A stretch of 63,318 bases of DNA from Lachnospiraceae bacterium (GTDB lineage: Bacteria; Bacillota; Clostridia; Lachnospirales; Lachnospiraceae): positions 1 through 63,318 of the forward strand of contig JALEWA010000024.1 of NCBI GenBank assembly GCA_022788085.1, written 5' to 3'. A program made the position numbers and the translations under genes. The first letter of the stretch is position 1. Every line of letters starts with the position of its first letter. Below the pieces are notes generated by a model. The model saw only the letters and a program-made list of their open reading frames with translations. It was not told the DNA's origin and searched no databases. Below are positions 1 through 63,318 of the stretch, one piece after another.

Positions 1-68
1 GATAGGGCATGGGTGTAAGTACAGCAATGTACTGAGCTGAATGTCACTAATAGGTCGAGGGCTTATCC
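1..68 (+). rRNA. 23S ribosomal RNA, 3' end (partial)
   Basis: The window opens inside the last helix region of a large-subunit rRNA. The stretch ending in ACTAATAGGTCGAGGGCTTA is the near-universal 3' end of Firmicutes 23S rRNA. The 5' part lies outside the window, and the exact 3' end is inferred to within a few bases. No 5S gene follows: the 88 bases to the next tRNA are too short and lack 5S motifs. Confidence 0.93.
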
Positions 69-156
69 TGGAAGGTAAGTTTGGATTGTTTGGAACGGAA
101 GAAGAGAGAGATCTGTGTGTTCGGTTTTGAAGGAATACGAAATATTCTTTAGATAT

Positions 157-228
157 TCCTCGATAGCTCAATGGTAGAGCACTCGGCTGTTAACCGAGTT
201 GTTGTAGGTTCGAGCCCTACTCGGGGAG
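157..228 (+). tRNA. tRNA-Asn (anticodon GTT)
   Basis: A full cloverleaf can be drawn. The acceptor TCCTCGA pairs with TCGGGGA (one T-G pair), the D stem is GCTC/GAGC, the anticodon stem CTCGG/CCGAG encloses loop CTGTTAA with GTT at 189-191, and the T stem GTAGG/CCTAC encloses TTCGAGC. Discriminator is G; CCA is not encoded. It follows the 23S gene directly and is presumably part of the rRNA transcript. Confidence 0.97.
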
Positions 229-252
229 TTGACGTAATTATATGATATTATG

Positions 253-279
253 AGCAGTCCATGTGGATTGCTTTTTTTA
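253..279 (+). terminator. Intrinsic terminator of the rRNA/tRNA-Asn transcript
   Basis: An 8-bp stem AGCAGTCC/GGATTGCT with loop ATGT is followed by seven T's. It lies 25 bases after tRNA-Asn and fits the end of the ribosomal transcript. Confidence 0.85.
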
Positions 280-510
280 TTGATAATACACATAACAATT
301 TATAAAGAATTTATAATTGCAGTTGCTTAATGATAATCTTAAATGAATGTGAAATAATAGGAAAAATCATTTACGAAGCAAACAATTTTTGCTATATTTT
401 AAACAACATCACTAAAAACATAAGAATTATATTTGCAACTATGAAGGTATAGAATAGTTACAAGATTTATTTTGTTATAGTGATGAATAAAAAAGGGAGA
501 GGTAACCAAA

Positions 511-1956
511 ATGGATATGTTAAAAGGCTTGCAACCTGAAAAAGTATTTTACTATTTTGAAGAAATATGCAATATTCCACATGGATCAACAAACTTAGAT
601 GGTATTAGTAGTTATTTAGAACAATTTGCAAAAGAGCATGGATTATTTCATATAAGAGATAAGAGTAATAACGTTATCATGGTTAAGGAAGCAACGAGGG
701 GATACGAGGATGTAGAGCCTGTAATATTACAGGGACATATGGATATGGTCGCTGTTAAGAAAGCAGATTGTGACATTGATATGACTAAGGATCCACTAAG
801 ATTGAAGGTGGATGGTGATTTTATCTATGCAGAAGGAACCAGTCTTGGAGGGGATGATGGAATTGCAGTAGCATATATTTTAGCAATCATGGATTCTGAA
901 GAGATTGAACATCCTAGGATAGAAGCTGTTATTACAACGGATGAAGAGATTGGTATGGAGGGAGCGACTGCCATTGATTTGTCAATGTTGAAAGCAAAAA
1001 GAATGCTGAACATTGATTCCGAAGAGGAAGGCATCCTATTAACAAGTTGTGCAGGTGGTGCAAGAGTTGATTGTACTATTCCTATTACAAGAGAAGTAAA
1101 GGATGGAGCATACTATCAAATTAAGATAGAAGGTTTACTTGGAGGACATTCCGGAACAGAAATCAATAAAGAACGTGGAAATGCAATTAAGCTTATGGCA
1201 CGTACGCTTCATATGATATTAAGGGAGATACCAATTCAAGTTGCTCAATTAGCCGGTGGTGAAAAAGATAATGCGATACCAAGAGAAGCACAGGCAATTG
1301 TTTTAGTTGCGGCTGAACAGGAGAACAGATTTGTCCAGACACTCCAGAAAATGGAAACTGTGATAAAAAATGAGAATCTGACCAAAGAGCCTGATTTTGC
1401 AATTAAATTTGAAAAAATAGAAAATACAGATAAAAAAATATTAAATCAGGAATCAACAAAAAGGATAATTGATTTCTTGATGATATTGCCGAATGGAGTT
1501 ATGGCAATGAGTGCTGATATTGCTGGTCTGGTTGAGACATCCTTAAATGTTGGAATTCTTAAGTTAGAAGAAGATAGGATGATTGTCTCAAGTGCAGTTA
1601 GAAGTTCAATTGAATCTGCCAAGAAGCATATCATAGATCAGGTCACTATAGCTACAGAACTTGTGGGTGGTAAGATCAGTGTTCAGGGAGAATATCCTGG
1701 TTGGCAGTTCAACCCGGATTCTAAGCTTAGAGTTGATATGATTGAAATATATAAGGAAATGTTCCAGGAAGAGCCGAAGGTGGAAGCTTTGCATGCAGGT
1801 TTGGAATGTGGAATTATGATTTCTAAAATACCAGGACTTGATTGTGTATCATTTGGTCCCAATATTTATGATATTCATACGACAGAAGAGAAGCTAAGTA
1901 TTTCATCTACAGAGAGAATGTGGAGATATATTCTTGAAATATTAAAAAGAAAATAA
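511..1956 (+). CDS. pepD: Aminoacyl-histidine dipeptidase (Xaa-His dipeptidase, M20C)
   Basis: A cytosolic zinc dipeptidase of the M20C family that hydrolyses Xaa-His and other dipeptides for amino-acid salvage. At 481 residues it has the usual PepD length. Metal-site motifs are visible: GHMDMV (His76, Asp78), the bridging aspartate in GGDDG (about 115), and the catalytic/ligand glutamates in TTDEEIG (145-146). A lid-domain stretch with LLGGHSG follows. The start is supported by GGGAGAGG about 8 bases upstream of the ATG. hflK follows after 56 bases on the same strand with no terminator between, so co-transcription is possible. Family assignment is firm; exact substrate range is inferred. Confidence 0.93.
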   Translation: MDMLKGLQPEKVFYYFEEICNIPHGSTNLDGISSYLEQFAKEHGLFHIRDKSNNVIMVKEATRGYEDVEPVILQGHMDMVAVKKADCDIDMTKDPLRLKVDGDFIYAEGTSLGGDDGIAVAYILAIMDSEEIEHPRIEAVITTDEEIGMEGATAIDLSMLKAKRMLNIDSEEEGILLTSCAGGARVDCTIPITREVKDGAYYQIKIEGLLGGHSGTEINKERGNAIKLMARTLHMILREIPIQVAQLAGGEKDNAIPREAQAIVLVAAEQENRFVQTLQKMETVIKNENLTKEPDFAIKFEKIENTDKKILNQESTKRIIDFLMILPNGVMAMSADIAGLVETSLNVGILKLEEDRMIVSSAVRSSIESAKKHIIDQVTIATELVGGKISVQGEYPGWQFNPDSKLRVDMIEIYKEMFQEEPKVEALHAGLECGIMISKIPGLDCVSFGPNIYDIHTTEEKLSISSTERMWRYILEILKRK

Positions 1957-2012
1957 TAATGGTGAAGATACGGAATAATTACAAAAATAAATGAGGAAAC
2001 GAAGGAGAAAAA

Positions 2013-3074
2013 ATGGCAGATAATTTTAGGGAATTTAATAGTAATGGAAATTCTGCTAATAATGCAGGAAGGTCATCAAAGAAAAAAGATTTAAAAAAAT
2101 ATAAAACAACGATAGGTATTGTAGTAGTAGTATTGGTGTTATTAATTGTTTCCTATGAATCTGTATATTCAATCAGAGAACAGGAGCAGGGAGTTGTGAC
2201 AACCTTTGGGAAAGCCGGAAGTGTTGTTACATCAGGATTACACTTTAAAATACCCTTTATACAGAAGGTGACAAGGGTAAATACAACGATTCAGGGATTT
2301 CCAATAGGTTATTTAGGTAATTCGGGAAATGCAGGAAGCGAAGCGTATGATACTTCACAATCATTAATGATTACTTCTGATTTTAATTTTGTAAATGTGG
2401 ATTTTTATGTTGAATACAAAGTATCTGATCCGATAAAGTATTTGTACAACTCTCAAATGCCAGAAGAGATTCTTAAAAATATTGCTCAGTCATGCATACG
2501 TAATGTTGTAAGCAATTACACGGTAGATGATGTTATTACAACAGGAAAGAGTGAGATTCAGGCAGCCATTAGAGAAATGATTGTACAAAAGCTAGAACAG
2601 CAGGATATCGGTTTGATGCTTGTGAATATTTCCATGCAGGATGCGGAACCGCCGACACAGGAAGTTATAGAAGCTTTTAAGGCTGTGGAAACTGCAAAAC
2701 AGGGAAAAGAAACGGCAATCAATAATGCTAATAAGTATCAGAATGAGAAAATTCCGGAGGCAAATGCAAAGGCTGACCAGATTATCCAGGCTGCAGAAGC
2801 TGCCAAACAGGAAAGAATTAATGAAGGTACGGCTCAAGTGGTTCGTTTTAATGAAATGTACGAAGAATATACGAAGAATCCACTGATTACAAAACAGCGT
2901 ATGTTCTATGAGACAATGGAAGATGTGCTGCCGGGCGTTAAATTGATTATTGATGATGGAAGTGGTGATTTGAATAAGACATTGTATCTGGATGAACTTA
3001 AGATAGATGGAATAAACGGAACAAGTAAAGCAACACAGCAGAATGAAGATAATACTGCGGAAATTACACAGTAG
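2013..3074 (+). CDS. hflK: SPFH membrane protease modulator HflK
   Basis: An SPFH/prohibitin-family membrane protein which, with HflC, forms a cage that restrains FtsH in well-studied bacteria. A short polar N-terminus is followed by one membrane segment (about residues 33-50, IVVVVLVLLIV). The SPFH domain begins at the REQEQGVVTTFGK motif, and a helical region rich in AKQ/ANAKA repeats runs from about 225 to 285. The 353-residue length fits HflK. GAAGGAGA precedes the ATG. hflC starts 13 bases after the stop, so the two are an operon. Whether it controls FtsH here is inferred from the family. Confidence 0.9.
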   Translation: MADNFREFNSNGNSANNAGRSSKKKDLKKYKTTIGIVVVVLVLLIVSYESVYSIREQEQGVVTTFGKAGSVVTSGLHFKIPFIQKVTRVNTTIQGFPIGYLGNSGNAGSEAYDTSQSLMITSDFNFVNVDFYVEYKVSDPIKYLYNSQMPEEILKNIAQSCIRNVVSNYTVDDVITTGKSEIQAAIREMIVQKLEQQDIGLMLVNISMQDAEPPTQEVIEAFKAVETAKQGKETAINNANKYQNEKIPEANAKADQIIQAAEAAKQERINEGTAQVVRFNEMYEEYTKNPLITKQRMFYETMEDVLPGVKLIIDDGSGDLNKTLYLDELKIDGINGTSKATQQNEDNTAEITQ

Positions 3075-3087
3075 GAGGATAGATGCA

Positions 3088-3957
3088 ATGAAAAAGAAAA
3101 TTGGCAAAACGATAGGATTAGTTGCAATTGCAATTGTGTTGATTGCAGTATTGAATTCTGCTTTTGTAATTCGAGAGAATCAATATGGAATTGTAAAGGA
3201 ATTTGGTAAGATTGAAAAGGTTATTTCTGAACCGGGATTATATTTTAAAATTCCAATGATTCAGGAAGTGGATACAGTGTCAAAGGAACTGTTACTTTAT
3301 GATATTGCAAAATCGGATGTTATTACAAAAGATAAGAAATCAATGATTGTTGACAGCTTTGTTTTATGGCGCATTACAGAACCAAAGATATTTGCCCAGA
3401 CCTTGAATTCATCTACTGTAAATGCTGAGGGAAGAATTGATGTGGCAGTGTATAATGCAGTAAAGAATGTAATCAGTAGTATGACACAAAGTGATATTAT
3501 TGCTGCAAGGGGACAGGAATTGACGGATCATATTATGAACAATGCAACAAGTTCCATTGGACAGTATGGAATTGAGATTGCAACAGTTGAAATTAAGCTT
3601 TTGGATTTACCGGAAGATAATAAGGATGCCGTTTTTGAACGTATGATATCAGAACGACAGAATATTGCAGCGACCTATACAGCGGAAGGTAATGCAGAGG
3701 CTCAGGTTATTCGAAATACGACAGATAAAGAAGCTGCCCTTCTTGTATCAGAAGCTGATAAGCAGGCAGAGATATTGAAGGCTGAAGGTGAGGCAGAGTA
3801 TATGAGAATTATGTCAGAAGCATATAATGATGAATCCAAGGCTGATTTTTATAGCTTTATTCGAAGCTTGGATGCATTAAAGAATTCTGTAAAGGGTGGA
3901 GACAAAACAGTTATTCTTGACAAGGACTCACCACTTGTTCAGATTTTCTATCAATAA
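3088..3957 (+). CDS. hflC: SPFH membrane protease modulator HflC
   Basis: Partner of HflK: one N-terminal membrane anchor (residues 5-22) followed by an SPFH domain starting at VIRENQYGIVKEFGK, then a charged coiled-coil tail with AEGNAEAQ and KAEGEAEYMR typical of HflC. It has 289 residues. The start chosen is the ATG at 3088, because AGGAGG (3073-3078) overlaps the hflK stop at ideal spacing; an upstream in-frame codon inside hflK lacks a ribosome site. The stop-overlapping Shine-Dalgarno suggests coupled translation with hflK, expected for a 1:1 complex. Confidence 0.91.
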   Translation: MKKKIGKTIGLVAIAIVLIAVLNSAFVIRENQYGIVKEFGKIEKVISEPGLYFKIPMIQEVDTVSKELLLYDIAKSDVITKDKKSMIVDSFVLWRITEPKIFAQTLNSSTVNAEGRIDVAVYNAVKNVISSMTQSDIIAARGQELTDHIMNNATSSIGQYGIEIATVEIKLLDLPEDNKDAVFERMISERQNIAATYTAEGNAEAQVIRNTTDKEAALLVSEADKQAEILKAEGEAEYMRIMSEAYNDESKADFYSFIRSLDALKNSVKGGDKTVILDKDSPLVQIFYQ

Positions 3958-3968
3958 GATTAGTAATG

Positions 3969-4014
3969 AGAAAGCTATTTATCTCCAATAGAGATAGATA
4001 GCTTTCTGGTTTTG
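3969..4014 (+). terminator. Hairpin terminator after hflKC
   Basis: A 17-bp stem (3969-3985 with 3991-4007, one G-T pair) encloses the 5-base loop CAATA and is followed by GGTTTTG. The tail is short for a strong terminator, but the stem is unusually long. It could also act on the convergent gene at 4023. Confidence 0.75.
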
Positions 4015-4022
4015 ATACATAG

Positions 4023-4238
4023 CTACATATCGCTTTCTGTTTCACCTAGATGCATGTAAAAAGTGATTAGATATAGACCGCAAAGACCTACTAAAGCATA
4101 AATGATTCGAGAAATCCAAGTCATACTTCCAAAAATGGAAGCGACTAAATTGAAATCAAAGAATCCAATAAGTCCCCAGTTAATTGCACCGATAATTACT
4201 ATGGTTAATGCGATGCAGTCCAAACATTTATTGCGCAT
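4023..4238 (-). CDS. DUF378 family small membrane protein
   Basis: A 71-residue protein with the pattern of the DUF378/YuzA family: LDCIALTIVIIGAINWGLIG followed by an FNLVASIFG motif and a second hydrophobic segment (about residues 40-62). Two membrane helices are predicted by eye. The function of the family is unknown. The start at 4238 is fixed by a GGAGG on this strand (complement at 4247-4251) 8 bases away; a longer reading frame to 4280 lacks this support. Confidence 0.82.
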   Translation of the reverse strand: MRNKCLDCIALTIVIIGAINWGLIGFFDFNLVASIFGSMTWISRIIYALVGLCGLYLITFYMHLGETESDM

Positions 4239-4384
4239 TATATTATCCTCCTTTTTGTATAGTATGGGCAGGAGATTCATAAATTATACACTATTTTTAT
4301 GTGCTATAATTACAAGAAAGGTAAAAGTTTTAAGGAAAAAATGTAGCAAATCGTAAGATTTTTGAAAAAAATTATGTAAACAAA

Positions 4385-4413
4385 TTGAATTAGTCATATT
4401 TTTGTGCTATCCT
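4385..4413 (+). promoter_or_regulatory. Sigma-A promoter of the DUF6465 gene
   Basis: TTGAAT (4385-4390) and TATCCT (4408-4413) are separated by 17 bases, about 90 bases before the start codon. Confidence 0.65.
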
Positions 4414-4504
4414 AGAAGTGCTTAAATGCGGTGAGGATTATTGAGAAGGCAGGGTATTGGTAAAATTACATATAAACCTGTAGCTGTAATAAGGAGGAAC
4501 AATA

Positions 4505-4930
4505 ATGAAGAAAGTTAGTTCATTAGCAAAAGAGAAGAGTGTTAAGGCAGATGCTGCAAAGACAGTTGCAAAGAAGCCTGTTGTAAATGCAGAACCTGTA
4601 AAAGTAGAAGAGTTTAAGCAGGAGAAGATTGTTGAAACAGAGAAGACAGCACCTGTTGTTGAAAAGAAGGAAGAGAAGAAACCTGTTGAGAAAAAGGCTG
4701 TAGTAAAGAAGCCTGCTGAAAAGAAAGCAGTTGCAGAAGAAGTATTCATCCAGTTTAGAAATCAGGAGATATTAACAGCTGGCATCATTGAAAGAGTAAA
4801 GGCTGCTTATGCTGCAGAAGGACACGATGCAGATTCTATCGAAAAGGTTAGAGTATATATTAAGCCGGAAGAGAACATGGTTTACTATGTGGTAAATGAT
4901 GGATATGCTTCAGGTATCAAATTGTTCTAA
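4505..4930 (+). CDS. DUF6465 family protein with lysine/alanine-rich N-terminus
   Basis: A 141-residue protein in two parts. Residues 1-80 are a low-complexity tail rich in Lys, Ala, Glu, Val and Pro with histone-H1-like KKPVEKKAVVKKPAEKKA repeats. Residues 80-141 are a compact domain (EEVFIQFRNQEI to DGYASGIKLF) matching what I recall as DUF6465, found in Lachnospiraceae. AAGGAGGA precedes the ATG. No function is established; the basic tail could bind nucleic acid, but this is speculation. It is a single-gene transcript with its own promoter and terminator. Confidence 0.8.
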   Translation: MKKVSSLAKEKSVKADAAKTVAKKPVVNAEPVKVEEFKQEKIVETEKTAPVVEKKEEKKPVEKKAVVKKPAEKKAVAEEVFIQFRNQEILTAGIIERVKAAYAAEGHDADSIEKVRVYIKPEENMVYYVVNDGYASGIKLF

Positions 4931-4951
4931 AATAATAATGAGTATACATAA

Positions 4952-4979
4952 GGCTCTGGGAATTTTCCAGAGCCCTTTT
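4952..4979 (+). terminator. Intrinsic terminator of the DUF6465 gene
   Basis: A perfect 8-bp stem GGCTCTGG/CCAGAGCC with a 7-base loop, then CTTTTG. Confidence 0.82.
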
Positions 4980-5047
4980 GCTTATCTTGAATGATTTGAC
5001 TGAAAATACAGAATATATATTCAATCGTGCAACTTCTTTAAAATGGG

Positions 5048-5076
5048 TTGACGTAGGAAATAAGTACTTATATAAT
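5048..5076 (+). promoter_or_regulatory. Consensus sigma-A promoter of the c-di-GMP riboswitch transcript
   Basis: TTGACG (5048-5053), a 17-base spacer and a perfect TATAAT (5071-5076) put the transcript start near 5083, just upstream of the aptamer. Confidence 0.85.
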
Positions 5077-5091
5077 GGCAATGGTGAGTAT

Positions 5092-5180
5092 TTAATTAGG
5101 GGCAAAACCGAGAGAAATCCGGTGACGCAAAGCTATAGGGTCTTACTATCTTTATAGGATGACAGCCAGTTGCGCATAGA
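5092..5180 (+). promoter_or_regulatory. Cyclic-di-GMP-I (GEMM) riboswitch aptamer
   Basis: The core matches the class I cyclic-di-GMP aptamer: GGGGCAAAACCG, a hairpin with a GAAA-type loop closed by ACCG/CGGT, the hallmark GACGCAAAGC (5124-5133), a second arm with GGGTCTT and TATAGGATG, and the closing GACAGCCAGTTGC (5161-5173). The order and spacing are those of GEMM-I. A strong promoter lies upstream and an intrinsic terminator starts 4 bases after the aptamer, so it probably acts at transcription termination. The first gene downstream is on the opposite strand, so the regulated target is not obvious. Confidence 0.93.
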
Positions 5181-5183
5181 TTG

Positions 5184-5219
5184 GTACTGAATAGTTGGAG
5201 TCTGTTCAGTACTTTTTTT
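5184..5219 (+). terminator. Riboswitch expression-platform terminator
   Basis: An 11-bp stem GTACTGAATAG/CTGTTCAGTAC (one G-T pair) with a 7-base loop is followed by seven T's. It sits immediately 3' of the cyclic-di-GMP aptamer. Confidence 0.9.
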
Positions 5220-5220
5220 A

Positions 5221-5247
5221 TTCATGAATGTCAGAGATATTCATGAA
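5221..5247. repeat. Perfect inverted repeat after the riboswitch terminator
   Basis: TTCATGAAT and ATTCATGAA (9 bp each) flank a 9-base spacer, and each arm contains the self-complementary octamer TTCATGAA. There is no T-run, so it is not a classical terminator. It could be a dimeric operator for the nearby S24/XRE regulator (inference). Confidence 0.6.
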
Positions 5248-5288
5248 CAATCATTGGCAGAATAGATTCGCAGGACAAGTAGCTAACC

Positions 5289-5501
5289 CTACTTGATTGA
5301 AGTGGTAGAATTAATATCTCCCGAAAAAATAATATGCAGACTTTCTATTTCATCAGTTGTTAGATTAGTCAGTTGCCTGATAATAATTGCACAATCTGCT
5401 TCTTTGGCGTCACACAGCAGATAGATAATGTCTGCCAGCTGTGCAACTATATCTTTCATGCGAATTGTATCTATTTTATCGCATTTAGATATGTCTTTCA
5501 T
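5289..5501 (-). CDS. Small hypothetical protein, antisense to the riboswitch read-through path
   Basis: A 70-residue protein that I do not recognise. It is mainly helical by appearance (KDIVAQLADIIYLLCDAKEA then IIIRQLTNLTTDEIESLHII), with two cysteines and no membrane segment. A good GGGGAGG lies about 9 bases before the ATG, supporting real translation. It is divergent from the S24/XRE regulator at 5668. Any transcript that escapes the cyclic-di-GMP riboswitch terminator would run antisense through this gene. Confidence 0.6.
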   Translation of the reverse strand: MKDISKCDKIDTIRMKDIVAQLADIIYLLCDAKEADCAIIIRQLTNLTTDEIESLHIIFSGDINSTTSIK

Positions 5502-5667
5502 ATTTGTAACCTCCCCATTTATCAGTAACCAGTTAACATAAATTTTTTATTGTATTTTTCTAAGTTAAATAGTATCATTTTATAGAGAAACTTGTGTGTC
5601 ACAATTTGTAAAATTTGAAATTACAAAATGGGAAAAAGTAATACCAAAGGGTTATCAAGGTGAAAGA

Positions 5668-6423
5668 ATGCACAAATTAGAATTGAAGGAAGCATTTATT
5701 GATACATTGGAAAGAGAAAGGACGTTGCGTGGCTGGACACAGTGGGAGATGGCAGATAAGCTTGAAATGTCCGTTCCGGGATATCGTAAAATGGTGTCCG
5801 GCATGACTGACTCAATATCATTATATACTGCCTATAGAGCATCTGTGATTTTGAATGTGCCAATTCCAGTATTATTTGGAAGCCAGGATTTTAAAGATCA
5901 GTTATATGATAAGTTATACCATATGCCGATTTCTACCTGCAGGCGTGTTGATTATTATCTGGAACATGATGAGAAGCTGCGTCTGTCACAGAATATAAGT
6001 GGAAATGACGGGAGAACAATAGACGTAGTAAGTTTATCCGGATATATGAAGGATGGGATGGATTTTGCAGCAGGAGTAATAGAACAGATTCGAATTCCAG
6101 GTTCATTTAGCAAAAAAATAGTAAGAGGATTCAGAGTAACAGAGAACAGCTTACTTCCTGTCTATGCGAGAGGAGATATATTGCTATTGGATGAAGATAT
6201 GGCAAGAAGTGGCGATACAGCAGTAGTGCTTCATATGAATACAAGAAAATTGTATGTCAGAAAGATTATCGTGAAGGAAAGGAATTGTTATGAATTGCAT
6301 CCTATTAATGGAAGAGGAAATATCATAACAATTCATCAGTCGGAGCGCAAGGAATGGTTTGATTATGGGCGCATTATAACTGTATGGCGTGATGGGAAAT
6401 TACAGGATGACGAAAATGAGTAA
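5668..6423 (+). CDS. XRE-type regulator with S24/LexA-like C-terminal domain
   Basis: A 251-residue DNA-binding protein: a helix-turn-helix of the Cro/CI type in residues 5-65 (ERTLRGWTQWEMADKLEMSV) and an S24 fold from about residue 145 (GFRVTENSLLPVYARGDILL, then LYVRKIIV). The serine expected at the S24 nucleophile is present in ENSLLP; the lysine position appears as Arg-Lys, so self-cleavage is uncertain. I chose the ATG at 5668 with AAGGTG 5 bases upstream over a GTG at 5596. Such proteins are repressors of phage or stress genes; its target here is unknown. The divergent small gene and the TTCATGAA repeat nearby are candidates. Confidence 0.8.
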   Translation: MHKLELKEAFIDTLERERTLRGWTQWEMADKLEMSVPGYRKMVSGMTDSISLYTAYRASVILNVPIPVLFGSQDFKDQLYDKLYHMPISTCRRVDYYLEHDEKLRLSQNISGNDGRTIDVVSLSGYMKDGMDFAAGVIEQIRIPGSFSKKIVRGFRVTENSLLPVYARGDILLLDEDMARSGDTAVVLHMNTRKLYVRKIIVKERNCYELHPINGRGNIITIHQSERKEWFDYGRIITVWRDGKLQDDENE

Positions 6424-6451
6424 AGATAGACGATGGTCTGTCTTTACTCAT
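6416..6451 (-). terminator. Hairpin terminator shared by the convergent S24 regulator and small gene
   Basis: A 16-bp stem (6416-6431 with 6436-6451, one G-T) with loop GATG overlaps the regulator stop codon. On the minus strand it is followed by TTTTCG, so it best serves the gene at 6477. Confidence 0.7.
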
Positions 6452-6476
6452 ATAGAAATCAAGTAATAGAGTTTTG

Positions 6477-6683
6477 TTATAACATTACGCCTAGGTAGTT
6501 GTCAAAGGCTTCAGAGTAAATTTTTCCGTAGCATTCTGCAGAGATACGTCCCTCGCGATATAGCTGGTATGCCTCTTTACATGCGGCCTTAAGCTCCTGA
6601 GAGTTACCGTATTCTTCTCCTATTTTTCTAACCTTTTCGATTTCTTCGCATTCTAAGACACTAAATCTCTCAAATCCTCTCAT
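6477..6683 (-). CDS. Small hypothetical protein
   Basis: A 68-residue soluble protein (MRGFERFSVLECEEIEKVRK to FDNYLGVML), helical and charged, with two cysteines; not recognised. The start at 6683 has AAAGG on the minus strand 10 bases away, whereas the nearer upstream ATG is only one base from it and the longer frame to 6785 has no ribosome site. It has its own terminator hairpin at 6416-6451. Confidence 0.6.
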   Translation of the reverse strand: MRGFERFSVLECEEIEKVRKIGEEYGNSQELKAACKEAYQLYREGRISAECYGKIYSEAFDNYLGVML

Positions 6684-6967
6684 AATGACCATACCTTTCT
6701 GTACTTTAAGGAAATCAATTTTCTCTTTCCCTATCATATCATGAATTTTCTGAATTATCAACAAAATAGAAACAAAAGAAAACAAAAAGAAAAAATATAA
6801 GATTTACATAAAATATAACTGAAAATACTAAGCTTATTTTTATATAAGCATTATAATTTTTAAGTAAGTAAATCGAAAAAGTTTGTTAAAAAAATATCTA
6901 GAAATAATTGACAACAGGATGTATTATGAATACGATAGTAAAAAAATGGAAGGGAAAGAGAGCGAGT

Positions 6968-8632
6968 ATGGATTTATTAGAGAAGAGCCCAAGACCCATT
7001 TATGTTGTCGGACACAAGAACCCGGATACAGATTCCATTTGTTCTGCAATTGCGTATGCATATTTGAAAAATCAGATTGGAAAAGAAGATTACATACCGG
7101 CAAGGGCTGGACAGATTAATCAGGAAACACAGTATGTGTTAAATGCTTTTCATGTAGAGGCACCGATATATTTGCATGATGTCATGACAGATGCACGTGA
7201 TATTGATATGAATGATGTTGAAGGTGTAACTGCAGATGTTTCTTTGAAGAAGGCATGGCATTTAATGCGAGACAGAGGAGATGTTACCCTTCCGGTTCTG
7301 AAAGATGGAAAATTAGATGGTATTATAACAATTGGAGATATTGCGAATGCCTATATGGATGTATATGATAATTGTATCCTGGCTACAGCAAAGACTACAT
7401 ATAAGAATATTTTGGAAACACTGGACGCAAAGATGATCGTGGGAGATGAAAACGGTTATTTTGACAGTGGTGAGGTTGTGATTGCAACGGATAACCCGGA
7501 TGTGCTGGAGGATTATATCCATGCAGGAGATATGGTCATTATAGGTAACCGATATGAGACGCAGCTTTGCGCTATTGAAATGGGAGCTGCATGTGTTGTC
7601 ATTAGTATGGGAGCTAAGGTATCTAAGACAATTCAGCATTTCGCAAAGGAACATAATTGTATTATCATTAATACTCCTTATGATTCCTTTACGGTTGCAC
7701 GTTTGATTAATCAGAGTATGTCAATTGGCTATTTCATGAAACGTGATAATCTTACAACCTTTAGGGTAACGGATAAAACAGAAGACATTCGTGCAATTAT
7801 GAAAAAGAAGCGTTTTCATGATTTCCCTGTCTTGGATGAGGAAGATAATTATGTGGGAATGATTTCCCGAAGAACTTTATTGAATCTGCGTAAAAAGAGA
7901 TTGATTCTTGTGGATCACAATGAAGCATCTCAGACGGTAGATGGCATTGAATTTGCTGAGATTTTGGAAATTATTGATCATCATAGAATTGGAACATTGG
8001 AAACCTTATCTCCTGTTTATTTCAGAAATCAGCCATTGGGTTGTACAGCAACGATAATCTATCAGATGTATCAGGAGCAGGGAGTGGAGATTCCAAAGAA
8101 TATTGCAGGTATCATGATGGCGGCTATTATTTCTGATACTTTGATGTTCCATTCCCCTACCGTAACAGAGGTTGATAAAGCAGCAGCAAACCATTTATCT
8201 GAGATATGCGGTATTGAGATAGAAGAATTTGCAATTGATATGTTTGGAGCCGGAAGTAATCTGGGCGATAAGGAAGCTTCTGAAATCTTTAATCAGGATT
8301 ATAAGACTTTTACCGTGAATGATTTTAACTTTGGAGTTGGTCAGATTAATTCCATGAATAGTATCGAACTCGAGGAGATTAAGGAAAAGCTTGTTCCATA
8401 CATTAATGAACAGATATCAAATCTTCCGGTAGATATGTGTTTCTTTATGCTGACTAATATCGTATATGCAAAAACAGAGCTTTTATGTTTTGGACCAAGA
8501 GCAGAGGAGCTTGCAAGGGAAGCATTTCAGTTATCCAAGAAGCTTCACAAATTTGAATTAAAGGATTTGGTATCAAGAAAGAAACAATTGATTCCTGCCT
8601 TTGTCACTGTGCTTCAACAATGGGAAAAATAG
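6968..8632 (+). CDS. ppaC: Manganese-dependent inorganic pyrophosphatase with CBS/DRTGG regulatory insert
   Basis: A family II inorganic pyrophosphatase that hydrolyses PPi in the cytosol. The N-terminal DHH domain shows GHKNPDTDSICSAIAYA (residues 15-31). A regulatory insert of two CBS segments flanking a DRTGG domain (about 70-310) follows; in characterised relatives it binds adenine nucleotides. Then comes the second half of DHH with DHNEASQ and IIDHHRIG, and a C-terminal DHHA2 domain with SDTLMFHSPT. The 554-residue length is normal for the CBS-containing type and much longer than simple PpaC (about 310). The start at 6968 is preceded by AGGG and fits the family N-terminus; the frame extends 20 codons further upstream. 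Confidence 0.9.
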   Translation: MDLLEKSPRPIYVVGHKNPDTDSICSAIAYAYLKNQIGKEDYIPARAGQINQETQYVLNAFHVEAPIYLHDVMTDARDIDMNDVEGVTADVSLKKAWHLMRDRGDVTLPVLKDGKLDGIITIGDIANAYMDVYDNCILATAKTTYKNILETLDAKMIVGDENGYFDSGEVVIATDNPDVLEDYIHAGDMVIIGNRYETQLCAIEMGAACVVISMGAKVSKTIQHFAKEHNCIIINTPYDSFTVARLINQSMSIGYFMKRDNLTTFRVTDKTEDIRAIMKKKRFHDFPVLDEEDNYVGMISRRTLLNLRKKRLILVDHNEASQTVDGIEFAEILEIIDHHRIGTLETLSPVYFRNQPLGCTATIIYQMYQEQGVEIPKNIAGIMMAAIISDTLMFHSPTVTEVDKAAANHLSEICGIEIEEFAIDMFGAGSNLGDKEASEIFNQDYKTFTVNDFNFGVGQINSMNSIELEEIKEKLVPYINEQISNLPVDMCFFMLTNIVYAKTELLCFGPRAEELAREAFQLSKKLHKFELKDLVSRKKQLIPAFVTVLQQWEK

Positions 8633-8642
8633 TGGATTTTCA

Positions 8643-8671
8643 TTGATTTTCCATAAGAGTTATATTATAAT
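8643..8671 (+). promoter_or_regulatory. Sigma-A promoter of the HU gene
   Basis: TTGATT (8643-8648), 17-base spacer, TATAAT (8666-8671), about 39 bases before the HU start codon and just after the ppaC stop. Confidence 0.8.
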
Positions 8672-8709
8672 AGCCCTTGCAAAATACATTATTTACTTGG
8701 AGGAACAAG

Positions 8710-8985
8710 ATGAATAAAACAGAATTAATTGATGCAATGGCATCTAAGACAGGCTTAACTAAGAAAAATGCAGAGGCTGCTTTAAATGCATTCGTTGAAA
8801 CAGTTAGCGAGCAGCTTGCAAAGGGAGATAAAATTTCTTTAGTAGGCTTTGGTACTTTTGAAGTAGCTGAAAGAGCTGAGAGAGAAGGAAGAAATCCTCA
8901 GACAGGAGAAACAATGAAGATTGCAGCTTCTAAGGCTCCTAAGTTCAAAGCTGGTAAGGCATTAAAGGATAGCGTAAACGCTTAA
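8710..8985 (+). CDS. hup: DNA-binding protein HU
   Basis: A 91-residue histone-like protein that compacts DNA as a dimer. The sequence runs MNKTELIDAMASKTGL, contains the diagnostic GFGTFEVAERAEREGRNPQT around the DNA-embracing arm (residues 46-65), and ends with KFKAGKALKDSVN. TTGGAGGA lies 5 bases upstream of the ATG at 8710; an upstream in-frame codon at 8677 is not supported. It has its own promoter and terminator, as expected for a highly expressed gene. Confidence 0.96.
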   Translation: MNKTELIDAMASKTGLTKKNAEAALNAFVETVSEQLAKGDKISLVGFGTFEVAERAEREGRNPQTGETMKIAASKAPKFKAGKALKDSVNA

Positions 8986-9004
8986 TTGAATTTAACAAAG
9001 AAAA

Positions 9005-9049
9005 GGGCAGACATTTCATCATTATGATAGAAAAGCCTGCTTTTTTATT
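9005..9049 (+). terminator. Terminator of the HU gene
   Basis: An extended interrupted hairpin: GGGCAG with CCTGC at the base and TTTC-ATCAT/ATGAT-GAAA at the top, followed by TTTTTTATTT. Confidence 0.72.
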
Positions 9050-9060
9050 TCCTATAAATG

Positions 9061-9085
9061 AAAAAGGACTAACATCTGTTAGTCC
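9061..9085 (-). terminator. Terminator of tRNA-Pro
   Basis: On the minus strand GGACTAACA/TGTTAGTCC (9 bp, loop GA) is followed by five T's, 7 bases after the tRNA 3' end. Confidence 0.85.
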
Positions 9086-9091
9086 CTGAAG

Positions 9092-9166
9092 TCGGAGTGA
9101 CAAGATTCGAACTTGCGGCCTCCACCTCCCTAAGATGGCGCTCTAGCCAAACTGAGCCACACCCCG
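9092..9166 (-). tRNA. tRNA-Pro (anticodon AGG)
   Basis: Cloverleaf on the minus strand: acceptor CGGGGTG/CACTCCG (one G-T), D stem GCTC/GAGC, anticodon stem CCATC/GGTGG with loop TTAGGGA, T stem GCAAG/CTTGT with TTCGAAT; discriminator A. The anticodon is AGG (complement of 9129-9131). The G1-C72-type start CGGGGTG is typical of bacterial tRNA-Pro. An A at position 34 is unusual in bacterial tRNA-Pro and implies deamination to inosine or four-way wobble. Confidence 0.93.
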
Positions 9167-9295
9167 ATTACCGACAAATGATATTTAATCATATTCTTAT
9201 ATAAATGTCAACTAAAAATGGTCTAAAAATAAATTTTATATTTTTAAAGAAAAACATTGACAATTGTCAGACAACTTGATATATTATTTATAGAT

Positions 9296-9490
9296 TCAAG
9301 ATAAATAAATCTTGAATTCAAAAAGCTTTTCACTTAACTCTTTTTCAATATAGTAATCCTTAAAAGAAGGCTTCGTTCTGGTAGTATCCTCCCAAATCAT
9401 TGCTATCGGAATAAAGCCTTCTTTACGTTTTGGCTTCTTGATATTGGAAACATATATTATTAAGAATACAGGTAACGAAAAGGTTGACAT
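9296..9490 (-). CDS. Possible small protein, doubtful
   Basis: A 64-codon frame with a hydrophobic N-terminus and a charged C-terminus (KDYYIEKELSEKLFEF). I see no clear Shine-Dalgarno before its ATG and do not recognise it. An inverted repeat (ATTCAAGAT/ATCTTGAAT, 9292-9315 region) at its 3' end could be a terminator on this strand. It occupies an otherwise empty stretch between tRNA-Pro and hflX. Confidence 0.25.
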   Translation of the reverse strand: MSTFSLPVFLIIYVSNIKKPKRKEGFIPIAMIWEDTTRTKPSFKDYYIEKELSEKLFEFKIYLS

Positions 9491-9603
9491 GGGGAATCAT
9501 AACTTATATGATTGACTATATTTTGGAAATGAATAGGGCAGTTGCTGGAATAAGTGAACAGTAACATATGCTGGAGTGTAACATCAAGAGGGAGCGTAAT
9601 AAT

Positions 9604-10869
9604 ATGGAAAAGGCATTAATCGTTGGAGTAAACTTGAACCAGGGTGATAATTTTGAATTATCCATGAAAGAACTTGCAAGCCTTGCTGAAGCATGCAATA
9701 TGGAAGTAGTAGGTCAGGCGGAACAGAATATGGAAAATATTAATACAGCGACCTATATCGGTTCCGGCAAAGTGGAAGAGGTGAAGACGGCAGCAGAATT
9801 ATTAGAGGCAGAGATTATCATTTTTGATAATGCATTATCACCGATACAGCTGAGAAATTTACAGGATGCCTTAGATAAGCCTGTTATGGATAGAACAACT
9901 CTCATTTTGGAAATATTCTCATCCAGGGCAAAGACGAAGGAAGCAAAGCTTCAGGTTGAAGTAGCAAGACTACAGTATATGCTTCCAAGGCTTGTAGGGC
10001 TTCATGATGCGCTATCAAGGCAGGGGGGAGCCAGTGGTGCCATGAGCAATAAAGGTGCCGGAGAGAAGAAGATAGAGCTTGACAGGAGGCGCTTGGAGCA
10101 GCGCCTTACCAGCATGAAGCGTGAACTTGAAGTAATATCGGGGGAACGTGAAGTACAGCGGAAAAAGAGAGCGCAGTCAGGGATTCCAAGGGTTGCGTTA
10201 GTAGGGTATACCAATGCGGGTAAATCAACCATTATGAATATGCTTGTTAATAAGTTTGTTGGTGATGAGGAAAAGAGGGTGTTCGAGAAGGATATGCTAT
10301 TTGCAACGCTTGATACTACAGTACGAAGGATTGCTCCACCTGACAGAAATCCATTTTTATTATCTGATACAGTTGGATTTATTTCTAAGCTCCCTCATAA
10401 CTTAATTAAAGCATTCCGTTCCACATTAGAGGAGGTAAGAGAGGCAGATTTACTTTTACAGGTTATTGATTATTCCGATGAGAACTATAATGAATATATG
10501 AAGGTTACGCAGGATACGTTACATGAGCTTGGTGCAGATACCATTCCTATGATATATGTTTTTAATAAAGCTGATTTATGCGGAATGGGACATTTGGCAA
10601 TGATTCAGGGAGATGATAAGATATATATGTCTGCAAAGGCATCTGATGGAATAGATGCGTTACTGAATCTGATTGCCCGTAAGCTGGCTGGAGGATATCA
10701 GGATTGCGAGCTTATGATACCATACCAAAGAGGTGACATTGTATCTTACTTAAATGATAATGCAGTAATCTATGAAACGGATTATCGTGAGGAAGGGGTA
10801 TATCTGAAAGTGAATATGAAAAAGAGTGATGCGGGAAAACTTGGAGAGTATGTACTAAAAAATGAATGA
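9604..10869 (+). CDS. hflX: Ribosome-associated GTPase HflX
   Basis: A translation-factor-class GTPase that binds the 50S subunit and splits stalled or stressed ribosomes. The N-terminal HflX domain (GVNLNQGDNFELSMKELASL, GSGKVEEVK) is followed by the glycine-rich linker SRQGGASGAMSNKGAGE (about 140-156), then the G domain: G1 GYTNAGKST (about 202-210), G3 DTVGF, G4 NKAD, and a short C-terminal domain. It has 421 residues, a normal length. The start is the ATG at 9604 with GAGGGAG 11 bases upstream; a further in-frame codon at 9568 lies before it. Confidence 0.94.
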   Translation: MEKALIVGVNLNQGDNFELSMKELASLAEACNMEVVGQAEQNMENINTATYIGSGKVEEVKTAAELLEAEIIIFDNALSPIQLRNLQDALDKPVMDRTTLILEIFSSRAKTKEAKLQVEVARLQYMLPRLVGLHDALSRQGGASGAMSNKGAGEKKIELDRRRLEQRLTSMKRELEVISGEREVQRKKRAQSGIPRVALVGYTNAGKSTIMNMLVNKFVGDEEKRVFEKDMLFATLDTTVRRIAPPDRNPFLLSDTVGFISKLPHNLIKAFRSTLEEVREADLLLQVIDYSDENYNEYMKVTQDTLHELGADTIPMIYVFNKADLCGMGHLAMIQGDDKIYMSAKASDGIDALLNLIARKLAGGYQDCELMIPYQRGDIVSYLNDNAVIYETDYREEGVYLKVNMKKSDAGKLGEYVLKNE

Positions 10870-11017
10870 ATAAAGAAATGATTTATTAAAAAATACAATA
10901 AAATATGGCAAAGAAAATAATGCTTTGGCGAATGTTTACAATTTATTTATAATTTGATAATAAAATTAGGGTAAACTGAACATATATTGAAATAAGGGTG
11001 TCAAAGGAGTGTTTTCT

Positions 11018-12208
11018 ATGGAAATGCAGGGAAAGAAGCATCATGCTGGCAGATGGATATATGGAATCGGCATTGCAGGAGTTGTTATTTTAAATGTAAT
11101 TGCTTGGGTTAGCGTTGATTTTTGCGATTGGTATATTGCTAACATCTTTCCGGTTTGGCTGAATACGTATGCCGGACTTACAAGCCTTGCACCATTTTCC
11201 GTAGGAGAAATTATGCTGGTTCTTGCAGTCACTCTAACATTGCTTGGAGTCATTCTTATTGTGTGGAATCTGTGCAATCGTGGAAAACACAGAAAATTTC
11301 TTGGAAGATACTGGTGTACTTATGCATGGATTTTTCTTGGTGTATGTTATATTATGACATTAAACTGTTTCATTATGTATCACGCATCAGGATTTATGGA
11401 TAAGTATATGTGTGGCAGTCAGCCGGAGACTATGGTGGCAGACGTAAATGGCATGCCGGTTATAGAAACTGCTATTGCAGATGAGGATGTATATACGAAA
11501 GAAAATCTTGCTGTTTTACGTGATTATCTGGTAGAGAAATGCAATACGCTGGCATTACAAATCGAGCGTGACAAAAATGGAGAGGCTGTTTATCATGGTG
11601 ATCTGGTTGCAGAATCAATAAAAGCCATGCAAAATTTGGGAGAGGATTATGATCAGCTTTCCGGATATTATGTCACACCCAAATTTTTGTCAGCATCAGA
11701 ATTCTTTAGTCAGCAGTATATTATGGGATATTATTTCCCATTTTCGCTGGAAGCGAATATTAATTCTGTTATGCATGTTACCAATGTAGCTCCTACAGTG
11801 TGTCATGAGTTATCGCATACAAAGGGATTTATTTATGAGGATGATGCAAATTTTATCGGTTTTCTTGCATGTATAGAATCAGATGATGTATTTTTACAGT
11901 ATTGTGGATATTTAAGTGTACTAAACTATGTAAATAATGATTTCTACGAATCAATTAATAAGAATAAAAACGTATATAAGAAGCATGTAAGAATCAGCGA
12001 TCTTGTGGCTGGAGATAATATTTTCCTGACGAAAGAGGATTGGGAAGTAGTTGAAAAGAAAGCAGTAGTGAAGACCTCAACGGTGAAAAAGGTTTCCAAT
12101 ACCTTGATGGAGACATCTCTTAAGCTTAACGGCGTGGAAGAAGGTATGCAGCAATATAATAAAGTAGTTAATCAGTTACTTGATTATTATAATGGGGTGT
12201 TGTATTAA
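11018..12208 (+). CDS. DUF3810 membrane-anchored putative metallopeptidase
   Basis: A 396-residue protein with three hydrophobic segments in the first 125 residues (IYGIGIAGVVILNVIAWV; IMLVLAVTLTLLGVILIV; WIFLGVCYIMTLNCFIMY) and a large domain thereafter. The motif CHELSHTKGFIYEDDANFIG is HExxH-like with a downstream acidic residue, the signature of DUF3810, a family thought to be zinc metallopeptidases. AAAGGAG precedes the ATG at 11018 by 8 bases. The stop codon abuts the next start codon (12209), indicating translational coupling with the lipase-like gene. Substrate unknown. Confidence 0.82.
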   Translation: MEMQGKKHHAGRWIYGIGIAGVVILNVIAWVSVDFCDWYIANIFPVWLNTYAGLTSLAPFSVGEIMLVLAVTLTLLGVILIVWNLCNRGKHRKFLGRYWCTYAWIFLGVCYIMTLNCFIMYHASGFMDKYMCGSQPETMVADVNGMPVIETAIADEDVYTKENLAVLRDYLVEKCNTLALQIERDKNGEAVYHGDLVAESIKAMQNLGEDYDQLSGYYVTPKFLSASEFFSQQYIMGYYFPFSLEANINSVMHVTNVAPTVCHELSHTKGFIYEDDANFIGFLACIESDDVFLQYCGYLSVLNYVNNDFYESINKNKNVYKKHVRISDLVAGDNIFLTKEDWEVVEKKAVVKTSTVKKVSNTLMETSLKLNGVEEGMQQYNKVVNQLLDYYNGVLY

Positions 12209-13408
12209 ATGGGGACGATTCAATCGTATTTAGAAGAATATGGTGGATATAATTTTGTAGAAAAATCACTTTGTGAGATAGATGGGCTGATTCTGGCGCA
12301 TCTATCTTATTATGTTTATGACAATATAGTTCCTGGAATCGAGGAAATCTGCCCGGCAGTTTCAACAGACTATATCATGGAACATATGGATGAGAAAAAC
12401 TTTGTATCCGTAACATGGGAGGTGGAAACGAATAAAGAGATTTTTTACAAAATACTTGGCTCTAGGCGTTTCCGCAATATGAAGGTCAATTTCTATGTGA
12501 ATGATATTGATAAGGAAAAAGATCTTCAATTCAGTGCAATTACTTTTATATTGGGAAATGGTGATATTTATTTGGCATTCCGTGGAACAGATGATGCGCT
12601 GGTTGGATGGAAAGAAGATTTTTGTATGGCATATCGCACACCGGTAGCTGCGCAGGAGAAAAGTGTAGAATACGTTGAATTTGTAGCACGTCAGTTTTGC
12701 AGGAAGCGCAACGCAAGATTTTATCTTGGGGGACATTCGAAAGGTGGTAATCTTGCTGCGTATGCTGCAATGTGTTGCAATCAGAAGCTGAAGCACAAGA
12801 TTGGAAAAATATATGATTTTGATGGACCGGGATTTCGCCCTGATTTTATGGAGACTCTTGATTATGCATCTGTAAAGGATAAAATCATAAAGTTTGTGCC
12901 TAAGGAATCTTTCGTAGGTATGCTCATGCAGGACGATGAAGAGAATTCAATACAATGTACATTGATTGAAAGCTCTAATATAGGTTTACTGCAGCATATG
13001 CCATTATCATGGTGTGTTGAGGAGGATCATTTTGTACGGGTGGAAAGTAATGTACCGGAACGAAAGATTCTTTACGACAGAATGAATCAGTGGATATATG
13101 GACTTGGAAAAGAGAGGGTTGGAGCATTTCTTGATAATCTTTTTAGCATAATTGAGATTACAGAAGCAGAGACTCTTACTGATTTGCGGACTCCGACTCC
13201 GGAGCGCCTGAAAAAAACAAAATTGGTCAGAAATGCTTATCGTGATATGGATGAAGAAACGAAAAGTATCTTATGGGAAATGACGATTATGGTAGTGGAA
13301 CTCTTGGCAAAGGACCAGCATGAGCGAATCCAGAAATGGAAATTGATAGAGAGAACACGTAGCAGAATGGATGAATTGCTTATGAACGGTATAAAAGGAG
13401 ACAGATAA
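12209..13408 (+). CDS. Mbeg1-like / DUF2974 alpha/beta-hydrolase (lipase-like)
   Basis: A 399-residue soluble alpha/beta-hydrolase. The nucleophile elbow GGHSKGGNLAAYAAM (serine near residue 175) and the preceding FRGTDDALVGWKEDF are typical of the DUF2974/Mbeg1-like group. A FDGPGF segment follows. The rest of the triad is likely an aspartate in the DFDGPG region and the histidine of EEDHFVR. The ATG follows the upstream stop directly, with GGGGTG inside the preceding gene as ribosome site. No signal peptide is seen, so it probably acts inside the cell. Substrate unknown; pairing with the DUF3810 protein suggests a joint role. Confidence 0.8.
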   Translation: MGTIQSYLEEYGGYNFVEKSLCEIDGLILAHLSYYVYDNIVPGIEEICPAVSTDYIMEHMDEKNFVSVTWEVETNKEIFYKILGSRRFRNMKVNFYVNDIDKEKDLQFSAITFILGNGDIYLAFRGTDDALVGWKEDFCMAYRTPVAAQEKSVEYVEFVARQFCRKRNARFYLGGHSKGGNLAAYAAMCCNQKLKHKIGKIYDFDGPGFRPDFMETLDYASVKDKIIKFVPKESFVGMLMQDDEENSIQCTLIESSNIGLLQHMPLSWCVEEDHFVRVESNVPERKILYDRMNQWIYGLGKERVGAFLDNLFSIIEITEAETLTDLRTPTPERLKKTKLVRNAYRDMDEETKSILWEMTIMVVELLAKDQHERIQKWKLIERTRSRMDELLMNGIKGDR

Positions 13409-13422
13409 AATGTCTCCTTTTT
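13393..13422 (+). terminator. Terminator of the DUF3810-lipase operon
   Basis: An 11-bp stem AAAAGGAGACA/TGTCTCCTTTT overlapping the stop codon, with a T-rich 3' side; it may also serve the convergent lacI-type gene. Confidence 0.85.
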
Positions 13423-13439
13423 GATTGGTGAAGATATAT

Positions 13440-14450
13440 TTAAAACCTTGTAGTTTCCCGTTTGATTAACTCACCTGAAAAGATAACCTTTTGTGGCATT
13501 TCTGTACCGGATAAAACGCCCATTAAAGTTTTAACGAGTTGACAGCATAAGGTCTGAAGTCGATTATCAACGGATGTGAGTGGTGGCTCGCAGCAGGCCG
13601 TCAATAACGAATTGTTATAACCGATAATAGAGAAATCCTTCGGAATGGAAAGCTTTTTCCTTTTGCTGTATTTCATGGCGCCCATGGCAAGGATATCATC
13701 AGAGGCAACTACAGCATCGAAGGACAGACCATTTTGATCAAGATCAGTGAGAAAATCAGCAATCGCATCTATATTTTCACGTTCTCCCTGATAAAACTGC
13801 ATATATTCTTTCTTGAACTGCAAATCACTTTGAAGCATGGCAGCCTGATAACCGGACAGTTTTTTTAATCCGGAATAGGATTGTGAGTTATACAGATAAA
13901 GAATTCTATGAAGCCCACTGTTGAGTAAGGACTGTGTTGCTTCTAACATGGATTTATAATCGTCACATAACGTGCAATAAACATTTGGATAGTCAAAATC
14001 AGCATTCAGAAGCATAATAGGCATCTGTTCAGCAGCATCGCGGATATATTTGTTGTCCTCTGTATTGCCGGTGATAAAGTTTGAACCTACCATAACGACG
14101 CTGTCTACACGTTTGGATAGAAGCAGGTCAAGAGAAGATTTCTTATTTTCCAAGTCATAGCCGGTACAGCATAAAATAGAATTGTAACCATTTTCCCGTA
14201 AATACTGCTCAATATAGTAAACAGCCTTTGCCAAATACAAATCAGAGGAATCAGCGCAGAGGATACCGATGGTATTCATGGTGTTAAGACCGAGTCCTCT
14301 TGCAAATGCATTTGGTGTATATCCATATTCTTCTATTACATCCATAACCCGCTTTTTTGTTTTGGGCTTTACATTGGTATTGCCATTGAGAACGCGTGAG
14401 ACGGTGGCAATGGAAACCCCAGCCTTTTCTGAAATATCATAGATAGTCAT
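13440..14450 (-). CDS. LacI-family regulator of the hexuronate operon
   Basis: A 336-residue LacI-type repressor: HTH in residues 1-25 (MTIYDISEKAGVSIATVSRV), hinge helix near 45-60 (YTPNAFARGLGL), and a periplasmic-binding-protein-like effector domain to the C-terminus (VVASDDILAMGAMKYSK). The start at 14450 has GGGGTGAT on the minus strand 7 bases away. It is divergent from uxaB, so control of the uxaB-uxaA-kdgK-SDR-eda operon by a hexuronate or KDG-type inducer is the natural inference. A candidate operator lies at 14669-14682. Confidence 0.88.
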   Translation of the reverse strand: MTIYDISEKAGVSIATVSRVLNGNTNVKPKTKKRVMDVIEEYGYTPNAFARGLGLNTMNTIGILCADSSDLYLAKAVYYIEQYLRENGYNSILCCTGYDLENKKSSLDLLLSKRVDSVVMVGSNFITGNTEDNKYIRDAAEQMPIMLLNADFDYPNVYCTLCDDYKSMLEATQSLLNSGLHRILYLYNSQSYSGLKKLSGYQAAMLQSDLQFKKEYMQFYQGERENIDAIADFLTDLDQNGLSFDAVVASDDILAMGAMKYSKRKKLSIPKDFSIIGYNNSLLTACCEPPLTSVDNRLQTLCCQLVKTLMGVLSGTEMPQKVIFSGELIKRETTRF

Positions 14451-14634
14451 AAGAATCACCCCACACAAAAGATATAACAGTACTGAATTGTTACTCTAAA
14501 ATGTAACTGTTTTCATAGACAGAATACATTATGGCATTTCAAAAAGCAAGCCTAAAGTAAAAACTTCTGAAAGGGGGAAAACGTCTATAGCCACAAATGC
14601 CTAAAATTATGGGCTTTTTTGTTAAAAAAGATAG

Positions 14635-14663
14635 TTGACTTTCTGAGCAAAACAATATAAAAT
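14635..14663 (+). promoter_or_regulatory. Putative promoter of the hexuronate operon
   Basis: TTGACT (14635-14640) and TAAAAT (14658-14663) with a 17-base spacer; the overlapping TATAAA at 14656 would give 15. It lies immediately upstream of the palindromic operator. Confidence 0.65.
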
Positions 14664-14668
14664 GCAAA

Positions 14669-14682
14669 TGTAAGTGCTTACA
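14669..14682. promoter_or_regulatory. Candidate LacI-type operator at the uxaB transcription start
   Basis: TGTAAGTGCTTACA has perfect 6-bp arms (TGTAAG/CTTACA) around a 2-base centre and sits where the transcript of the TTGACT/TAAAAT promoter would begin. This is a classic position for repression by the divergent LacI-family protein. The assignment is inferred. Confidence 0.6.
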
Positions 14683-14729
14683 GATTACGTAAGCGGGTTC
14701 AAGGAAAAAGTAATGTGATAGGAGATAAG

Positions 14730-16193
14730 ATGATGGAATTATTAAATGCAGTAAAAACAGGAAAAAAGAAAAGACCTATTAAGGTGCTTCAGTTTGGTGA
14801 AGGAAATTTCTTACGTGCGTTTGTAGATTACATGATTGACATTGCAAATGAGTCAGGAAAATTTGATGGGGATATCGTTTTGGTAAAACCTATTGAATTT
14901 GGTAATCTTGATATGTTCCATGCACAGGACTGTCAGTATACCGTATGCTTAAGAGGTATCGTTGATGGTGAGCCAAAGGTAATCAAGCGTGTTGTTACAA
15001 GCGTTGCTGATGCAGTAGATGCTTATAATGAATATGAAAAATATAATGATTATGCAAAATTAGACTCCTTAAGATATATTGTATCAAATACAACAGAAGC
15101 AGGTATTGTTTTTGATGATACAGACAAGTTTGAATCAAATCCACCTAAGACATATCCTGGTAAACTGTGTAAGTTCTTATATACAAGATATACACATTTT
15201 AACGGAGCAGCAGATAAGGGACTTGTTATGCTTCCTGTTGAGCTGATTGATGACAATGGTATTCACTTAAAGGAATGTGTTGTTAAGTTTGCAAAGCTTT
15301 GGAATCTTGAGGAAGACTTCTTAAAGTGGATAGATGATGCCTGCATCTTCACTTCAACATTGGTTGACCGTATTGTAACCGGCTATCCAAGAGATGAGGC
15401 AGAAGAACTTTGGAAGGAATTCGGTTATAGAGATAATATCGTAGTAACAGCAGAACCGTTTGGACTTTGGGTTATTGAAAGTTCAAAGGATATCAGCAAA
15501 GAGCTTCCACTTCCGGATGCAGGACTTCCTGTTATCTACACGGATAACCAGAAGCCATATAAGCAGAGAAAGGTTCGTATCCTGAATGGTGCTCATACAT
15601 CCTTTGTTCTTGCTTCTTATCTTGCAGGAAATGATTTTGTAAGAGAATCTATGGAGGATGAGCTGATTGGAAACTTCATGCATAAAACCATTTATGATGA
15701 AGTGATTCCTACACTTGACTTACCAAAGCAGGATTTGCTTGATTTCGCAGAAGCAGTTGATGGAAGATTCCGTAACCCATATATCAAGCATGCATTATTA
15801 TCTATTTCTCTTAATTCTGTATCTAAGTGGAGAGCAAGATGTATGCCATCCTTATTAGGATATGTAGAGAGAAAGGGAGAGCTTCCGGCACACCTTACTT
15901 TCTCTATCGCAGCATTAATGGCATTCTATACAGGATCTGAAATTCGTGAGAAGGCATTAATCGGACACAGAAATGGTCAGGAATATAATATTTTAGATGA
16001 TAAGGCAGTTCTTGAGTTCTTTGCAGCAAACAGCAGTAAGCCTGCTAAGGAATTCGTAGAAGCATATCTGAGTAACGAAGGTTTCCATGGACAGGATCTG
16101 ACAAAGGTTGCAGGCTTAACTGAAGCAGTTACTGCTTACCTTGAGGATATTCGCGCTCTTGGAATGAGAAAGGCTATTGAGAAGAATTTCTAA
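14730..16193 (+). CDS. uxaB: Tagaturonate reductase (altronate oxidoreductase)
   Basis: Reduces D-tagaturonate to D-altronate with NADH in galacturonate catabolism. A mannitol-dehydrogenase-family protein of about 487 residues, with the nucleotide-binding N-terminus VLQFGEGNFLRAFVDYMID and the catalytic-domain segment KQRKVRILNGAHTSFVLASY typical of UxaB. Two adjacent ATGs (14730 and 14733) follow AGGAG at 14720-14724; either could be used. First gene of the hexuronate operon, under the divergent LacI regulator. The isomerase UxaC that would feed it is not in the window. Confidence 0.92.
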   Translation: MMELLNAVKTGKKKRPIKVLQFGEGNFLRAFVDYMIDIANESGKFDGDIVLVKPIEFGNLDMFHAQDCQYTVCLRGIVDGEPKVIKRVVTSVADAVDAYNEYEKYNDYAKLDSLRYIVSNTTEAGIVFDDTDKFESNPPKTYPGKLCKFLYTRYTHFNGAADKGLVMLPVELIDDNGIHLKECVVKFAKLWNLEEDFLKWIDDACIFTSTLVDRIVTGYPRDEAEELWKEFGYRDNIVVTAEPFGLWVIESSKDISKELPLPDAGLPVIYTDNQKPYKQRKVRILNGAHTSFVLASYLAGNDFVRESMEDELIGNFMHKTIYDEVIPTLDLPKQDLLDFAEAVDGRFRNPYIKHALLSISLNSVSKWRARCMPSLLGYVERKGELPAHLTFSIAALMAFYTGSEIREKALIGHRNGQEYNILDDKAVLEFFAANSSKPAKEFVEAYLSNEGFHGQDLTKVAGLTEAVTAYLEDIRALGMRKAIEKNF

Positions 16194-16286
16194 TTTTAAT
16201 AGAAAAAAGATTGAAAATGAATAGAATTTTGTAAAAAATAACAAGAAATGAAGTGATGTCTGTATTAAAATACAGGTATCATAAAA

Positions 16287-16301
16287 AAGAAAGCGGTTAC
16301 A
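16287..16301. promoter_or_regulatory. cre-like / LacI-like operator upstream of uxaA
   Basis: AAGAAAGCGGTTACA matches the CcpA catabolite-responsive consensus WTGNAANCGNWNNCA with one mismatch. A weaker relative (GTAAGCGGGTTCA) lies at 14689-14701 before uxaB. Carbon catabolite control of the operon is plausible; binding is not shown. Confidence 0.45.
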
Positions 16302-16350
16302 TTTTTACTAAAATTCTACTAATTGGAAATGCTACATAAAGGAAGAGTAT

Positions 16351-17832
16351 ATGGTAAACTTTATTAAAATTCATAATGATGACAATGTGGCAGTTGCGCT
16401 AGAAACAATTGCACAGAATGAAACCATTACAGTTGGTGATGTTACCGTAGTAACACGAATGGAGATTCCGGCAGGACATAAATTTGCATTAAAGGAACTT
16501 CCTACAGGAACACCGGTTATTAAATATGGATATCGAATCGGTTTTACAACAGCAGACGTAAAGCCGGGTGAATGGATTCATACACATAACCTGAAGACAG
16601 GACTTGGTGATTTACTGGATTACAGCTATGAACCAAAGCTTCCGGAGGAAAAGACGACAGAGGATGTAACTTTCATGGGCTATAACCGTGAAAATGGCAA
16701 GGTCGGCGTAAGAAATGAAATCTGGATTATTCCAACCGTAGGTTGTGTGAATAACATTGCAACCAAGATTGCAGAATTATCTCAGGGACTTGTAAGAGAG
16801 AATATTGAAGCTGTTTGTGCATTTCCACATCCATATGGATGTTCCCAGATGGGAGATGATCAGGAGAATACAAGACAGATTCTTGCAAATCTGATTAACC
16901 ATCCAAATGCAGGTGGCGTTCTGGTTCTTGGCCTTGGCTGTGAGAACAGTAATATTGATGTATTGAAGAATTATATTGGGGAATACAATCCTGATAGAGT
17001 GAAGTTCCTTGTTTCACAGGAAAGTGATGATGAGATCGCAGATGGTGTTGCTATTGTTAAGGAGCTTGCGGATTATGTGGCAGGATTCAAGAGAGAACCA
17101 ATCAGTGTATCGAAGCTTATCATCGGCATGAAATGCGGTGGAAGTGATGGCTTCTCCGGTATAACAGCAAATCCTACTGTGGGAAGATTCTCAGATATTT
17201 TAATCAGTAAGAAAGGAACAACGATTCTGACAGAAGTACCTGAGATGTTCGGTGCAGAAACTATTTTAATGAATCGTTGTGAGAATAAGGGGCTGTTCGA
17301 TAAGACAGTAAGTTTGATTAATGATTTTAAGAATTACTTCAAGAGTCATAATCAGACAATTTATGAAAATCCATCACCTGGAAATAAGAAGGGCGGTATC
17401 TCTACTTTGGAGGACAAGTCACTTGGATGTACACAGAAGTCAGGAAGTGCAATTGTCAAGGGTGTATTGGCTTATGGCGAGGTCGTAAGCACACCGGGAT
17501 TAAATCTGTTAAGTGCACCAGGAAATGACCTGGTTGCTTCTACAGCACTTGCTGCAAGCGGCGCACATATTGTACTCTTCACAACAGGACGTGGTACACC
17601 ATTTGCGTGTCCTGTTCCAACTATGAAGATTTCAAGTAATTCAAGACTTGCAGGCAAGAAGGATAATTGGATTGATTTCAATGCAGGTGTTGTTGCAGAA
17701 GGTGAGAGCCTTGATGTAGCAGGACAGAGGTTATTTGATGAGGTTGTTGCCATTGCTTCCGGTAAGGAAGTAAAGAGTGAGAAGGCAGGCTTCCATGATA
17801 TGGCAATCTTTAAACAGGGCGTAACGCTGTAA
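16351..17832 (+). CDS. uxaA: Altronate dehydratase
   Basis: Dehydrates D-altronate to 2-keto-3-deoxygluconate (KDG). The N-terminal SAF-type domain (about residues 1-85) is joined to the large UxaA/GarD domain with MGYNRENGKVGVRNEIW, the cysteine-containing segments CVNNIATK, AFPHPYGCSQ and GLGCENSN, and MKCGGSDGFSGITANP (around 254-269). The family carries an iron-dependent active site. At 493 residues it is the full fused form. AAAGGAAG precedes the ATG. It is 157 bases after uxaB, with a cre-like site in the gap. Confidence 0.94.
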   Translation: MVNFIKIHNDDNVAVALETIAQNETITVGDVTVVTRMEIPAGHKFALKELPTGTPVIKYGYRIGFTTADVKPGEWIHTHNLKTGLGDLLDYSYEPKLPEEKTTEDVTFMGYNRENGKVGVRNEIWIIPTVGCVNNIATKIAELSQGLVRENIEAVCAFPHPYGCSQMGDDQENTRQILANLINHPNAGGVLVLGLGCENSNIDVLKNYIGEYNPDRVKFLVSQESDDEIADGVAIVKELADYVAGFKREPISVSKLIIGMKCGGSDGFSGITANPTVGRFSDILISKKGTTILTEVPEMFGAETILMNRCENKGLFDKTVSLINDFKNYFKSHNQTIYENPSPGNKKGGISTLEDKSLGCTQKSGSAIVKGVLAYGEVVSTPGLNLLSAPGNDLVASTALAASGAHIVLFTTGRGTPFACPVPTMKISSNSRLAGKKDNWIDFNAGVVAEGESLDVAGQRLFDEVVAIASGKEVKSEKAGFHDMAIFKQGVTL

Positions 17833-17941
17833 GCTTTGATTGGGCGGCACAGTGGGTCATATATAAATGGCATATGCTAATTAACAGCTAAGAAAGAGGC
17901 TGTTTTATAACGAAAACATAAAACAATGGAGGAATTTGATC

Positions 17942-18976
17942 ATGAGCAAAAAAGTAGTTACAATGGGTGAGATTATGTTAAGACTTTCTACACCTAACAA
18001 TGAGAAATTTATTCAGGCAGATGAGTTTGACGTTTGCTACGGCGGTGGCGAAGCAAATGTTGCTGTATCTCTTGCAAATTATGGACACAATGCTGAATTT
18101 GTTACAGCAGTACCAGATAATGAAATCGGTGAGTGTGCAGTTGCTGCCTTAAGAAAATATAACGTTGGAACACAGAATATTGCTAAGTGTGGTGAAAGAC
18201 TTGGTATCTATTTCCTTGAGTCAGGTTCTTCTATGAGACCTTCCAAGGTTGTATATGATAGAGCACATTCTTCTATCTCAACAGCTACAGCAGCTGATTT
18301 TGATTTTGATAAGATTTTTGAAGGTGCTGACTGGTTCCATTTTACAGGTATCACACCGGCTGTTTCTGATGCTGCAGCAGTATTAACAGAGGAAGCTTTA
18401 AAGGCTGCTAAGAAGCATGGTGTTAAGGTTTCTGTAGACTTAAATTTCCGTAAGAAATTATGGTCTTCTGAAAAGGCTCAGAAGGTTATGAAGAATCTGA
18501 TGCAGTATGTTGATGTATGTATCGGAAATGAAGAAGATGCAGAATTAGTATTAGGTTACAAGCCTGGTAATACAGATGTAACAAGTGGTGATCTTGAACT
18601 TGCAGGATACAAGTCAATCTTTGAACAGATGGTAGCAGATTACAATTTTGAGTACTGCATTTCTTCCTTAAGAGTAAGCCATTCTGCTTCCGATAACGGC
18701 TGGTCAGCATGTATCTATTCAAGAGATACCAAGGAATTCTATCATTCTAAGGAATACAGCATTCATCCAATCGTTGATCGTGTAGGCGGTGGAGATTCCT
18801 TTGCAGGTGGTGTTATCTGTGGTCTCTTAGACGGTAAGAACTTTAAGGATGCTTTGGAATTCGGTGTAGCTGCATCTGCATTAAAGCATACCATTCCTGG
18901 TGACTTCAACTTAGTATCCAGAAAAGAAGTTGAAACGCTTGCAGGCGGAGACGCTTCAGGACGTGTTCAGAGATAA
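17942..18976 (+). CDS. kdgK: 2-keto-3-deoxygluconate kinase (PfkB family)
   Basis: Phosphorylates KDG to KDPG with ATP. A ribokinase-fold protein of 344 residues: N-terminal VTMGEIMLRLSTPNNEKF, the substrate/GG motif YGGGEANVAVSLANYG, and the C-terminal anion-hole/catalytic motif RVGGGDSFAGGVICG (catalytic Asp near 283). The start is the ATG at 17942 with GGAGG (17928-17932) at 9 bases. It follows uxaA in the pathway order. Substrate is inferred from the operon. Confidence 0.92.
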   Translation: MSKKVVTMGEIMLRLSTPNNEKFIQADEFDVCYGGGEANVAVSLANYGHNAEFVTAVPDNEIGECAVAALRKYNVGTQNIAKCGERLGIYFLESGSSMRPSKVVYDRAHSSISTATAADFDFDKIFEGADWFHFTGITPAVSDAAAVLTEEALKAAKKHGVKVSVDLNFRKKLWSSEKAQKVMKNLMQYVDVCIGNEEDAELVLGYKPGNTDVTSGDLELAGYKSIFEQMVADYNFEYCISSLRVSHSASDNGWSACIYSRDTKEFYHSKEYSIHPIVDRVGGGDSFAGGVICGLLDGKNFKDALEFGVAASALKHTIPGDFNLVSRKEVETLAGGDASGRVQR

Positions 18977-19036
18977 TTATAGTTACGATTATTGTATCTA
19001 TGAAGGTACTGAATAGATACTGATTTTTCTATAAAT

Positions 19037-19060
19037 GTTAGGTAGCGTAAGCTGCCTAAC
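19037..19060 (+). other. Intra-operon hairpin before the SDR gene
   Basis: GTTAGGTAGC/GCTGCCTAAC form a 10-bp stem (one T-G) closed by GTAA, without a T-run. It lies about 30 bases before the SDR start and may act as an mRNA stabiliser or processing site rather than a terminator. Confidence 0.5.
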
Positions 19061-19090
19061 CAATAATATTATTATTTGGAGGATATATAA

Positions 19091-19960
19091 ATGGGCAATA
19101 TTCTTGATAAGTTTTCACTCGAAGGAAAAGTAGCATGGATTACAGGTGCATCTTACGGCTTAGGTCTTGCATATGCAAAGGCATACGCTGAGGCTGGTGC
19201 AAAAATCGTTTTCAACGATATTAAGCAGGAATTAGTTGATCGTGGTTTAGAAGAATATAAGAAGCTTGGCATCGAAGTATATGGAGCAGTATGTGACGTT
19301 ACAAATGAAGAACAGGTTCAGAAGTTTGTTTCTGATGTAAAGGAAAAGGTTGGCTCAATTGATATCCTTGTTAATAATGCAGGAATTATCAAGAGAATCC
19401 CAATGCATGAAATGTCAGCAGCAGATTGGAATGCAGTTATCAATGTTGACCTTACAGGTCCATTCCTTTGCGCTAAGGCTGTTATTCCGGACATGATGGA
19501 GAAGAAGAGCGGAAAGATTATCAATGCTTGTTCAATGATGTCAGAGTTTGGCCGTGAGACAGTATCTGCATATGCAGCTGCAAAGGGTGGATTAAAGATG
19601 CTCACAAGAAATATCTGTTCAGAATATGGTCAGTATAATATTCAGTGTAATGCTATTGGACCGGGATATATTGCTACACCTCAGACAGCACCTCTTCGTG
19701 CTAAGCAGGCAGACGGTTCTATGGCTCCATTTGATCGTTTCATCCGTTCTAAGACACCGGCACAGAGATGGGGACGTACAGAGGATCTTATGGGACTTGC
19801 AGTATTCCTTGCTTCTCCGGCATCAGATTTCATCAATGGACAGGTTGTTTATATTGATGGTGGTATCTCAGCTTATATTGGACAGGATCCTAACAACCTT
19901 GATGCTTCTAAGTTCCAGGATGAGATTGAAGAACAGCCGGATATTAAGGTTAATGACTAA
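19091..19960 (+). CDS. SDR oxidoreductase, KduD / gluconate 5-dehydrogenase type
   Basis: A classical short-chain dehydrogenase of 289 residues. The Rossmann motif is TGASYGLGLAYA (about residues 19-30), NNAG is at about 96-99, the active site has Ser in NACSMMSEFG with the YAAAK catalytic Tyr/Lys, and the pair PGYIATPQT follows. In a pectin/hexuronate operon the expected role is 2-dehydro-3-deoxy-D-gluconate 5-dehydrogenase (KduD), giving KDG; sequence-similar enzymes are annotated gluconate 5-dehydrogenase, and the two cannot be told apart by reading. It is 30 or so residues longer than typical KduD, with an extended C-terminus (QDPNNLDASKF onward). TTGGAGGA precedes the ATG. Confidence 0.85.
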   Translation: MGNILDKFSLEGKVAWITGASYGLGLAYAKAYAEAGAKIVFNDIKQELVDRGLEEYKKLGIEVYGAVCDVTNEEQVQKFVSDVKEKVGSIDILVNNAGIIKRIPMHEMSAADWNAVINVDLTGPFLCAKAVIPDMMEKKSGKIINACSMMSEFGRETVSAYAAAKGGLKMLTRNICSEYGQYNIQCNAIGPGYIATPQTAPLRAKQADGSMAPFDRFIRSKTPAQRWGRTEDLMGLAVFLASPASDFINGQVVYIDGGISAYIGQDPNNLDASKFQDEIEEQPDIKVND

Positions 19961-20044
19961 TTCAAAGAGAGAAATGTTTGAAGGTTGTTTGCATATATGA
20001 GCTGATTCCGGGAGCGTAAGGAGTTAGCAGAATGGAGGATTAAA

Positions 20045-21007
20045 ATGAACGAAGTATTAGAGAAAATCAGTCGTATTGGTATTGTTCCGGTTGTTGTATT
20101 AGATGATGCTAAGGATGCAAAGCCATTAGCAGAAGCTTTGATTAAGGGTGGCCTTCCTTGTGCAGAGGTTACTTTCAGAACTGCTGCAGCAGAGGAATCT
20201 ATCAGAATTATGGCTAGTGAATTTCCTGAAATGTTAGTTGGTGCAGGTACGGTATTAACAACAGAGCAGGTTGACCGTGCAGTAAATGCAGGTGCAAAGT
20301 TTATTGTCAGCCCTGGATTAAATCCAAAGGTTGTTAAGTATTGTATCGAGAAGGGAGTTCCTGTAACACCTGGTACAGCTAACCCATCCGATGTAGAAGC
20401 TGCAATTGAATTAGGTCTTGATGTTGTTAAGTTCTTCCCGGCTGAAGCAGCAGGTGGTTTGAACATGATTAAGTCTATGGCAGCTCCTTATACACAGATG
20501 AAATTCATGCCTACAGGCGGAATCAACGCAAAGAATATCTGTGATTATCTTGCATTTGATAAGATTATTGCTTGCGGTGGCTCATGGATGGTTAACAAGG
20601 CACTTGTTGCAGAAGGTAAGTTTGACGAGATTCAGGCACTTACAGAGGAAGCTGTTAGAACCATGCTTGGATTTGAATTAAGACATGTTGGTGTTAACTG
20701 CGCAAATGAATCAGAGGCTGATTCTGTAGCATCCCAGTTCGATAACTTGTTTGGATTTACCAAGAAGGTTGGTAACAGCTCTATCTTTGCAGGTATTGAA
20801 GTAGAAGCAATGAAGTCAGTAGGACGTGGCGCTAACGGACATCTTGCTATTGGAACAAACAGTGTTGTTCGTGCTAAGAATTATCTGGAATCTGTTAAGG
20901 GTGTTAAGTTTGTTGAGGAATCAGCAGTTGTTAAGAATGGCAAGTTGATTGCTATTTACATGGAAGGCGAAATCGGCGGCTTTGCAGTACATCTTGTTCA
21001 GAAATAA
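20045..21007 (+). CDS. eda: KDPG aldolase fused to a C-terminal VOC-like domain
   Basis: Residues 1-209 are a complete KDPG/KHG aldolase that splits KDPG to pyruvate and glyceraldehyde-3-phosphate. Visible are the catalytic Glu in CAEVTFRT (Glu41, Arg46), LVGAGTVL, SPGLNP, the Schiff-base lysine in DVVKFFPAE (Lys129), and the phosphate loop MPTGGIN. Residues 210-320 are an extra domain (FELRHVGVNCANESEADSVA to GGFAVHLVQK) with the look of a vicinal-oxygen-chelate fold. Ordinary Eda has about 205-215 residues. ATGGAGGATTAAA precedes the ATG. It is the last gene of the operon, before a terminator. The role of the extra domain is unknown. Confidence 0.9.
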   Translation: MNEVLEKISRIGIVPVVVLDDAKDAKPLAEALIKGGLPCAEVTFRTAAAEESIRIMASEFPEMLVGAGTVLTTEQVDRAVNAGAKFIVSPGLNPKVVKYCIEKGVPVTPGTANPSDVEAAIELGLDVVKFFPAEAAGGLNMIKSMAAPYTQMKFMPTGGINAKNICDYLAFDKIIACGGSWMVNKALVAEGKFDEIQALTEEAVRTMLGFELRHVGVNCANESEADSVASQFDNLFGFTKKVGNSSIFAGIEVEAMKSVGRGANGHLAIGTNSVVRAKNYLESVKGVKFVEESAVVKNGKLIAIYMEGEIGGFAVHLVQK

Positions 21008-21038
21008 TAGAATAAGGAAGTACGTATTTTATGCGGAT

Positions 21039-21074
21039 AAAAGGCATCAATCTTGTTATGGGTGATGCCTTTTT
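21039..21074 (+). terminator. Terminator of the hexuronate operon
   Basis: A perfect 11-bp stem AAAAGGCATCA/TGATGCCTTTT with a 13-base loop, ending in T's. Confidence 0.88.
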
Positions 21075-21096
21075 ACACTAGAAAGGTGGTTATAAT

Positions 21097-21405
21097 ATGT
21101 TATATAAGATTAATATGATTACACAAGAGGATGGCTGGATTGCCATTGACACGAATGGCTGGGGTTCTGAGCCGGTTAGATTTCTTGCCGACAGTATTGC
21201 AGAGGAAATGGGGAAGGAAGTGTTTCAACCATATGAAGGCGATGCCCAATACATGATTCAAGGTGATCCATATAAGCTTATGTTTCAATATGATGATGTA
21301 TTTGGTACGGTAGTAATCTTAAATGATATGAAGGATAGGGATGATGTAGTAGCATTGCTGGAGCGCCATTTTGAGAAGCTTAAGGATGTGAAAGGTACTT
21401 ATTAA
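21097..21405 (+). CDS. Small hypothetical protein
   Basis: A 102-residue soluble protein, not recognised (MLYKINMITQEDGWIAIDTN; ends LLERHFEKLKDVKGTY). It has alternating strands and one C-terminal helix and is rich in acidic and aromatic residues. AGAAAGGTGG precedes the ATG. It is 26 bases upstream of the HIT-family gene and probably co-transcribed with it. Confidence 0.65.
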   Translation: MLYKINMITQEDGWIAIDTNGWGSEPVRFLADSIAEEMGKEVFQPYEGDAQYMIQGDPYKLMFQYDDVFGTVVILNDMKDRDDVVALLERHFEKLKDVKGTY

Positions 21406-21431
21406 AAGTTAGATATGAGAGGAAGAGGAAA

Positions 21432-21851
21432 ATGATAGATCAGAATTGTTCTTATTGCGTAGAGGGTGAGCTTGTTGCAAAGTTCGGTATTAAAATATGT
21501 GAGCTAAATGCATCAAAGGTATATTTATTTAAGGAGCAGAGCCATAAAGGAAGATGTATTGTTGCAAGCAAACATCATGTTAGCGAGATGACTGAATTGT
21601 CAGAAGAGGAGAGAAATGCTTTCTTCGCAGATGTAAATCATGTTGCAAATGCGATTCATAAAGCATTCAGTCCCGATAAGGTAAATTATGGAGCGTATGG
21701 AGATACCGGACATCACCTTCATTTTCATCTTGTACCCAAATATAAGGATGAGTTTGAATGGGGAGGAACGTTTGCCATGGATCCAAAGCAGAAAACTTTA
21801 TCAGATGCAGAATATGACGAATTGATTTCAGAACTGAAGAAATATCTGTGA
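21432..21851 (+). CDS. HIT family nucleotide hydrolase/transferase
   Basis: A histidine-triad protein of 139 residues that would act on AMP-linked substrates. The triad HHLHFHLVPK (about residues 94-103, with the catalytic His in the centre) is intact, as is an upstream CSYC pair (6-9) seen in zinc-containing HIT members. AGAGGAAGAGG precedes the ATG. Physiological substrate unknown. It shares a transcript with the gene before it. Confidence 0.88.
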   Translation: MIDQNCSYCVEGELVAKFGIKICELNASKVYLFKEQSHKGRCIVASKHHVSEMTELSEEERNAFFADVNHVANAIHKAFSPDKVNYGAYGDTGHHLHFHLVPKYKDEFEWGGTFAMDPKQKTLSDAEYDELISELKKYL

Positions 21852-21976
21852 TATTTGAGTATCCTGTAAGAGACTTACTTTCTATAAGGATGGTAGATAC
21901 GTTTGTGTAAATCTGCACAATATTTTTTTATTTTTAATCAAAAAAGTGCATGATGCATAGAAAATAATCTAAGTAC

Positions 21977-22005
21977 TTGCACATGAAAATAAAATAGGTA
22001 ATAAT
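21977..22005 (+). promoter_or_regulatory. Putative promoter of the HPr-like gene
   Basis: TTGCAC (21977-21982), 17-base spacer, AATAAT (22000-22005). An inverted repeat TACCTTAT/ATAAGGTA (22031-22038 and 22052-22059) follows in the leader just before the ribosome site. Confidence 0.5.
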
Positions 22006-22079
22006 AACAGAGTAATGTGTATCTATGTGGTACCTTATTTTATGAGGATTTATAAGGTATAAAGAAAGGGAGTTAAAAT

Positions 22080-22316
22080 ATGGGAGTGAAAGTATTACTT
22101 GATTCAGTAGACAAGGTTAGGGATTTTGTGGATATTACAAGAAGTACCTCGTTTGACATTGATTTGATTAGTGGTAGAAATACATACCTTGATGCAAAGT
22201 CTTTGTTAGGTGTATTAAGCTGTGACTGCACAAAACCACTTGTGTTGGATATCCATGCTGAGCAGGAAGAGAGAAAAGAATTAATTGCTAGACTGGAAAA
22301 ATATGTTGTAGCTTAA
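22080..22316 (+). CDS. HPr-like protein lacking the phosphorylatable histidine (Crh-like)
   Basis: A 78-residue protein with the HPr fold pattern: FDIDLISGRNTYLDAKSLLGVLS (residues 25-47) aligns with the HPr stretch around Ser46, and Ser41 here takes that position. The N-terminal GIHARPA motif with His15 is absent (VLLDSVDKV instead), so it cannot carry phosphate in the PTS relay. In Bacillus, Crh similarly lacks His15 but keeps Ser46 and acts in catabolite control with CcpA. An analogous regulatory role is possible here but is inference. AAAGGGAG precedes the ATG. Confidence 0.78.
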   Translation: MGVKVLLDSVDKVRDFVDITRSTSFDIDLISGRNTYLDAKSLLGVLSCDCTKPLVLDIHAEQEERKELIARLEKYVVA

Positions 22317-22354
22317 TTTTTATATAGGCAGAATAGAAGAAGTGTGTGATATGT

Positions 22355-22391
22355 AAGGAACGCAGATCAAAGGGGATTTGCGTTCCTTTTA
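22355..22391 (+). terminator. Terminator of the HPr-like gene
   Basis: A 10-bp stem AAGGAACGCA/TGCGTTCCTT with a 14-base loop and a T4 tail. Confidence 0.85.
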
Positions 22392-22424
22392 CGTGTTACA
22401 TACTTTACCTAAGGGAGAAATAAT

Positions 22425-23360
22425 ATGAGTAAAACAGAACGATTTATGACAAAAACGATAGTGGTGTGGTTTGGTGCATTGATATGCTGTATATTGTGGG
22501 GAAGCGCATCTTCCTGTATAAAACTTGGGTATAAATGGTTTGAGATTCCGCAGGAAGCAGTGGCGACACAGATTCTATTTGCAGGCTGCAGGTTTACTAT
22601 GGCGGGAATATTGGCAATCATAATAGGCAGTATCTTTCAAAGAAAGGTATTACTGCCTAAAAGAGAATCAATCAGTAAAATTATTAAACTTAGCATGCTG
22701 CAAACGGTTGGGCAATATATCTTTTTTTATATCGGATTAGCTAATACGACAGGTGTAAAAGCATCTATTGTGGGTGGAGTGAATGTATTTATTGCAATTA
22801 TGATTGCCAGCCTTATTTTCCATCAGGAAACATTGACAATGAAAAAGCTGATAGGAAGTGTAATCGGCTTTGCCGGTGTAGTGCTTGTGAATGTAGCAGG
22901 GAATGGAATATCTATGTCATTTTCGTGGAGCGGTGAGGGGGCAATCTTTTTATCAACAGTTGCTTATGCCTTTTCTTCTGTGTTTTTGAAGCGATATTCC
23001 AAAGATGAAGATCCTGTAATCTTAAGTGGCTATCAGTTTATTGTCGGTGGAATCATTATGATGCTTTGTGGTGCATTGATGGGAGGAAGATTAACTGTCT
23101 TTACGGGGCAAGGAATTGCAATTTTAATCTATCTTGCCTTTGTTTCGGCGGTGGCATATTCCTTATGGGGAATACTGCTAAAGTACAATCCTGTTTCAAG
23201 AGTAGCTGTTTTCGGATTTATGAATCCTGTGTTTGGAGTAATCTTATCAGCTATTTTACTTGATGAGTCAAAAAGTCTTAATATGACTTGTATTATTTCA
23301 TTAGTACTTGTATGTGTGGGAATTTATATCGTAAATATGCAGGGAAAAGAAAAGCGCTAA
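22425..23360 (+). CDS. EamA/DMT-family transporter
   Basis: A 311-residue inner-membrane protein with about ten hydrophobic helices in two EamA repeats (about 17-145 and 160-300); the second repeat contains FVSAVAYSLWGILLKYNPVS and FGFMNPVFGVILSAILLDE, typical of drug/metabolite transporters. AAGGGAGAAA precedes the ATG. Substrate is unknown. It converges with a second EamA gene on the other strand; the two stop codons overlap by 4 bp inside a shared terminator. Confidence 0.88.
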   Translation: MSKTERFMTKTIVVWFGALICCILWGSASSCIKLGYKWFEIPQEAVATQILFAGCRFTMAGILAIIIGSIFQRKVLLPKRESISKIIKLSMLQTVGQYIFFYIGLANTTGVKASIVGGVNVFIAIMIASLIFHQETLTMKKLIGSVIGFAGVVLVNVAGNGISMSFSWSGEGAIFLSTVAYAFSSVFLKRYSKDEDPVILSGYQFIVGGIIMMLCGALMGGRLTVFTGQGIAILIYLAFVSAVAYSLWGILLKYNPVSRVAVFGFMNPVFGVILSAILLDESKSLNMTCIISLVLVCVGIYIVNMQGKEKR

Positions 23361-23383
23361 CCGGGAAGGTAGCGCTTTTCTTT
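23346..23383. terminator. Bidirectional terminator between convergent EamA genes
   Basis: A perfect 14-bp inverted repeat (23346-23359 with 23370-23383; core AAAAGCGCTA/TAGCGCTTTT), A-rich on one side and T-rich on the other, spans both stop codons. Confidence 0.9.
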
Positions 23384-24244
23384 ATGTAAATGAATCCGCA
23401 AGGGCATTTCGCTGAATACGGCACCGCCAATCACTAATACAGCACCTAATGCCTGTTGAAGGTTCATAGCTTCATTCAGGAACAATACTGAAAAAAGAAC
23501 TGCTGATAAAGGTTCTAAATAACCGCAAGTGGATACTGTCTGTACCGGCAGGTTTCCAATAGAGGAAAAATACAAATAACAGCCGATTCCTGTATTGAGT
23601 AAGCCAAGAACCAAAATCGGTGTCCAATCAGATAAAGCAATCGATATATGATATCCCTGTTTTAGACCTACAAAAACAGCTACAGTCAAAAAGCTGATAG
23701 CAAGCTGCAATAATGAATTTTCCATGCCGGTGATCTGAATTGCTTTTTTGTTGAAGATGATCATAATGGCATACATAATAGCAGACATGACGCCCAGGAA
23801 CAAACCAAAACCAGTCTTACCACCCTGCAAAGCATGACCATTGACAAGGAATATGCCTAGCAGTACGGATAAAGCCCCTGTTACCTTTACCAGAGTCAGA
23901 TGCTCTTTAAAAAGAAGAGGGGAAAGAACCATTACGATAACAGGACCGCAATAATAAAGTAGGGAAGCGGTGCTGACACCTATCTGGTTATAAGCTTCAT
24001 ATAAAAATATCCAGCTTAGACCTGTAGCGATTCCGGAAATTGCTAGACAGGCAAATTGACGTTTGTGCTTCAAAAAGGTAAATTTCTTTCGTGAAAATAC
24101 AAAAATACCTAACAGCAAAAGAGTTCCGAACATGGTACGAAGTAACACAATTTCGGAACTGGATAATGCAATCCTGCTTGCGATAAGTCCATTTGAACCA
24201 AACAGTAATAAAGAAAGTAAGTATTTAAAGTATGACTTTTTCAT
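23357..24244 (-). CDS. EamA/DMT-family transporter
   Basis: A 295-residue membrane protein with ten helices in two EamA repeats (FGSNGLIASRIALSSSEIVLL near the start; GLLNTGIGCYLYFSSIGNLPVQ and LEPLSAVLFSVLFLNEAM in the second). GAGGATG lies 8 bases before the ATG on this strand. It is divergent from the LysR gene at 24368, which is the usual arrangement for a regulator and the exporter it controls. Only distantly like the neighbouring EamA protein. Substrate unknown. Confidence 0.88.
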   Translation of the reverse strand: MKKSYFKYLLSLLLFGSNGLIASRIALSSSEIVLLRTMFGTLLLLGIFVFSRKKFTFLKHKRQFACLAISGIATGLSWIFLYEAYNQIGVSTASLLYYCGPVIVMVLSPLLFKEHLTLVKVTGALSVLLGIFLVNGHALQGGKTGFGLFLGVMSAIMYAIMIIFNKKAIQITGMENSLLQLAISFLTVAVFVGLKQGYHISIALSDWTPILVLGLLNTGIGCYLYFSSIGNLPVQTVSTCGYLEPLSAVLFSVLFLNEAMNLQQALGAVLVIGGAVFSEMPLRIHLHKEKRYLPG

Positions 24245-24367
24245 TTGTTTTCATCCTCAATTTTCTTGAAATATTTTCATATGTAGTGTACCATGAGTTC
24301 AAAGATTACAAAAGCGAATGATTATCATGTAAAACATGACAAAAACAGATATAAAAGGAGAAAACGT

Positions 24368-25234
24368 ATGGACGCGAATATACAGAAGTATATGGCATTT
24401 ATCAAAGCTGTTGAATATGGAAGTTTCACAAAAGCTGCAGAAGCTTTGGCATATTCCCAGTCGGGAATCAGCCGTATGATAGGAGATTTGGAAAAAGAGT
24501 GGAAGGTATCGCTTCTGGAACGTGACCGTGCCGGAGTCAGGCTGACTTCGGATGGCATAAAGCTTCTTCCTTATGCTAAGAGTGTATGTAATGAATATCA
24601 AAAGCTGCAAATGCAGGTTGATGAACTGAATGGGCTGCAATCGGGGCTTATCCGTATTGGAACCTTTTCAAGTGTAGCTACGCATTGGCTGCCAAATGTC
24701 ATCAAGGAATTTCAAAAGGATTATCCAAATATTGATTATGAACTACTTTTAGGTGATTATACAGAGATTGAGAATTGGATTCAGGAGGGGCGTGTGGATT
24801 GTGGTTTCCTTCGCCTGCCTACGCAACCTGATTTGGAATCCATTTTTTTAGCGAAGGATAAGCTGCTTGTTATTTTACCGGAGAATCACCCACTTGCAGA
24901 GTGCGAACGTTTTCCGGTAAAGGCGCTTGAAAATGATCCGTTCATGCTGCTTGAAAAGAGTGCAAAGGCCGAAATTTCTAAAATATTTGAACGGTGGAAC
25001 ATAACACCCAAGGTACATTTTACGACTTGGGATGATTATGCGATTATGTCCATGGTAGAAAGCGGGCTTGGAATCAGCATTTTACCGGAACTGATTTTGA
25101 AGAGAATTCCTTATCATATTGTAATAAAGGAATTGGATGTTCCGGCCTATCGTAATATTGGTCTTGTCATGCGTGATCAGAAGACAGTATCCATAGCAGT
25201 AAAGCGGTTTATGGAGTATTTGAAGTATAGATAG
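24368..25234 (+). CDS. LysR-family transcriptional regulator
   Basis: A 288-residue LTTR: winged HTH in residues 1-60 (FIKAVEYGSFTKAAEALAYS then SGISRMIGDLEKEW) and a periplasmic-binding-protein-type effector domain from about 90 (GLIRIGTFSSVATHWLPNVI). AAGGAG lies 7 bases before the ATG at 24368; the frame extends upstream without a ribosome site. It likely regulates the divergent EamA exporter from the 123-bp shared intergenic region. Confidence 0.9.
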   Translation: MDANIQKYMAFIKAVEYGSFTKAAEALAYSQSGISRMIGDLEKEWKVSLLERDRAGVRLTSDGIKLLPYAKSVCNEYQKLQMQVDELNGLQSGLIRIGTFSSVATHWLPNVIKEFQKDYPNIDYELLLGDYTEIENWIQEGRVDCGFLRLPTQPDLESIFLAKDKLLVILPENHPLAECERFPVKALENDPFMLLEKSAKAEISKIFERWNITPKVHFTTWDDYAIMSMVESGLGISILPELILKRIPYHIVIKELDVPAYRNIGLVMRDQKTVSIAVKRFMEYLKYR

Positions 25235-25331
25235 CTTTTATATCGCTGCAGAGGGTATACCCTTGCGGCATGATTTGCTTTGTTGATGAAGAATTATAGT
25301 AAGAAGCATAATGTGATTGATGAAGCTTTTT

Positions 25332-25475
25332 GGGGCATGGGAGAATATAATGAGTTGTCATGCCCTGGGAAGAGCGATGCCAGTGTCGGAATAAGAGAAA
25401 AACGGGGCATGAGAAGTAGAAACAAGCTACCAGCCCCGAGAGAGCAATGCTGGCATTGAAGCAAAAAATGCCAAT
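25332..25475. repeat. Imperfect tandem repeat of about 72 bp (two units)
   Basis: Unit 1 starts with GGGGCATGGGAG at 25332, unit 2 with GGGGCATGAGAAG at 25404. Each then has a GCCC-type arm and the shared block GAGAGC(A/G)ATGC. Within unit 1, GGGGCATG and CATGCCC pair; within unit 2, GGGGC and GCCCC. No convincing reading frame with a ribosome site covers it. It fills most of the 308-base gap after the LysR gene. Confidence 0.6.
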
Positions 25476-25542
25476 AATAATTAAGAGTAGATTAGTTAAT
25501 CACGCTGATTATATAAAAAGAATAAAATAGTTTATTCATGGT

Positions 25543-25824
25543 TCAGCGAATATGGCTATTTTTGGGGGATAGTAGATGATAACCAATGATTCCTGTGTAT
25601 GTATAGAAAATAGCCGGAATAAGAGCTGTTCCAACTAAGATGCCGGATAATAATGAAGATGTAATGCAAGGATATAAGTCTTTTAATTTAGGATGTGCAA
25701 TGAAAGAATAGATCAACATCGGGAAGAAGATTAATTTCATATGTTCCCATGTTGATTCATTTGTCGGAGTAAATAAACCTACTATCAAGTTATTGTGCTG
25801 AAATTTGACGCCGAAATAGCTCAA
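25543..25824 (-). pseudogene. DUF6512 membrane protein remnant, truncated
   Basis: The 93 codons carry the recognisable core of the DUF6512 family (NNLIVGLFTPTNESTWEHMK, then KLIFFPMLIYS and IPAIFYTYTGIIGYH), but the family's N-terminal membrane helix is missing, with a stop codon three codons upstream of the first possible start. The C-terminal half after FYTYTG is also lost. No Shine-Dalgarno is seen. It looks like a decayed gene in a gene-poor stretch; a short functional relic cannot be excluded. Confidence 0.65.
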
Positions 25825-25886
25825 ATCTAACTATATCAGTGTTACCCTCTTATGACTTACCCCGAGAATGCACTTTACAACGCTTA

Positions 25887-25989
25887 TCGGTGCTTTTTTC
25901 TTAAAAAATCAAAAAAATGAACAACAATTTCTTCATGTTTTGTATATCCCGGTGTTAAAAAACCGAAAATCGACATTTTTTAGCACCGA
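25887..25989. repeat. Copy A of a 103-nt non-coding element
   Basis: Begins TCGGTGCTTTTTTC and ends TAGCACCGA, so its ends form an 8-bp inverted repeat; an internal TCCCGGTGTT sits at element position 61. Aligns without gaps to copy B at 56078-56180. It lies between the DUF6512 remnant and tRNA-Leu. The rest of 25825-26119 holds AT-rich sequence and no gene that I can support. Confidence 0.65.
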
Positions 25990-26119
25990 GAAATGTGAAA
26001 TACGCTTTTTCCGATGTCGTCTTAAATAAGCCTGGGAACCCTTGAAATATTATCCAATTTTCCCAAAAAGAAAGCCCAGAATCATTGATTTTTCAATGTT
26101 CCTGAGCCTCTAAATGCAA

Positions 26120-26203
26120 TGCGGAAGATGGGACTTGAACCCACACGCTAATACTAGCACAAGATCCTTAGTCTTGCCTGTCTGCCAATTCCAGCACTTC
26201 CGC
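26120..26203 (-). tRNA. tRNA-Leu (anticodon AAG)
   Basis: Class II tRNA of 84 nt on the minus strand: acceptor GCGGAAG/CTTCCGC, anticodon stem CAAGA/TCTTG with loop CTAAGGA, long variable arm GCTA/TAGC, T arm TGGG-TTCAAGT-CCCA, discriminator A. The anticodon is AAG (complement of 26167-26169), reading CUU and, if deaminated to inosine, CUC and CUA. A34 is uncommon in bacterial tRNA-Leu. Confidence 0.93.
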
Positions 26204-26364
26204 ATGTCAGCGTTATGTAATTTGTTTTCACATCGCCGCTGCAAGAAGTATATTATCACTTCTTGGAATAGAAGTCAACAAGTTTTTTCGCTTTTTTTGA
26301 ATTTTAGGATATTGAAAAAAATGGTTGACAGAAAAGAACAAAAACGGTAAAATAGTTTTTGTTC

Positions 26365-26448
26365 GCAGGAGTGGTGGAATTGGCAGACGCGCAGGCTTCA
26401 GGTGCCTGTGGTAGCAATACCGTGTGGGTTCAAGTCCCATCTCCTGCA
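26365..26448 (+). tRNA. tRNA-Leu (anticodon CAG)
   Basis: Class II tRNA of 84 nt: acceptor GCAGGAG/CTCCTGC, anticodon stem CAGGC/GCCTG with loop TTCAGGT (anticodon CAG), variable arm, T arm TGGG-TTCAAGT-CCCA, discriminator A. It is divergent from tRNA-Leu(AAG), 161 bases away. Confidence 0.96.
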
Positions 26449-26461
26449 CTGAATAAGAAAG

Positions 26462-26495
26462 TGGGAAGTCTTAGGATTAGGACTTTCCATTTTTT
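26462..26495 (+). terminator. Terminator of tRNA-Leu(CAG)
   Basis: A 9-bp stem TGGGAAGTC/GACTTTCCA (one G-T), a 10-base loop and six T's, 13 bases after the tRNA. Confidence 0.85.
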
Positions 26496-26535
26496 GTTTA
26501 CGGGGTATAAGTGACAGTTAAGGAGAGCTGCGACT

Positions 26536-27381
26536 ATGAAGAAAAAGGGATTTATTATTTTATGTGGAGTGCTGATTTTGGGATTATGCGGATGTGGTAA
26601 GAAAGAAGAACCAGAATCTGCAGAGGCTGTGGTGGAGTTTAAGGAGATTACACCGGAAGAATCAGAACCTGTTATTATAAGGGATGAGCAGCCAAAAACA
26701 GATGAAGAGGAAACACAGGAAGAGACTACAACAACAGAACCGGAGGAGATTATACCATGGGTAGACCGAATGGCAGGTGAACAGGAAGTCTCATATACCG
26801 TGGAAGCCGCAGTATATGAGGAAGGTATCGTGAAGGTGACCTATCCACAGCTTACAGGAATGCAAAATGAAGAGATTCAGTCAAAGCTGAATGAAGGGAT
26901 TAAGCAGGCAGTATTGCAAGGAAGTACACAGGAGGGATTAAGTGCTTATGAACTGAAATATGAGACTGCATCTATGGGAGCAGGTGTAGCCTCCTTTGTG
27001 TTACGGGGATATGTGAATTATGAAGGCAGCGCATATCCGGTAAATGAAATAAAAACACTGAATCTGAATCTGCTGACAGGAGAGAATTTAAGACTGAAGG
27101 ATTATGCCGATGTCGCGACAGTTGTATCTTCTCTGGAAACGGCGCAGGGTTATGAGATGGCGTCAGAAAAAATCGGAAAAGAAGATTTTTCGGCATTTTT
27201 GAATAATGGATATGTTACGGATTATGCAATGACAATGCTTGATTATGATGTAGATTTTAAGAATTTATCCCTCATCCCGACAGGTTATTCCTGTATTCGT
27301 GATAATCATCTGGTACTTTTTGTAGAAGCTGAGCATTCAATGGGTGATTATGTGGAGATTGTTTTTAATGCAGAGTTATAG
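26536..27381 (+). CDS. Lipoprotein with DUF3298-like domain
   Basis: A 281-residue exported lipoprotein. Residues 1-20 are a type II signal peptide ending in the lipobox GLCGC (lipid-modified Cys20). An acidic Glu/Thr/Pro-rich spacer runs to about 75. The rest (EVSYTVEAAVYEEGIVKVTY onward) has the DUF4163/DUF3298 pattern seen in cell-wall-associated proteins such as PdaC and RsiV (IKTLNLNLLTGENLRLKDYA). It is anchored to the outer face of the membrane. AAGGAGAG precedes the ATG. Function unknown. Confidence 0.82.
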   Translation: MKKKGFIILCGVLILGLCGCGKKEEPESAEAVVEFKEITPEESEPVIIRDEQPKTDEEETQEETTTTEPEEIIPWVDRMAGEQEVSYTVEAAVYEEGIVKVTYPQLTGMQNEEIQSKLNEGIKQAVLQGSTQEGLSAYELKYETASMGAGVASFVLRGYVNYEGSAYPVNEIKTLNLNLLTGENLRLKDYADVATVVSSLETAQGYEMASEKIGKEDFSAFLNNGYVTDYAMTMLDYDVDFKNLSLIPTGYSCIRDNHLVLFVEAEHSMGDYVEIVFNAEL

Positions 27382-27516
27382 TTTTTTTGTGGAACAAACA
27401 GAATAGTTATGATTTTTGAAAAAATTTAGTCACGAAAAAGGAATTTTGAAGTTCATATAGAATATTAAAATAGAGGGTTTTTTGTTTTCGTGTGAAAGGC
27501 ACAGACAGGAGAATAT

Positions 27517-28524
27517 ATGACAATTCGTGAAAATTTGGAGCAATGGGAGAAGATTTATCTTAGCCCATATGCAACGTTAAGTATGAACTCAAAAGGAAGA
27601 GACAGGGAAGAGGAGCCTTGTGATATCCGCCCTGTTTTTCAGCGTGACAGAGACAGAATCCTTCATTCTAAATCGTTTCGAAGGTTGAAGGATAAGACGC
27701 AGGTGTTCCTGTCACCGGAAGGAGATCATTACAGGACACGTCTTACACATACTTTAGAAGTTTCCCAGAATGCAAGGACAATAGCCAAAGCATTGCAGTT
27801 GAATGAAGAGTTGGTAGAAGCTATTGCATTAGGTCATGACTTGGGACATACCCCCTTTGGACATGCAGGCGAACGTGCGTTAAATGAAGTCTGTCCATAT
27901 GGGTTCCGCCACAACGAGCAGAGTGTGAGAACAGTTGAAATTCTGGAAAAGGATGGAGAGGGATTGAACCTTACATGGGAGGTAAAGGATGGAATTCTGA
28001 ATCACCAGACAAAGAATACACCATCTACGTTGGAGGGAAAGATTGTGAGGTTTTCTGATAAGATTGCATACACGTACCATGATATGGATGATGCAATCAG
28101 GGCAGGAATCCTGAAAGAATCTGACGTGCCAAGAGAAATTGGTGAAGTGATTGGTTATACTCCAAGAGAAAGACTGAACAATTTTATTCACGATATTGTG
28201 ACTCATAGCAAGGGAACGAATGATGTCTGCATGTCAGAAGATGTGGAACGTGCCATGAAAGATTTGCGCCATTTTATGTTTGACAGGGTATATAGTAATC
28301 CTGTTGCAAAAGGCGAAGAGAGTAAAGCAGTTTCTCTTGTAAAAACGTTGTATGAACATTATATGAACCACACGGATGAGTTGCCGAAGTTTTTTGTGGA
28401 ATTGGGACTTCGCGGGGAACCAAGGGAAATGGTGGTGTGCGATTATATCAGTTCCATGACAGACCGCTTTGCAATTGCACTGTATGATGAACTTTATGTA
28501 CCGAAGTTCTGGATGGGATATTAG
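27517..28524 (+). CDS. dgt: Deoxyguanosinetriphosphate triphosphohydrolase-like protein (dGTPase)
   Basis: An HD-domain dNTPase that hydrolyses dNTPs to the nucleoside and triphosphate, controlling dNTP pools. 335 residues, the short form. HD motifs: RTRLTHTLEVSQNAR (around 75-88), GHDLGHTPFGHAGE (108-121), and SDKIAYTYHDMDDA. AGGAGA precedes the ATG. It is 21 bases upstream of dnaG, an arrangement common in clostridia that links nucleotide supply and replication. Confidence 0.92.
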   Translation: MTIRENLEQWEKIYLSPYATLSMNSKGRDREEEPCDIRPVFQRDRDRILHSKSFRRLKDKTQVFLSPEGDHYRTRLTHTLEVSQNARTIAKALQLNEELVEAIALGHDLGHTPFGHAGERALNEVCPYGFRHNEQSVRTVEILEKDGEGLNLTWEVKDGILNHQTKNTPSTLEGKIVRFSDKIAYTYHDMDDAIRAGILKESDVPREIGEVIGYTPRERLNNFIHDIVTHSKGTNDVCMSEDVERAMKDLRHFMFDRVYSNPVAKGEESKAVSLVKTLYEHYMNHTDELPKFFVELGLRGEPREMVVCDYISSMTDRFAIALYDELYVPKFWMGY

Positions 28525-28545
28525 TATAGAAACAGGAGTTAGAGA

Positions 28546-30327
28546 ATGTATTATCCGGAAGAACTGATTGAAGAGATTAGGCAGAAAAATGACATAGTTG
28601 ATGTGATTTCCGGTTATGTTGGATTACAGAAGAAGGGAAGCAATTATGTATGCTGCTGTCCTTTCCATAGTGAAAAGACACCGTCCTTTTCCGTAAACCG
28701 AAACAGGCAGATTTATAAATGCTTTGGCTGTGGCGAGGGTGGAAACGTGGTAACCTTTGTCATGAAGTATGAAAATTGTACTTTCCCGGAGGCAATTAAA
28801 CTGTTGGCGGATAAGGCAGGGGTTGTGTTGCCGGAAGTGGAATACTCAGAGGAAGCCAAACGCCGTGAAACAAGAAGGCAAAGGCTTCTTGAGGTCAACA
28901 AGGAGGCAGCGAAGTTCTATTTTTATCAGCTTCGAACTCCACATGGAGCAAAGGCAAAGGAATATTTGGACAAGCGCCAGCTTTCTGAGGAAACAAGGAA
29001 GAATTTTGGATTAGGATATGCGCCCGTACGAGGGGAAGAACTTCTTGCTTATTTGCGGCAGAAAGGCTATTCAGATGATTTGATCCGTGATGTCGGTCTT
29101 GCTAAGATTGACGAACGACGGGGAACAACAACGCAGTTCTGGAACAGAGTCATGTTTCCAATACAGGACATCAACCACAGGGTCATTGGATTCGGCGGAC
29201 GAATCATGGGAGATAATGACAGTGGGCCAAAGTATCTGAACTCGCCGGAAACTGAGATTTTTGATAAGAGCCGTAACCTATATGGCATGAATTATGCCAG
29301 AAGCGCAAGAACGGGGAATATTATCCTATGTGAAGGCTATATGGATGTTATTTCCATGCATCAGGCTGGTTTTACACAGGCAGTTGCATCACTGGGAACA
29401 GCATTTACACCAGGACAGGCAGCCTTGATTAAAAAGTATACTAAGGATGTGCTGTTGGCATATGATAGTGATGGCGCAGGCGTTAAGGCAGCTTTACGAG
29501 CCATCAGGATACTTAGAGATGCGGGAATGTCCGGGAAGATAATCAATATGAATCCTTACAAGGATCCGGATGAATTTATCAAGAATCTTGGTAAAGAGGC
29601 ATTTCAGGAGAGGATTGACCACGCAGAGAATTCCTTTATGTTTGAGATACGGATTCTGGAACGTGATTTTGATATGAACGATCCGGAAGAAAAGACAAAT
29701 TTTCATAATGCGATAGCGCGAAAGTTGTGTGAATTCGGTGAAGATGTGGAGCGAGAGAACTACATCGAGGCAGTAGCTGAAAAATATCACATTGGATTTG
29801 ATAATCTGCGTAAATTAGTAATCAATACGGCTGCAAAGACTGGAGGCTATGCAGTTGCACCTGAAAAACCAAAATCAGGTATACAGAAGAAAAATACACC
29901 GGAGGAGAATGTTAAGAAGGCACAAAGACTGCTGCTTACATGGTTGACGGATTATCCGCAACTATATAGTAAGATTAAGGAGTACATTACTCCGGCAGAT
30001 TTTACGATTGAATTATATAGAAAGGTAGCGGAAAGAATGTTTTCCGATATCGAGAATCATACTTTGAATCCGGCTGGCATTATCAATATGTTCGCGGATG
30101 AAAAAGAACAAAGTGAGGCTGCGTCTCTCTTTACAACAAAGCTGCCTGAGCTGGAGAATGAAACAGAGAAGGAAAAGGCTTTTCATGATATCCTTCTTAG
30201 TGTGAAGCGTAACAGTTTTAACTACTATTCCGAGAAGCTTGGCGTTGACCTTAGTGCGATGAATCAGGTAATTGAAGGGAAAAAGGCTTTGGAAGAACTT
30301 AGCAAAACGCATATTTCTTTAAATTAA
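28546..30327 (+). CDS. dnaG: DNA primase
   Basis: Synthesises RNA primers at the replication fork. 593 residues: CHC2 zinc-binding domain ([16 protein letters not shown] to [10 protein letters not shown], about 34-66), the primase core with Toprim motifs ([16 protein letters not shown] near 261 and [10 protein letters not shown] near 305), and a C-terminal helicase-interaction domain. CAGGAGTTAGAG precedes the ATG. It lies between dgt and rpoD in the classical macromolecular-synthesis order (here without rpsU). Confidence 0.97.
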
Positions 30328-30362
30328 GGATAAAAATAATATGGTATGGAGGATTGACCAGA

Positions 30363-31478
30363 ATGGATGAAAACACACAAGCAAAATTTGATGCGAAATT
30401 AAAGGAACTGTTAGCAGTTGCAAAGAAGAAGAAAAATGTGCTGGAGTACCAGGAAATCAGTGATTTCTTTAAGGATTTGCATCTGGAAGAAGAGCAGTTT
30501 GAAAAGATTCTTGAAACGCTGGAACAGAATAATGTTGATGTACTTCGCATCACGGATGATGACGATGATATTCCTGATGAAGAGCTGTTGCTTTCAGAGG
30601 AAGATGAAGTGGATATGGAATCCATTGATCTCTCTGTACCAGACGGAGTTGGTATTGAAGATCCGGTCAGAATGTACTTAAAGGAAATCGGTAAGGTTCC
30701 GCTTTTAAGTGCTGAGGAGGAAATCGAGCTTGCCAAGAGACTGGAGGTTGGTGATGAGGAAGCGAAGAAGCGCCTTGCAGAAGCAAATCTTCGTCTTGTT
30801 GTCAGCATTGCGAAAAGATATGTAGGAAGAGGAATGCTTTTCCTTGACCTGATTCAGGAAGGTAATCTTGGTCTGATTAAGGCAGTTGAAAAATTTGATT
30901 ATCGAAAAGGATTCAAATTCTCAACTTATGCTACATGGTGGATCAGACAGGCAATTACAAGGGCAATTGCAGACCAGGCAAGAACAATCCGTATTCCTGT
31001 TCATATGGTAGAAACCATTAATAAACTGATTCGTGTCAGCAGACAGTTGTTACAGGAATTAGGACGTGAACCGTCTCCGGAAGAAATTGCAAAAGAGATG
31101 AATATGCCTGAAGACAGGGTACGTGAAATCCTTAAGATCTCACAGGAGCCGGTTTCTCTGGAAACACCTATTGGTGAAGAGGAAGACAGTCATTTAGGAG
31201 ATTTCATTCAGGATGATAATGTACCGGTGCCTGCAGATGCGGCAGCATTTACCTTATTAAAGGAGCAGTTGGTAGAGGTGCTTGATACTTTGACAGACAG
31301 AGAACAGAAGGTATTGAGACTTCGTTTTGGCCTTGATGATGGAAGAGCAAGAACGCTTGAAGAAGTTGGTAAGGAATTCAACGTAACAAGAGAGCGTATC
31401 AGACAGATTGAAGCAAAGGCATTAAGAAAGCTTCGTCATCCTTCAAGAAGCCGTAAATTGAAGGATTATTTGGATTAA
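30363..31478 (+). CDS. rpoD: RNA polymerase primary sigma factor (sigma-A/RpoD)
   Basis: The housekeeping sigma factor, 371 residues, typical of Firmicutes SigA (no long non-conserved insert). Region 1.2 [20 protein letters not shown] is near 98; region 2 contains [20 protein letters not shown] and [20 protein letters not shown] (binding -10); region 4 has [20 protein letters not shown] (binding -35). The ATG at 30363 has GGAGG 10 bases upstream; the TTG at 30354 is too close to it. The many TTGACN-17-TATAAT promoters seen in the window are its expected sites. Confidence 0.97.
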
Positions 31479-31506
31479 GTATGATAAGTCTAAAGGGGTA
31501 ATGAGA

Positions 31507-32325
31507 ATGCTATTATCAGATAGAATGCAGGCGGTTGTAGGGCTGGTACAGCCTTGTGACCGGATTGCAGACATTGGCTGTGACCATGGCTATGTAGCGA
31601 TGGAGCTTATAAAACGTCATGTTTGCAAGAAAATAATAGCCATGGACATTAATCAGGGACCTTTGGAGCAGGCTAAGGGTAATATCAGAGCATATGGTAT
31701 GCAGGAGTATATAACGACACGACTGTCAGATGGAGTTGAGGCGTTAGAAGACGGTGAGGTTGATGGAATTGTATGTGCCGGCATGGGTGGCAGGCTGATC
31801 ATCAATATTCTTACGCAGGGCAAGGATATTATTAGCGGGATGGAGCAGCTGGTGTTGCAGCCACAGTCAGAAATAAGCGAGGTGCGCAGCTTCCTTAGAG
31901 AATCCGGTTTTGTGATTGATAAGGAAGATATGGTATTTGAGGACGGAAAATATTATCCCATGATGCATGTCGTTCCATGTGCCTTTGGTAAGCAGGAGAA
32001 ACAGATTGCAGATAATCTTGCTGAGAAATGTAAGAAAAAGGGCAATTCACATTCAGATGAGATTGCTCCGCCAAGTATTTCACAAGTTTCTAAGGAGGAA
32101 GCCGAGAAGCTTCTTCGAGTTCAGGATACATATGGACCATATCTTTTAGAGAAAGCTCATCCTGTACTCAAAAAGTATCTGCTATGGCAGAAGGAGAATT
32201 ATGAGAACATCAGAGGAAATTTAATGTGTCAGAAGAAAAGTACACCCAGACAGCAGTACCGTATTGCAGAGCTTGATGAGGAACTGAGTGATATTGTCTT
32301 CTGCCTGTATAATTATTATGCATAA
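31507..32325 (+). CDS. trmK: tRNA (adenine-22-N1)-methyltransferase
   Basis: Methylates A22 of tRNAs with SAM. Motif I is IADIGCDHGYVAMEL (about residues 20-34); the catalytic-region motif CAGMGGRLIINIL follows. At 272 residues it is longer than Bacillus TrmK (about 235), with extra charged sequence around residues 160-205. The position directly after rpoD is the same as in Bacillus (yqfN). The start at 31507 is preferred over 31501 because AAAGGGG is then 8 bases away. Confidence 0.9.
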   Translation: MLLSDRMQAVVGLVQPCDRIADIGCDHGYVAMELIKRHVCKKIIAMDINQGPLEQAKGNIRAYGMQEYITTRLSDGVEALEDGEVDGIVCAGMGGRLIINILTQGKDIISGMEQLVLQPQSEISEVRSFLRESGFVIDKEDMVFEDGKYYPMMHVVPCAFGKQEKQIADNLAEKCKKKGNSHSDEIAPPSISQVSKEEAEKLLRVQDTYGPYLLEKAHPVLKKYLLWQKENYENIRGNLMCQKKSTPRQQYRIAELDEELSDIVFCLYNYYA

Positions 32326-32386
32326 CAGTTTAGCCATGCACAAAATCGTATAAAAGTTATTTGAAAGCTTGCTGGCTAAACTGTTA
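32323..32386. repeat. Long-loop inverted repeat between trmK and the NIF3 gene
   Basis: A perfect 14-bp inverted repeat (TAACAGTTTAGCCA at 32323-32336, TGGCTAAACTGTTA at 32373-32386) encloses 36 bases; its first arm includes the trmK stop codon. Followed by TTTCTGG only, so termination would be weak. Confidence 0.65.
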
Positions 32387-32419
32387 TTTCTGGTTTGTAT
32401 GTAAAAGGAGAAAACGAAT

Positions 32420-33202
32420 ATGAAATGCTATGAAATCATAGAAAAACTGGAAACACTTTCTCCGGCTTCCTATGCTGAGTCATGGGACAACATTGGTTTG
32501 CTGGCAGGAAGACGTGATAAGGAAATAAAAACGATTTATATTGCATTGGATGCTACGGATGATGTGATTGAGGAGGCAGTCCGCCTTAAGGCGGATTTCC
32601 TTTTGACGCATCATCCTCTTATTTTTCATAAACTGAGCAGGGTCAATTCAGATGACTTTATTGGAAGAAGAGTATTCCAACTGATTCAAAACGATATCTG
32701 TTATTATGCGATGCATACGAACTTTGATGTTATGGGAATGGCGGATGCCGCTGCGGATGAGTTAAAGCTCCATAACAGTCAGGTTCTTAATGTGACTTAT
32801 GAGGATGATATTTCAAAAGAGGGGTGTGGACGATTTGGCAGACTACCACGTAAGATGAGTCTTGCAGAATGCGCTGAATTGGTAAAAAGTGTATATCAGG
32901 TGCCAAATGTAAGGGTATTTGGTGAATTGACGGATATGGTGGAAACAGCAGCAGTCATGCCGGGATCAGGTGGTAGTTATATTCAAGATGCATTACGGTC
33001 TGGTGCAGATGTAATGATCACAGGAGATATTGATCATCATGAAGGAATTGATGCTGTTGCGCAGGGCCTCAATATTATTGATGCAGGGCATTACGGAATT
33101 GAGAAACTGTTCATACCATATATGAAGGAGTTCCTGCACAGGGAATTACAGGGGGTAGAACTGTATGAGGCAAAGATTAGGGAACCATTTACTGTGATAT
33201 AG
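32420..33202 (+). CDS. Nif3-like dinuclear metal centre protein (YqfO family)
   Basis: A 260-residue hexameric metal protein of the NIF3/YbgI family. Motifs: SWDNIGLLAGR (residues 21-31), LLTHHPLIFH with metal-binding histidines (about 60-68), YAMHTNFDV, and the C-terminal GDIDHHEGIDA and DAGHYGIE. It lacks the central insert of longer Bacillus YqfO. Annotated in some databases as GTP cyclohydrolase I type 2; true function is unsettled. AAAAGGAGAAAA precedes the ATG. It follows trmK, as in many Firmicutes. Confidence 0.9.
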   Translation: MKCYEIIEKLETLSPASYAESWDNIGLLAGRRDKEIKTIYIALDATDDVIEEAVRLKADFLLTHHPLIFHKLSRVNSDDFIGRRVFQLIQNDICYYAMHTNFDVMGMADAAADELKLHNSQVLNVTYEDDISKEGCGRFGRLPRKMSLAECAELVKSVYQVPNVRVFGELTDMVETAAVMPGSGGSYIQDALRSGADVMITGDIDHHEGIDAVAQGLNIIDAGHYGIEKLFIPYMKEFLHRELQGVELYEAKIREPFTVI

Positions 33203-33267
33203 ATTATTTTATTTTAGAATTATTTAGATGAAATCTAAACAATTTGGAAAGAAATCAGGAGGTAGGC

Positions 33268-34932
33268 ATGGAACAGATGTATAAGGTTCAGATTGGGGAA
33301 GAAACAAGGGAATATTCGTATGGAACAACCTTTGCAGAGATTGCAGCAGAGTATCAGAAGGATTATAAGGAACAGATTGCTTTAGTAGTAAGGAATGGAA
33401 AAATCAGAGAGCTATTTAAGAAGCTTGACAAAGATTGTACGCTGGAATTTCTTACGTTATCTGATGATGCAGGACACAAAACATATAATCGAACTGCGAC
33501 AATTATCATGATGAAAGCGATTACCGAGGTTGTGGGTGCAGAGAAAATTGAAAAGATAAAAATGGAATTTTCTATCGGAAACGGCTACTATTGCTCTAAA
33601 AAAGGTGACTTTACTGTTACCAGGGAGCTTGTAGAGCAGGTAAAGACAAAAATGCAGGAATATATAGAACGTGATATTCCTATTATGAAGAAATCCATGC
33701 CGCTTGATGAAGCAAATGCTTTGTTTGAAAAACAGAAGATGATGGATAAGAAAAGCCTTTTCAAATATCGTGGCAGTTCCTCTGTAAATGTGTATAACCT
33801 GGATGGGTATTATGATTACTATTATGGTTATATGCTTCCAAGTACAGGCTATGTGAAGTATTTTGATGTTCAGATGTATATGGATGGATTTTTGCTGATA
33901 TTGCCGGGTAAGGATAATCCATCTGCGTTGGAATCATTTGTATCAAGACCAAAGCTTTTTGAAACAATGACAATTGCATCAGACTGGGGGATTAAGCTTG
34001 GTATTGATACGGTAGGAGATTTGAATGATCAGATTCGTGACGGGAAATTTAACGAGCTGATGTTAGTGCAGGAGGCTCTTCAGGAAAGAAGAATCAGCGA
34101 AATTGCATCAGATATCGTATCAAGAGGTGGCGTTAAGTTTGTTATGATTGCGGGGCCTTCTTCATCCGGTAAAACGACATTTTCCCATAGACTTTCCGTT
34201 CAGCTTCGTACACATGGTCTGACACCACATCCGATTGCAGTAGATGATTATTTCGTTGACAGGGAAAAGACACCAAGGCAGCCAAATGGTGATTATGACT
34301 TTGAATGTCTTGAGGCGATTGATATTGAACAGTTCAATCATGATATGTGTGAACTCCTTGCAGGAAAGAGGGTGGAACTTCCACAATTCAATTTTGTGAC
34401 CGGTAAGCGGGAATATAAGGGTAATTTCAAACAACTGGGAAAAGACGATATCCTTGTTATTGAAGGAATTCATGGGTTGAATGACAAGATGTCTTATTCT
34501 TTACCTGCAGAAAGCAAGTATAAGATTTATATCAGTGCACTTACTACCCTGAATATTGATGAGCATAATCGGATTCCGACTACAGATGGAAGATTGCTGC
34601 GCCGTATGGTAAGAGATGCAAGAACAAGAGGCGCAAGTGCAAAGAGAACGATTCAGATGTGGCCATCTGTAAGAAGAGGAGAAGAGGAAAATATTTTCCC
34701 ATTTCAGGAAAGTGCAGATGCCATGTTCAATTCTGCTTTAATTTATGAGATCTCTGTATTGAAGCAGTTTGCAGAGCCGTTGCTTTATAGTATTGAGCCG
34801 GGAGAGCCGGAGTACTTTGAAGCAGTTCGTCTGCTGAAGTTCTTAAGCTACTTCCTTGGTGTAAGCACAGAGGATTTACCTAAGAATTCCATTGTCAGGG
34901 AATTTGTTGGAGGAAGCTGTTTTAAGGTTTGA
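33268..34932 (+). CDS. Nucleoside kinase with TGS-like N-terminal region
   Basis: A 554-residue protein with an N-terminal TGS/threonyl-tRNA-synthetase-like part (residues 1-250; YGTTFAEIAAEYQKDY at the start) fused to a P-loop uridine kinase/phosphoribulokinase domain (Walker A AGPSSSGKTTFSHR near 294, VDDYFVDREKTP, IEGIHGLND). This architecture is annotated as a nucleoside kinase in clostridia. AGGAGGT lies before the ATG at 33268. Its stop codon overlaps the -35 box of the RNase P RNA promoter. The exact substrate is inferred. Confidence 0.85.
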   Translation: MEQMYKVQIGEETREYSYGTTFAEIAAEYQKDYKEQIALVVRNGKIRELFKKLDKDCTLEFLTLSDDAGHKTYNRTATIIMMKAITEVVGAEKIEKIKMEFSIGNGYYCSKKGDFTVTRELVEQVKTKMQEYIERDIPIMKKSMPLDEANALFEKQKMMDKKSLFKYRGSSSVNVYNLDGYYDYYYGYMLPSTGYVKYFDVQMYMDGFLLILPGKDNPSALESFVSRPKLFETMTIASDWGIKLGIDTVGDLNDQIRDGKFNELMLVQEALQERRISEIASDIVSRGGVKFVMIAGPSSSGKTTFSHRLSVQLRTHGLTPHPIAVDDYFVDREKTPRQPNGDYDFECLEAIDIEQFNHDMCELLAGKRVELPQFNFVTGKREYKGNFKQLGKDDILVIEGIHGLNDKMSYSLPAESKYKIYISALTTLNIDEHNRIPTTDGRLLRRMVRDARTRGASAKRTIQMWPSVRRGEEENIFPFQESADAMFNSALIYEISVLKQFAEPLLYSIEPGEPEYFEAVRLLKFLSYFLGVSTEDLPKNSIVREFVGGSCFKV

Positions 34933-34958
34933 CAAAAATAAGTTGTCTAGTATATAAT
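34929..34958 (+). promoter_or_regulatory. Promoter of RNase P RNA
   Basis: Perfect TTGACA (34929-34934), an 18-base spacer, perfect TATAAT (34953-34958). The -35 box includes the TGA stop of the upstream kinase gene. Confidence 0.88.
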
Positions 34959-34964
34959 ATTACG

Positions 34965-35383
34965 GCAAGTGCGGCAAATGATCGCGGCCCCGTATTTCGG
35001 GGGTGAGGAAAGTCCGGGCTTCACAGGGCAGGATGCCGGATAACGTCCGGTGGAGGCGACTCCAAGGCCAGTGCAACAGAAATAAACCGCCAACACTTAG
35101 TTGTGTGGAAGAGACGGCATGCCGGTTCTTCTGAACAAAGGTTTTCCTTTGTTCTGGTAAGGGTGGAAAGGCAGTGTAAGAGACTACCGCCTCCGAGGTA
35201 ACGAGGAGGGCACATGTAAACCCCATCCGAAGCAAGACCAAGTTAGGAAACGACAGGTTTGCCCGACCTGTTTCCAGGTAGGTCGCTTGAGGCTGTTGGT
35301 AACAGCAGTCCTAGATAGATGATCATTCGTGTCGTAAGGAAACTTGCGGCGCCGACATAACCCGGCTTATCGCTGCGCTTGCA
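34965..35383 (+). ncRNA. rnpB: RNase P RNA, bacterial type A
   Basis: The catalytic RNA that matures tRNA 5' ends. Universal elements: GAGGAAAGTCCGGGCTTC (P4 5' side, near 35005), the cruciform segment with GGGTGGAAAGGCAGTGTAAGAG, CCCCATCCGAAGCAAGACC, and the closing ACATAACCCGGCTTATCG. The ends pair as P1 (GCAAGTGCGGC with GCTGCGCTTGC). About 419 nt, in the type A range. Ends inferred from P1 to within a few bases. Confidence 0.96.
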
Positions 35384-35402
35384 TTTAAAAAGACATTACT
35401 TG

Positions 35403-35445
35403 AAAGGAATCGTAATATCAGATATGATAGAAGCGGTTCCTTTTT
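35403..35445 (+). terminator. Terminator of rnpB
   Basis: AAAGGAATCG/CGGTTCCTTT form a 10-bp stem (one T-G) with a 21-base loop, followed by TT; 20 bases after the RNA. Confidence 0.75.
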
Positions 35446-35511
35446 CATATAATAATAAATTGCTGTAACGTAGTGGTAGTTATGATGATTGCCGCTGAGC
35501 ATCATCTTTTT

Positions 35512-36372
35512 ATGTTTAGAAAGAAGAAATTAAGTAAAATGAAACAAATTGCAACAGTGCTTGTATTAGTTATGGTACTTATGATGGTATGCGAAGTAAA
35601 TACCATGGATGTAACAGCAGAAGAGGTAGTGATAGAGAGCATTAGCGAAAAAGAAGAAAATCCATGGGAGAATCGTCCGCTTATCCAAACGACTTCTTAC
35701 GAGGATGAATATCTGGGTGCCATAAGACTTGGTGCATTTTCCATGCCGGTATGTGATGCGCAAGATATACAGACTATCTATATGGAAATATCAAGGTGTA
35801 TTGTCAGAGTCGAAATGGGAAAATATGCCGGAAATGGTGTGATTTGGCGTATGGAGGAAGAAGGGATTGTAATTGCAGCAAATAAGCACTTACTTCGGGA
35901 GGCTGCATATGGAATGGTTACTTTTCCGGATGGAACACCACTTCAGGCAGAAATTATGGCATTTTCACAGGAGTATGATTTGGGATTTCTTTTTATTCCA
36001 AGGAATAACCTTACCTCAGAGGTACTTCGGGAGTGCTATGAGGTAAGAACAAAGGGAAGAACAGATGGAGAAAAGGTCATACAGATTGCATATTCACAGG
36101 AAAATGTAAAAGGCTATTACGAGGGAACCGTAGAGGGAGAGACTTTTGTACCGGAGTTTCAGGCGAGCATGTTGGAAACCAAGTGTTATTCCAAGGCAGG
36201 GATGTCCGGTGGAGGTGTGTTTGATGAGGAAGGCTTTCTGATAGGTATGATAGCAGGCGGTGAGGCAGAAGCAGGTGCTTCTGTACGGGAATCAGAGATT
36301 ACATATAGTATATTTGCAGAAGACATTGAACAAGAATACCAAAGTATTGATAGATTGGAGATAGCAGAATGA
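35512..36372 (+). CDS. Secreted trypsin-like (HtrA-type) serine protease domain protein
   Basis: A 286-residue exported or membrane-anchored protein: a basic N-terminus and hydrophobic segment (about 12-27, ATVLVLVMVLMMVC) are followed by a trypsin-like domain. The catalytic triad is visible in HtrA order: His in AANKHLLREA (about 126), Asp in EYDLGFLFIP (about 156), Ser in KAGMSGGGVFDEEG (about 232). The nucleophile motif is GMSGGG rather than GNSGGP. No PDZ domain is present. The start is uncertain: 35512 and 35539 both lack a strong Shine-Dalgarno, and a GTG lies at 35473. The stop overlaps the next start (ATGA). Confidence 0.78.
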   Translation: MFRKKKLSKMKQIATVLVLVMVLMMVCEVNTMDVTAEEVVIESISEKEENPWENRPLIQTTSYEDEYLGAIRLGAFSMPVCDAQDIQTIYMEISRCIVRVEMGKYAGNGVIWRMEEEGIVIAANKHLLREAAYGMVTFPDGTPLQAEIMAFSQEYDLGFLFIPRNNLTSEVLRECYEVRTKGRTDGEKVIQIAYSQENVKGYYEGTVEGETFVPEFQASMLETKCYSKAGMSGGGVFDEEGFLIGMIAGGEAEAGASVRESEITYSIFAEDIEQEYQSIDRLEIAE

Positions 36373-36863
36373 CAGTCAGAAATGCCAATATGGATGATAT
36401 AGAACAGATTATGGAGGTATACTGTCTTGCAAAACAGTATATGGTTGATTCAGGAAATCCAACGCAGTGGGTAAATGGATATCCTTCAAGAGAGATGATA
36501 GAAAAGGATATAGATAAACGGCAATTTTATGTATGTGAAGAAGAAGGACAAATTCATGGAGCATTCATGTTTGTTATAGGAGAAGAGCCAACCTACAGGA
36601 TGATTGAACATGGTGCATGGAGGAATGAAGATACTTATGGAACGATTCACAGGCTTGGCAGTGACGGTAAATGTAAGGGTATTTTTCAGAAATGTCTTTC
36701 TTTTTGCAGAGAAAGAAATGCAAATCTTAGAGCAGATACACACAAGGACAACAAGACAATGCAGCACTTATTAGAGAAACATGGATTTATCAGATGTGGA
36801 ATTATTTATGTAGCAGATGGAAGTCCAAGAATTGCATACCAGTTATCAGGCGAGGAGGAATAA
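36369..36863 (+). CDS. GNAT-family N-acetyltransferase
   Basis: A 164-residue acetyl-CoA-dependent transferase: TVRNANMDDIEQIMEVYC at the start, acceptor-strand GAFMFVIGEEPTYR, and the C-terminal ADTHKDNKTMQHLLEKHGF typical of GNAT motif B. Overlaps the protease stop by 4 bp (ATGA), so it is translationally coupled. Substrate unknown. Confidence 0.87.
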   Translation: MTVRNANMDDIEQIMEVYCLAKQYMVDSGNPTQWVNGYPSREMIEKDIDKRQFYVCEEEGQIHGAFMFVIGEEPTYRMIEHGAWRNEDTYGTIHRLGSDGKCKGIFQKCLSFCRERNANLRADTHKDNKTMQHLLEKHGFIRCGIIYVADGSPRIAYQLSGEEE

Positions 36864-36867
36864 GAAT

Positions 36868-37362
36868 ATGGTTAGACCGGAAGGAATGAAACGTATATCA
36901 AAAGTGGATGCATATCTGAATTGCGCGGAAAACTTTGCTTATCGAAGTACCTGCATCAAACGTAAGTATGGTGCTGTAATCGTAAAGGATGATGCAGTAA
37001 TATCAACAGGATATAATGGTTCGCCAAGAGGCTTTGAAAACTGTTGTGACATTGGTGAATGTCCAAGAATACGAAAGAATCTTCATCAGGGAGAGGGATA
37101 TGGTATCTGCAGGGCAGTTCATGCAGAAGCAAATGCACTTCTTAATTGTTCCAGAGAACAGACAATTGGTGCTGATCTATACCTCGCGGGAATTAATCCG
37201 GCTGATTTATCAGTGCATAAGGCAAAGCCATGTCCTCTTTGCGCCAGAATGATTATTCAGGCTGGAATACGTAATGTATATTTACGTAATGGAGAGGGAG
37301 AAAATAATTATGAGGTAATACTGGCAGAAAATCTTGAGTGGTATATTAAGGACGAAGAATAA
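36868..37362 (+). CDS. Deoxycytidylate (dCMP) deaminase
   Basis: Zinc enzyme that deaminates dCMP to dUMP for thymidylate synthesis. 164 residues; zinc/catalytic motif VHAEANALLN (His85, Glu87) and PCPLCARM (Cys122, Cys125), with the extra N-terminal segment CIRK/CDIGECPRI of the ComEB/dCMP deaminase type. The ATG at 36868 lies 9 bases after AGGAGG and 4 bases after the GNAT stop. It completes a three-gene run with the protease and GNAT genes. Confidence 0.92.
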   Translation: MVRPEGMKRISKVDAYLNCAENFAYRSTCIKRKYGAVIVKDDAVISTGYNGSPRGFENCCDIGECPRIRKNLHQGEGYGICRAVHAEANALLNCSREQTIGADLYLAGINPADLSVHKAKPCPLCARMIIQAGIRNVYLRNGEGENNYEVILAENLEWYIKDEE

Positions 37363-37384
37363 TACCCGCATTTTACAATAATTT

Positions 37385-37400
37385 CATAGTTACAACTATG
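37385..37400. promoter_or_regulatory. Candidate metal-responsive operator upstream of the COG0523 pair
   Basis: CATAGTTACAACTATG is an inverted repeat with perfect 7-bp arms and a 2-base centre, 62 bases before the GTPase start. COG0523 genes are commonly under Zur or related Fur-family control; this site differs from the Bacillus Zur box, so the regulator is not identified. Confidence 0.45.
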
Positions 37401-37461
37401 GCAATTTAAAAATCGTTGTGCTAATATTATAAGTTAGAATGTATGTATAGGAGGTTTTATC

Positions 37462-38574
37462 ATGACTAAGATAGATATTTTTTCCGGCTTTTTAGGAGCT
37501 GGTAAGACAACCTTGATCAAGAAACTGTTAAAGGAAGCAATGGATGCATCTAAGGTTGTATTGATTGAGAATGAATTTGGTGAAATTGGTATTGATGGAG
37601 GATTCTTAAAGGAAGCAGGTGTTGAAATCAAGGAAATGAACCAGGGCTGCATCTGCTGTTCTTTAGTAGGTGACTTTGGCGCTTCTCTCGCAGAGGTGCT
37701 TGAAAAGTATCATCCTGAGAGAATCTTAATTGAGCCATCCGGAGTAGGAAAGCTTTCTGATGTTATGAAGGCTGTGCAGGATGTAGATTCCGATGTGGAA
37801 GTAACATTAAATAGTGCAGTTGTTGTTGTTGATGCAAATAAATGCAAAATGTATGCAAAGAACTTTGGTGAGTTCTTCTTAAATCAGATTGAACATGCCG
37901 GAACGATTATCTTAAGCAGAACGGCAGGAATTAGCGAGAGCAGGCTTCAGGCAGCGATGGAAATCATTCGTGAGCATAATGATAAAGCAACTGTAATCAC
38001 AACACCATGGGATGAACTTGATGGTAAGCAGATTTTGGAAACAATCGAAAATGCGAAGGATTTAGAAGCAGAATTGATGGAAGAGGTCGCAAAGCAGCAT
38101 GAGCATCATCATGACCACGATGAGAATTGCACCTGCGGCTGCCATGACCATGACCACCATCACGACCACGACGAGCATGACCATGAACATCATCACGACC
38201 ATGATGAGCATGACCACCACCATGACGACCATGAACATCATCATGACCATGAACATCATCATGATCACGATGAGCATGGACATCACCATCATCATGCAGA
38301 TGAGGTATTTACAAGCTGGGGAATGGAAACACCTACTACCTATACAGCAGTTGAGATTGAAGAAATTCTTAAGAAGCTTGATGAGGAAGAGACTTATGGT
38401 GTGATTCTTCGTGCAAAGGGTATGGTTCCTGCAGGAGATGGTACCTGGGTAAACTTTGATTATGTACCTGGTGAAAGCAATGTAAGAAAGGGTGCAGCAG
38501 AAGTAACAGGAAAGATTTGTGTCATTGGTTCTAAGCTTCAGGAAGAGAATCTTAAGAAATTGTTTGAAAAATAA
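37462..38574 (+). CDS. COG0523/CobW-family metal GTPase with histidine-rich insert
   Basis: A 370-residue G3E GTPase likely to bind zinc or another transition metal and deliver it to client proteins. Walker A GFLGAGKTT (about 9-17), Walker B-like region IENEFGEIGIDG, the metal motif GCICCS (CxCC, about 64-69), and EPSGVGK. A striking insert (about residues 213-280) is made almost wholly of His, Asp and Glu, and contains a NCTCGCHD cysteine cluster. The CobW C-terminal domain follows (YGVILRAKGMVPAGDGTWVN). The G4 motif is degenerate (LSRTAGIS). TAGGAGG precedes the ATG. It is followed after 14 bases by a second GTPase of the same class. Confidence 0.9.
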   Translation: MTKIDIFSGFLGAGKTTLIKKLLKEAMDASKVVLIENEFGEIGIDGGFLKEAGVEIKEMNQGCICCSLVGDFGASLAEVLEKYHPERILIEPSGVGKLSDVMKAVQDVDSDVEVTLNSAVVVVDANKCKMYAKNFGEFFLNQIEHAGTIILSRTAGISESRLQAAMEIIREHNDKATVITTPWDELDGKQILETIENAKDLEAELMEEVAKQHEHHHDHDENCTCGCHDHDHHHDHDEHDHEHHHDHDEHDHHHDDHEHHHDHEHHHDHDEHGHHHHHADEVFTSWGMETPTTYTAVEIEEILKKLDEEETYGVILRAKGMVPAGDGTWVNFDYVPGESNVRKGAAEVTGKICVIGSKLQEENLKKLFEK

Positions 38575-38588
38575 TTGGAGAAAAGTAT

Positions 38589-39521
38589 ATGAAGCCCGTT
38601 TATATTATTAATGGTTTTTTGGAAAGCGGTAAGACGGAATTTATTTCCTATACCATTTCCCAGCCTTACTTTCAGATACGCGGTAAGACTTTATTGATTG
38701 TATGTGAAGAAGGTGAAATAGAGTACGATACAAAGCTTCTTGCAAAGAGCAGAACAATTATGGAGGTCATCGACGAAGAGGAGGACTTCACACCGGAGAG
38801 ACTTTTGGAGCTTGAAAAGCAACATAAGCCGGAGCGAATTGTAATAGAATATAATGGTATGTGGAACTGTAAGGATATGAAGCTTCCATGGCATTGGACA
38901 GTAGAACAGCAGATTACTACAATTAATGGAGCAACCTTCCAGACTTACTATACCAATATGAAGTCTCTTGTCGCAGAACAGATTAGAAAGTCAGAACTGA
39001 TTATCTTTAATCGTTGCGATGGCTTGAATGAACAGCTTGCAAATTTCAAGAGAAATGTAAAGGCTGTAAATCCTCAGGCAGATATAGTATTTGAAGACAA
39101 GGATGGAGAAATCAATCAACTGTTGGAGGAGGATCTTCCATATGACTTGAACCAGCCTGTCATTGCTCTTGATAACATGGGATACGGAATCTGGTATCTG
39201 GATTCTATGGATAATCTTGGAAGATATCTGGGGAAAACCGTGAGATTTGTTGCGATGGTGTTGAAGCCAAAGGATTTTCCAAAGAATTATTTTGTCCCGG
39301 GAAGAATGGCAATGACCTGCTGTGCAGATGATATGGCATTCCTTGGATTTGCCTGCGAATATGATAAGGCAGCTGAGCTTACTGAGAAGTCCTGGGTGGA
39401 GGTTACTGCTGCTGTGGACAAGGAATATCGTGCAGAATACAAGGGCGAGGGTCCTGTACTTCGTGCAGTCAGTGTAACAGCTGCTAAGAAACCTAAAGAT
39501 GATATTATAAGCTTTGCTTAA
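38589..39521 (+). CDS. CobW-like GTPase fused to a YcgQ/TIGR03943-like domain
   Basis: A 310-residue protein. The N-terminal part is a P-loop GTPase like COG0523 (Walker A NGFLESGKTEF, residues 8-18; FNRCDG as G4) but lacks the CxCC metal motif. From about residue 205 the sequence changes to a domain resembling the C-terminal part of YcgQ/TIGR03943 proteins: VRFVAMVLKPKDF, then GRMAMTCCADDMAFLGFACE with a vicinal Cys244-Cys245, and WVEVTAAV. In Bacillus, YcgQ/YcgR are zinc-linked membrane proteins under Zur; here no membrane segment is present. TGGAGAAAAG precedes the ATG. Probable joint role with the preceding GTPase in metal homeostasis (inference). Confidence 0.75.
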   Translation: MKPVYIINGFLESGKTEFISYTISQPYFQIRGKTLLIVCEEGEIEYDTKLLAKSRTIMEVIDEEEDFTPERLLELEKQHKPERIVIEYNGMWNCKDMKLPWHWTVEQQITTINGATFQTYYTNMKSLVAEQIRKSELIIFNRCDGLNEQLANFKRNVKAVNPQADIVFEDKDGEINQLLEEDLPYDLNQPVIALDNMGYGIWYLDSMDNLGRYLGKTVRFVAMVLKPKDFPKNYFVPGRMAMTCCADDMAFLGFACEYDKAAELTEKSWVEVTAAVDKEYRAEYKGEGPVLRAVSVTAAKKPKDDIISFA

Positions 39522-39564
39522 AGGATAAGACGAAAAATTTATATTTTTTATGAGAGAACGAGAC

Positions 39565-40803
39565 ATGATGAAGTTTGATGAGAGAATAGAGAAAGTTGTC
39601 CAGGTTTTATGGGTAGATTTTCAATTTGAAAAAGCACAAGAGGTAAAATCATTATTGGAGGAAGTAGCTGCGCAGGGAAATCCTGATGCATATTTTTTCC
39701 TTGCACGTATTTATGCAGGGAACTGCTTCGTGGATAGTGGATTTGGTTATGAAACGGATGATCGTAAAACAGAAGAATACCTGAATCTGAGTATAGAAAA
39801 CGGAAGTGCGCTTGGAATGTTTGGAGCAAGACGTTTTGGTGGATTTAAACCACGAAGCGGAAGCTTCCTTCATGAACCATATCATTCTTCTGTAGAAGTG
39901 TGGAATGAGGTATGTAACCTTGCAGCATCCGGCGAGATTTTTGCAAAATATCTGATTGCCAATGCATATTATTATGGTGATGTTGGAGAGCTTACGGAAA
40001 TGGATTTCAGCCGCATGACACAAAAGGATATTCAGGCACAGTTTCGAAAGTGGACAGAGGCTGCAATACCTATTTATGAAGAACTGATTTCCAAGAATAT
40101 GATCATGGGAATCGGCAATTATATCGATATCCTGACCTCCGGCGACTGGGGAATTCCGAAAAATGAGAAACGTGCTGCCGAGCTGGAAGAATTGGCGGCA
40201 GATATGGGTAATGGCTTTTACATGGTAAAAAAAGGAAAGAAACTTGTGGATACAAATCCGCAGGCGGCACTTGAGATATTCCAGAAGGCTGCTGATAAGC
40301 ACTATATGCCTGCGTATGCACAGATTGGTGCGATGTACACCTTTGGCGGGAAAATGCCAAGAGATATAAAAAAGGCAAAGGAGTATTTTGAACTTTGTTA
40401 TCAGTCAGGAAGCGCAAGCGTTCTTTGTAATAACCGTTTAGGAGAGATTTATTTCTATGGTGGAGACGGCATTCAAATAGATTATGATAAGGCTTTCCGG
40501 CATTTAAAGGCTGCTCATGATGAAGAAAATGATTGGGGCTCTGATATGCTTGGTACATGCTATCTTAAAGGCTTAGGAACTCAAGTTGACTACGTGAAGG
40601 CAAAGGAAGAATTGAGTCGTTATCCGGGAGAAGCATTGTCTGCAGTCGGATTAGGCGAAATATATGCATATGGATTAGGTGTTCCTGTCGATATTAAGAA
40701 AGCAATGAGCTATTGGGATAAGTTTCCACAGCATGAGCATGTTATTGCTAATAAGAAGAATTTTAAAAGGATCTTGTTTGGCTGGAAGCGAATCAATCAA
40801 TAA
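39565..40803 (+). CDS. Sel1-like repeat (SLR) protein
   Basis: A 412-residue soluble alpha-solenoid protein. Repeats with the Sel1 pattern are visible: PDAYFFLARIYAGN, HYMPAYAQIGAMYTFGG with DIKKAKEYFELCYQSG, NNRLGEIYFYGGDGIQIDYD with KAFRHLKAA, SDMLGTCYLKGLGTQVDYV, and LSAVGLGEIYAYGLGVPVDI. Such repeats mediate protein-protein contacts; no catalytic domain or signal peptide. Start is uncertain among ATGs at 39550, 39565 and 39568; GAGAACGAG upstream favours the later two. Confidence 0.82.
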   Translation: MMKFDERIEKVVQVLWVDFQFEKAQEVKSLLEEVAAQGNPDAYFFLARIYAGNCFVDSGFGYETDDRKTEEYLNLSIENGSALGMFGARRFGGFKPRSGSFLHEPYHSSVEVWNEVCNLAASGEIFAKYLIANAYYYGDVGELTEMDFSRMTQKDIQAQFRKWTEAAIPIYEELISKNMIMGIGNYIDILTSGDWGIPKNEKRAAELEELAADMGNGFYMVKKGKKLVDTNPQAALEIFQKAADKHYMPAYAQIGAMYTFGGKMPRDIKKAKEYFELCYQSGSASVLCNNRLGEIYFYGGDGIQIDYDKAFRHLKAAHDEENDWGSDMLGTCYLKGLGTQVDYVKAKEELSRYPGEALSAVGLGEIYAYGLGVPVDIKKAMSYWDKFPQHEHVIANKKNFKRILFGWKRINQ

Positions 40804-40810
40804 ACAATAT

Positions 40811-40849
40811 AAAAGAGCATGTGAATTAAATGGTTCACATGCTCTTTTT
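40811..40849. terminator. Bidirectional terminator between the Sel1 gene and pyrI
   Basis: A perfect 15-bp stem AAAAGAGCATGTGAA/TTCACATGCTCTTTT with an 8-base loop, A-rich left and T-rich right, so it can end both converging transcripts. Confidence 0.9.
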
Positions 40850-40861
40850 CATAGTTTCTTA

Positions 40862-41296
40862 TTAAAATTCAGAACTGCTGTATTTCTCTTCGCAGTATTT
40901 GCAACGATAGATTTCCTTTTCCTCATCTGTCAATACAAAAATATGTGGTAATTCCTGCTCGATAGAGGTAATGCAGCGAGGATTTTTACATTTTAAAACA
41001 TTTTTGATTTCCTTTGGCAAGGTAAGAGGAAGCTTCTCTACAATTTCACAATTCTTGATAACATTTACTGTGATGTTATGGTCGATAAATCCAAGGATAT
41101 CAAGATTCAGAGTATTGATATCACATTCCACTTTAAGGATATCTTTTTTTCCCATTTTATCACTTCTTGCATTCTTAATGATTGCAACGGTGCAATCAAG
41201 CTTGTCCAGGCCAAGATGCTTATAGATACTGAGACTTTTGCCGGCCTTAATATGGTCTAATACGAAGCCTTCTTCGATTTTTCCTACATTTAACAT
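40862..41296 (-). CDS. pyrI: Aspartate carbamoyltransferase regulatory chain
   Basis: Allosteric nucleotide-binding chain of the pyrBI-type ATCase. 144 residues: N-terminal nucleotide domain (VGKIEEGFVLDHIKAGKSLS) and a C-terminal zinc domain with CKNPRC and CKYC supplying four cysteines. AGGAGGTTTCAT precedes the ATG on this strand. It follows pyrB by 30 bases, giving a two-gene operon on the minus strand. Presence of PyrI means the enzyme is likely feedback-controlled by CTP/UTP, unlike the PyrB-only enzyme of Bacillus. Confidence 0.96.
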   Translation of the reverse strand: MLNVGKIEEGFVLDHIKAGKSLSIYKHLGLDKLDCTVAIIKNARSDKMGKKDILKVECDINTLNLDILGFIDHNITVNVIKNCEIVEKLPLTLPKEIKNVLKCKNPRCITSIEQELPHIFVLTDEEKEIYRCKYCEEKYSSSEF

Positions 41297-41326
41297 ATGA
41301 AACCTCCTAATTAATCTTCAACGTAA

Positions 41327-42244
41327 CTATTCAACTTTGATTTCCAACAAGGTGAGAAGTAAAGCCATTCTGACATAGACTCCGTACTGAACCTGACGGA
41401 AGTATACAGCTCTTGGATCGTCATCAACTTCAACAGAAATCTCGTTAACTCGAGGAAGCGGATGGAGGACAATCATATCATCCTTTGCCAGTTCCATCTT
41501 TTCCTTATTCAGAATATAGAAGTCCTTCAAACGTACATAGTCCTCTTCGTTGAAGAAACGTTCCTTCTGCACACGTGTCATGTAAAGGATATCCAGTTCA
41601 GGCATGACATCCTCAAGCCGTGTAACCTCCTGGAAGGAAATGTTCTTTTCACGGAGCATTTCAGTGATATATTCAGGAACTCTTAGTTCATCTGGTGAGA
41701 TGAAGATAAAGTTGATATTGGAATAGCGTACCAGCGCATTGATCAGAGAATGCACTGTTCTGCCAAACTTTAGGTCACCACATAGACCAATGGTAAAGTT
41801 ATTCAGACGTCCCTTGATAGCACGGATGGTAAGAAGGTCGGTCAATGTCTGGGTTGGATGCTGATGTCCACCGTCGCCGGCATTGATGACGGGAATTGTA
41901 GAGCGGGAGGCAGCAACCATGGGAGCGCCCTCCTTTGGATGTCTCATGGCACAGATATCAGCATAACAGGAAATGATGCGAATGGTATCTGATACACTTT
42001 CCCCCTTTGCGGCAGAAGAAGAATTAGCATCAGAAAAACCAAAGATACTTCCACCAAGATTAAGCATGGCAGCTTCAAAGCTTAAGCGTGTTCTTGTACT
42101 AGGTTCATAGAAGCAGGTCGCAAGCTTTTTACCGGCACAGGCATGTGCATATTTTGCAGGATTTTTTTCAATGTCATCGGCAAGCTGGAACAGCTCCTCA
42201 AGTTCTTCCACGGAAAAATCCAGTGGACTCATTAAGTGTCTCAT
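41327..42244 (-). CDS. pyrB: Aspartate carbamoyltransferase catalytic chain
   Basis: Condenses carbamoyl phosphate and aspartate in pyrimidine synthesis. 305 residues; carbamoyl-phosphate motif [10 protein letters not shown] (about 48-57), the loop SSAAKGES (74-81 region), [13 protein letters not shown] (about 127-139), and MTRVQKERF with [10 protein letters not shown] at the C-terminus. AAGGAGGATTCTT precedes the ATG. Transcription starts at about 42478 on the minus strand, leaving a 234-nt leader that contains a leader ORF and an intrinsic terminator (42278-42306), strong signs of attenuation. Confidence 0.97.
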
Positions 42245-42277
42245 AAGAATCCTCCTTAAAAAATGTTCGAATGAGTG

Positions 42278-42306
42278 AAAAAAAGAAGAGAAAAAATCTC
42301 TTCTTT
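42278..42306 (-). terminator. Leader attenuator of pyrBI
   Basis: On the minus strand a 10-bp stem AAAGAAGAGA/TCTCTTCTTT closes a T5 loop and is followed by TTTT, 34 bases before the pyrB start. Two bases of the leader-peptide stop codon are in its 5' arm. A terminator placed inside an operon leader is the mark of attenuation. Confidence 0.85.
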
Positions 42307-42421
42307 AAAAACTAACAATATAAAAATTGAAATGTCTGAAAATGGAAAAAGAAATAGAAATATCATGCTGTTTGGAGTTGTTGTTATGCAATTTGTTCAT
42401 ATTACCAAAAGATGCAGCCAT
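42305..42421 (-). CDS. Putative pyrBI leader peptide
   Basis: A 38-codon frame (MAASFGNMNKLH at the start, NFYIVSF at the end) begins about 57 bases after the predicted transcript start, with AGAGAG 9-10 bases before the ATG. It ends with TAA at the base of the attenuator stem. Its second half is extremely U-rich in the RNA (Phe/Ile/Ser codons). In Escherichia coli, the pyrBI leader peptide is translated so that a ribosome trailing a UTP-starved polymerase blocks the terminator; this leader has the same parts. No sequence similarity to the E. coli peptide is seen or needed. Confidence 0.65.
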   Translation of the reverse strand: MAASFGNMNKLHNNNSKQHDISISFSIFRHFNFYIVSF

Positions 42422-42484
42422 TATTTCAATCTCTCTTTCTTAATAGTAATTTAAGATAATAAGTTTATTCAATATACTTTTGTT

Positions 42485-42513
42485 ATCATAGCATATAGAT
42501 GGATTCGTTTCAA
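42485..42513 (-). promoter_or_regulatory. Promoter of the pyrBI operon
   Basis: On the minus strand TTGAAA (42508-42513), a 17-base spacer and TATGAT (42485-42490) place the start near 42478. Confidence 0.75.
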
Positions 42514-42625
42514 TCTTTATTTTTACTTCATAGGAAATAAAAAATAACAAAAAACAGATACAATACACACAAAAATGTGATATTATATAAATAGTCAGAA
42601 AATTCAAGAAAGAGAGTCTAAATAT

Positions 42626-43636
42626 ATGAAACGATTATGGATATTTACATTTGTTATGATATTTTGTCTGCTGGAGAATGTAAAGGTATATGCAGGAGAA
42701 GCAGTATCCACGGAATACGTTCAGGATATTGTAGATACAACAGATCATATTTATACTTTCGCAGAGATGGAATGTGATATTGCGGAACTGGTAGCCAAGT
42801 ATCCTGATTTTATTACGTGCAGTGTTATTGGGAAATCTCTTGATTCGAGGAATATCTGGCAGATTGTTATTGGTAACCCACAGGCGCCAAAGGCAATTCA
42901 TATTCAGGCTGGAATTCATGGCCGTGAGTGGATGAATTGCTGGATGCTGATGAAACAAGTGGAAGAGATATTGAAAAACCGGGATACACCACTTGTAAAC
43001 GGAGTAAGCTATGGAACTATACTAAAGCAATGTGCAGTTTATATTATGCCTATGGTCAATCCGGACGGGGTGACAATTAGTCAGGTAGGAATCGAAGGGA
43101 TTGTAAATGAAGGGTTACGATACAATCTATATCAAATGAAAGGGGCGCCGACTCCATCCAAATGGAAGGCAAATGCAGCAGGCGTGGATCTAAATAGGAA
43201 CTTTTCTGTCGGATGGGGTAAAAAAGTGAATGTAAATGCTCCTTGTTCAGAATTCTATAATGGTGTTGCACCATTCACAGAGCCGGAAACACTGGCGGTA
43301 GTGAATTCTTTTGCAACACGAAAATTTGATATTGCGATTACATATCATTCCATGGAAGGGGCATTGTACTTTGACATAGGACAGCAGGGAGAACTTCGGA
43401 ATCAAAGCTTTGAGTTGGCTGTTTTGGTAAATCAGATTACAGGATACAATTTTGAGGAGTATTCTGAGGTACATGGTTTAGATTATAATTGGATTATATT
43501 TGATCAGAATACGCCAACGGTATTGATTGAGACAGGAACTGTTCCATGTCCTTTACCGTATTCGCAATGGAACTGTATCTGGAATAGAAATAAAGACTTA
43601 ATTATGCTTCTGGCTTTGAATTATGCATATAAATAG
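42626..43636 (+). CDS. Secreted M14-family zinc carboxypeptidase
   Basis: A 336-residue exported peptidase. Signal peptide residues 1-23 (cleavage near VYAGEA). Zinc ligands His98 and Glu101 in GIHGREWMN, the third in ITYHSMEG; the catalytic Glu is in VLIETGT; substrate residues in NPDGV and VDLNRNF. It likely trims peptides or cell-wall stem peptides outside the cell; substrate is inferred. GAAAGAGAG precedes the ATG. Divergent from the pyrBI leader. Confidence 0.9.
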   Translation: MKRLWIFTFVMIFCLLENVKVYAGEAVSTEYVQDIVDTTDHIYTFAEMECDIAELVAKYPDFITCSVIGKSLDSRNIWQIVIGNPQAPKAIHIQAGIHGREWMNCWMLMKQVEEILKNRDTPLVNGVSYGTILKQCAVYIMPMVNPDGVTISQVGIEGIVNEGLRYNLYQMKGAPTPSKWKANAAGVDLNRNFSVGWGKKVNVNAPCSEFYNGVAPFTEPETLAVVNSFATRKFDIAITYHSMEGALYFDIGQQGELRNQSFELAVLVNQITGYNFEEYSEVHGLDYNWIIFDQNTPTVLIETGTVPCPLPYSQWNCIWNRNKDLIMLLALNYAYK

Positions 43637-43654
43637 GAATCAAAAAGACTAATA

Positions 43655-43683
43655 TTGACGCAATTTTTATATTCTTTTATAAT
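43655..43683 (+). promoter_or_regulatory. Consensus promoter of the PH-domain gene
   Basis: TTGACG (43655-43660), 17-base spacer, TATAAT (43678-43683), 33 bases before the start codon. Confidence 0.82.
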
Positions 43684-43715
43684 CAATATAATCGAAAGAA
43701 AAAGGAGGAAATGAG

Positions 43716-44087
43716 ATGGAATTTAGAGAGCGTAAAAGATGGGTATTTTTTGGACTTCCATTCACCTTTACCGTTTATACGGTAAAAGAGGATACACTGA
43801 CCGTGAATACAGGATTCCTGAATAAGGAGGAAAATGACTGTTATATGTATAAGGTTCAGGATGTTACCTTAAAGACTTCTCTTTTTGAGAGGATTTTCGG
43901 ACTTGGAACGATTGTATGCTATACAGGTGATGTAACAAATCCTCAGCTGCTCTTACAGCATATAAAAAATGCAAAACCCATTAAGGAATTTATCTTAGAG
44001 CAGTCTGAAATTGCAAGAAGAAAACGTCGCACTATGAATGTTCAGGACATAAGTGCGGAAGGAATCGATGATTTAGATGATATGTAA
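43716..44087 (+). CDS. Bacterial PH-domain protein (YdbS/bPH2-like)
   Basis: A 123-residue protein whose body (FTFTVYTVKEDTLTVNTGFL, then YMYKVQDVTLKTSLFERIFG and GTIVCYTGDVTNPQLLLQHI) matches the bacterial pleckstrin-homology pattern. No membrane helices, unlike full YdbS, so it is probably cytosolic. AAAGGAGGAAATGAG precedes the ATG. Function unknown. Single-gene transcript with a strong promoter and terminator. Confidence 0.82.
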   Translation: MEFRERKRWVFFGLPFTFTVYTVKEDTLTVNTGFLNKEENDCYMYKVQDVTLKTSLFERIFGLGTIVCYTGDVTNPQLLLQHIKNAKPIKEFILEQSEIARRKRRTMNVQDISAEGIDDLDDM

Positions 44088-44088
44088 G

Positions 44089-44120
44089 AAAAAGTAGGGC
44101 GGTAATCGTCCTACTTTTTG
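44089..44120 (+). terminator. Terminator of the PH-domain gene
   Basis: A 13-bp stem (44089-44101 with 44107-44119; core AAAAAGTAGG/CCTACTTTTT) with loop GTAAT, overlapping the 3' end of the convergent gene at 44111. Confidence 0.87.
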
Positions 44121-44545
44121 TGTGTCAGAAGTTTTTCAAAGAGCAATCCTGTCAGAAACCAATATGGGAGGAAATCAAGCCGGATGACTTCATGGATATG
44201 CCATTTGCTGTGACTGTAATTCCAAGGACACAGCTTGTGCCTGATCAGAATGCGTCCACTGATATATTCTCCGGAAAAGATACATGTCGCATAGAGTAAT
44301 CCACGTAGCCATATCGGCAGCCTGCGCATCAGATAGAAAAAAGGTTTCAGGATAGCAATGCTTCCGTAAATGGGAAACATCCAAATTGAGGTGGTTCCCT
44401 TTAGGGACATTTCACGTCTTCGAAAGGCGTGAAATGCAGTAAAAACTATTTCCAAACACCATCCGGTGATTCCACACCGAAAGAAATCAGAAAGAAAATG
44501 GTAAAAAGGTAAATGGGTAAATAAATGATAAAGTAAATGTTTCAT
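44111..44545 (-). CDS. Putative ABC transporter permease (CmpB family) membrane protein
   Basis: A 144-residue membrane protein with the family pattern FFRCGITGWCLEIVFT near residue 21, KGTTSIWMFPIYG (about 49-61) and W-N-Y motif near the C-terminus (CPWNYSHSK). Three to four helices. Database families of this type are labelled putative ABC transporter permease or CmpB, but no transport function is established. The only ribosome-site match is a weak AGGAAC just before the ATG. Confidence 0.75.
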   Translation of the reverse strand: MKHLLYHLFTHLPFYHFLSDFFRCGITGWCLEIVFTAFHAFRRREMSLKGTTSIWMFPIYGSIAILKPFFYLMRRLPIWLRGLLYATCIFSGEYISGRILIRHKLCPWNYSHSKWHIHEVIRLDFLPYWFLTGLLFEKLLTHKK

Positions 44546-44586
44546 GTTCCTAGTATGGACACGATTTCAAAAATATATACACATTC

Positions 44587-45624
44587 TTATTTTTTCATTT
44601 CTTTCGCTGCAGCCTGAAATGCAGCATCAAAAGTGGTAATGGAAACAGCACCGTTTACGGGAGTTTTATATACCGGGGTATCGGCGCCAAATTTGCAAAA
44701 ATATGCATATTGTGAAGTGAGATTGATTCTGTTATAAGCGCCATCTGCAATCACTTCGCTATAGGAGCCGTCTTTTGTAACGCGCTTTAGCTGTGGTGTC
44801 TCACCAGAGGTCTGGTAATATATATATTGGTCGGATATGTTGAACATATCAGTACGTTCCTGTGCAAGAACCTGCTTTTCACCGCTTGTCAAATCGAAGC
44901 GTACAAGAGCATAATTGTTATGAATATCAATACAATAAACGTTGTTTCCTTCTACAATTGGCATATAGATATCTTCTGCCAGAATGTCATTTGCACTCTT
45001 TGACCCAAGTTTTAAGCTCATCAGGTGACCATTTTCAATAGGCTTGCAAAAATATAAGGAAGCACCTGAAACACATGCCGGCTTCACCTGATAGTTAAGC
45101 ACCGTTTCATGATTTTCACCGGTTATATCCACACGTTTCAGGCATACGCCTTCGGACTGGGTCGATGCATTGTAATAAATGGTATTGTCTGCAAGTAAAA
45201 CAGATTCTCCTAAAATCTTATCCAGACATGTAATGTTATGAGGCTTTTCCTTTTGGGCACGATAGACACCGGTTGTGCTGATGACATATCCAAAACCTTC
45301 TCCTGAACCGGAACCCGTTTGGTAGAAATATAAATATTTTCCGGCGGCATTAATGGAACAGGTTTCCGTTTCGATTAGCTTTTCAAGTTCTGTTTCATTC
45401 GGTCTCATTCGGTACATGGCATAATTGTCATAGGGATTAGAAAAATAAACATATCCGTCATCCTCACAAAAATATCCACCATTATAGAGGTTCCCGGCTG
45501 TGTTCCCAACAGTACCTTCCGGATTTAGAGTGATTCGTTTATTAATATTAACAATGATCCCAGTACATATAAAAACTAAAATAATAAAAATAACTGAAAA
45601 TAATGTTATAACTTTTCTTTTCAT
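44587..45624 (-). CDS. DUF5050-type beta-propeller-like membrane-anchored protein
   Basis: A 345-residue protein with an N-terminal signal anchor (residues 5-25, VITLFSVIFIILVFICTGII), then repeated YFxN/YYxx motifs (GYVYFSNPYDNYAMYRMRP, KYLYFYQTG, NTIYYNAST, YIYYQTSGETPQLKRV, QYAYFCKFG) typical of DUF5050 extracellular domains. GGGGGAAT precedes the ATG on this strand. Probably faces outward; function unknown. Confidence 0.8.
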   Translation of the reverse strand: MKRKVITLFSVIFIILVFICTGIIVNINKRITLNPEGTVGNTAGNLYNGGYFCEDDGYVYFSNPYDNYAMYRMRPNETELEKLIETETCSINAAGKYLYFYQTGSGSGEGFGYVISTTGVYRAQKEKPHNITCLDKILGESVLLADNTIYYNASTQSEGVCLKRVDITGENHETVLNYQVKPACVSGASLYFCKPIENGHLMSLKLGSKSANDILAEDIYMPIVEGNNVYCIDIHNNYALVRFDLTSGEKQVLAQERTDMFNISDQYIYYQTSGETPQLKRVTKDGSYSEVIADGAYNRINLTSQYAYFCKFGADTPVYKTPVNGAVSITTFDAAFQAAAKEMKK

Positions 45625-45691
45625 ACAAAATTCCCCCTATCATAAATATTATATAGAATTCTTCTAAAAAAGAAAAGAGGACTTATATATT

Positions 45692-45720
45692 TTTACAAAG
45701 CAGCATTGGTGTGTTATACT
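45692..45720 (+). promoter_or_regulatory. Promoter of pheA
   Basis: TTTACA (45692-45697), 17-base spacer, TATACT (45715-45720), 33 bases before the pheA start. Confidence 0.72.
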
Positions 45721-45752
45721 AAAAAGAGCTTTTACAAATGGAGGATGTATGC

Positions 45753-46877
45753 ATGGATTTACTCGAACTTAGAAATGAACTGGATGGAATTGATAAACAG
45801 ATTGTTGAGTTGTATGAGAAGAGAATGGCAGTTTGTGAAGAAGTGGCTGCCTATAAGATAGAAACAGGAAAGAGAGTGTTTGACCGGGAAAGAGAACAGC
45901 AGAAGCTTAAGGCTGTCAGTGCATTAACCCACAATGAGTTTAACTCCTATGGTGTAACAGAGTTATTTGAGCAGATCATGTCTATGAGCAGAAAGCTTCA
46001 ATACAGATTGTTGGCAGAACATGACAGAAGTGGAAAGCTTTCTTTTGTTGAACTTCAGGAACTGGATAAATCGAAATGCAGAGTTGTGTTTCAGGGGGCA
46101 GAGGGAGCATATTCACAGGCTGCGATGGTACAGTACTTTGGCGATGAAGTGAATTCCTTCCATGTGGATACCTTTAGGGATGCCATGCTTGCTATTGATG
46201 AAGGAAGTGCAGATTTTGCAGTACTTCCGATTGAGAATTCCTCAGCGGGTATCGTTAGTGAAATCTATGATTTGCTGGTAGAGTTTGAGAATTATATTGT
46301 GGGGGAACAGATTATTCCTATAGAGCATTGCCTTCTTGCCTGTGAAGGAGCAAAGATTGCGGATATTAAGAAGGTTTGTTCCCATCCACAGTCTCTTATG
46401 CAGAGCAGTAATTTCCTGCAGGAAACCGGATGGCAGCAGTACAGTATGAAGAATAATGCCTTCGCAGCAAAGAAGGTCGCAGATGAAAAGGATGTGACTT
46501 TGGCTGCTATAGCAAGTGAATATGCCGCAAAGGTATACGGTTTGCAGATTTTGAAGAAGGGCGTGAATGATTTAAAAGAGAATTCCACTCGGTTTATTAT
46601 TGTTACGAACCAGAAGGTTTTCTTAAAGGGTGCAAAGAAAATCAGCTTGTGCTTTGAAGTGAAGCATGAAAGTGGAGCTCTTTATCATGCATTGTCTCAC
46701 CTGATCTATAATGGTCTTAATATGACAAAGATTGAGAGTAGACCTTTAACCGGAAGAAACTGGGAGTATAGATTCTTTGTCGATTTTGAAGGCAATATGC
46801 AAGATAGCGCTGTAAAAAATGCATTAAGAGGTCTTCGTGAAGAGACAAGAAATATGAAAATATTAGGTAATTATTGA
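45753..46877 (+). CDS. pheA: Bifunctional chorismate mutase / prephenate dehydratase
   Basis: Converts chorismate to prephenate and then to phenylpyruvate in phenylalanine synthesis. 374 residues: AroQ-type mutase (1-85; LLELRNELDGIDKQIVELYE, KRMAVCEEVAAYK), prephenate dehydratase (about 105-285; VVFQGAEGAYSQAAM, PIENSSAGIVSEIYDLL, NSTRFIIV with the TRF motif), and C-terminal ACT domain (about 295-374; SLCFEVKHESGALYHAL, IESRPLTGRNWEYRFFVDFEG) for feedback by phenylalanine. GGAGG lies 8 bases before the ATG at 45753. Confidence 0.94.
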   Translation: MDLLELRNELDGIDKQIVELYEKRMAVCEEVAAYKIETGKRVFDREREQQKLKAVSALTHNEFNSYGVTELFEQIMSMSRKLQYRLLAEHDRSGKLSFVELQELDKSKCRVVFQGAEGAYSQAAMVQYFGDEVNSFHVDTFRDAMLAIDEGSADFAVLPIENSSAGIVSEIYDLLVEFENYIVGEQIIPIEHCLLACEGAKIADIKKVCSHPQSLMQSSNFLQETGWQQYSMKNNAFAAKKVADEKDVTLAAIASEYAAKVYGLQILKKGVNDLKENSTRFIIVTNQKVFLKGAKKISLCFEVKHESGALYHALSHLIYNGLNMTKIESRPLTGRNWEYRFFVDFEGNMQDSAVKNALRGLREETRNMKILGNY

Positions 46878-46907
46878 TTACAAAGACAGAAAGGTCGTGT
46901 TTTGACA

Positions 46908-48200
46908 ATGAAGGAAAAGGAACTGATTGTATACCGTAAGCTCAAGGAGGATAAGCTGCTTCGTGATATGGCGTGGCTAATGGAGCATTATCATGATGAC
47001 TATTATAATATGGATGACAGGGAAGAACTGTTCTATGAATGTATACATAATATTTTGGAAAAGGCAGCACATCATGGCTTCTATGGTAATCTATGGCATT
47101 GTTATCTTGCTAATCTTCTGGTCAATGATGAGAATTCCTATAGCTTATCCTGCGAGATTAAAGGAGAACATGAGGGTACCTTAAACGAGGTGGCATTTCA
47201 TGACTTTTGCATTATCAAGGAATTCCTGGATTATGATTTTTCCGGTATGGAAGAGGTATTTGGGAAGGAAGCATTGTCCTTTATCAAGCATTTTGAGGGT
47301 AACAAAGAAAAGAGCCACGTATATAATAAGAGAATCAGGGATCAGATCTGTGAAGTGGCATGTAAGATAGGAAAGGCGTCTACCGCAGAGGAAATAAAGG
47401 ATATTATCACGACATTCTATACAGCTTATGGTGTTGGAAAATTTGGCTTAAATAAATCTTTCCGTATCTCTCATCCCGAAGGCAAGGAGATGGAGATTAA
47501 GGCAATTAAGAATATTGACCATGTGAAGCTTGAGGATTTAGTAGGCTATGAGATTCCAAAGCAAAAGCTGATTGACAATACAGAAGCATTTGTACAGGGA
47601 AGACCGGCAAATAACTGTCTGCTTTTTGGTGATGCAGGAACAGGAAAATCCTCCAGTATCAAGGGCATTATTAATAAGTACTATGATCAGGGACTTCGTA
47701 TGATTGAGGTGTATAAGCACCAGTTCCAGGATCTGAATGATGTTATTGCACAGATTAAGAATAGAAATTATAAATTCATTATCTATATGGATGATTTAAG
47801 CTTTGAGGAGTTTGAAATAGAATACAAGTACTTAAAAGCAATTATCGAAGGCGGACTTGAAGTAAAACCTGATAATGTATTGATTTATGCGACTTCAAAC
47901 AGAAGACATCTTGTCAGGGAGAAGTTCTCTGATAAGGAAGAGCGAAGAGATGATCTGCATGCTTCCGATACGGTACAGGAGAAGCTTTCCCTGGTTGCAA
48001 GATTTGGCGTATCTATTTTCTTCTGTGCCCCGAATAAGAAGGAATTCCAGAATATTGTAATGACTCTTGCAAAGAGAAATGATATCAAAATGTCAGAGGA
48101 AGAGCTTCTTCTTGAGGCGAATAAGTGGGAGCTTTCCCATGGTGGACTTTCCGGAAGAACGGCACAGCAGTTTATAGACTACTTATTAGGTTCAAAGTAA
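46908..48200 (+). CDS. DUF815-family AAA+ ATPase
   Basis: A 430-residue protein: an N-terminal helical region (1-200) precedes an AAA-type ATPase with Walker A LLFGDAGTGKSSS (about 240), Walker B FIIYMDDLSFEEF, and arginine-rich sensor regions (YATSNRRHLVREKF). This is the DUF815 pattern. Function unknown; related ATPases remodel protein or nucleic-acid complexes. Start: the ATG at 46908 is conventional, but an in-frame TTG at 46902 is better spaced (7 bases) from AAAGG. Lies between pheA and ppx on the same strand, with short gaps. Confidence 0.82.
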   Translation: MKEKELIVYRKLKEDKLLRDMAWLMEHYHDDYYNMDDREELFYECIHNILEKAAHHGFYGNLWHCYLANLLVNDENSYSLSCEIKGEHEGTLNEVAFHDFCIIKEFLDYDFSGMEEVFGKEALSFIKHFEGNKEKSHVYNKRIRDQICEVACKIGKASTAEEIKDIITTFYTAYGVGKFGLNKSFRISHPEGKEMEIKAIKNIDHVKLEDLVGYEIPKQKLIDNTEAFVQGRPANNCLLFGDAGTGKSSSIKGIINKYYDQGLRMIEVYKHQFQDLNDVIAQIKNRNYKFIIYMDDLSFEEFEIEYKYLKAIIEGGLEVKPDNVLIYATSNRRHLVREKFSDKEERRDDLHASDTVQEKLSLVARFGVSIFFCAPNKKEFQNIVMTLAKRNDIKMSEEELLLEANKWELSHGGLSGRTAQQFIDYLLGSK

Positions 48201-48244
48201 GATAGAATCTGAACATGTGAGATAAAAATAAAAGGGGTGAATAC

Positions 48245-49792
48245 ATGGCATATAAGACATTTGCTGCAATTGATGTCGGTTCTTATGAACTGGCAATGAA
48301 GGTATTTGAAATCTCGTCCAAGAACGGAATTCGGGAAATTGATTATGTCAGGCATAGAATCGAATTGGGAACAGATTCTTATCTGACGGGAAAAATCAGC
48401 AATGAGCGAATGGATGAACTCTGCAGAATCCTAAGAGAGTATACGGAGATTATGAAATCCTATAAGGTAGAAGATTATAGGGCATACGGAACAAGTGCGA
48501 TTCGTGAAACAAAGAATTCTATCATTTTACTGGATCAGATCCATGCCAGAACGGGAATCCGTATTGAAGTTCTAAGTAATTCCGAGCAACGGTTTCTTGA
48601 TTACAAATCGGTTGCTTCAAAGGGCTTGGCATTTCAGAAGGTTATTGAAAAAGGGACTGCTTTCATTGACATCGGTGGAGGAAGTATCCAGATTTCGCTT
48701 TTTGATAAGGATAGCCTTGTTACGACACAGAATATCCGTCCCGGCGTACTGCGAATGAGGGAGGAATTAGGAAGCTTATCCTACCGAACCTATCAGCTTG
48801 AGGAATTGGTGGAGGAACTGATTGGTGACAGTATTCAAAGCTTTCGTGATAATTTTGTGGGGAATCGTGTCATTCAGAATATTATTCTGGTAGATGATTA
48901 TGTCTCTCTAATTTTACAGAAGGGTATTGGAGATACTAACAAAAAGGGACATGTGGATGCAACGGAATTTCTGGAATTCGTAAGAAAATTAAAGCAGAAA
49001 AAGTCCCAGGAGATTGCAAGCGCACTTGGAATACCGGAAGAGAATACATCCCTTTTATATTTGTCGGCATTGATGCTACGCAATATGATTAAGACTTTTG
49101 GAGCAGAAATGGTATGGGCTCCCGGAGCATCTTTATGTGATGGGATGGCATATGAATATGCACAGAAGAATAAGCTTCTGGTAGATTCGCATAACTTTGA
49201 ACAGGATATTCTTGCCTGTGCATGGGATATCAATAGAAGATATCAGGGAAATGAGCGTAAATCACGCGAACGTGAGCAGATGGCATTAAATCTTTTTGAC
49301 CATATGAAGAAGGCACACGGATTATCCAAGAGAGACCGTCTGTTATTACGTCTGGCTGCTATTCTTGATGAGTGTGGTCAGTACATAAGTCTGACCAGTG
49401 TAGGTGAGAGCTCTTATAATATTGTCATGGCGACTGAAATGATAGGCTTGTCACATTTGGAAAGGGAAATTGTTGCAAATGTTGTAAAATATGCAAGAAT
49501 GCCTTTTGAGTACTATGATACGCTGGGATGCAGGACGACACTGGATAAGGAATCTTATCTGAAGATTGCAAAACTGACAGCTTTGCTTCGACTTGTAAAT
49601 GCACTTGATATCAGCCGGGAACAGAAATTTGACAATGTAAAAGTAGCATGGAAGGACGATATCGTAACGATAACCGTGGAAACAAATGCTGATATGACAT
49701 TGGAGTTTGGATTCTTTAAACAAAATGCTGATTTCTTTGAAGAAGTGTTCAGCATTAAACCGGTTATTAAACAGAAGAAGAGCAATATATAG
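48245..49792 (+). CDS. ppx: Exopolyphosphatase / Ppx-GppA family phosphatase
   Basis: Removes terminal phosphates from polyphosphate or hydrolyses pppGpp. 515 residues. The actin-like ATPase fold shows AAIDVGSYELAMKVFEI at the N-terminus (phosphate-1 loop), YGTSAIRETKNS (about 80-91), and the phosphate-2 loop FIDIGGGSIQISLF (about 139-152). The C-terminal part is an HD-like domain (RLAAILDECGQYISL). AAAGGGGTGAATAC precedes the ATG. ppk1 follows after 15 bases, so polyphosphate synthesis and breakdown are encoded together. Confidence 0.9.
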   Translation: MAYKTFAAIDVGSYELAMKVFEISSKNGIREIDYVRHRIELGTDSYLTGKISNERMDELCRILREYTEIMKSYKVEDYRAYGTSAIRETKNSIILLDQIHARTGIRIEVLSNSEQRFLDYKSVASKGLAFQKVIEKGTAFIDIGGGSIQISLFDKDSLVTTQNIRPGVLRMREELGSLSYRTYQLEELVEELIGDSIQSFRDNFVGNRVIQNIILVDDYVSLILQKGIGDTNKKGHVDATEFLEFVRKLKQKKSQEIASALGIPEENTSLLYLSALMLRNMIKTFGAEMVWAPGASLCDGMAYEYAQKNKLLVDSHNFEQDILACAWDINRRYQGNERKSREREQMALNLFDHMKKAHGLSKRDRLLLRLAAILDECGQYISLTSVGESSYNIVMATEMIGLSHLEREIVANVVKYARMPFEYYDTLGCRTTLDKESYLKIAKLTALLRLVNALDISREQKFDNVKVAWKDDIVTITVETNADMTLEFGFFKQNADFFEEVFSIKPVIKQKKSNI

Positions 49793-49807
49793 AGAGTGGG
49801 GGATAGA

Positions 49808-51988
49808 ATGAAGATAGATTATAGCAAACCTGAATATTATTACAACAGAGAGCTTAGCTGGATTGCTTTTAACAACCGTGTATTGGGAGAAGCAAGAGAT
49901 AAAACGATTCCACTTTTTGAAAGATTGAAATTCCTGAGTATTACCGCATCTAATCTTGATGAGTTCTTTATGGTACGGGTTGCGTCCTTAAAGGACATGG
50001 TGAATGCGGAGTATACGAAAAAGGATATTGCCGGAATGACTCCGCTGGAACAGCTTGAAGCTGTAAATAATGCAACACATGAGCTTGTAAATGTGCAGTA
50101 TTCTACGTATAATCGTTCTCTGCTCCCGCTATTATCTCAAAATGGCTTAAAGATTATTGAAAATCATGAGGATCTTAACGAGGCAGATAAACAGTTTGTT
50201 GACCGATATTTTCAGGATAACGTGTATCCCGTACTGACTCCGATGGCGGTGGACTCTTCCAGACCATTTCCGTTGATTCGTAATAAGTCTTTAAACCTAG
50301 GGGCATTGGTTTCCAGAAAAGAGGAAGAGAAGGGACTTATCAAAAAGCATTTATTTCGCAAAAAGTCCATATCAGGAAAGGAATTGGAATTTGCAACAGT
50401 CCAGGTGCCTAGTGTTTTACCAAGAATTGTGCAGCTCCCGGAGGATAAGAACGGAACAAAGAGAGTCATTCTGTTAGAGCAGATTATTGAGAGAAATATG
50501 GGTAAGCTGTTTCTGAATTATGATATTGAGTGTGTTTATCCTTTCCGAATTATGAGAAATGCAGATTTGACGATTGAAGAAGAAGAGGCTGCTGACTTAT
50601 TGAAGGAAATTGAAAAGCAGCTGAAAAAGAGGCAGTGGGGACAGGCGATTCGTCTTGAAGTAGAGGATGGTATTGATAAGAGGCTCCTTGCGATTATCCA
50701 GAAAGAGCTGATGATTGAAGAAAAGGATATTTACGATATACCAGGTCCTCTTGATCTGACTTTCCTTATGAAGATGTATGGCTTACCCGGCTTTGAACAG
50801 CTTAAGACAAAGGCATATACACCACAGCCGGTAGCAAATCTGATGCCGGGGGCTGATATTTTTGAGGAAATCAGAAAGAGAGATATTCTGCTTCACCATC
50901 CATATGAAGTATTCACCCCTGTTGTTGATTTTATCAAGCAGGCTTCCAGAGATCCGCAGGTGCTTGCCATTAAGCAGACATTATACCGTGTCAGTGGTAA
51001 TTCTCCAATCATTGCAGCCTTGGCACAGGCGGCAGAAAATGGAAAACAGGTATCTGTTCTTGTAGAGCTTAAGGCAAGATTTGATGAAGAGAATAACATT
51101 GTGTGGGCTAAAAAGCTGGAACAGGCGGGATGCCATGTTATTTATGGTCTGGTTGGATTGAAGACGCATTGTAAGATTACGCTTGTTGTCAGAAAGGAAG
51201 AAGAGGGTATCCGAAGATATGTCCATCTTGGAACAGGTAATTATAATGACCAGACGGCAAGGCTGTATACAGACCTTGGACTTCTGACCTGTAATGAGGC
51301 TATTGGTGAAGATGCAACTGCAGTATTTAATATGTTGTCAGGTTATTCTGAACCACTTGGGTGGAATCATCTTGCAGTAGCACCAATCTGGTTGAAAGAG
51401 AAGTTCCTCTACCTCATCAATCGTGAGAAGGAGAATGCAAATCAGAATCGTCCGGCAAGAATTGTTGCAAAGATGAATTCATTATGTGATCCGGATATCA
51501 TAAAAGCATTATATGAAGCGGCTGCGGAGGGCGTCAAAATTGATCTGATTGTCAGAGGTATTTGCTGTCTTAGAACAGGCATAGATGGAACAAATGATAA
51601 TATTACTGTACGCTCCATTGTTGGTAACTTCCTGGAGCATGCAAGAATCTTCTATTTTGAAAATGCCGGAAAGGCTGAGCTGTATATGGGAAGTGCAGAC
51701 TGGATGCCTAGAAATCTGGAACGAAGAGTGGAAATTCTGTTCCCGATATTGAATCCGGAGCTCAAGGAGAAAGTATGGCATGTGCTTGATGTGCAGTTAA
51801 GGGATACAATGAAGGCTCAGATATTGCAACCGGATGGAACTTATGATAAGGTTGACAGGAGAGGTAAGGAATTATTCAATGCACAGGAAGAATTCTGTAA
51901 GGAATACATAAAGGCATCAGTTAGCCAGGCAAAGGAAGAAAAACAGTCAAGAACTTTTATTCCAGAGACTCATATAGAAAGCGTTTAG
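49808..51988 (+). CDS. ppk1: Polyphosphate kinase 1
   Basis: Polymerises the gamma-phosphate of ATP into polyphosphate at the membrane. 726 residues with N-terminal PPK domain (YYYNRELSWIAFNNRVLGEA), head domain, and two phospholipase-D-like catalytic domains. The autophosphorylated histidine is in GLKTHCKITLVVR (around residue 457); RYVHLGTGNYNDQTARLYTD and the second active-site region ELYMGSADWMPRNLERRVE are present. GGGGGAT precedes the ATG at 49808; a GTG at 49796 is less likely. Operon with ppx. Confidence 0.95.
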   Translation: MKIDYSKPEYYYNRELSWIAFNNRVLGEARDKTIPLFERLKFLSITASNLDEFFMVRVASLKDMVNAEYTKKDIAGMTPLEQLEAVNNATHELVNVQYSTYNRSLLPLLSQNGLKIIENHEDLNEADKQFVDRYFQDNVYPVLTPMAVDSSRPFPLIRNKSLNLGALVSRKEEEKGLIKKHLFRKKSISGKELEFATVQVPSVLPRIVQLPEDKNGTKRVILLEQIIERNMGKLFLNYDIECVYPFRIMRNADLTIEEEEAADLLKEIEKQLKKRQWGQAIRLEVEDGIDKRLLAIIQKELMIEEKDIYDIPGPLDLTFLMKMYGLPGFEQLKTKAYTPQPVANLMPGADIFEEIRKRDILLHHPYEVFTPVVDFIKQASRDPQVLAIKQTLYRVSGNSPIIAALAQAAENGKQVSVLVELKARFDEENNIVWAKKLEQAGCHVIYGLVGLKTHCKITLVVRKEEEGIRRYVHLGTGNYNDQTARLYTDLGLLTCNEAIGEDATAVFNMLSGYSEPLGWNHLAVAPIWLKEKFLYLINREKENANQNRPARIVAKMNSLCDPDIIKALYEAAAEGVKIDLIVRGICCLRTGIDGTNDNITVRSIVGNFLEHARIFYFENAGKAELYMGSADWMPRNLERRVEILFPILNPELKEKVWHVLDVQLRDTMKAQILQPDGTYDKVDRRGKELFNAQEEFCKEYIKASVSQAKEEKQSRTFIPETHIESV

Positions 51989-51998
51989 GTTATTTGAT

Positions 51999-52595
51999 AT
52001 GGTTAAATTTATATTAGCTTCCGGTTCACCAAGAAGAAAGGATTTGTTGGAGCAGATGGGGATTTCTTTTGAAATCTCCGCTGCCCATGGGGAAGAAATT
52101 ATTACAAAAAAGCTTCCGTGGGAAATCGTAGAGGAATTATCTTTGCAGAAGGCAACAGAAGTTGCAGACCGTTTCGTGAAGGAACAGGGAGTTACACAGC
52201 AGACAGTAGTGATTGGAGCAGATACCATTGTGGCTTTGCGTGATGAGATTATGGGCAAGCCGGAGAATGAAGAAAAGGCAAAGGAAATGCTTCATAAACT
52301 GCAAAATGATACACATCAGGTATATACAGGCGTAACTTTGGTTATTATGACAGAAGAAGGAAGACAGGTAGTGACCTTCCATGAAAAAACGGATGTTGTT
52401 ATGTATCCAATGACGAAGAAACAGATTGAAGCATATGTGGCAACCGGAGAGCCAATGGATAAGGCAGGAGCTTACGCAATACAAGGTAAGTGTGCAGCAT
52501 ATGTCAAAGGCATCTGTGGAGAATACAATAATGTAGTTGGACTGCCTGTCGCAAGATTGATGCAGGAGCTGTTTAAGCTTGACATACTTAATTAA
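51999..52595 (+). CDS. maf: Maf-family nucleotide pyrophosphatase
   Basis: House-cleaning enzyme that hydrolyses non-canonical or specific nucleoside triphosphates to monophosphates. 198 residues with the Maf signature ASGSPRRKDLLEQMG (residues 6-20), IGADTIVALRDEIMGKP and the C-terminal KAGAYAIQGKCAAYV. The start is 10 bases after the ppk1 stop, with only AGGTT as a weak ribosome site, suggesting coupled translation. dTTP/UTPase type is inferred. Confidence 0.93.
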   Translation: MVKFILASGSPRRKDLLEQMGISFEISAAHGEEIITKKLPWEIVEELSLQKATEVADRFVKEQGVTQQTVVIGADTIVALRDEIMGKPENEEKAKEMLHKLQNDTHQVYTGVTLVIMTEEGRQVVTFHEKTDVVMYPMTKKQIEAYVATGEPMDKAGAYAIQGKCAAYVKGICGEYNNVVGLPVARLMQELFKLDILN

Positions 52596-52616
52596 TTTTT
52601 ACTGCGAGGGACTCTC

Positions 52617-53411
52617 ATGATTAAATTGATTGCAAGTGATGTAGACGGAACATTGGTAAAGGACTCCAGTCCATATATATATCCGGAGATGCCTGAGGCT
52701 GTCAGGCAGTTGAAGAAAAAGGATATCTTATTCTGTGTGGCTAGTGGAAGGCAGTATTACAGTATAAGAAATATGTTCAAGGATGTTGCGGATGATATTT
52801 CCTATATAGCGGAAAATGGAGCGCATATTATACATCAGGGAAAAACATTGTATATTTCAGAAATGAATCGTGAATATGCCAAAGGAATTGTAAAATTATA
52901 CAGAGAACATCGTGATACATGTGAATGTATTGTATCTACCCCAAAGATGACGTTGATGGAAACCGACAATAGAGAATTTATAGAACTGATTCGAAACGGG
53001 TATCGTAATCGTTTTGAGGTTGTACATGATGTATTAGAAACAACAGATCCTATTATCAAGGTTTCTATCTACAAAAAGGACGGAATACGAAAGCTTGGTG
53101 AAGAAGAATTCATCCCTTGCTGGCAGGATAAGGTAAAAGCTACTATGGCTGGCGAAGAATGGGTGGATTTCATGAGCAAGGATGTGGATAAAGGAAACGG
53201 GTTGCGTGTCCTTTGTGAACATCTGGGAATTAGCAGAGAAGAAACGATTGCTTTTGGTGATAATGATAATGACATAGGATTGCTTAAGGCTGCCGGAGTA
53301 AGTTATGCGGTAGAAACGGCACGGGAAAGCGTAAAACAGATTGCGGATTATGTTTGTCCTTCCTATGCGGAAAAGGGAGTCTATCAGATTATTAAGAAAT
53401 TGATTTCATAG
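52617..53411 (+). CDS. Cof-type HAD-IIB sugar/nucleotide phosphatase
   Basis: A 264-residue HAD hydrolase: motif I ASDVDGTLVKD (residues 6-16, nucleophile Asp8), motif II VASGRQYYS, motif III lysine in DVDKGNGLRVLCEHLG, and motif IV AFGDNDNDIGLL. The type IIB cap lies between residues 85 and 185. Substrate is unknown. GAGGGAC precedes the ATG. Confidence 0.92.
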   Translation: MIKLIASDVDGTLVKDSSPYIYPEMPEAVRQLKKKDILFCVASGRQYYSIRNMFKDVADDISYIAENGAHIIHQGKTLYISEMNREYAKGIVKLYREHRDTCECIVSTPKMTLMETDNREFIELIRNGYRNRFEVVHDVLETTDPIIKVSIYKKDGIRKLGEEEFIPCWQDKVKATMAGEEWVDFMSKDVDKGNGLRVLCEHLGISREETIAFGDNDNDIGLLKAAGVSYAVETARESVKQIADYVCPSYAEKGVYQIIKKLIS

Positions 53412-53437
53412 AATTAAGAAAGGAAAGGGATTTGATT

Positions 53438-53701
53438 ATGCATGAATATGATGAAGCAGTATTAGAGTGTTTTTTGGAGAATCAGCTTCAGCTTTTACCT
53501 GAGAAGGTAGCTGAGAATATTGATGAGGCGGAAGCATTTCTTGAGGAGTGCATGGCGGTTGTTGTAGATTCTTTAGATGAAGTATGGGATTACTTTGATG
53601 AAGAAGGCATTGATTTAGAGGGACAGGATAAGGAAGCCATTGCAGAGGCTCCGGAAGTATTTGACATCGGAGATGGCAGATATCTTATTGTAGAAAGCTA
53701 A
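53438..53701 (+). CDS. Small acidic hypothetical protein
   Basis: An 87-residue, strongly acidic protein (MHEYDEAVLECFLENQLQLL; ends FDIGDGRYLIVES), helical by appearance, not recognised. AAAGGG lies about 9 bases before the ATG at 53438; an in-frame TTG at 53432 is less likely. It is 44 bases before the unknown 705-residue gene and shares its transcript. Confidence 0.68.
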   Translation: MHEYDEAVLECFLENQLQLLPEKVAENIDEAEAFLEECMAVVVDSLDEVWDYFDEEGIDLEGQDKEAIAEAPEVFDIGDGRYLIVES

Positions 53702-53745
53702 TAACCGAATAAAAAACAAAGAGAACAGGATAAGGGTAAGGTTAA

Positions 53746-55863
53746 GTGGAAAGAGAATCAAATGTAACAGTATGGCAGCTTGGATTATTTGACGGACTTG
53801 ACAGGGATGTCATGGTAATGCAGCGGGATGAAGAAGAAGTATTTGATCGTGCAATACACGTATTTTTTGAAAGAGAATACTATGATGCATATGTGAATAA
53901 AGCAAAGAAATACAGTGAACATCGCTATGCATACCACGAGGATAAGCTTGGAGAAGTCATTTTTCAGATTTTTGATGAAGAGATACCGGGTATGGTGTTC
54001 CATGTAAGTACACAGCCGGAAGCACCAAAGAATATGCTTTGTGAGGAAAAGTATATTTCAGCAGATGACTTAATGGGACTTCGTGATACCGTAGAGAGCT
54101 ATCATTATATGTATACTGCTTCGATAGAAAGAATGTCAAAAGAAGAGGCAGTTGCAAAATTATGGACCAAAAATGTATTTATTATCGGTAATCTTCCTGA
54201 CTTCAGTAAGAAGAATTCAAACGAGAAGCAGAGAATTGAGCTTATGACCATGAAACGCAAAAAAGATGGAAGTAATGCAACTGCAGAGGATTACGATTAT
54301 GAGTCGTTAAAGGTATTTTTAACATCCGGAAGTGCGATGCGCTTTAATCCTGATAAGAAACCGGTAAACAGATATAAGCTGTCATTGCTGGCGCAATTTG
54401 TTAAGGGACGTTTCCAGATTGTAATGGAGCCGCATCGTAACTATTATCTTGAGTTCGATCCCGCAACTCTTGATATATCAGAGTATTTTCACAGACCGGA
54501 GTGGAATGAGGAAAAGGTAAAGGAAAGAATCAAGTCCTATGTGGATATGGAGCAGGTATATATCCTTTTGGCACCGATGCACAGCGATTACAGAAGCTGT
54601 ATGGGTATTCCGTTCATGATGAAGGCTGATGAGCATAATGTGATGATGTATTTGTTTGAAAAATATGAGGATGCTGTTCATTACTGTTTACAGAACCCCG
54701 GAGTGCTGCCGGTTCTGGATAATACATATCCGATAGGTATTCTGAATAAAAAGGATAAGCTGACATGCTTGAGTACAGTAGTTGCGATTGCTGCCAATAT
54801 GGGAGTTACAGCTATCAACATGGATATGGAAACAGATTCGGCGATTGGAAGCAGAGTATCTTTCTTTACAGAGACAGCTAATATAGAAACTGAACTTGAG
54901 AAGATTCTGACTAAGGAAGAATGTGACAAGGTTAAGCAGGAGACAGATGGCAAAGCAGGATATCGCTTTGTACCAATCACTTTTGTGGACACAAGAAATC
55001 CATATACAATCAGTGAAACGAGACAGGAAGAACTTAAAAAACATATTGATGAGGATAGGGATATGGGTGTTGCCTTCATGGCAGGCTGTACCTTACCCGA
55101 AATGCTTGTTATGCTGCGTGAGGCAGGAAAGCGCTTTGATGATGCCAGAAATGAGAAGGATGAAGAACGAATCAAGAAATATAATGTATTGATGAATCTG
55201 ATGACGATTCCTTTGACTGAGGAGCTGTGTGAGAAACCATTTGTGTATACATTAAGAGAGGATAATGGTGATTTTACACTTCGTAATAATATTGCATATC
55301 TTATCATTACAAACCGTTTCGAAAGTGGTAGAAGTGGTGAAGGAAAGCTTATGCCGGTGAGCATTGGCAATGAGCAGTTTATGACGAAGCTGCTAGAGGC
55401 AAGCAAGGTGGTTGCTGTCACAGATGGCCCGAGTCTTCTTGCATTGGCAGATGTGCGTCTGATGAGTGAGGTCGCAAAGCAGAAGAGAAAGAATGAGCCT
55501 TTGAAGGAAGAACTGATGATTTATCTTACACAAGGTTTGAACCTTTCCTATGAAGAGGCTTTGTATTATTACAGAAGACTTAAGACAGATAACAGTATTT
55601 TTGTAGAATTTACTGCTTGTGTACGTAATGGTGAATATTCTCCAATGGGTATGATTACTGTGGAGGGTTATACTGCGAAGAAGCTTGCTGACGAGAAGGG
55701 ATTAAATCCTTTACAGGCATATGATATGCTACTTAGCCTGAAAGAGAATCCAAATGCTATGAAGGAATATAAGACAGCAGAAGCTGCAACTGCTTCTGAA
55801 GAGAAAGCGGAGGAAGCTTCTGCAAAGGAGAAGTCGTTCTTTGGAAGACTGTTTAAGAAATAA
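53746..55863 (+). CDS. Large uncharacterised cytosolic protein
   Basis: A 705-residue soluble protein that I do not recognise. By eye there are several alpha/beta segments (KLWTKNVFIIGNLPDF near 140; VYILLAPMHSDYRSCMGIPF near 275; CLSTVVAIAANMGVTAINMD near 345; EKLMPVSIGNEQFMTKLLEA near 535, loosely like SseB-type segments), no signal peptide or membrane helix, and a Lys/Glu/Ala-rich tail ending FFGRLFKK, which resembles a membrane- or partner-binding tail. The start is a GTG with GTAAGG before it. It forms a two-gene unit with the small acidic protein and ends at a strong terminator. Confidence 0.72.
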   Translation: MERESNVTVWQLGLFDGLDRDVMVMQRDEEEVFDRAIHVFFEREYYDAYVNKAKKYSEHRYAYHEDKLGEVIFQIFDEEIPGMVFHVSTQPEAPKNMLCEEKYISADDLMGLRDTVESYHYMYTASIERMSKEEAVAKLWTKNVFIIGNLPDFSKKNSNEKQRIELMTMKRKKDGSNATAEDYDYESLKVFLTSGSAMRFNPDKKPVNRYKLSLLAQFVKGRFQIVMEPHRNYYLEFDPATLDISEYFHRPEWNEEKVKERIKSYVDMEQVYILLAPMHSDYRSCMGIPFMMKADEHNVMMYLFEKYEDAVHYCLQNPGVLPVLDNTYPIGILNKKDKLTCLSTVVAIAANMGVTAINMDMETDSAIGSRVSFFTETANIETELEKILTKEECDKVKQETDGKAGYRFVPITFVDTRNPYTISETRQEELKKHIDEDRDMGVAFMAGCTLPEMLVMLREAGKRFDDARNEKDEERIKKYNVLMNLMTIPLTEELCEKPFVYTLREDNGDFTLRNNIAYLIITNRFESGRSGEGKLMPVSIGNEQFMTKLLEASKVVAVTDGPSLLALADVRLMSEVAKQKRKNEPLKEELMIYLTQGLNLSYEEALYYYRRLKTDNSIFVEFTACVRNGEYSPMGMITVEGYTAKKLADEKGLNPLQAYDMLLSLKENPNAMKEYKTAEAATASEEKAEEASAKEKSFFGRLFKK

Positions 55864-55880
55864 AGGATATAGAAATGGGA

Positions 55881-55915
55881 ATGAGCTGTTGCCAAAAGCA
55901 ACAGCTCATTTTTTT
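55881..55915 (+). terminator. Terminator of the 705-residue protein gene
   Basis: A perfect 12-bp stem ATGAGCTGTTGC/GCAACAGCTCAT with loop CAAAA, then a T-run. Confidence 0.93.
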
Positions 55916-55971
55916 ACTCTTCAAATAATATTAAAATAGGATATTTGAGTCAAAGAGCATAGGTATATCAG

Positions 55972-56095
55972 TTTATAAAGAGGAGCAACATCGGAAAACT
56001 TATAATATGGATATATCGATACTATTTTTCCTATTTATAAAGAGGGACAACATCGGAAACCTTATTATATACTCATATCGATGCTTTTTTCTCCT
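55972..56095. repeat. Tandem direct repeat, two units of 62 bp
   Basis: Units start TTTATAAAGAGGAGCAACAT (55972) and TTTATAAAGAGGGACAACAT (56034). Both continue with CGGAAA and end with ATATCGAT followed by a T-rich tail. Each unit pairs a CATCG near its start with a CGATR near its end. It lies in the 452-base gap between the 705-residue gene and the PHP gene, which contains no gene I can support. Confidence 0.75.
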
Positions 56096-56180
56096 TTTTT
56101 CAAAAAAATCAGCATCGATATGCTGTAATTATTTACATCCCGATGTTGACAATTAAAAAAAGGGGATTTTTGAGCATCAA
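56078..56180. repeat. Copy B of a 103-nt non-coding element
   Basis: Begins TCGATGCTTTTTTC and ends TTTTTGAGCATCAA, with TCCCGATGTT at element position 61; the hairpin CAGCAT/ATGCTG is at 56110-56125. It aligns gaplessly with copy A at 25887-25989. Its start overlaps the end of the second 62-bp tandem unit. Confidence 0.65.
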
Positions 56181-56316
56181 AAAAATTATTATGGATCATT
56201 TTCGATGCAAAACAGATATATTCAACGTGTGAAGTTTGAGTCATTAACAAAATTTTGAAACTGTTAGGCAATGTCATTTTAGGGATTTGGCACCATTCTA
56301 TGATTTTTCAATTTGT

Positions 56317-57162
56317 TCATATATTCAATTTGCTCATATATTCCTCCGGTACATATAGCTTCCCGTATCCAACACCCAAGTCAAGTCCCGGTTTATTTGC
56401 CCCATGAAAATCAGAACCGCCGCTAGGTAACAGATGATACTTGTCGGCGAGTGCTTTCATTTCACGTTCATCGGAAGCAGTATAGGTACAGTATAAACAC
56501 TCAATTCCTTTTAATCCCTGCTCAGTCAGAGTCGCTACCAGAATATCCAGTTGTTCCTTACCAAGCTTATAAAGCGTAGGATGGGCAAGGATAGGAACTC
56601 CACCTGCCTGTAAAGTTACCTGGATGACTTCCTGTGGCGTGATTTTCTCACGGTGTACAAAGTATGGTGTATGGTCGCCAAGGTAGCGGTCGAAAGCTTC
56701 TTTCATACTTTTCACATAGCCTTTTGACAAAAGTAGTTTTGCATAATGAGCCCTCGTGATGACAGCACCGGGAAAGGCTTCCATAAGCTCTTCATAGCTA
56801 ATATCGAACCCGGCATTTTGCAGGTTGGCACATAGTTTATAATTCCTGGTATCTCTTGATTCTTTGAAATGCTGCAGGTATTTTACAAAAGCAGGAGTCT
56901 TATAATCAATAAAAAGTCCGACAATATGAACATCACGGTTCAGATACTCGGTTGAATATTCAATTCCCGGAATGACGGTTATCGGTTTGCCTTTTGCAGC
57001 CTTCAGAGCTTCGTCGATTCCATCTACAGTATCATGGTCTGTCAGTGCAAAGGCGGTAAGCCCTTTTTCAAGTGCATAATTTACCAGTTCGGTTGGAGTA
57101 TAGGTTCCATCTGATTTTGTTGAGTGTACATGTAAGTCAATTTGTCCCATCTTAATCATCAT
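56317..57162 (-). CDS. PHP-domain phosphoesterase (nucleoside bisphosphate phosphatase type)
   Basis: A 281-residue metal-dependent phosphoesterase of the YciV/TrpH (RNase AM) group: motif 1 DLHVHSTKSDGTYTP (about 8-22), ALTDHDTVDGID (39-50), PGIEYSTEY, and the C-terminal LPSGGSDFHGANKP with metal-binding Asp/His. Likely acts on 3',5'-bisphosphate nucleotides or RNA 5' ends. Several ATGs (57162, 57159, 57150) follow AAAGG; the choice is uncertain. Downstream of the ABC-F gene on the same strand. Confidence 0.87.
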   Translation of the reverse strand: MMIKMGQIDLHVHSTKSDGTYTPTELVNYALEKGLTAFALTDHDTVDGIDEALKAAKGKPITVIPGIEYSTEYLNRDVHIVGLFIDYKTPAFVKYLQHFKESRDTRNYKLCANLQNAGFDISYEELMEAFPGAVITRAHYAKLLLSKGYVKSMKEAFDRYLGDHTPYFVHREKITPQEVIQVTLQAGGVPILAHPTLYKLGKEQLDILVATLTEQGLKGIECLYCTYTASDEREMKALADKYHLLPSGGSDFHGANKPGLDLGVGYGKLYVPEEYMSKLNI

Positions 57163-57177
57163 ACCTTTCTATAACGG

Positions 57178-57219
57178 AAAAGAATCCAAAACCGACACGA
57201 CTGTCGGAAATGGATTCTT
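57178..57219 (-). terminator. Terminator after the ABC-F gene
   Basis: Nested stems AAGAATCCA/TGGATTCTT and CCGACA/TGTCGG (minus strand), ending in TTTTCC; located between the ABC-F stop and the PHP gene start. Confidence 0.75.
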
Positions 57220-57231
57220 AGAGTTCTTTTT

Positions 57232-58881
57232 TTATTCTTCGTCGCTTCCGTCTTCAATTTCAGCTTCCGCAGTATATACCGTTCTCTTACGAGCCATTTC
57301 ATCGCTTGCAAGATATTCGTCATAAGTAGTAATTTTATCAACGATAGAACCGTTTGGAAGGATTTCAATAATACGGTTTGCTGTAGTTTGTACAAACTGA
57401 TGGTCATGGCATGCAAATAATGCAACCCCGGGGAACTTAATCAGACCATTGTTCAGTGCGGTAATGGATTCCATGTCAAGGTGGTTGGTTGGCTCATCAA
57501 GAATAAGACAGTTCGCACCACTGATCATCATTTTACTTAAAAGACAACGAACCTTCTCACCACCGGAAAGAACCTTGACCTTCTTTACACCATCTTCGCC
57601 TGCAAATAACATTCTTCCAAGGAAACCACGTACATAAGTGATATCATCAACAGGAGAGTAGCCCATTAACCAGTCAGCAATTGTATAGTCATTGTTGAAT
57701 TCATTGGTTGGATCCTTAGGGAAGTAAGCCTGAGAAGTGGTGATACCCCATTTGTAAGTTCCTTCGTCCGGTTCCAGCTCACCCATAAGAATCTGGAAGA
57801 GAGTAGTCTTTGCTAATTCATTTCCACCAACAAATGCGACCTTATCTTCGCGGTTTAAGATAAAGGAAACATCATCTAATACCTTGACACCGTTTACTGT
57901 CTTGGAAAGATGCTCAACGGTTAACACTTCATTACCGATTTCGCGGTCAGGACGGAAATCAATATAAGGATACTTTCTACTTGATGGTTTGATGTCATCC
58001 AATTCAATCTTTTCCAAAGCACGCTTTCTGGAAGTAGCCTGTTTAGACTTGGAAGCATTTGCAGAGAATCGGGAAATGAATTCCTGTAATTCCTTAATTT
58101 TTTCTTCCTTCTTCTTATTTGCTTCTTTCATCTGTTTCACAAGTAACTGACTGGATTCATACCAGAAATCATAGTTACCTGCATAAAGCTGAATCTTACC
58201 ATAATCAATATCGGCAATCTGTGTACATACCTTATTTAAGAAATAACGGTCATGAGATACGACAATAACGGTGTTTTCAAAATCAATTAAGAATTCTTCA
58301 AGCCATGCAATAGCATCCAGATCCAGATGGTTGGTAGGCTCGTCAAGAAGCAGGATATCGGGATTGCCGAACAGAGCCTTTGCAAGAAGAACCTTAACCT
58401 TCTCACTACCATTTAAATCTTTCATAAGAGAATAATGAATATCTGTTGGAATGCCAAGGCCGTTTAAGAGCTGTGCAGCGTTGGATTCAGCTTCCCAACC
58501 ATCCATCTCGGCAAATTCGCCCTCAAGTTCACTTGCACGGATTCCGTCTTCATCCGTAAAGTCTTCCTTTGCATAGATGGCATCCTTTTCCTTCATAATC
58601 TCGTAAAGTCTTGCGTTACCCATGATAACAACATCCATAACAGGATATTCATCATATTTAAAGTGATCCTGTTCCAAAACAGAGAGACGCTGACCTGGTG
58701 TGATTACGATGTCACCCTTGGTTGTCTCCAGTTTTCCAGATAAAATCTTTAAGAAAGTAGATTTACCTGCACCATTGGCACCAATCAGACCATAGCAGTT
58801 ACCTTCTGTGAACTTTATGTTTACATCTTCAAATAAAGCTTTCTTACCTACGCGGTAGGTTACGTTATTTGCACTAATCAT
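57232..58881 (-). CDS. ABC-F family ATPase (YbiT-like)
   Basis: A 549-residue soluble protein with two ABC ATPase domains and no membrane part; ABC-F proteins act on ribosomes. NBD1: Walker A GANGAGKS (34-41), degenerate signature LNGSE (156-160), Walker B LLLDEPTNHLD (177-187). Linker about 250-300 with charged KKKEEKIKELQ. NBD2: Walker A GGNELAKTT (352-360), in which two of the usual glycines are replaced, signature LSGGE (438-442), Walker B LILDEPTNHLD. AGAGGTAAAGCA precedes the ATG on this strand. Role as translation factor versus antibiotic resistance cannot be decided; the short linker favours a housekeeping factor. Confidence 0.9.
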   Translation of the reverse strand: MISANNVTYRVGKKALFEDVNIKFTEGNCYGLIGANGAGKSTFLKILSGKLETTKGDIVITPGQRLSVLEQDHFKYDEYPVMDVVIMGNARLYEIMKEKDAIYAKEDFTDEDGIRASELEGEFAEMDGWEAESNAAQLLNGLGIPTDIHYSLMKDLNGSEKVKVLLAKALFGNPDILLLDEPTNHLDLDAIAWLEEFLIDFENTVIVVSHDRYFLNKVCTQIADIDYGKIQLYAGNYDFWYESSQLLVKQMKEANKKKEEKIKELQEFISRFSANASKSKQATSRKRALEKIELDDIKPSSRKYPYIDFRPDREIGNEVLTVEHLSKTVNGVKVLDDVSFILNREDKVAFVGGNELAKTTLFQILMGELEPDEGTYKWGITTSQAYFPKDPTNEFNNDYTIADWLMGYSPVDDITYVRGFLGRMLFAGEDGVKKVKVLSGGEKVRCLLSKMMISGANCLILDEPTNHLDMESITALNNGLIKFPGVALFACHDHQFVQTTANRIIEILPNGSIVDKITTYDEYLASDEMARKRTVYTAEAEIEDGSDEE

Positions 58882-59033
58882 TGCTTTACCTCTGTCCTTT
58901 ATGAATTACTATTAACATTAACTGTCTGTTGTTCTTTATTTTAGAACAAACAAGGGTATTTTATCATAAGTAAGCGGGCTATTTCAACTATAATGAAGCA
59001 GAAAAGTTTTTATTGCTTTTATACAGTGCATGA

Positions 59034-59062
59034 TAGACAAAAGAAAGGGAAAAAGATATAAT
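59034..59062 (+). promoter_or_regulatory. Putative promoter of the GGDEF gene
   Basis: TAGACA (59034-59039), 17-base spacer, TATAAT (59057-59062), about 38 bases before the start codon. Confidence 0.65.
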
Positions 59063-59100
59063 GAATTAGCACTTTTCACAATAGGGAGGTACCGCAATAT

Positions 59101-60036
59101 ATGGGAGATACAAAAAGAGCATTCAAGGAAAGACTAGAGCAGAACAGTAAAAATTACAGTCCAAAGGATTTATTCGATTTAATATCTGCAGAACATTTTT
59201 TATCACAACTGCATATAAGCTTTGGGTTAGCTACAATGATGACAGACCGTCATGGTACAGTTATACAGACACACGGGCAGTTTGGGGATTTTAAGCCAGA
59301 TGTAGTAAATAAACCCGGTATTAAGATACGTGTAAAGGGACGTACTGTCTGTCACATTTATGCAATGTATGATGAAGTGGCAGAGAATCAGAAAGAGGTA
59401 GTAAAAAAGCTGTTGGATGCATATATTAAGACACTGGAGGGATATAGTGAGAAGTCCTATATCAGCAGCGAACAGGCTGTATACATAGATGAACTGGAAC
59501 AGGAGCTGGAAAAAGAGGCTTATCAGCCAAAATACGATGAGCAGGATGACCCGTTGACAGGTGTACTGAATAAAAGCTCCTTCATGAAAAAGATGGAGCA
59601 GCTTAAGACTCATGAGGTTGTTCCGACAGCAGTCATTTGTGTGAATATTAATGATTGGCTATTCGTTCACGACAACTTTGGTGAAGAAGAGAGTGACCGT
59701 CTGATCGTAACGGTTGCGAATATCTTAAAGAACTGTGCAAATGAGCAGACAATCATAGGAAGAATCGGAGGAGATGTATTTCAGATACTTATGCCGATGA
59801 CGGAAGAAGAGACTGCAAGGGAATATTGCAGACAAGTACAGGAAGCATGCCTTCAGTACGAAGATAAGATTCTGGCACCCAGCATTGCAATGGGCTGTGT
59901 GATGAAGACGAATGTAGAAGCATCCTATAAGGATATAATGTCAGATGCAGAATATGCGATGTATGAGGATAAACTGGTGTTGAAAAAGGCACCCGGATAT
60001 CGAGAAAGACTGGAAAAAGGATTAAATCTAAAATAA
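59101..60036 (+). CDS. Degenerate GGDEF-domain protein
   Basis: A 311-residue soluble protein. Residues 1-115 form a PocR/GAF-like sensor region (FDLISAEHFLSQLHISFGLA; CHIYAMYDEV); a coiled-coil (125-142) leads into a GGDEF domain starting DDPLTGVLNKSS (149-160). The signature is RIGGDVF (221-227): the essential second acidic residue of GG(D/E)EF is Val, and the first metal-binding Asp of the DxD motif appears as Asn (VNIND). Diguanylate cyclase activity is therefore unlikely; it may bind nucleotide as a sensor. AGGGAGGTACC precedes the ATG. Confidence 0.85.
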   Translation: MGDTKRAFKERLEQNSKNYSPKDLFDLISAEHFLSQLHISFGLATMMTDRHGTVIQTHGQFGDFKPDVVNKPGIKIRVKGRTVCHIYAMYDEVAENQKEVVKKLLDAYIKTLEGYSEKSYISSEQAVYIDELEQELEKEAYQPKYDEQDDPLTGVLNKSSFMKKMEQLKTHEVVPTAVICVNINDWLFVHDNFGEEESDRLIVTVANILKNCANEQTIIGRIGGDVFQILMPMTEEETAREYCRQVQEACLQYEDKILAPSIAMGCVMKTNVEASYKDIMSDAEYAMYEDKLVLKKAPGYRERLEKGLNLK

Positions 60037-60128
60037 TTATTAAGTCAACCAAATACAAAAATGAGAGAAAATGGAAGAAAAAATATCAAAAACAATAGAA
60101 AACAGAAGATGGTGAGAGCTAAATCTGT

Positions 60129-60157
60129 TTGCACAACTGCATAGAAAAAACTATTAT
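60129..60157 (+). promoter_or_regulatory. Promoter of groESL
   Basis: TTGCAC (60129-60134), 17-base spacer, TATTAT (60152-60157); the predicted start lies next to the CIRCE element. Confidence 0.72.
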
Positions 60158-60165
60158 ATGTTCTG

Positions 60166-60192
60166 TTAGCACTCAATAGCTAAGAGTGCTAA
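60166..60192. promoter_or_regulatory. CIRCE element (HrcA operator)
   Basis: Perfect TTAGCACTC (60166-60174), 9-base spacer, GAGTGCTAA (60184-60192): the canonical HrcA-binding inverted repeat controlling groE in Firmicutes. Confidence 0.98.
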
Positions 60193-60277
60193 CGAAAAAC
60201 AAAAGGCAAACATGCAGTTGAACTGGCAGACAGTAGATTGCATCAGGTTATATATTAAAATTAAGGAGGCTATTATC

Positions 60278-60562
60278 ATGAAGTTAGTACCATTAGGTGA
60301 CAGAGTTGTATTAAAGCAGTTAGTTGCAGAGGAAACTACAAAGTCCGGTATTGTTTTACCAGGACAGAATAAGGAAATGCCACAGCAGGCAGAGGTTATT
60401 GCTGTTGGACCTGGCGGAGTTGTTGATGGCAAGGAAGTAAAGATGGAAGTTAAGGTCGGAGATCAGGTAATCTACTCCAAGTACTCAGGAACAGAAGTAA
60501 AGATTGAAGAGACAGAATATATCATCGTTAAGCAGAATGACATATTAGCAGTAATTGAATAA
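60278..60562 (+). CDS. groES: Co-chaperonin GroES
   Basis: The 94-residue lid of the GroEL chamber. MKLVPLGDRVVLKQLVAEE start, mobile loop ETTKSGIVLPGQNKEMPQQA (about 19-38), and C-terminal YIIVKQNDILAVIE. AAGGAGG precedes the ATG at 60278; the frame is open further upstream but unsupported. Transcribed with groEL from the CIRCE promoter. Confidence 0.97.
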   Translation: MKLVPLGDRVVLKQLVAEETTKSGIVLPGQNKEMPQQAEVIAVGPGGVVDGKEVKMEVKVGDQVIYSKYSGTEVKIEETEYIIVKQNDILAVIE

Positions 60563-60567
60563 AATAA

Positions 60568-62211
<1,644 letters not shown>

Positions 62212-62234
62212 TTCCATTCTGTAAGAACTATAGT

Positions 62235-62264
62235 AAGGCTGTACATGAAAGTGTGCAGCCTTTT
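62235..62264 (+). terminator. Terminator of groESL
   Basis: An 11-bp stem AAGGCTGTACA/TGTGCAGCCTT (one T-G) with a 6-base loop and a T4 tail. Confidence 0.82.
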
Positions 62265-62294
62265 AAGGCTTTTTATGCAATAGGAAAATAATAT

Positions 62295-62969
62295 ATGGAT
62301 AACAGACTATTACGAAATAAACTGTTTCAGAATATTGAAGAAGCAGAATTAACCAAGATGCTTTCCTGTGCAAAGGCGCAGGAACGAGAATATACTTCAG
62401 AAGAATATATTTTCAGACAGGGACAGAAGCCATGCAAGCTGTTTTTGATTCTCGAGGGAACCGTGATGATTGCCAAGGACTTTGCATCAGGAAAGAGAGA
62501 TGTGCTGTTTTTGGTAGAAGAAGGTGATGTATTTGGAGAAATGTTCCTGTTTTCTGATACCGAAAGCTATTGGTATGATGCGATTGCGCAAAGTAAAGTA
62601 AAGATATTGGAAATATCCTGGAGTTTCTTTTACAGCTTCTGCCAGAATGCTTGCAGACATCATCAGCAAATAACAAAGAATATGCTGGAGATTCAGTCAG
62701 AGAAGAACTTCTTCATGACCAGAAAGCTTCACCTGCTTTCCGGTACTACATTGAGGGAGAGAATTGCAATCTGGCTTGTAGAACAGAAAGAGAAAAATGG
62801 AATTGTTTCCCTGAACATGAAACGTGAGGCTCTTGCTGATTTCCTTGGAACAACGAGACCTTCGCTGTCAAGAGAGTTGATGAAGCTGCAGCAGGAAGGG
62901 CTGATTGAAGTGGAAAAGAATCGTATAAAGATTATAGATAGAAATGAATTGGAAGCTTTGTGTGGATAG
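62295..62969 (+). CDS. Crp/Fnr-family transcriptional regulator
   Basis: A 224-residue regulator: cyclic-nucleotide-binding-type beta-barrel (about 10-120; RQGQKPCKLFLILEGTVMIA, EEGDVFGEMFLFS), dimer helix (SFCQNACRHHQQITKNMLEI), and a C-terminal winged HTH (MKREALADFLGTTRPSLSRE, about 177-196). No N-terminal FNR-style cysteine cluster is seen; the arginine of a canonical cAMP pocket is not evident, so the signal is unknown. It is upstream of grcA, whose promoter has a perfect palindrome at about -41.5, its likely binding site. Confidence 0.9.
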   Translation: MDNRLLRNKLFQNIEEAELTKMLSCAKAQEREYTSEEYIFRQGQKPCKLFLILEGTVMIAKDFASGKRDVLFLVEEGDVFGEMFLFSDTESYWYDAIAQSKVKILEISWSFFYSFCQNACRHHQQITKNMLEIQSEKNFFMTRKLHLLSGTTLRERIAIWLVEQKEKNGIVSLNMKREALADFLGTTRPSLSRELMKLQQEGLIEVEKNRIKIIDRNELEALCG

Positions 62970-62991
62970 CACAAAGCTTTTCTTTTTTTTG
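62953..62991 (+). terminator. Terminator of the Crp/Fnr gene
   Basis: AAGCTTTGTG/CACAAAGCTT (10 bp, 7-base loop) overlaps the stop codon and is followed by TTCTTTTTTTT. Confidence 0.88.
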
Positions 62992-62996
62992 AAAAA

Positions 62997-63039
62997 TGTA
63001 ACATATGTTACAGAAAAAAGAAAAAGGAAAGGATATACT
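62997..63039 (+). promoter_or_regulatory. Crp/Fnr-type operator and promoter of grcA
   Basis: TGTAACATATGTTACA (62997-63012) is a perfect 16-bp palindrome. A -10 box TATACT lies at 63034-63039 with no recognisable -35. With a start near 63046 the palindrome centre is at about -41.5, the class II activator position. Probable direct activation by the Crp/Fnr protein encoded just upstream. Confidence 0.75.
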
Positions 63040-63082
63040 AAAATTACAAAAGAGGTAATGTTTTAAAAAGGAGGAATGAATT

Positions 63083-63318
63083 ATGGTAGAGAATACACAG
63101 CAGATTAATAATTTAGTAAATCTTTTAGATGGATATGCAACAAAGGGTGGTCATCATTTGAATGTAAACGTACTGAATCGTGATACACTTCTTGATGCTC
63201 AGAAGCATCCTGAGAATTACCCACAGCTTACGATACGAGTATCCGGTTATGCCGTTAACTTCATTAAGCTGACCCCGGAACAGCAGGCAGACGTTATTTC
63301 CAGAACCTTCCATGAGAA
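63083..63318 (+). CDS. grcA: Autonomous glycyl radical cofactor (pyruvate formate-lyase spare part), partial
   Basis: The reading frame starts at ATG 63083 after AAAGGAGG and runs off the window end. It encodes a stand-alone copy of the pyruvate formate-lyase C-terminus: GGYATKG-like lead, [32 protein letters not shown] with the radical glycine in RVSGYAV, and [12 protein letters not shown] at the cut. Such proteins (GrcA/YfiD) replace the damaged glycyl-radical part of PFL after oxygen exposure. At 78 codons, probably only a few residues are missing. Expression is likely under the Crp/Fnr regulator upstream. Confidence 0.88.

Follow-up and report, generated by a model that had tools for sequence, protein, structure and literature searches.

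The window analyzed here is the whole 63,318-nucleotide stretch of Lachnospiraceae DNA. On its minus strand a promoter is followed, in order, by a U-rich leader open reading frame (ORF) of 38 codons, a hairpin terminator, pyrB, and pyrI. The original prediction had described this series, including the U-rich later part of the ORF and the overlap between its stop codon and the terminator, and all of these elements were read directly in the DNA. The features, in window coordinates, are as follows.

42485..42513, minus strand: promoter, TTGAAA-17-TATGAT with a TG before the -10 element (sequence reading and promoter scan).
42305..42421, minus strand: leader ORF, 38 codons plus stop, MAASFGNMNKLHNNNSKQHDISISFSIFRHFNFYIVSF (ORF reading and relatives).
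42282..42306, minus strand: putative attenuator, an intrinsic terminator hairpin of 10 bp with a 5-nt loop and a T tail to 42278 (scan and relatives).
41327..42244, minus strand: pyrB, aspartate carbamoyltransferase catalytic chain, with a Shine-Dalgarno (SD) sequence at 42257-42251 (ORF and Pfam PyrB).
40862..41296, minus strand: pyrI, aspartate carbamoyltransferase regulatory chain (ORF and Pfam PyrI).
40811..40848, minus strand: terminator-like hairpin closing the pyrBI operon (terminator scan).

Transcription is predicted from the promoter to start at about 42478, which would put the leader ATG (42421) at about +58. The SD sequence of the leader ORF is weak (AAAGAGAG). The leader stop codon, TAA at 42307-42305, shares its last bases with the 5' foot of the hairpin, and the pyrB ATG at 42244 lies 37 nt downstream of the hairpin stem. 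The T content of the window leader by thirds was 0.33, 0.38, and 0.56, and its last 60 nt contained 0.58 T; a value of 0.55 was reached in only 5 of the 2,567 overlapping 60-nt segments of the nine coding sequences around the operon. The terminator scan of the region was weak by itself (6 found versus 3.7 +/- 2.1 in shuffled sequences), and the promoter scan returned 13 sites, fewer than in shuffles (17.3). Because these regional scans were unremarkable, significance was taken from conservation among relatives.

Elsewhere in the window, two adjoining genes for CobW-type GTPases (37462-38574 and 38589-39521, both plus strand) are convergent to pyrBI. The second matches CobW and DUF1980_C in Pfam; the first, named from sequence alone, contains a long His-rich tract. 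A c-di-GMP-I riboswitch (58.3 bits) lies at 5091-5177 on the plus strand.

Relatives were gathered by searching with the PyrB sequence of the window. A match was obtained in 146 of 150 genomes of the family (at least four of them matching only weakly) and in all 38 genomes of the same genus, that of the window included, 32 of which had a full-length close pyrB. A search of named contigs confirmed 581 loci, of which the best 80 were used. One hundred further upstream regions were added; nine of these were without a usable pyrB start, and in distant loci some assigned starts were visibly wrong. Collapsing loci with identical last 150 nt before pyrB left 220 loci, with 31 same-genus rows including the window. 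By a fixed rule, a pyrB-proximal hairpin was present in 21 of the 31; one row with only 73 nt of upstream sequence (L072) was dropped, leaving 20. We defined a leader ORF as an SD sequence and ATG opening at least 20 codons, with a stop at most 16 nt short of the hairpin, inside it, or beyond it. The patterns for SD sequences, promoters, and nitroreductase tails were devised by us for this analysis, and kinship among the sequences inflates all counts given here.

A leader ORF reached or crossed the hairpin in 19 of the 20 same-genus hairpin leaders, including the window, where shuffled sequences predict 0.38; as the rows are related, a nominal P value for this comparison would be unfair. Thirteen of the ORFs stop at or within the hairpin, and six (L043, L045, L048, L050, L057, and L247) run through it. 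This agrees with the expectation that a leader ORF ending at the terminator would be conserved in position. Loss of the ORF with retention of the hairpin had been named as evidence to the contrary; within the genus this was found only in L046, one row of 20, and outside the genus it was found in L139 and L146. L046 has a hairpin directly preceded by GGAGG and no SD/ATG ORF. At this locus, 61-79 nt upstream of pyrB, the leader ORF appears to have been deleted between the SD sequence and the retained hairpin; by eye, a frame starting from an ATG very near the predicted transcript start runs through the hairpin.

Ten same-genus rows had no rule-defined hairpin, and in nine of these the 200 nt next to pyrB likewise contained no ORF of this kind. 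In four of the hairpin-less rows (L052, L069, L070, and L073) a -10 box ends 42-53 nt before pyrB. L065, hairpin-less by the rule, has an ORF and a hairpin of -13.0 kcal/mol whose loop is longer than the rule allows. In this variant, found roughly 93-127 nt ahead of where pyrB is assigned to start, the SD sequence of the leader ORF sits inside the terminator stem, an arrangement in which ribosome binding and termination would be directly mutually exclusive. Many same-genus hairpins are weak (-5.8 kcal/mol). Outside the genus, L029 and L091 carry U-rich ORFs of their own at the hairpin, and L136 carries a less U-rich one.

A promoter-like site was present upstream of the leader ATG in 17 of the 19 leaders, 16 of them with TTGAAA or TTGCAA at 17-nt spacing. 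None was found between the hairpin and pyrB in any of the 19 (the window and 18 relatives), and the leader appears to lie upstream of pyrBI in one transcription unit. L051 has no recognizable promoter; perhaps it is misassembled. The leader-hairpin-pyrBI arrangement is confirmed as real and conserved.

The original prediction further expected the leader ORF to drift synonymously, and in this it failed. Substitutions at codon positions 1/2/3 numbered 18/26/20, 30/38/34, and 9/10/8 in three leader groups, comprising 8 of the 19 leaders, with the second group (L043/L045/L048) counted past the hairpin. A conserved leader peptide was ruled out by this even distribution. On this comparison, what is conserved is an open, U-rich frame and not a peptide. 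The two other frames of the 19 leaders contained 20 and 57 stops, and the ORF frame, by definition, none. Mean T content by thirds was 0.38, 0.50, and 0.54, against 0.29 in pyrB of the window, so that the U-rich stretch predicted before the terminator recurs in the middle and last thirds across the genus; in 6 of the 19 leaders T content drops from the middle to the last third. NusG-type TTNTTT motifs were not enriched in the leaders.

A leader of this anatomy might control transcription through translation while answering to another signal, as classical leader-peptide operons do: the overall capacity for translation, or an amino acid, for which Phe, His, Tyr, Ile, or Asn codons would be the sensing ones. 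By eye, Phe, Tyr, Ile, His, and Cys codons abound in the leaders, and that of the window has three consecutive Asn codons. However, the Asn run is missing from the close relatives L040 and L042, no codon run common to the leaders was seen by eye, and the codon positions change evenly. We also compared pairing between the 5' arm of the terminator and the ORF in 12 hand-picked representative leaders. The observed value was -64.3 and the mean of permuted combinations was -67.1, with 0.76 of permutations doing as well as the observed combination; as this pairing has not co-evolved, a trp-like antiterminator is unsupported. An amino acid signal would, moreover, make little sense for pyrBI, and we regard this explanation as unlikely.

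PyrR control was rejected, neither a PyrR protein nor a PyrR-binding RNA having been found above cutoff. With a single protein model (NF003549), none of 36 same-genus genomes scored above the cutoff (best score, 38.8 bits versus a cutoff of 138). Scores above it were obtained in 6 of the 60 genomes covered by that same search, all 6 from other families of the order, and in 4 of 150 family genomes. Among control genomes, 6 of 14 scored above the cutoff, Bacillus subtilis included. Many of the assemblies are incomplete, so PyrR could go undetected in single genomes. No PyrR-binding RNA scored above cutoff in the window leader, the window, or the genome from which it comes, in keeping with the original prediction, which had recognized no PyrR structure here and had proposed the search for pyrR. 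In the same genome, no similar leaders were seen by eye upstream of carA, pyrC, or pyrF, and an NCS2 uracil permease was not found.

Folding of the window leader revealed a point absent from the original prediction, in that the SD region was paired with a pyrimidine-rich part of the leader's own ORF. The two arms of this SD-closing pairing, identified by folding and co-evolution, are as follows.

42421..42440, minus strand: predicted 5' arm, containing the SD sequence (AAAGAGAG) and extending to the A of the ATG.
42344..42363, minus strand: predicted 3' arm, pyrimidine rich, within the leader ORF.

The whole window leader including the terminator was more stable than shuffled sequences (z = -2.67), whereas without the 3' arm of the terminator it was not (z = -0.42). 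Pairing was then assessed in 22 leaders, namely, the 19 same-genus leaders plus L029, L091, and L136. The mean ensemble pairing probability of the SD region was 0.44-0.98 per leader. Compared with shuffled ORFs, the mean z score was -1.65 and was negative in 21 of the 22 leaders, 8 of which passed a P of 0.05 singly. By lineage, 11 of 11 means were negative (mean, -1.73; Wilcoxon P = 0.0005). When ORFs were swapped between lineages, using random representatives, they paired as well as the native ORFs in 13 of 20,000 draws. Control values were +0.42 for pyrB ribosome sites (n = 21) and -0.29 for 29 long SD-bearing ORFs on both strands of the window. Not every lineage showed a strong pairing (mean z of -0.66 in group D, and +0.8 for L047). 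RNAalifold, applied to an alignment of 10 of the 19 same-genus leaders, recovered both the SD stem and the terminator but showed no base pair with both partners changed; the case for the SD stem therefore comes from the shuffle and swap tests and not from classical covariation. By these tests, the two arms of the predicted pairing are co-evolved.

Bacillota are classed as having runaway transcription in the accessible part of PMC13323073, and a short stop-to-terminator distance is used as a sign of it in that of PMC7858274. This distance alone therefore proves little, above all at the loci, described below, where a nitroreductase gene precedes pyrB. The same association favors an account in which an ordinary terminator lies behind a leader ORF of no consequence and partial read-through sets the level of pyrBI; the ten same-genus rows that manage without a rule-defined hairpin also fit it. 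We consider this account distinctly improbable: an incidental ORF would not be expected to reach the hairpin in 19 of 20 leaders (0.38 expected), nor to be retained or lost jointly with it, as is the case in the same-genus rows except L046; in addition, past the hairpin the 19 leaders are all devoid of promoter-like sites, and the SD-closing pairing has co-evolved. That the long-range hairpin holding the leader ribosome site is itself a sensor that binds a ligand or protein, with the ORF merely relaying its state, would accord with the co-evolved pairing and is very unlikely, given that no Rfam family exceeded the gathering score at the window leader or six relative loci, that there is no PyrR, that the ORF region taken by itself is less strongly folded than its shuffled versions (mean z, +0.74), and that the pairing persists while the sequence changes, with few alignment columns invariant (9 of 196).

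We consider it likely that the leader is a translation-controlled transcription attenuator, one in which RNA polymerase speed most probably serves to sense UTP. Comparison among relatives shows the association of ORF and hairpin, the U richness, the pairing over the SD sequence, the lack of PyrR, and the lack of a promoter-like site past the hairpin; we infer leader translation, polymerase pausing, and UTP as the signal. When UTP is plentiful, the polymerase would run ahead, and the pyrimidine-rich part of the leader would emerge early and fold onto the leader ribosome-binding site. With this site closed, no ribosome would follow, and the terminator would end the transcript ahead of pyrB. Under UTP limitation, the polymerase would slow in the U-rich leader and a ribosome would load before the site closes. 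The loaded ribosome would then translate as far as the stop codon, at the foot of the hairpin, and cover the 5' arm of the terminator, so that pyrBI would be transcribed. The SD pairing would in this way act as a gate on loading, as a fast polymerase would deliver the closing arm before the ribosome binds and a slow one would not. The original prediction had assigned the locus to the enterobacterial pyrBI attenuation design. The anatomy of a translation-controlled attenuator, the U-rich leader, and the lack of PyrR are supported; transfer from enterobacteria is not.

Outside the genus, 70 loci have a nitroreductase gene before pyrB, 59 with a hairpin and 11 without one by the rule; one nitroreductase tail was verified by Pfam (PF00881). 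In the 59 loci, -2 to 16 nt (median, 6 nt) separate the nitroreductase stop from the hairpin. Of the 11 rule-negative loci, L083 and L090 do have one, placed farther along, and L015 and L021 show, by eye, apparent imperfect or long-loop hairpins. The distance from hairpin to pyrB is at most 50 nt in 38 of the 59, and none of these 38 has a promoter-like site in between, so that pyrB is probably reached via read-through. The 36 nt that precede the hairpin had a T content of 0.36, versus 0.27 in the gene body, and exceeded the latter in 56 of the 59 loci. Hairpins similar to those in the genus of the window (GAAGAGA...TCTCTTC) occur at many of these loci. A nitroreductase-family gene is apparently within the pyrB transcription unit in the 59 loci. 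Neither a hairpin nor a nitroreductase gene was present in 37 of 130 classified loci, some of them from the same genus.

In a PyrB tree of 130 rows, the same-genus rows fall among hairpin-bearing lineages; the tree was built by a quick method that left 63 of its 126 inner branches open, and it does not settle in which order the gains occurred. The placement of L029, on a long branch, is unsure, and the automatic labels misplace L066 and assign leader ORFs to L018 and L085 that inspection did not bear out. The original prediction had allowed for convergence or transfer. Transfer is not supported: pyrL and the window leader peptide gave no local alignment at E <= 100, a weak test at 44 and 38 residues. 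A local, convergent origin is likelier, since the hairpin resembles those following nitroreductase genes in other Lachnospiraceae. A possible history, which we stop short of calling probable, is that a UTP-sensing attenuation of pyrBI coupled to translation evolved independently in the Lachnospiraceae, a family in which PyrR is mostly absent. The hairpin would have arisen first behind a nitroreductase gene, which was later replaced by short U-rich ORFs in several lineages; a kinetic gate that closes the ribosome site of the ORF would have been added, so that a polymerase that normally outruns the ribosome is followed only when UTP is short. Such a gate may exist in Escherichia coli pyrL.

If this is true, a family mostly without PyrR would have a pyrimidine sensor, and the E. 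coli pyrBI solution would have arisen a second time, in Bacillota, which are thought to regulate these genes differently. In a phylum grouped with the uncoupled ones, the leader would also be a natural reporter of whether a ribosome can reach the polymerase. The SD-closing pairing suggests a route by which a runaway polymerase could be made answerable to translation, and it yields a testable prediction for E. coli pyrL. We found no published account of such a leader in the literature searched, beyond the reach of which most subscription papers lay.

Several known systems resemble parts of this arrangement. The attenuator of E. coli rph-pyrE (L263) is paralleled by the 59 other Lachnospiraceae loci in which a protein gene ends just before a hairpin that is followed by pyrB. 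The upstream gene and the pyr gene are different in the Lachnospiraceae, and the rph annotated in E. coli K-12 is a truncated version whose stop is further from the hairpin. The window differs from this type in having a short leader ORF and no upstream protein gene ending at the hairpin. In PyrR-controlled pyr leaders (RF00515), pyr genes are attenuated by an intrinsic terminator, as is proposed here; unlike in those Bacillota leaders, neither PyrR nor its RNA was found above cutoff here. The accessible text of PMC6851288 and PMC9226507 describes the B. subtilis tlrB (yxjB) and vmlR leaders, where a ribosome on a short ORF decides the fate of a terminator and pausing sets the timing. These share with the present leader the phylum and, in the reading proposed here, a ribosome on a short ORF that governs a terminator; they differ in responding to ribosome-stalling antibiotics, whereas here there is no conserved peptide motif and the target is pyrBI.

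A close counterpart is pyrL of the E. coli pyrBI operon (K-12, NC_000913.3; L262). Its SD sequence, GGGAGGA, is predicted to pair with UCUUCCC 17-23 nt before the attenuator with a probability near 1, although the duplex test for K-12 pyrL was no better than shuffles (z = +0.6). No mention of this SD closure was found in the accessible portions of the pyrL literature examined. The pyrL pause that has been studied is unlikely to depend on RNA structure, according to the part of PMC9291695 available, a result that does not test a closing role of the SD pairing and fits one better described as closing than as pausing. No U run was seen by eye at the predicted transcript start of the window, so that reiterative transcription of the E. 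coli type is not expected. In the accessible part of PMC10135430, pyrL is described as 49% U requiring; a fast polymerase terminates within it, and low UTP leads to pausing, whereupon a coupled ribosome prevents the hairpin from forming. The window phylum, Bacillota, and the reach of pyrL, whose 44 codons run through the hairpin as only 6 of the 19 leaders do here, set the two apart; they have in common the order of promoter, leader ORF, U-rich stretch, terminator, and pyrBI.
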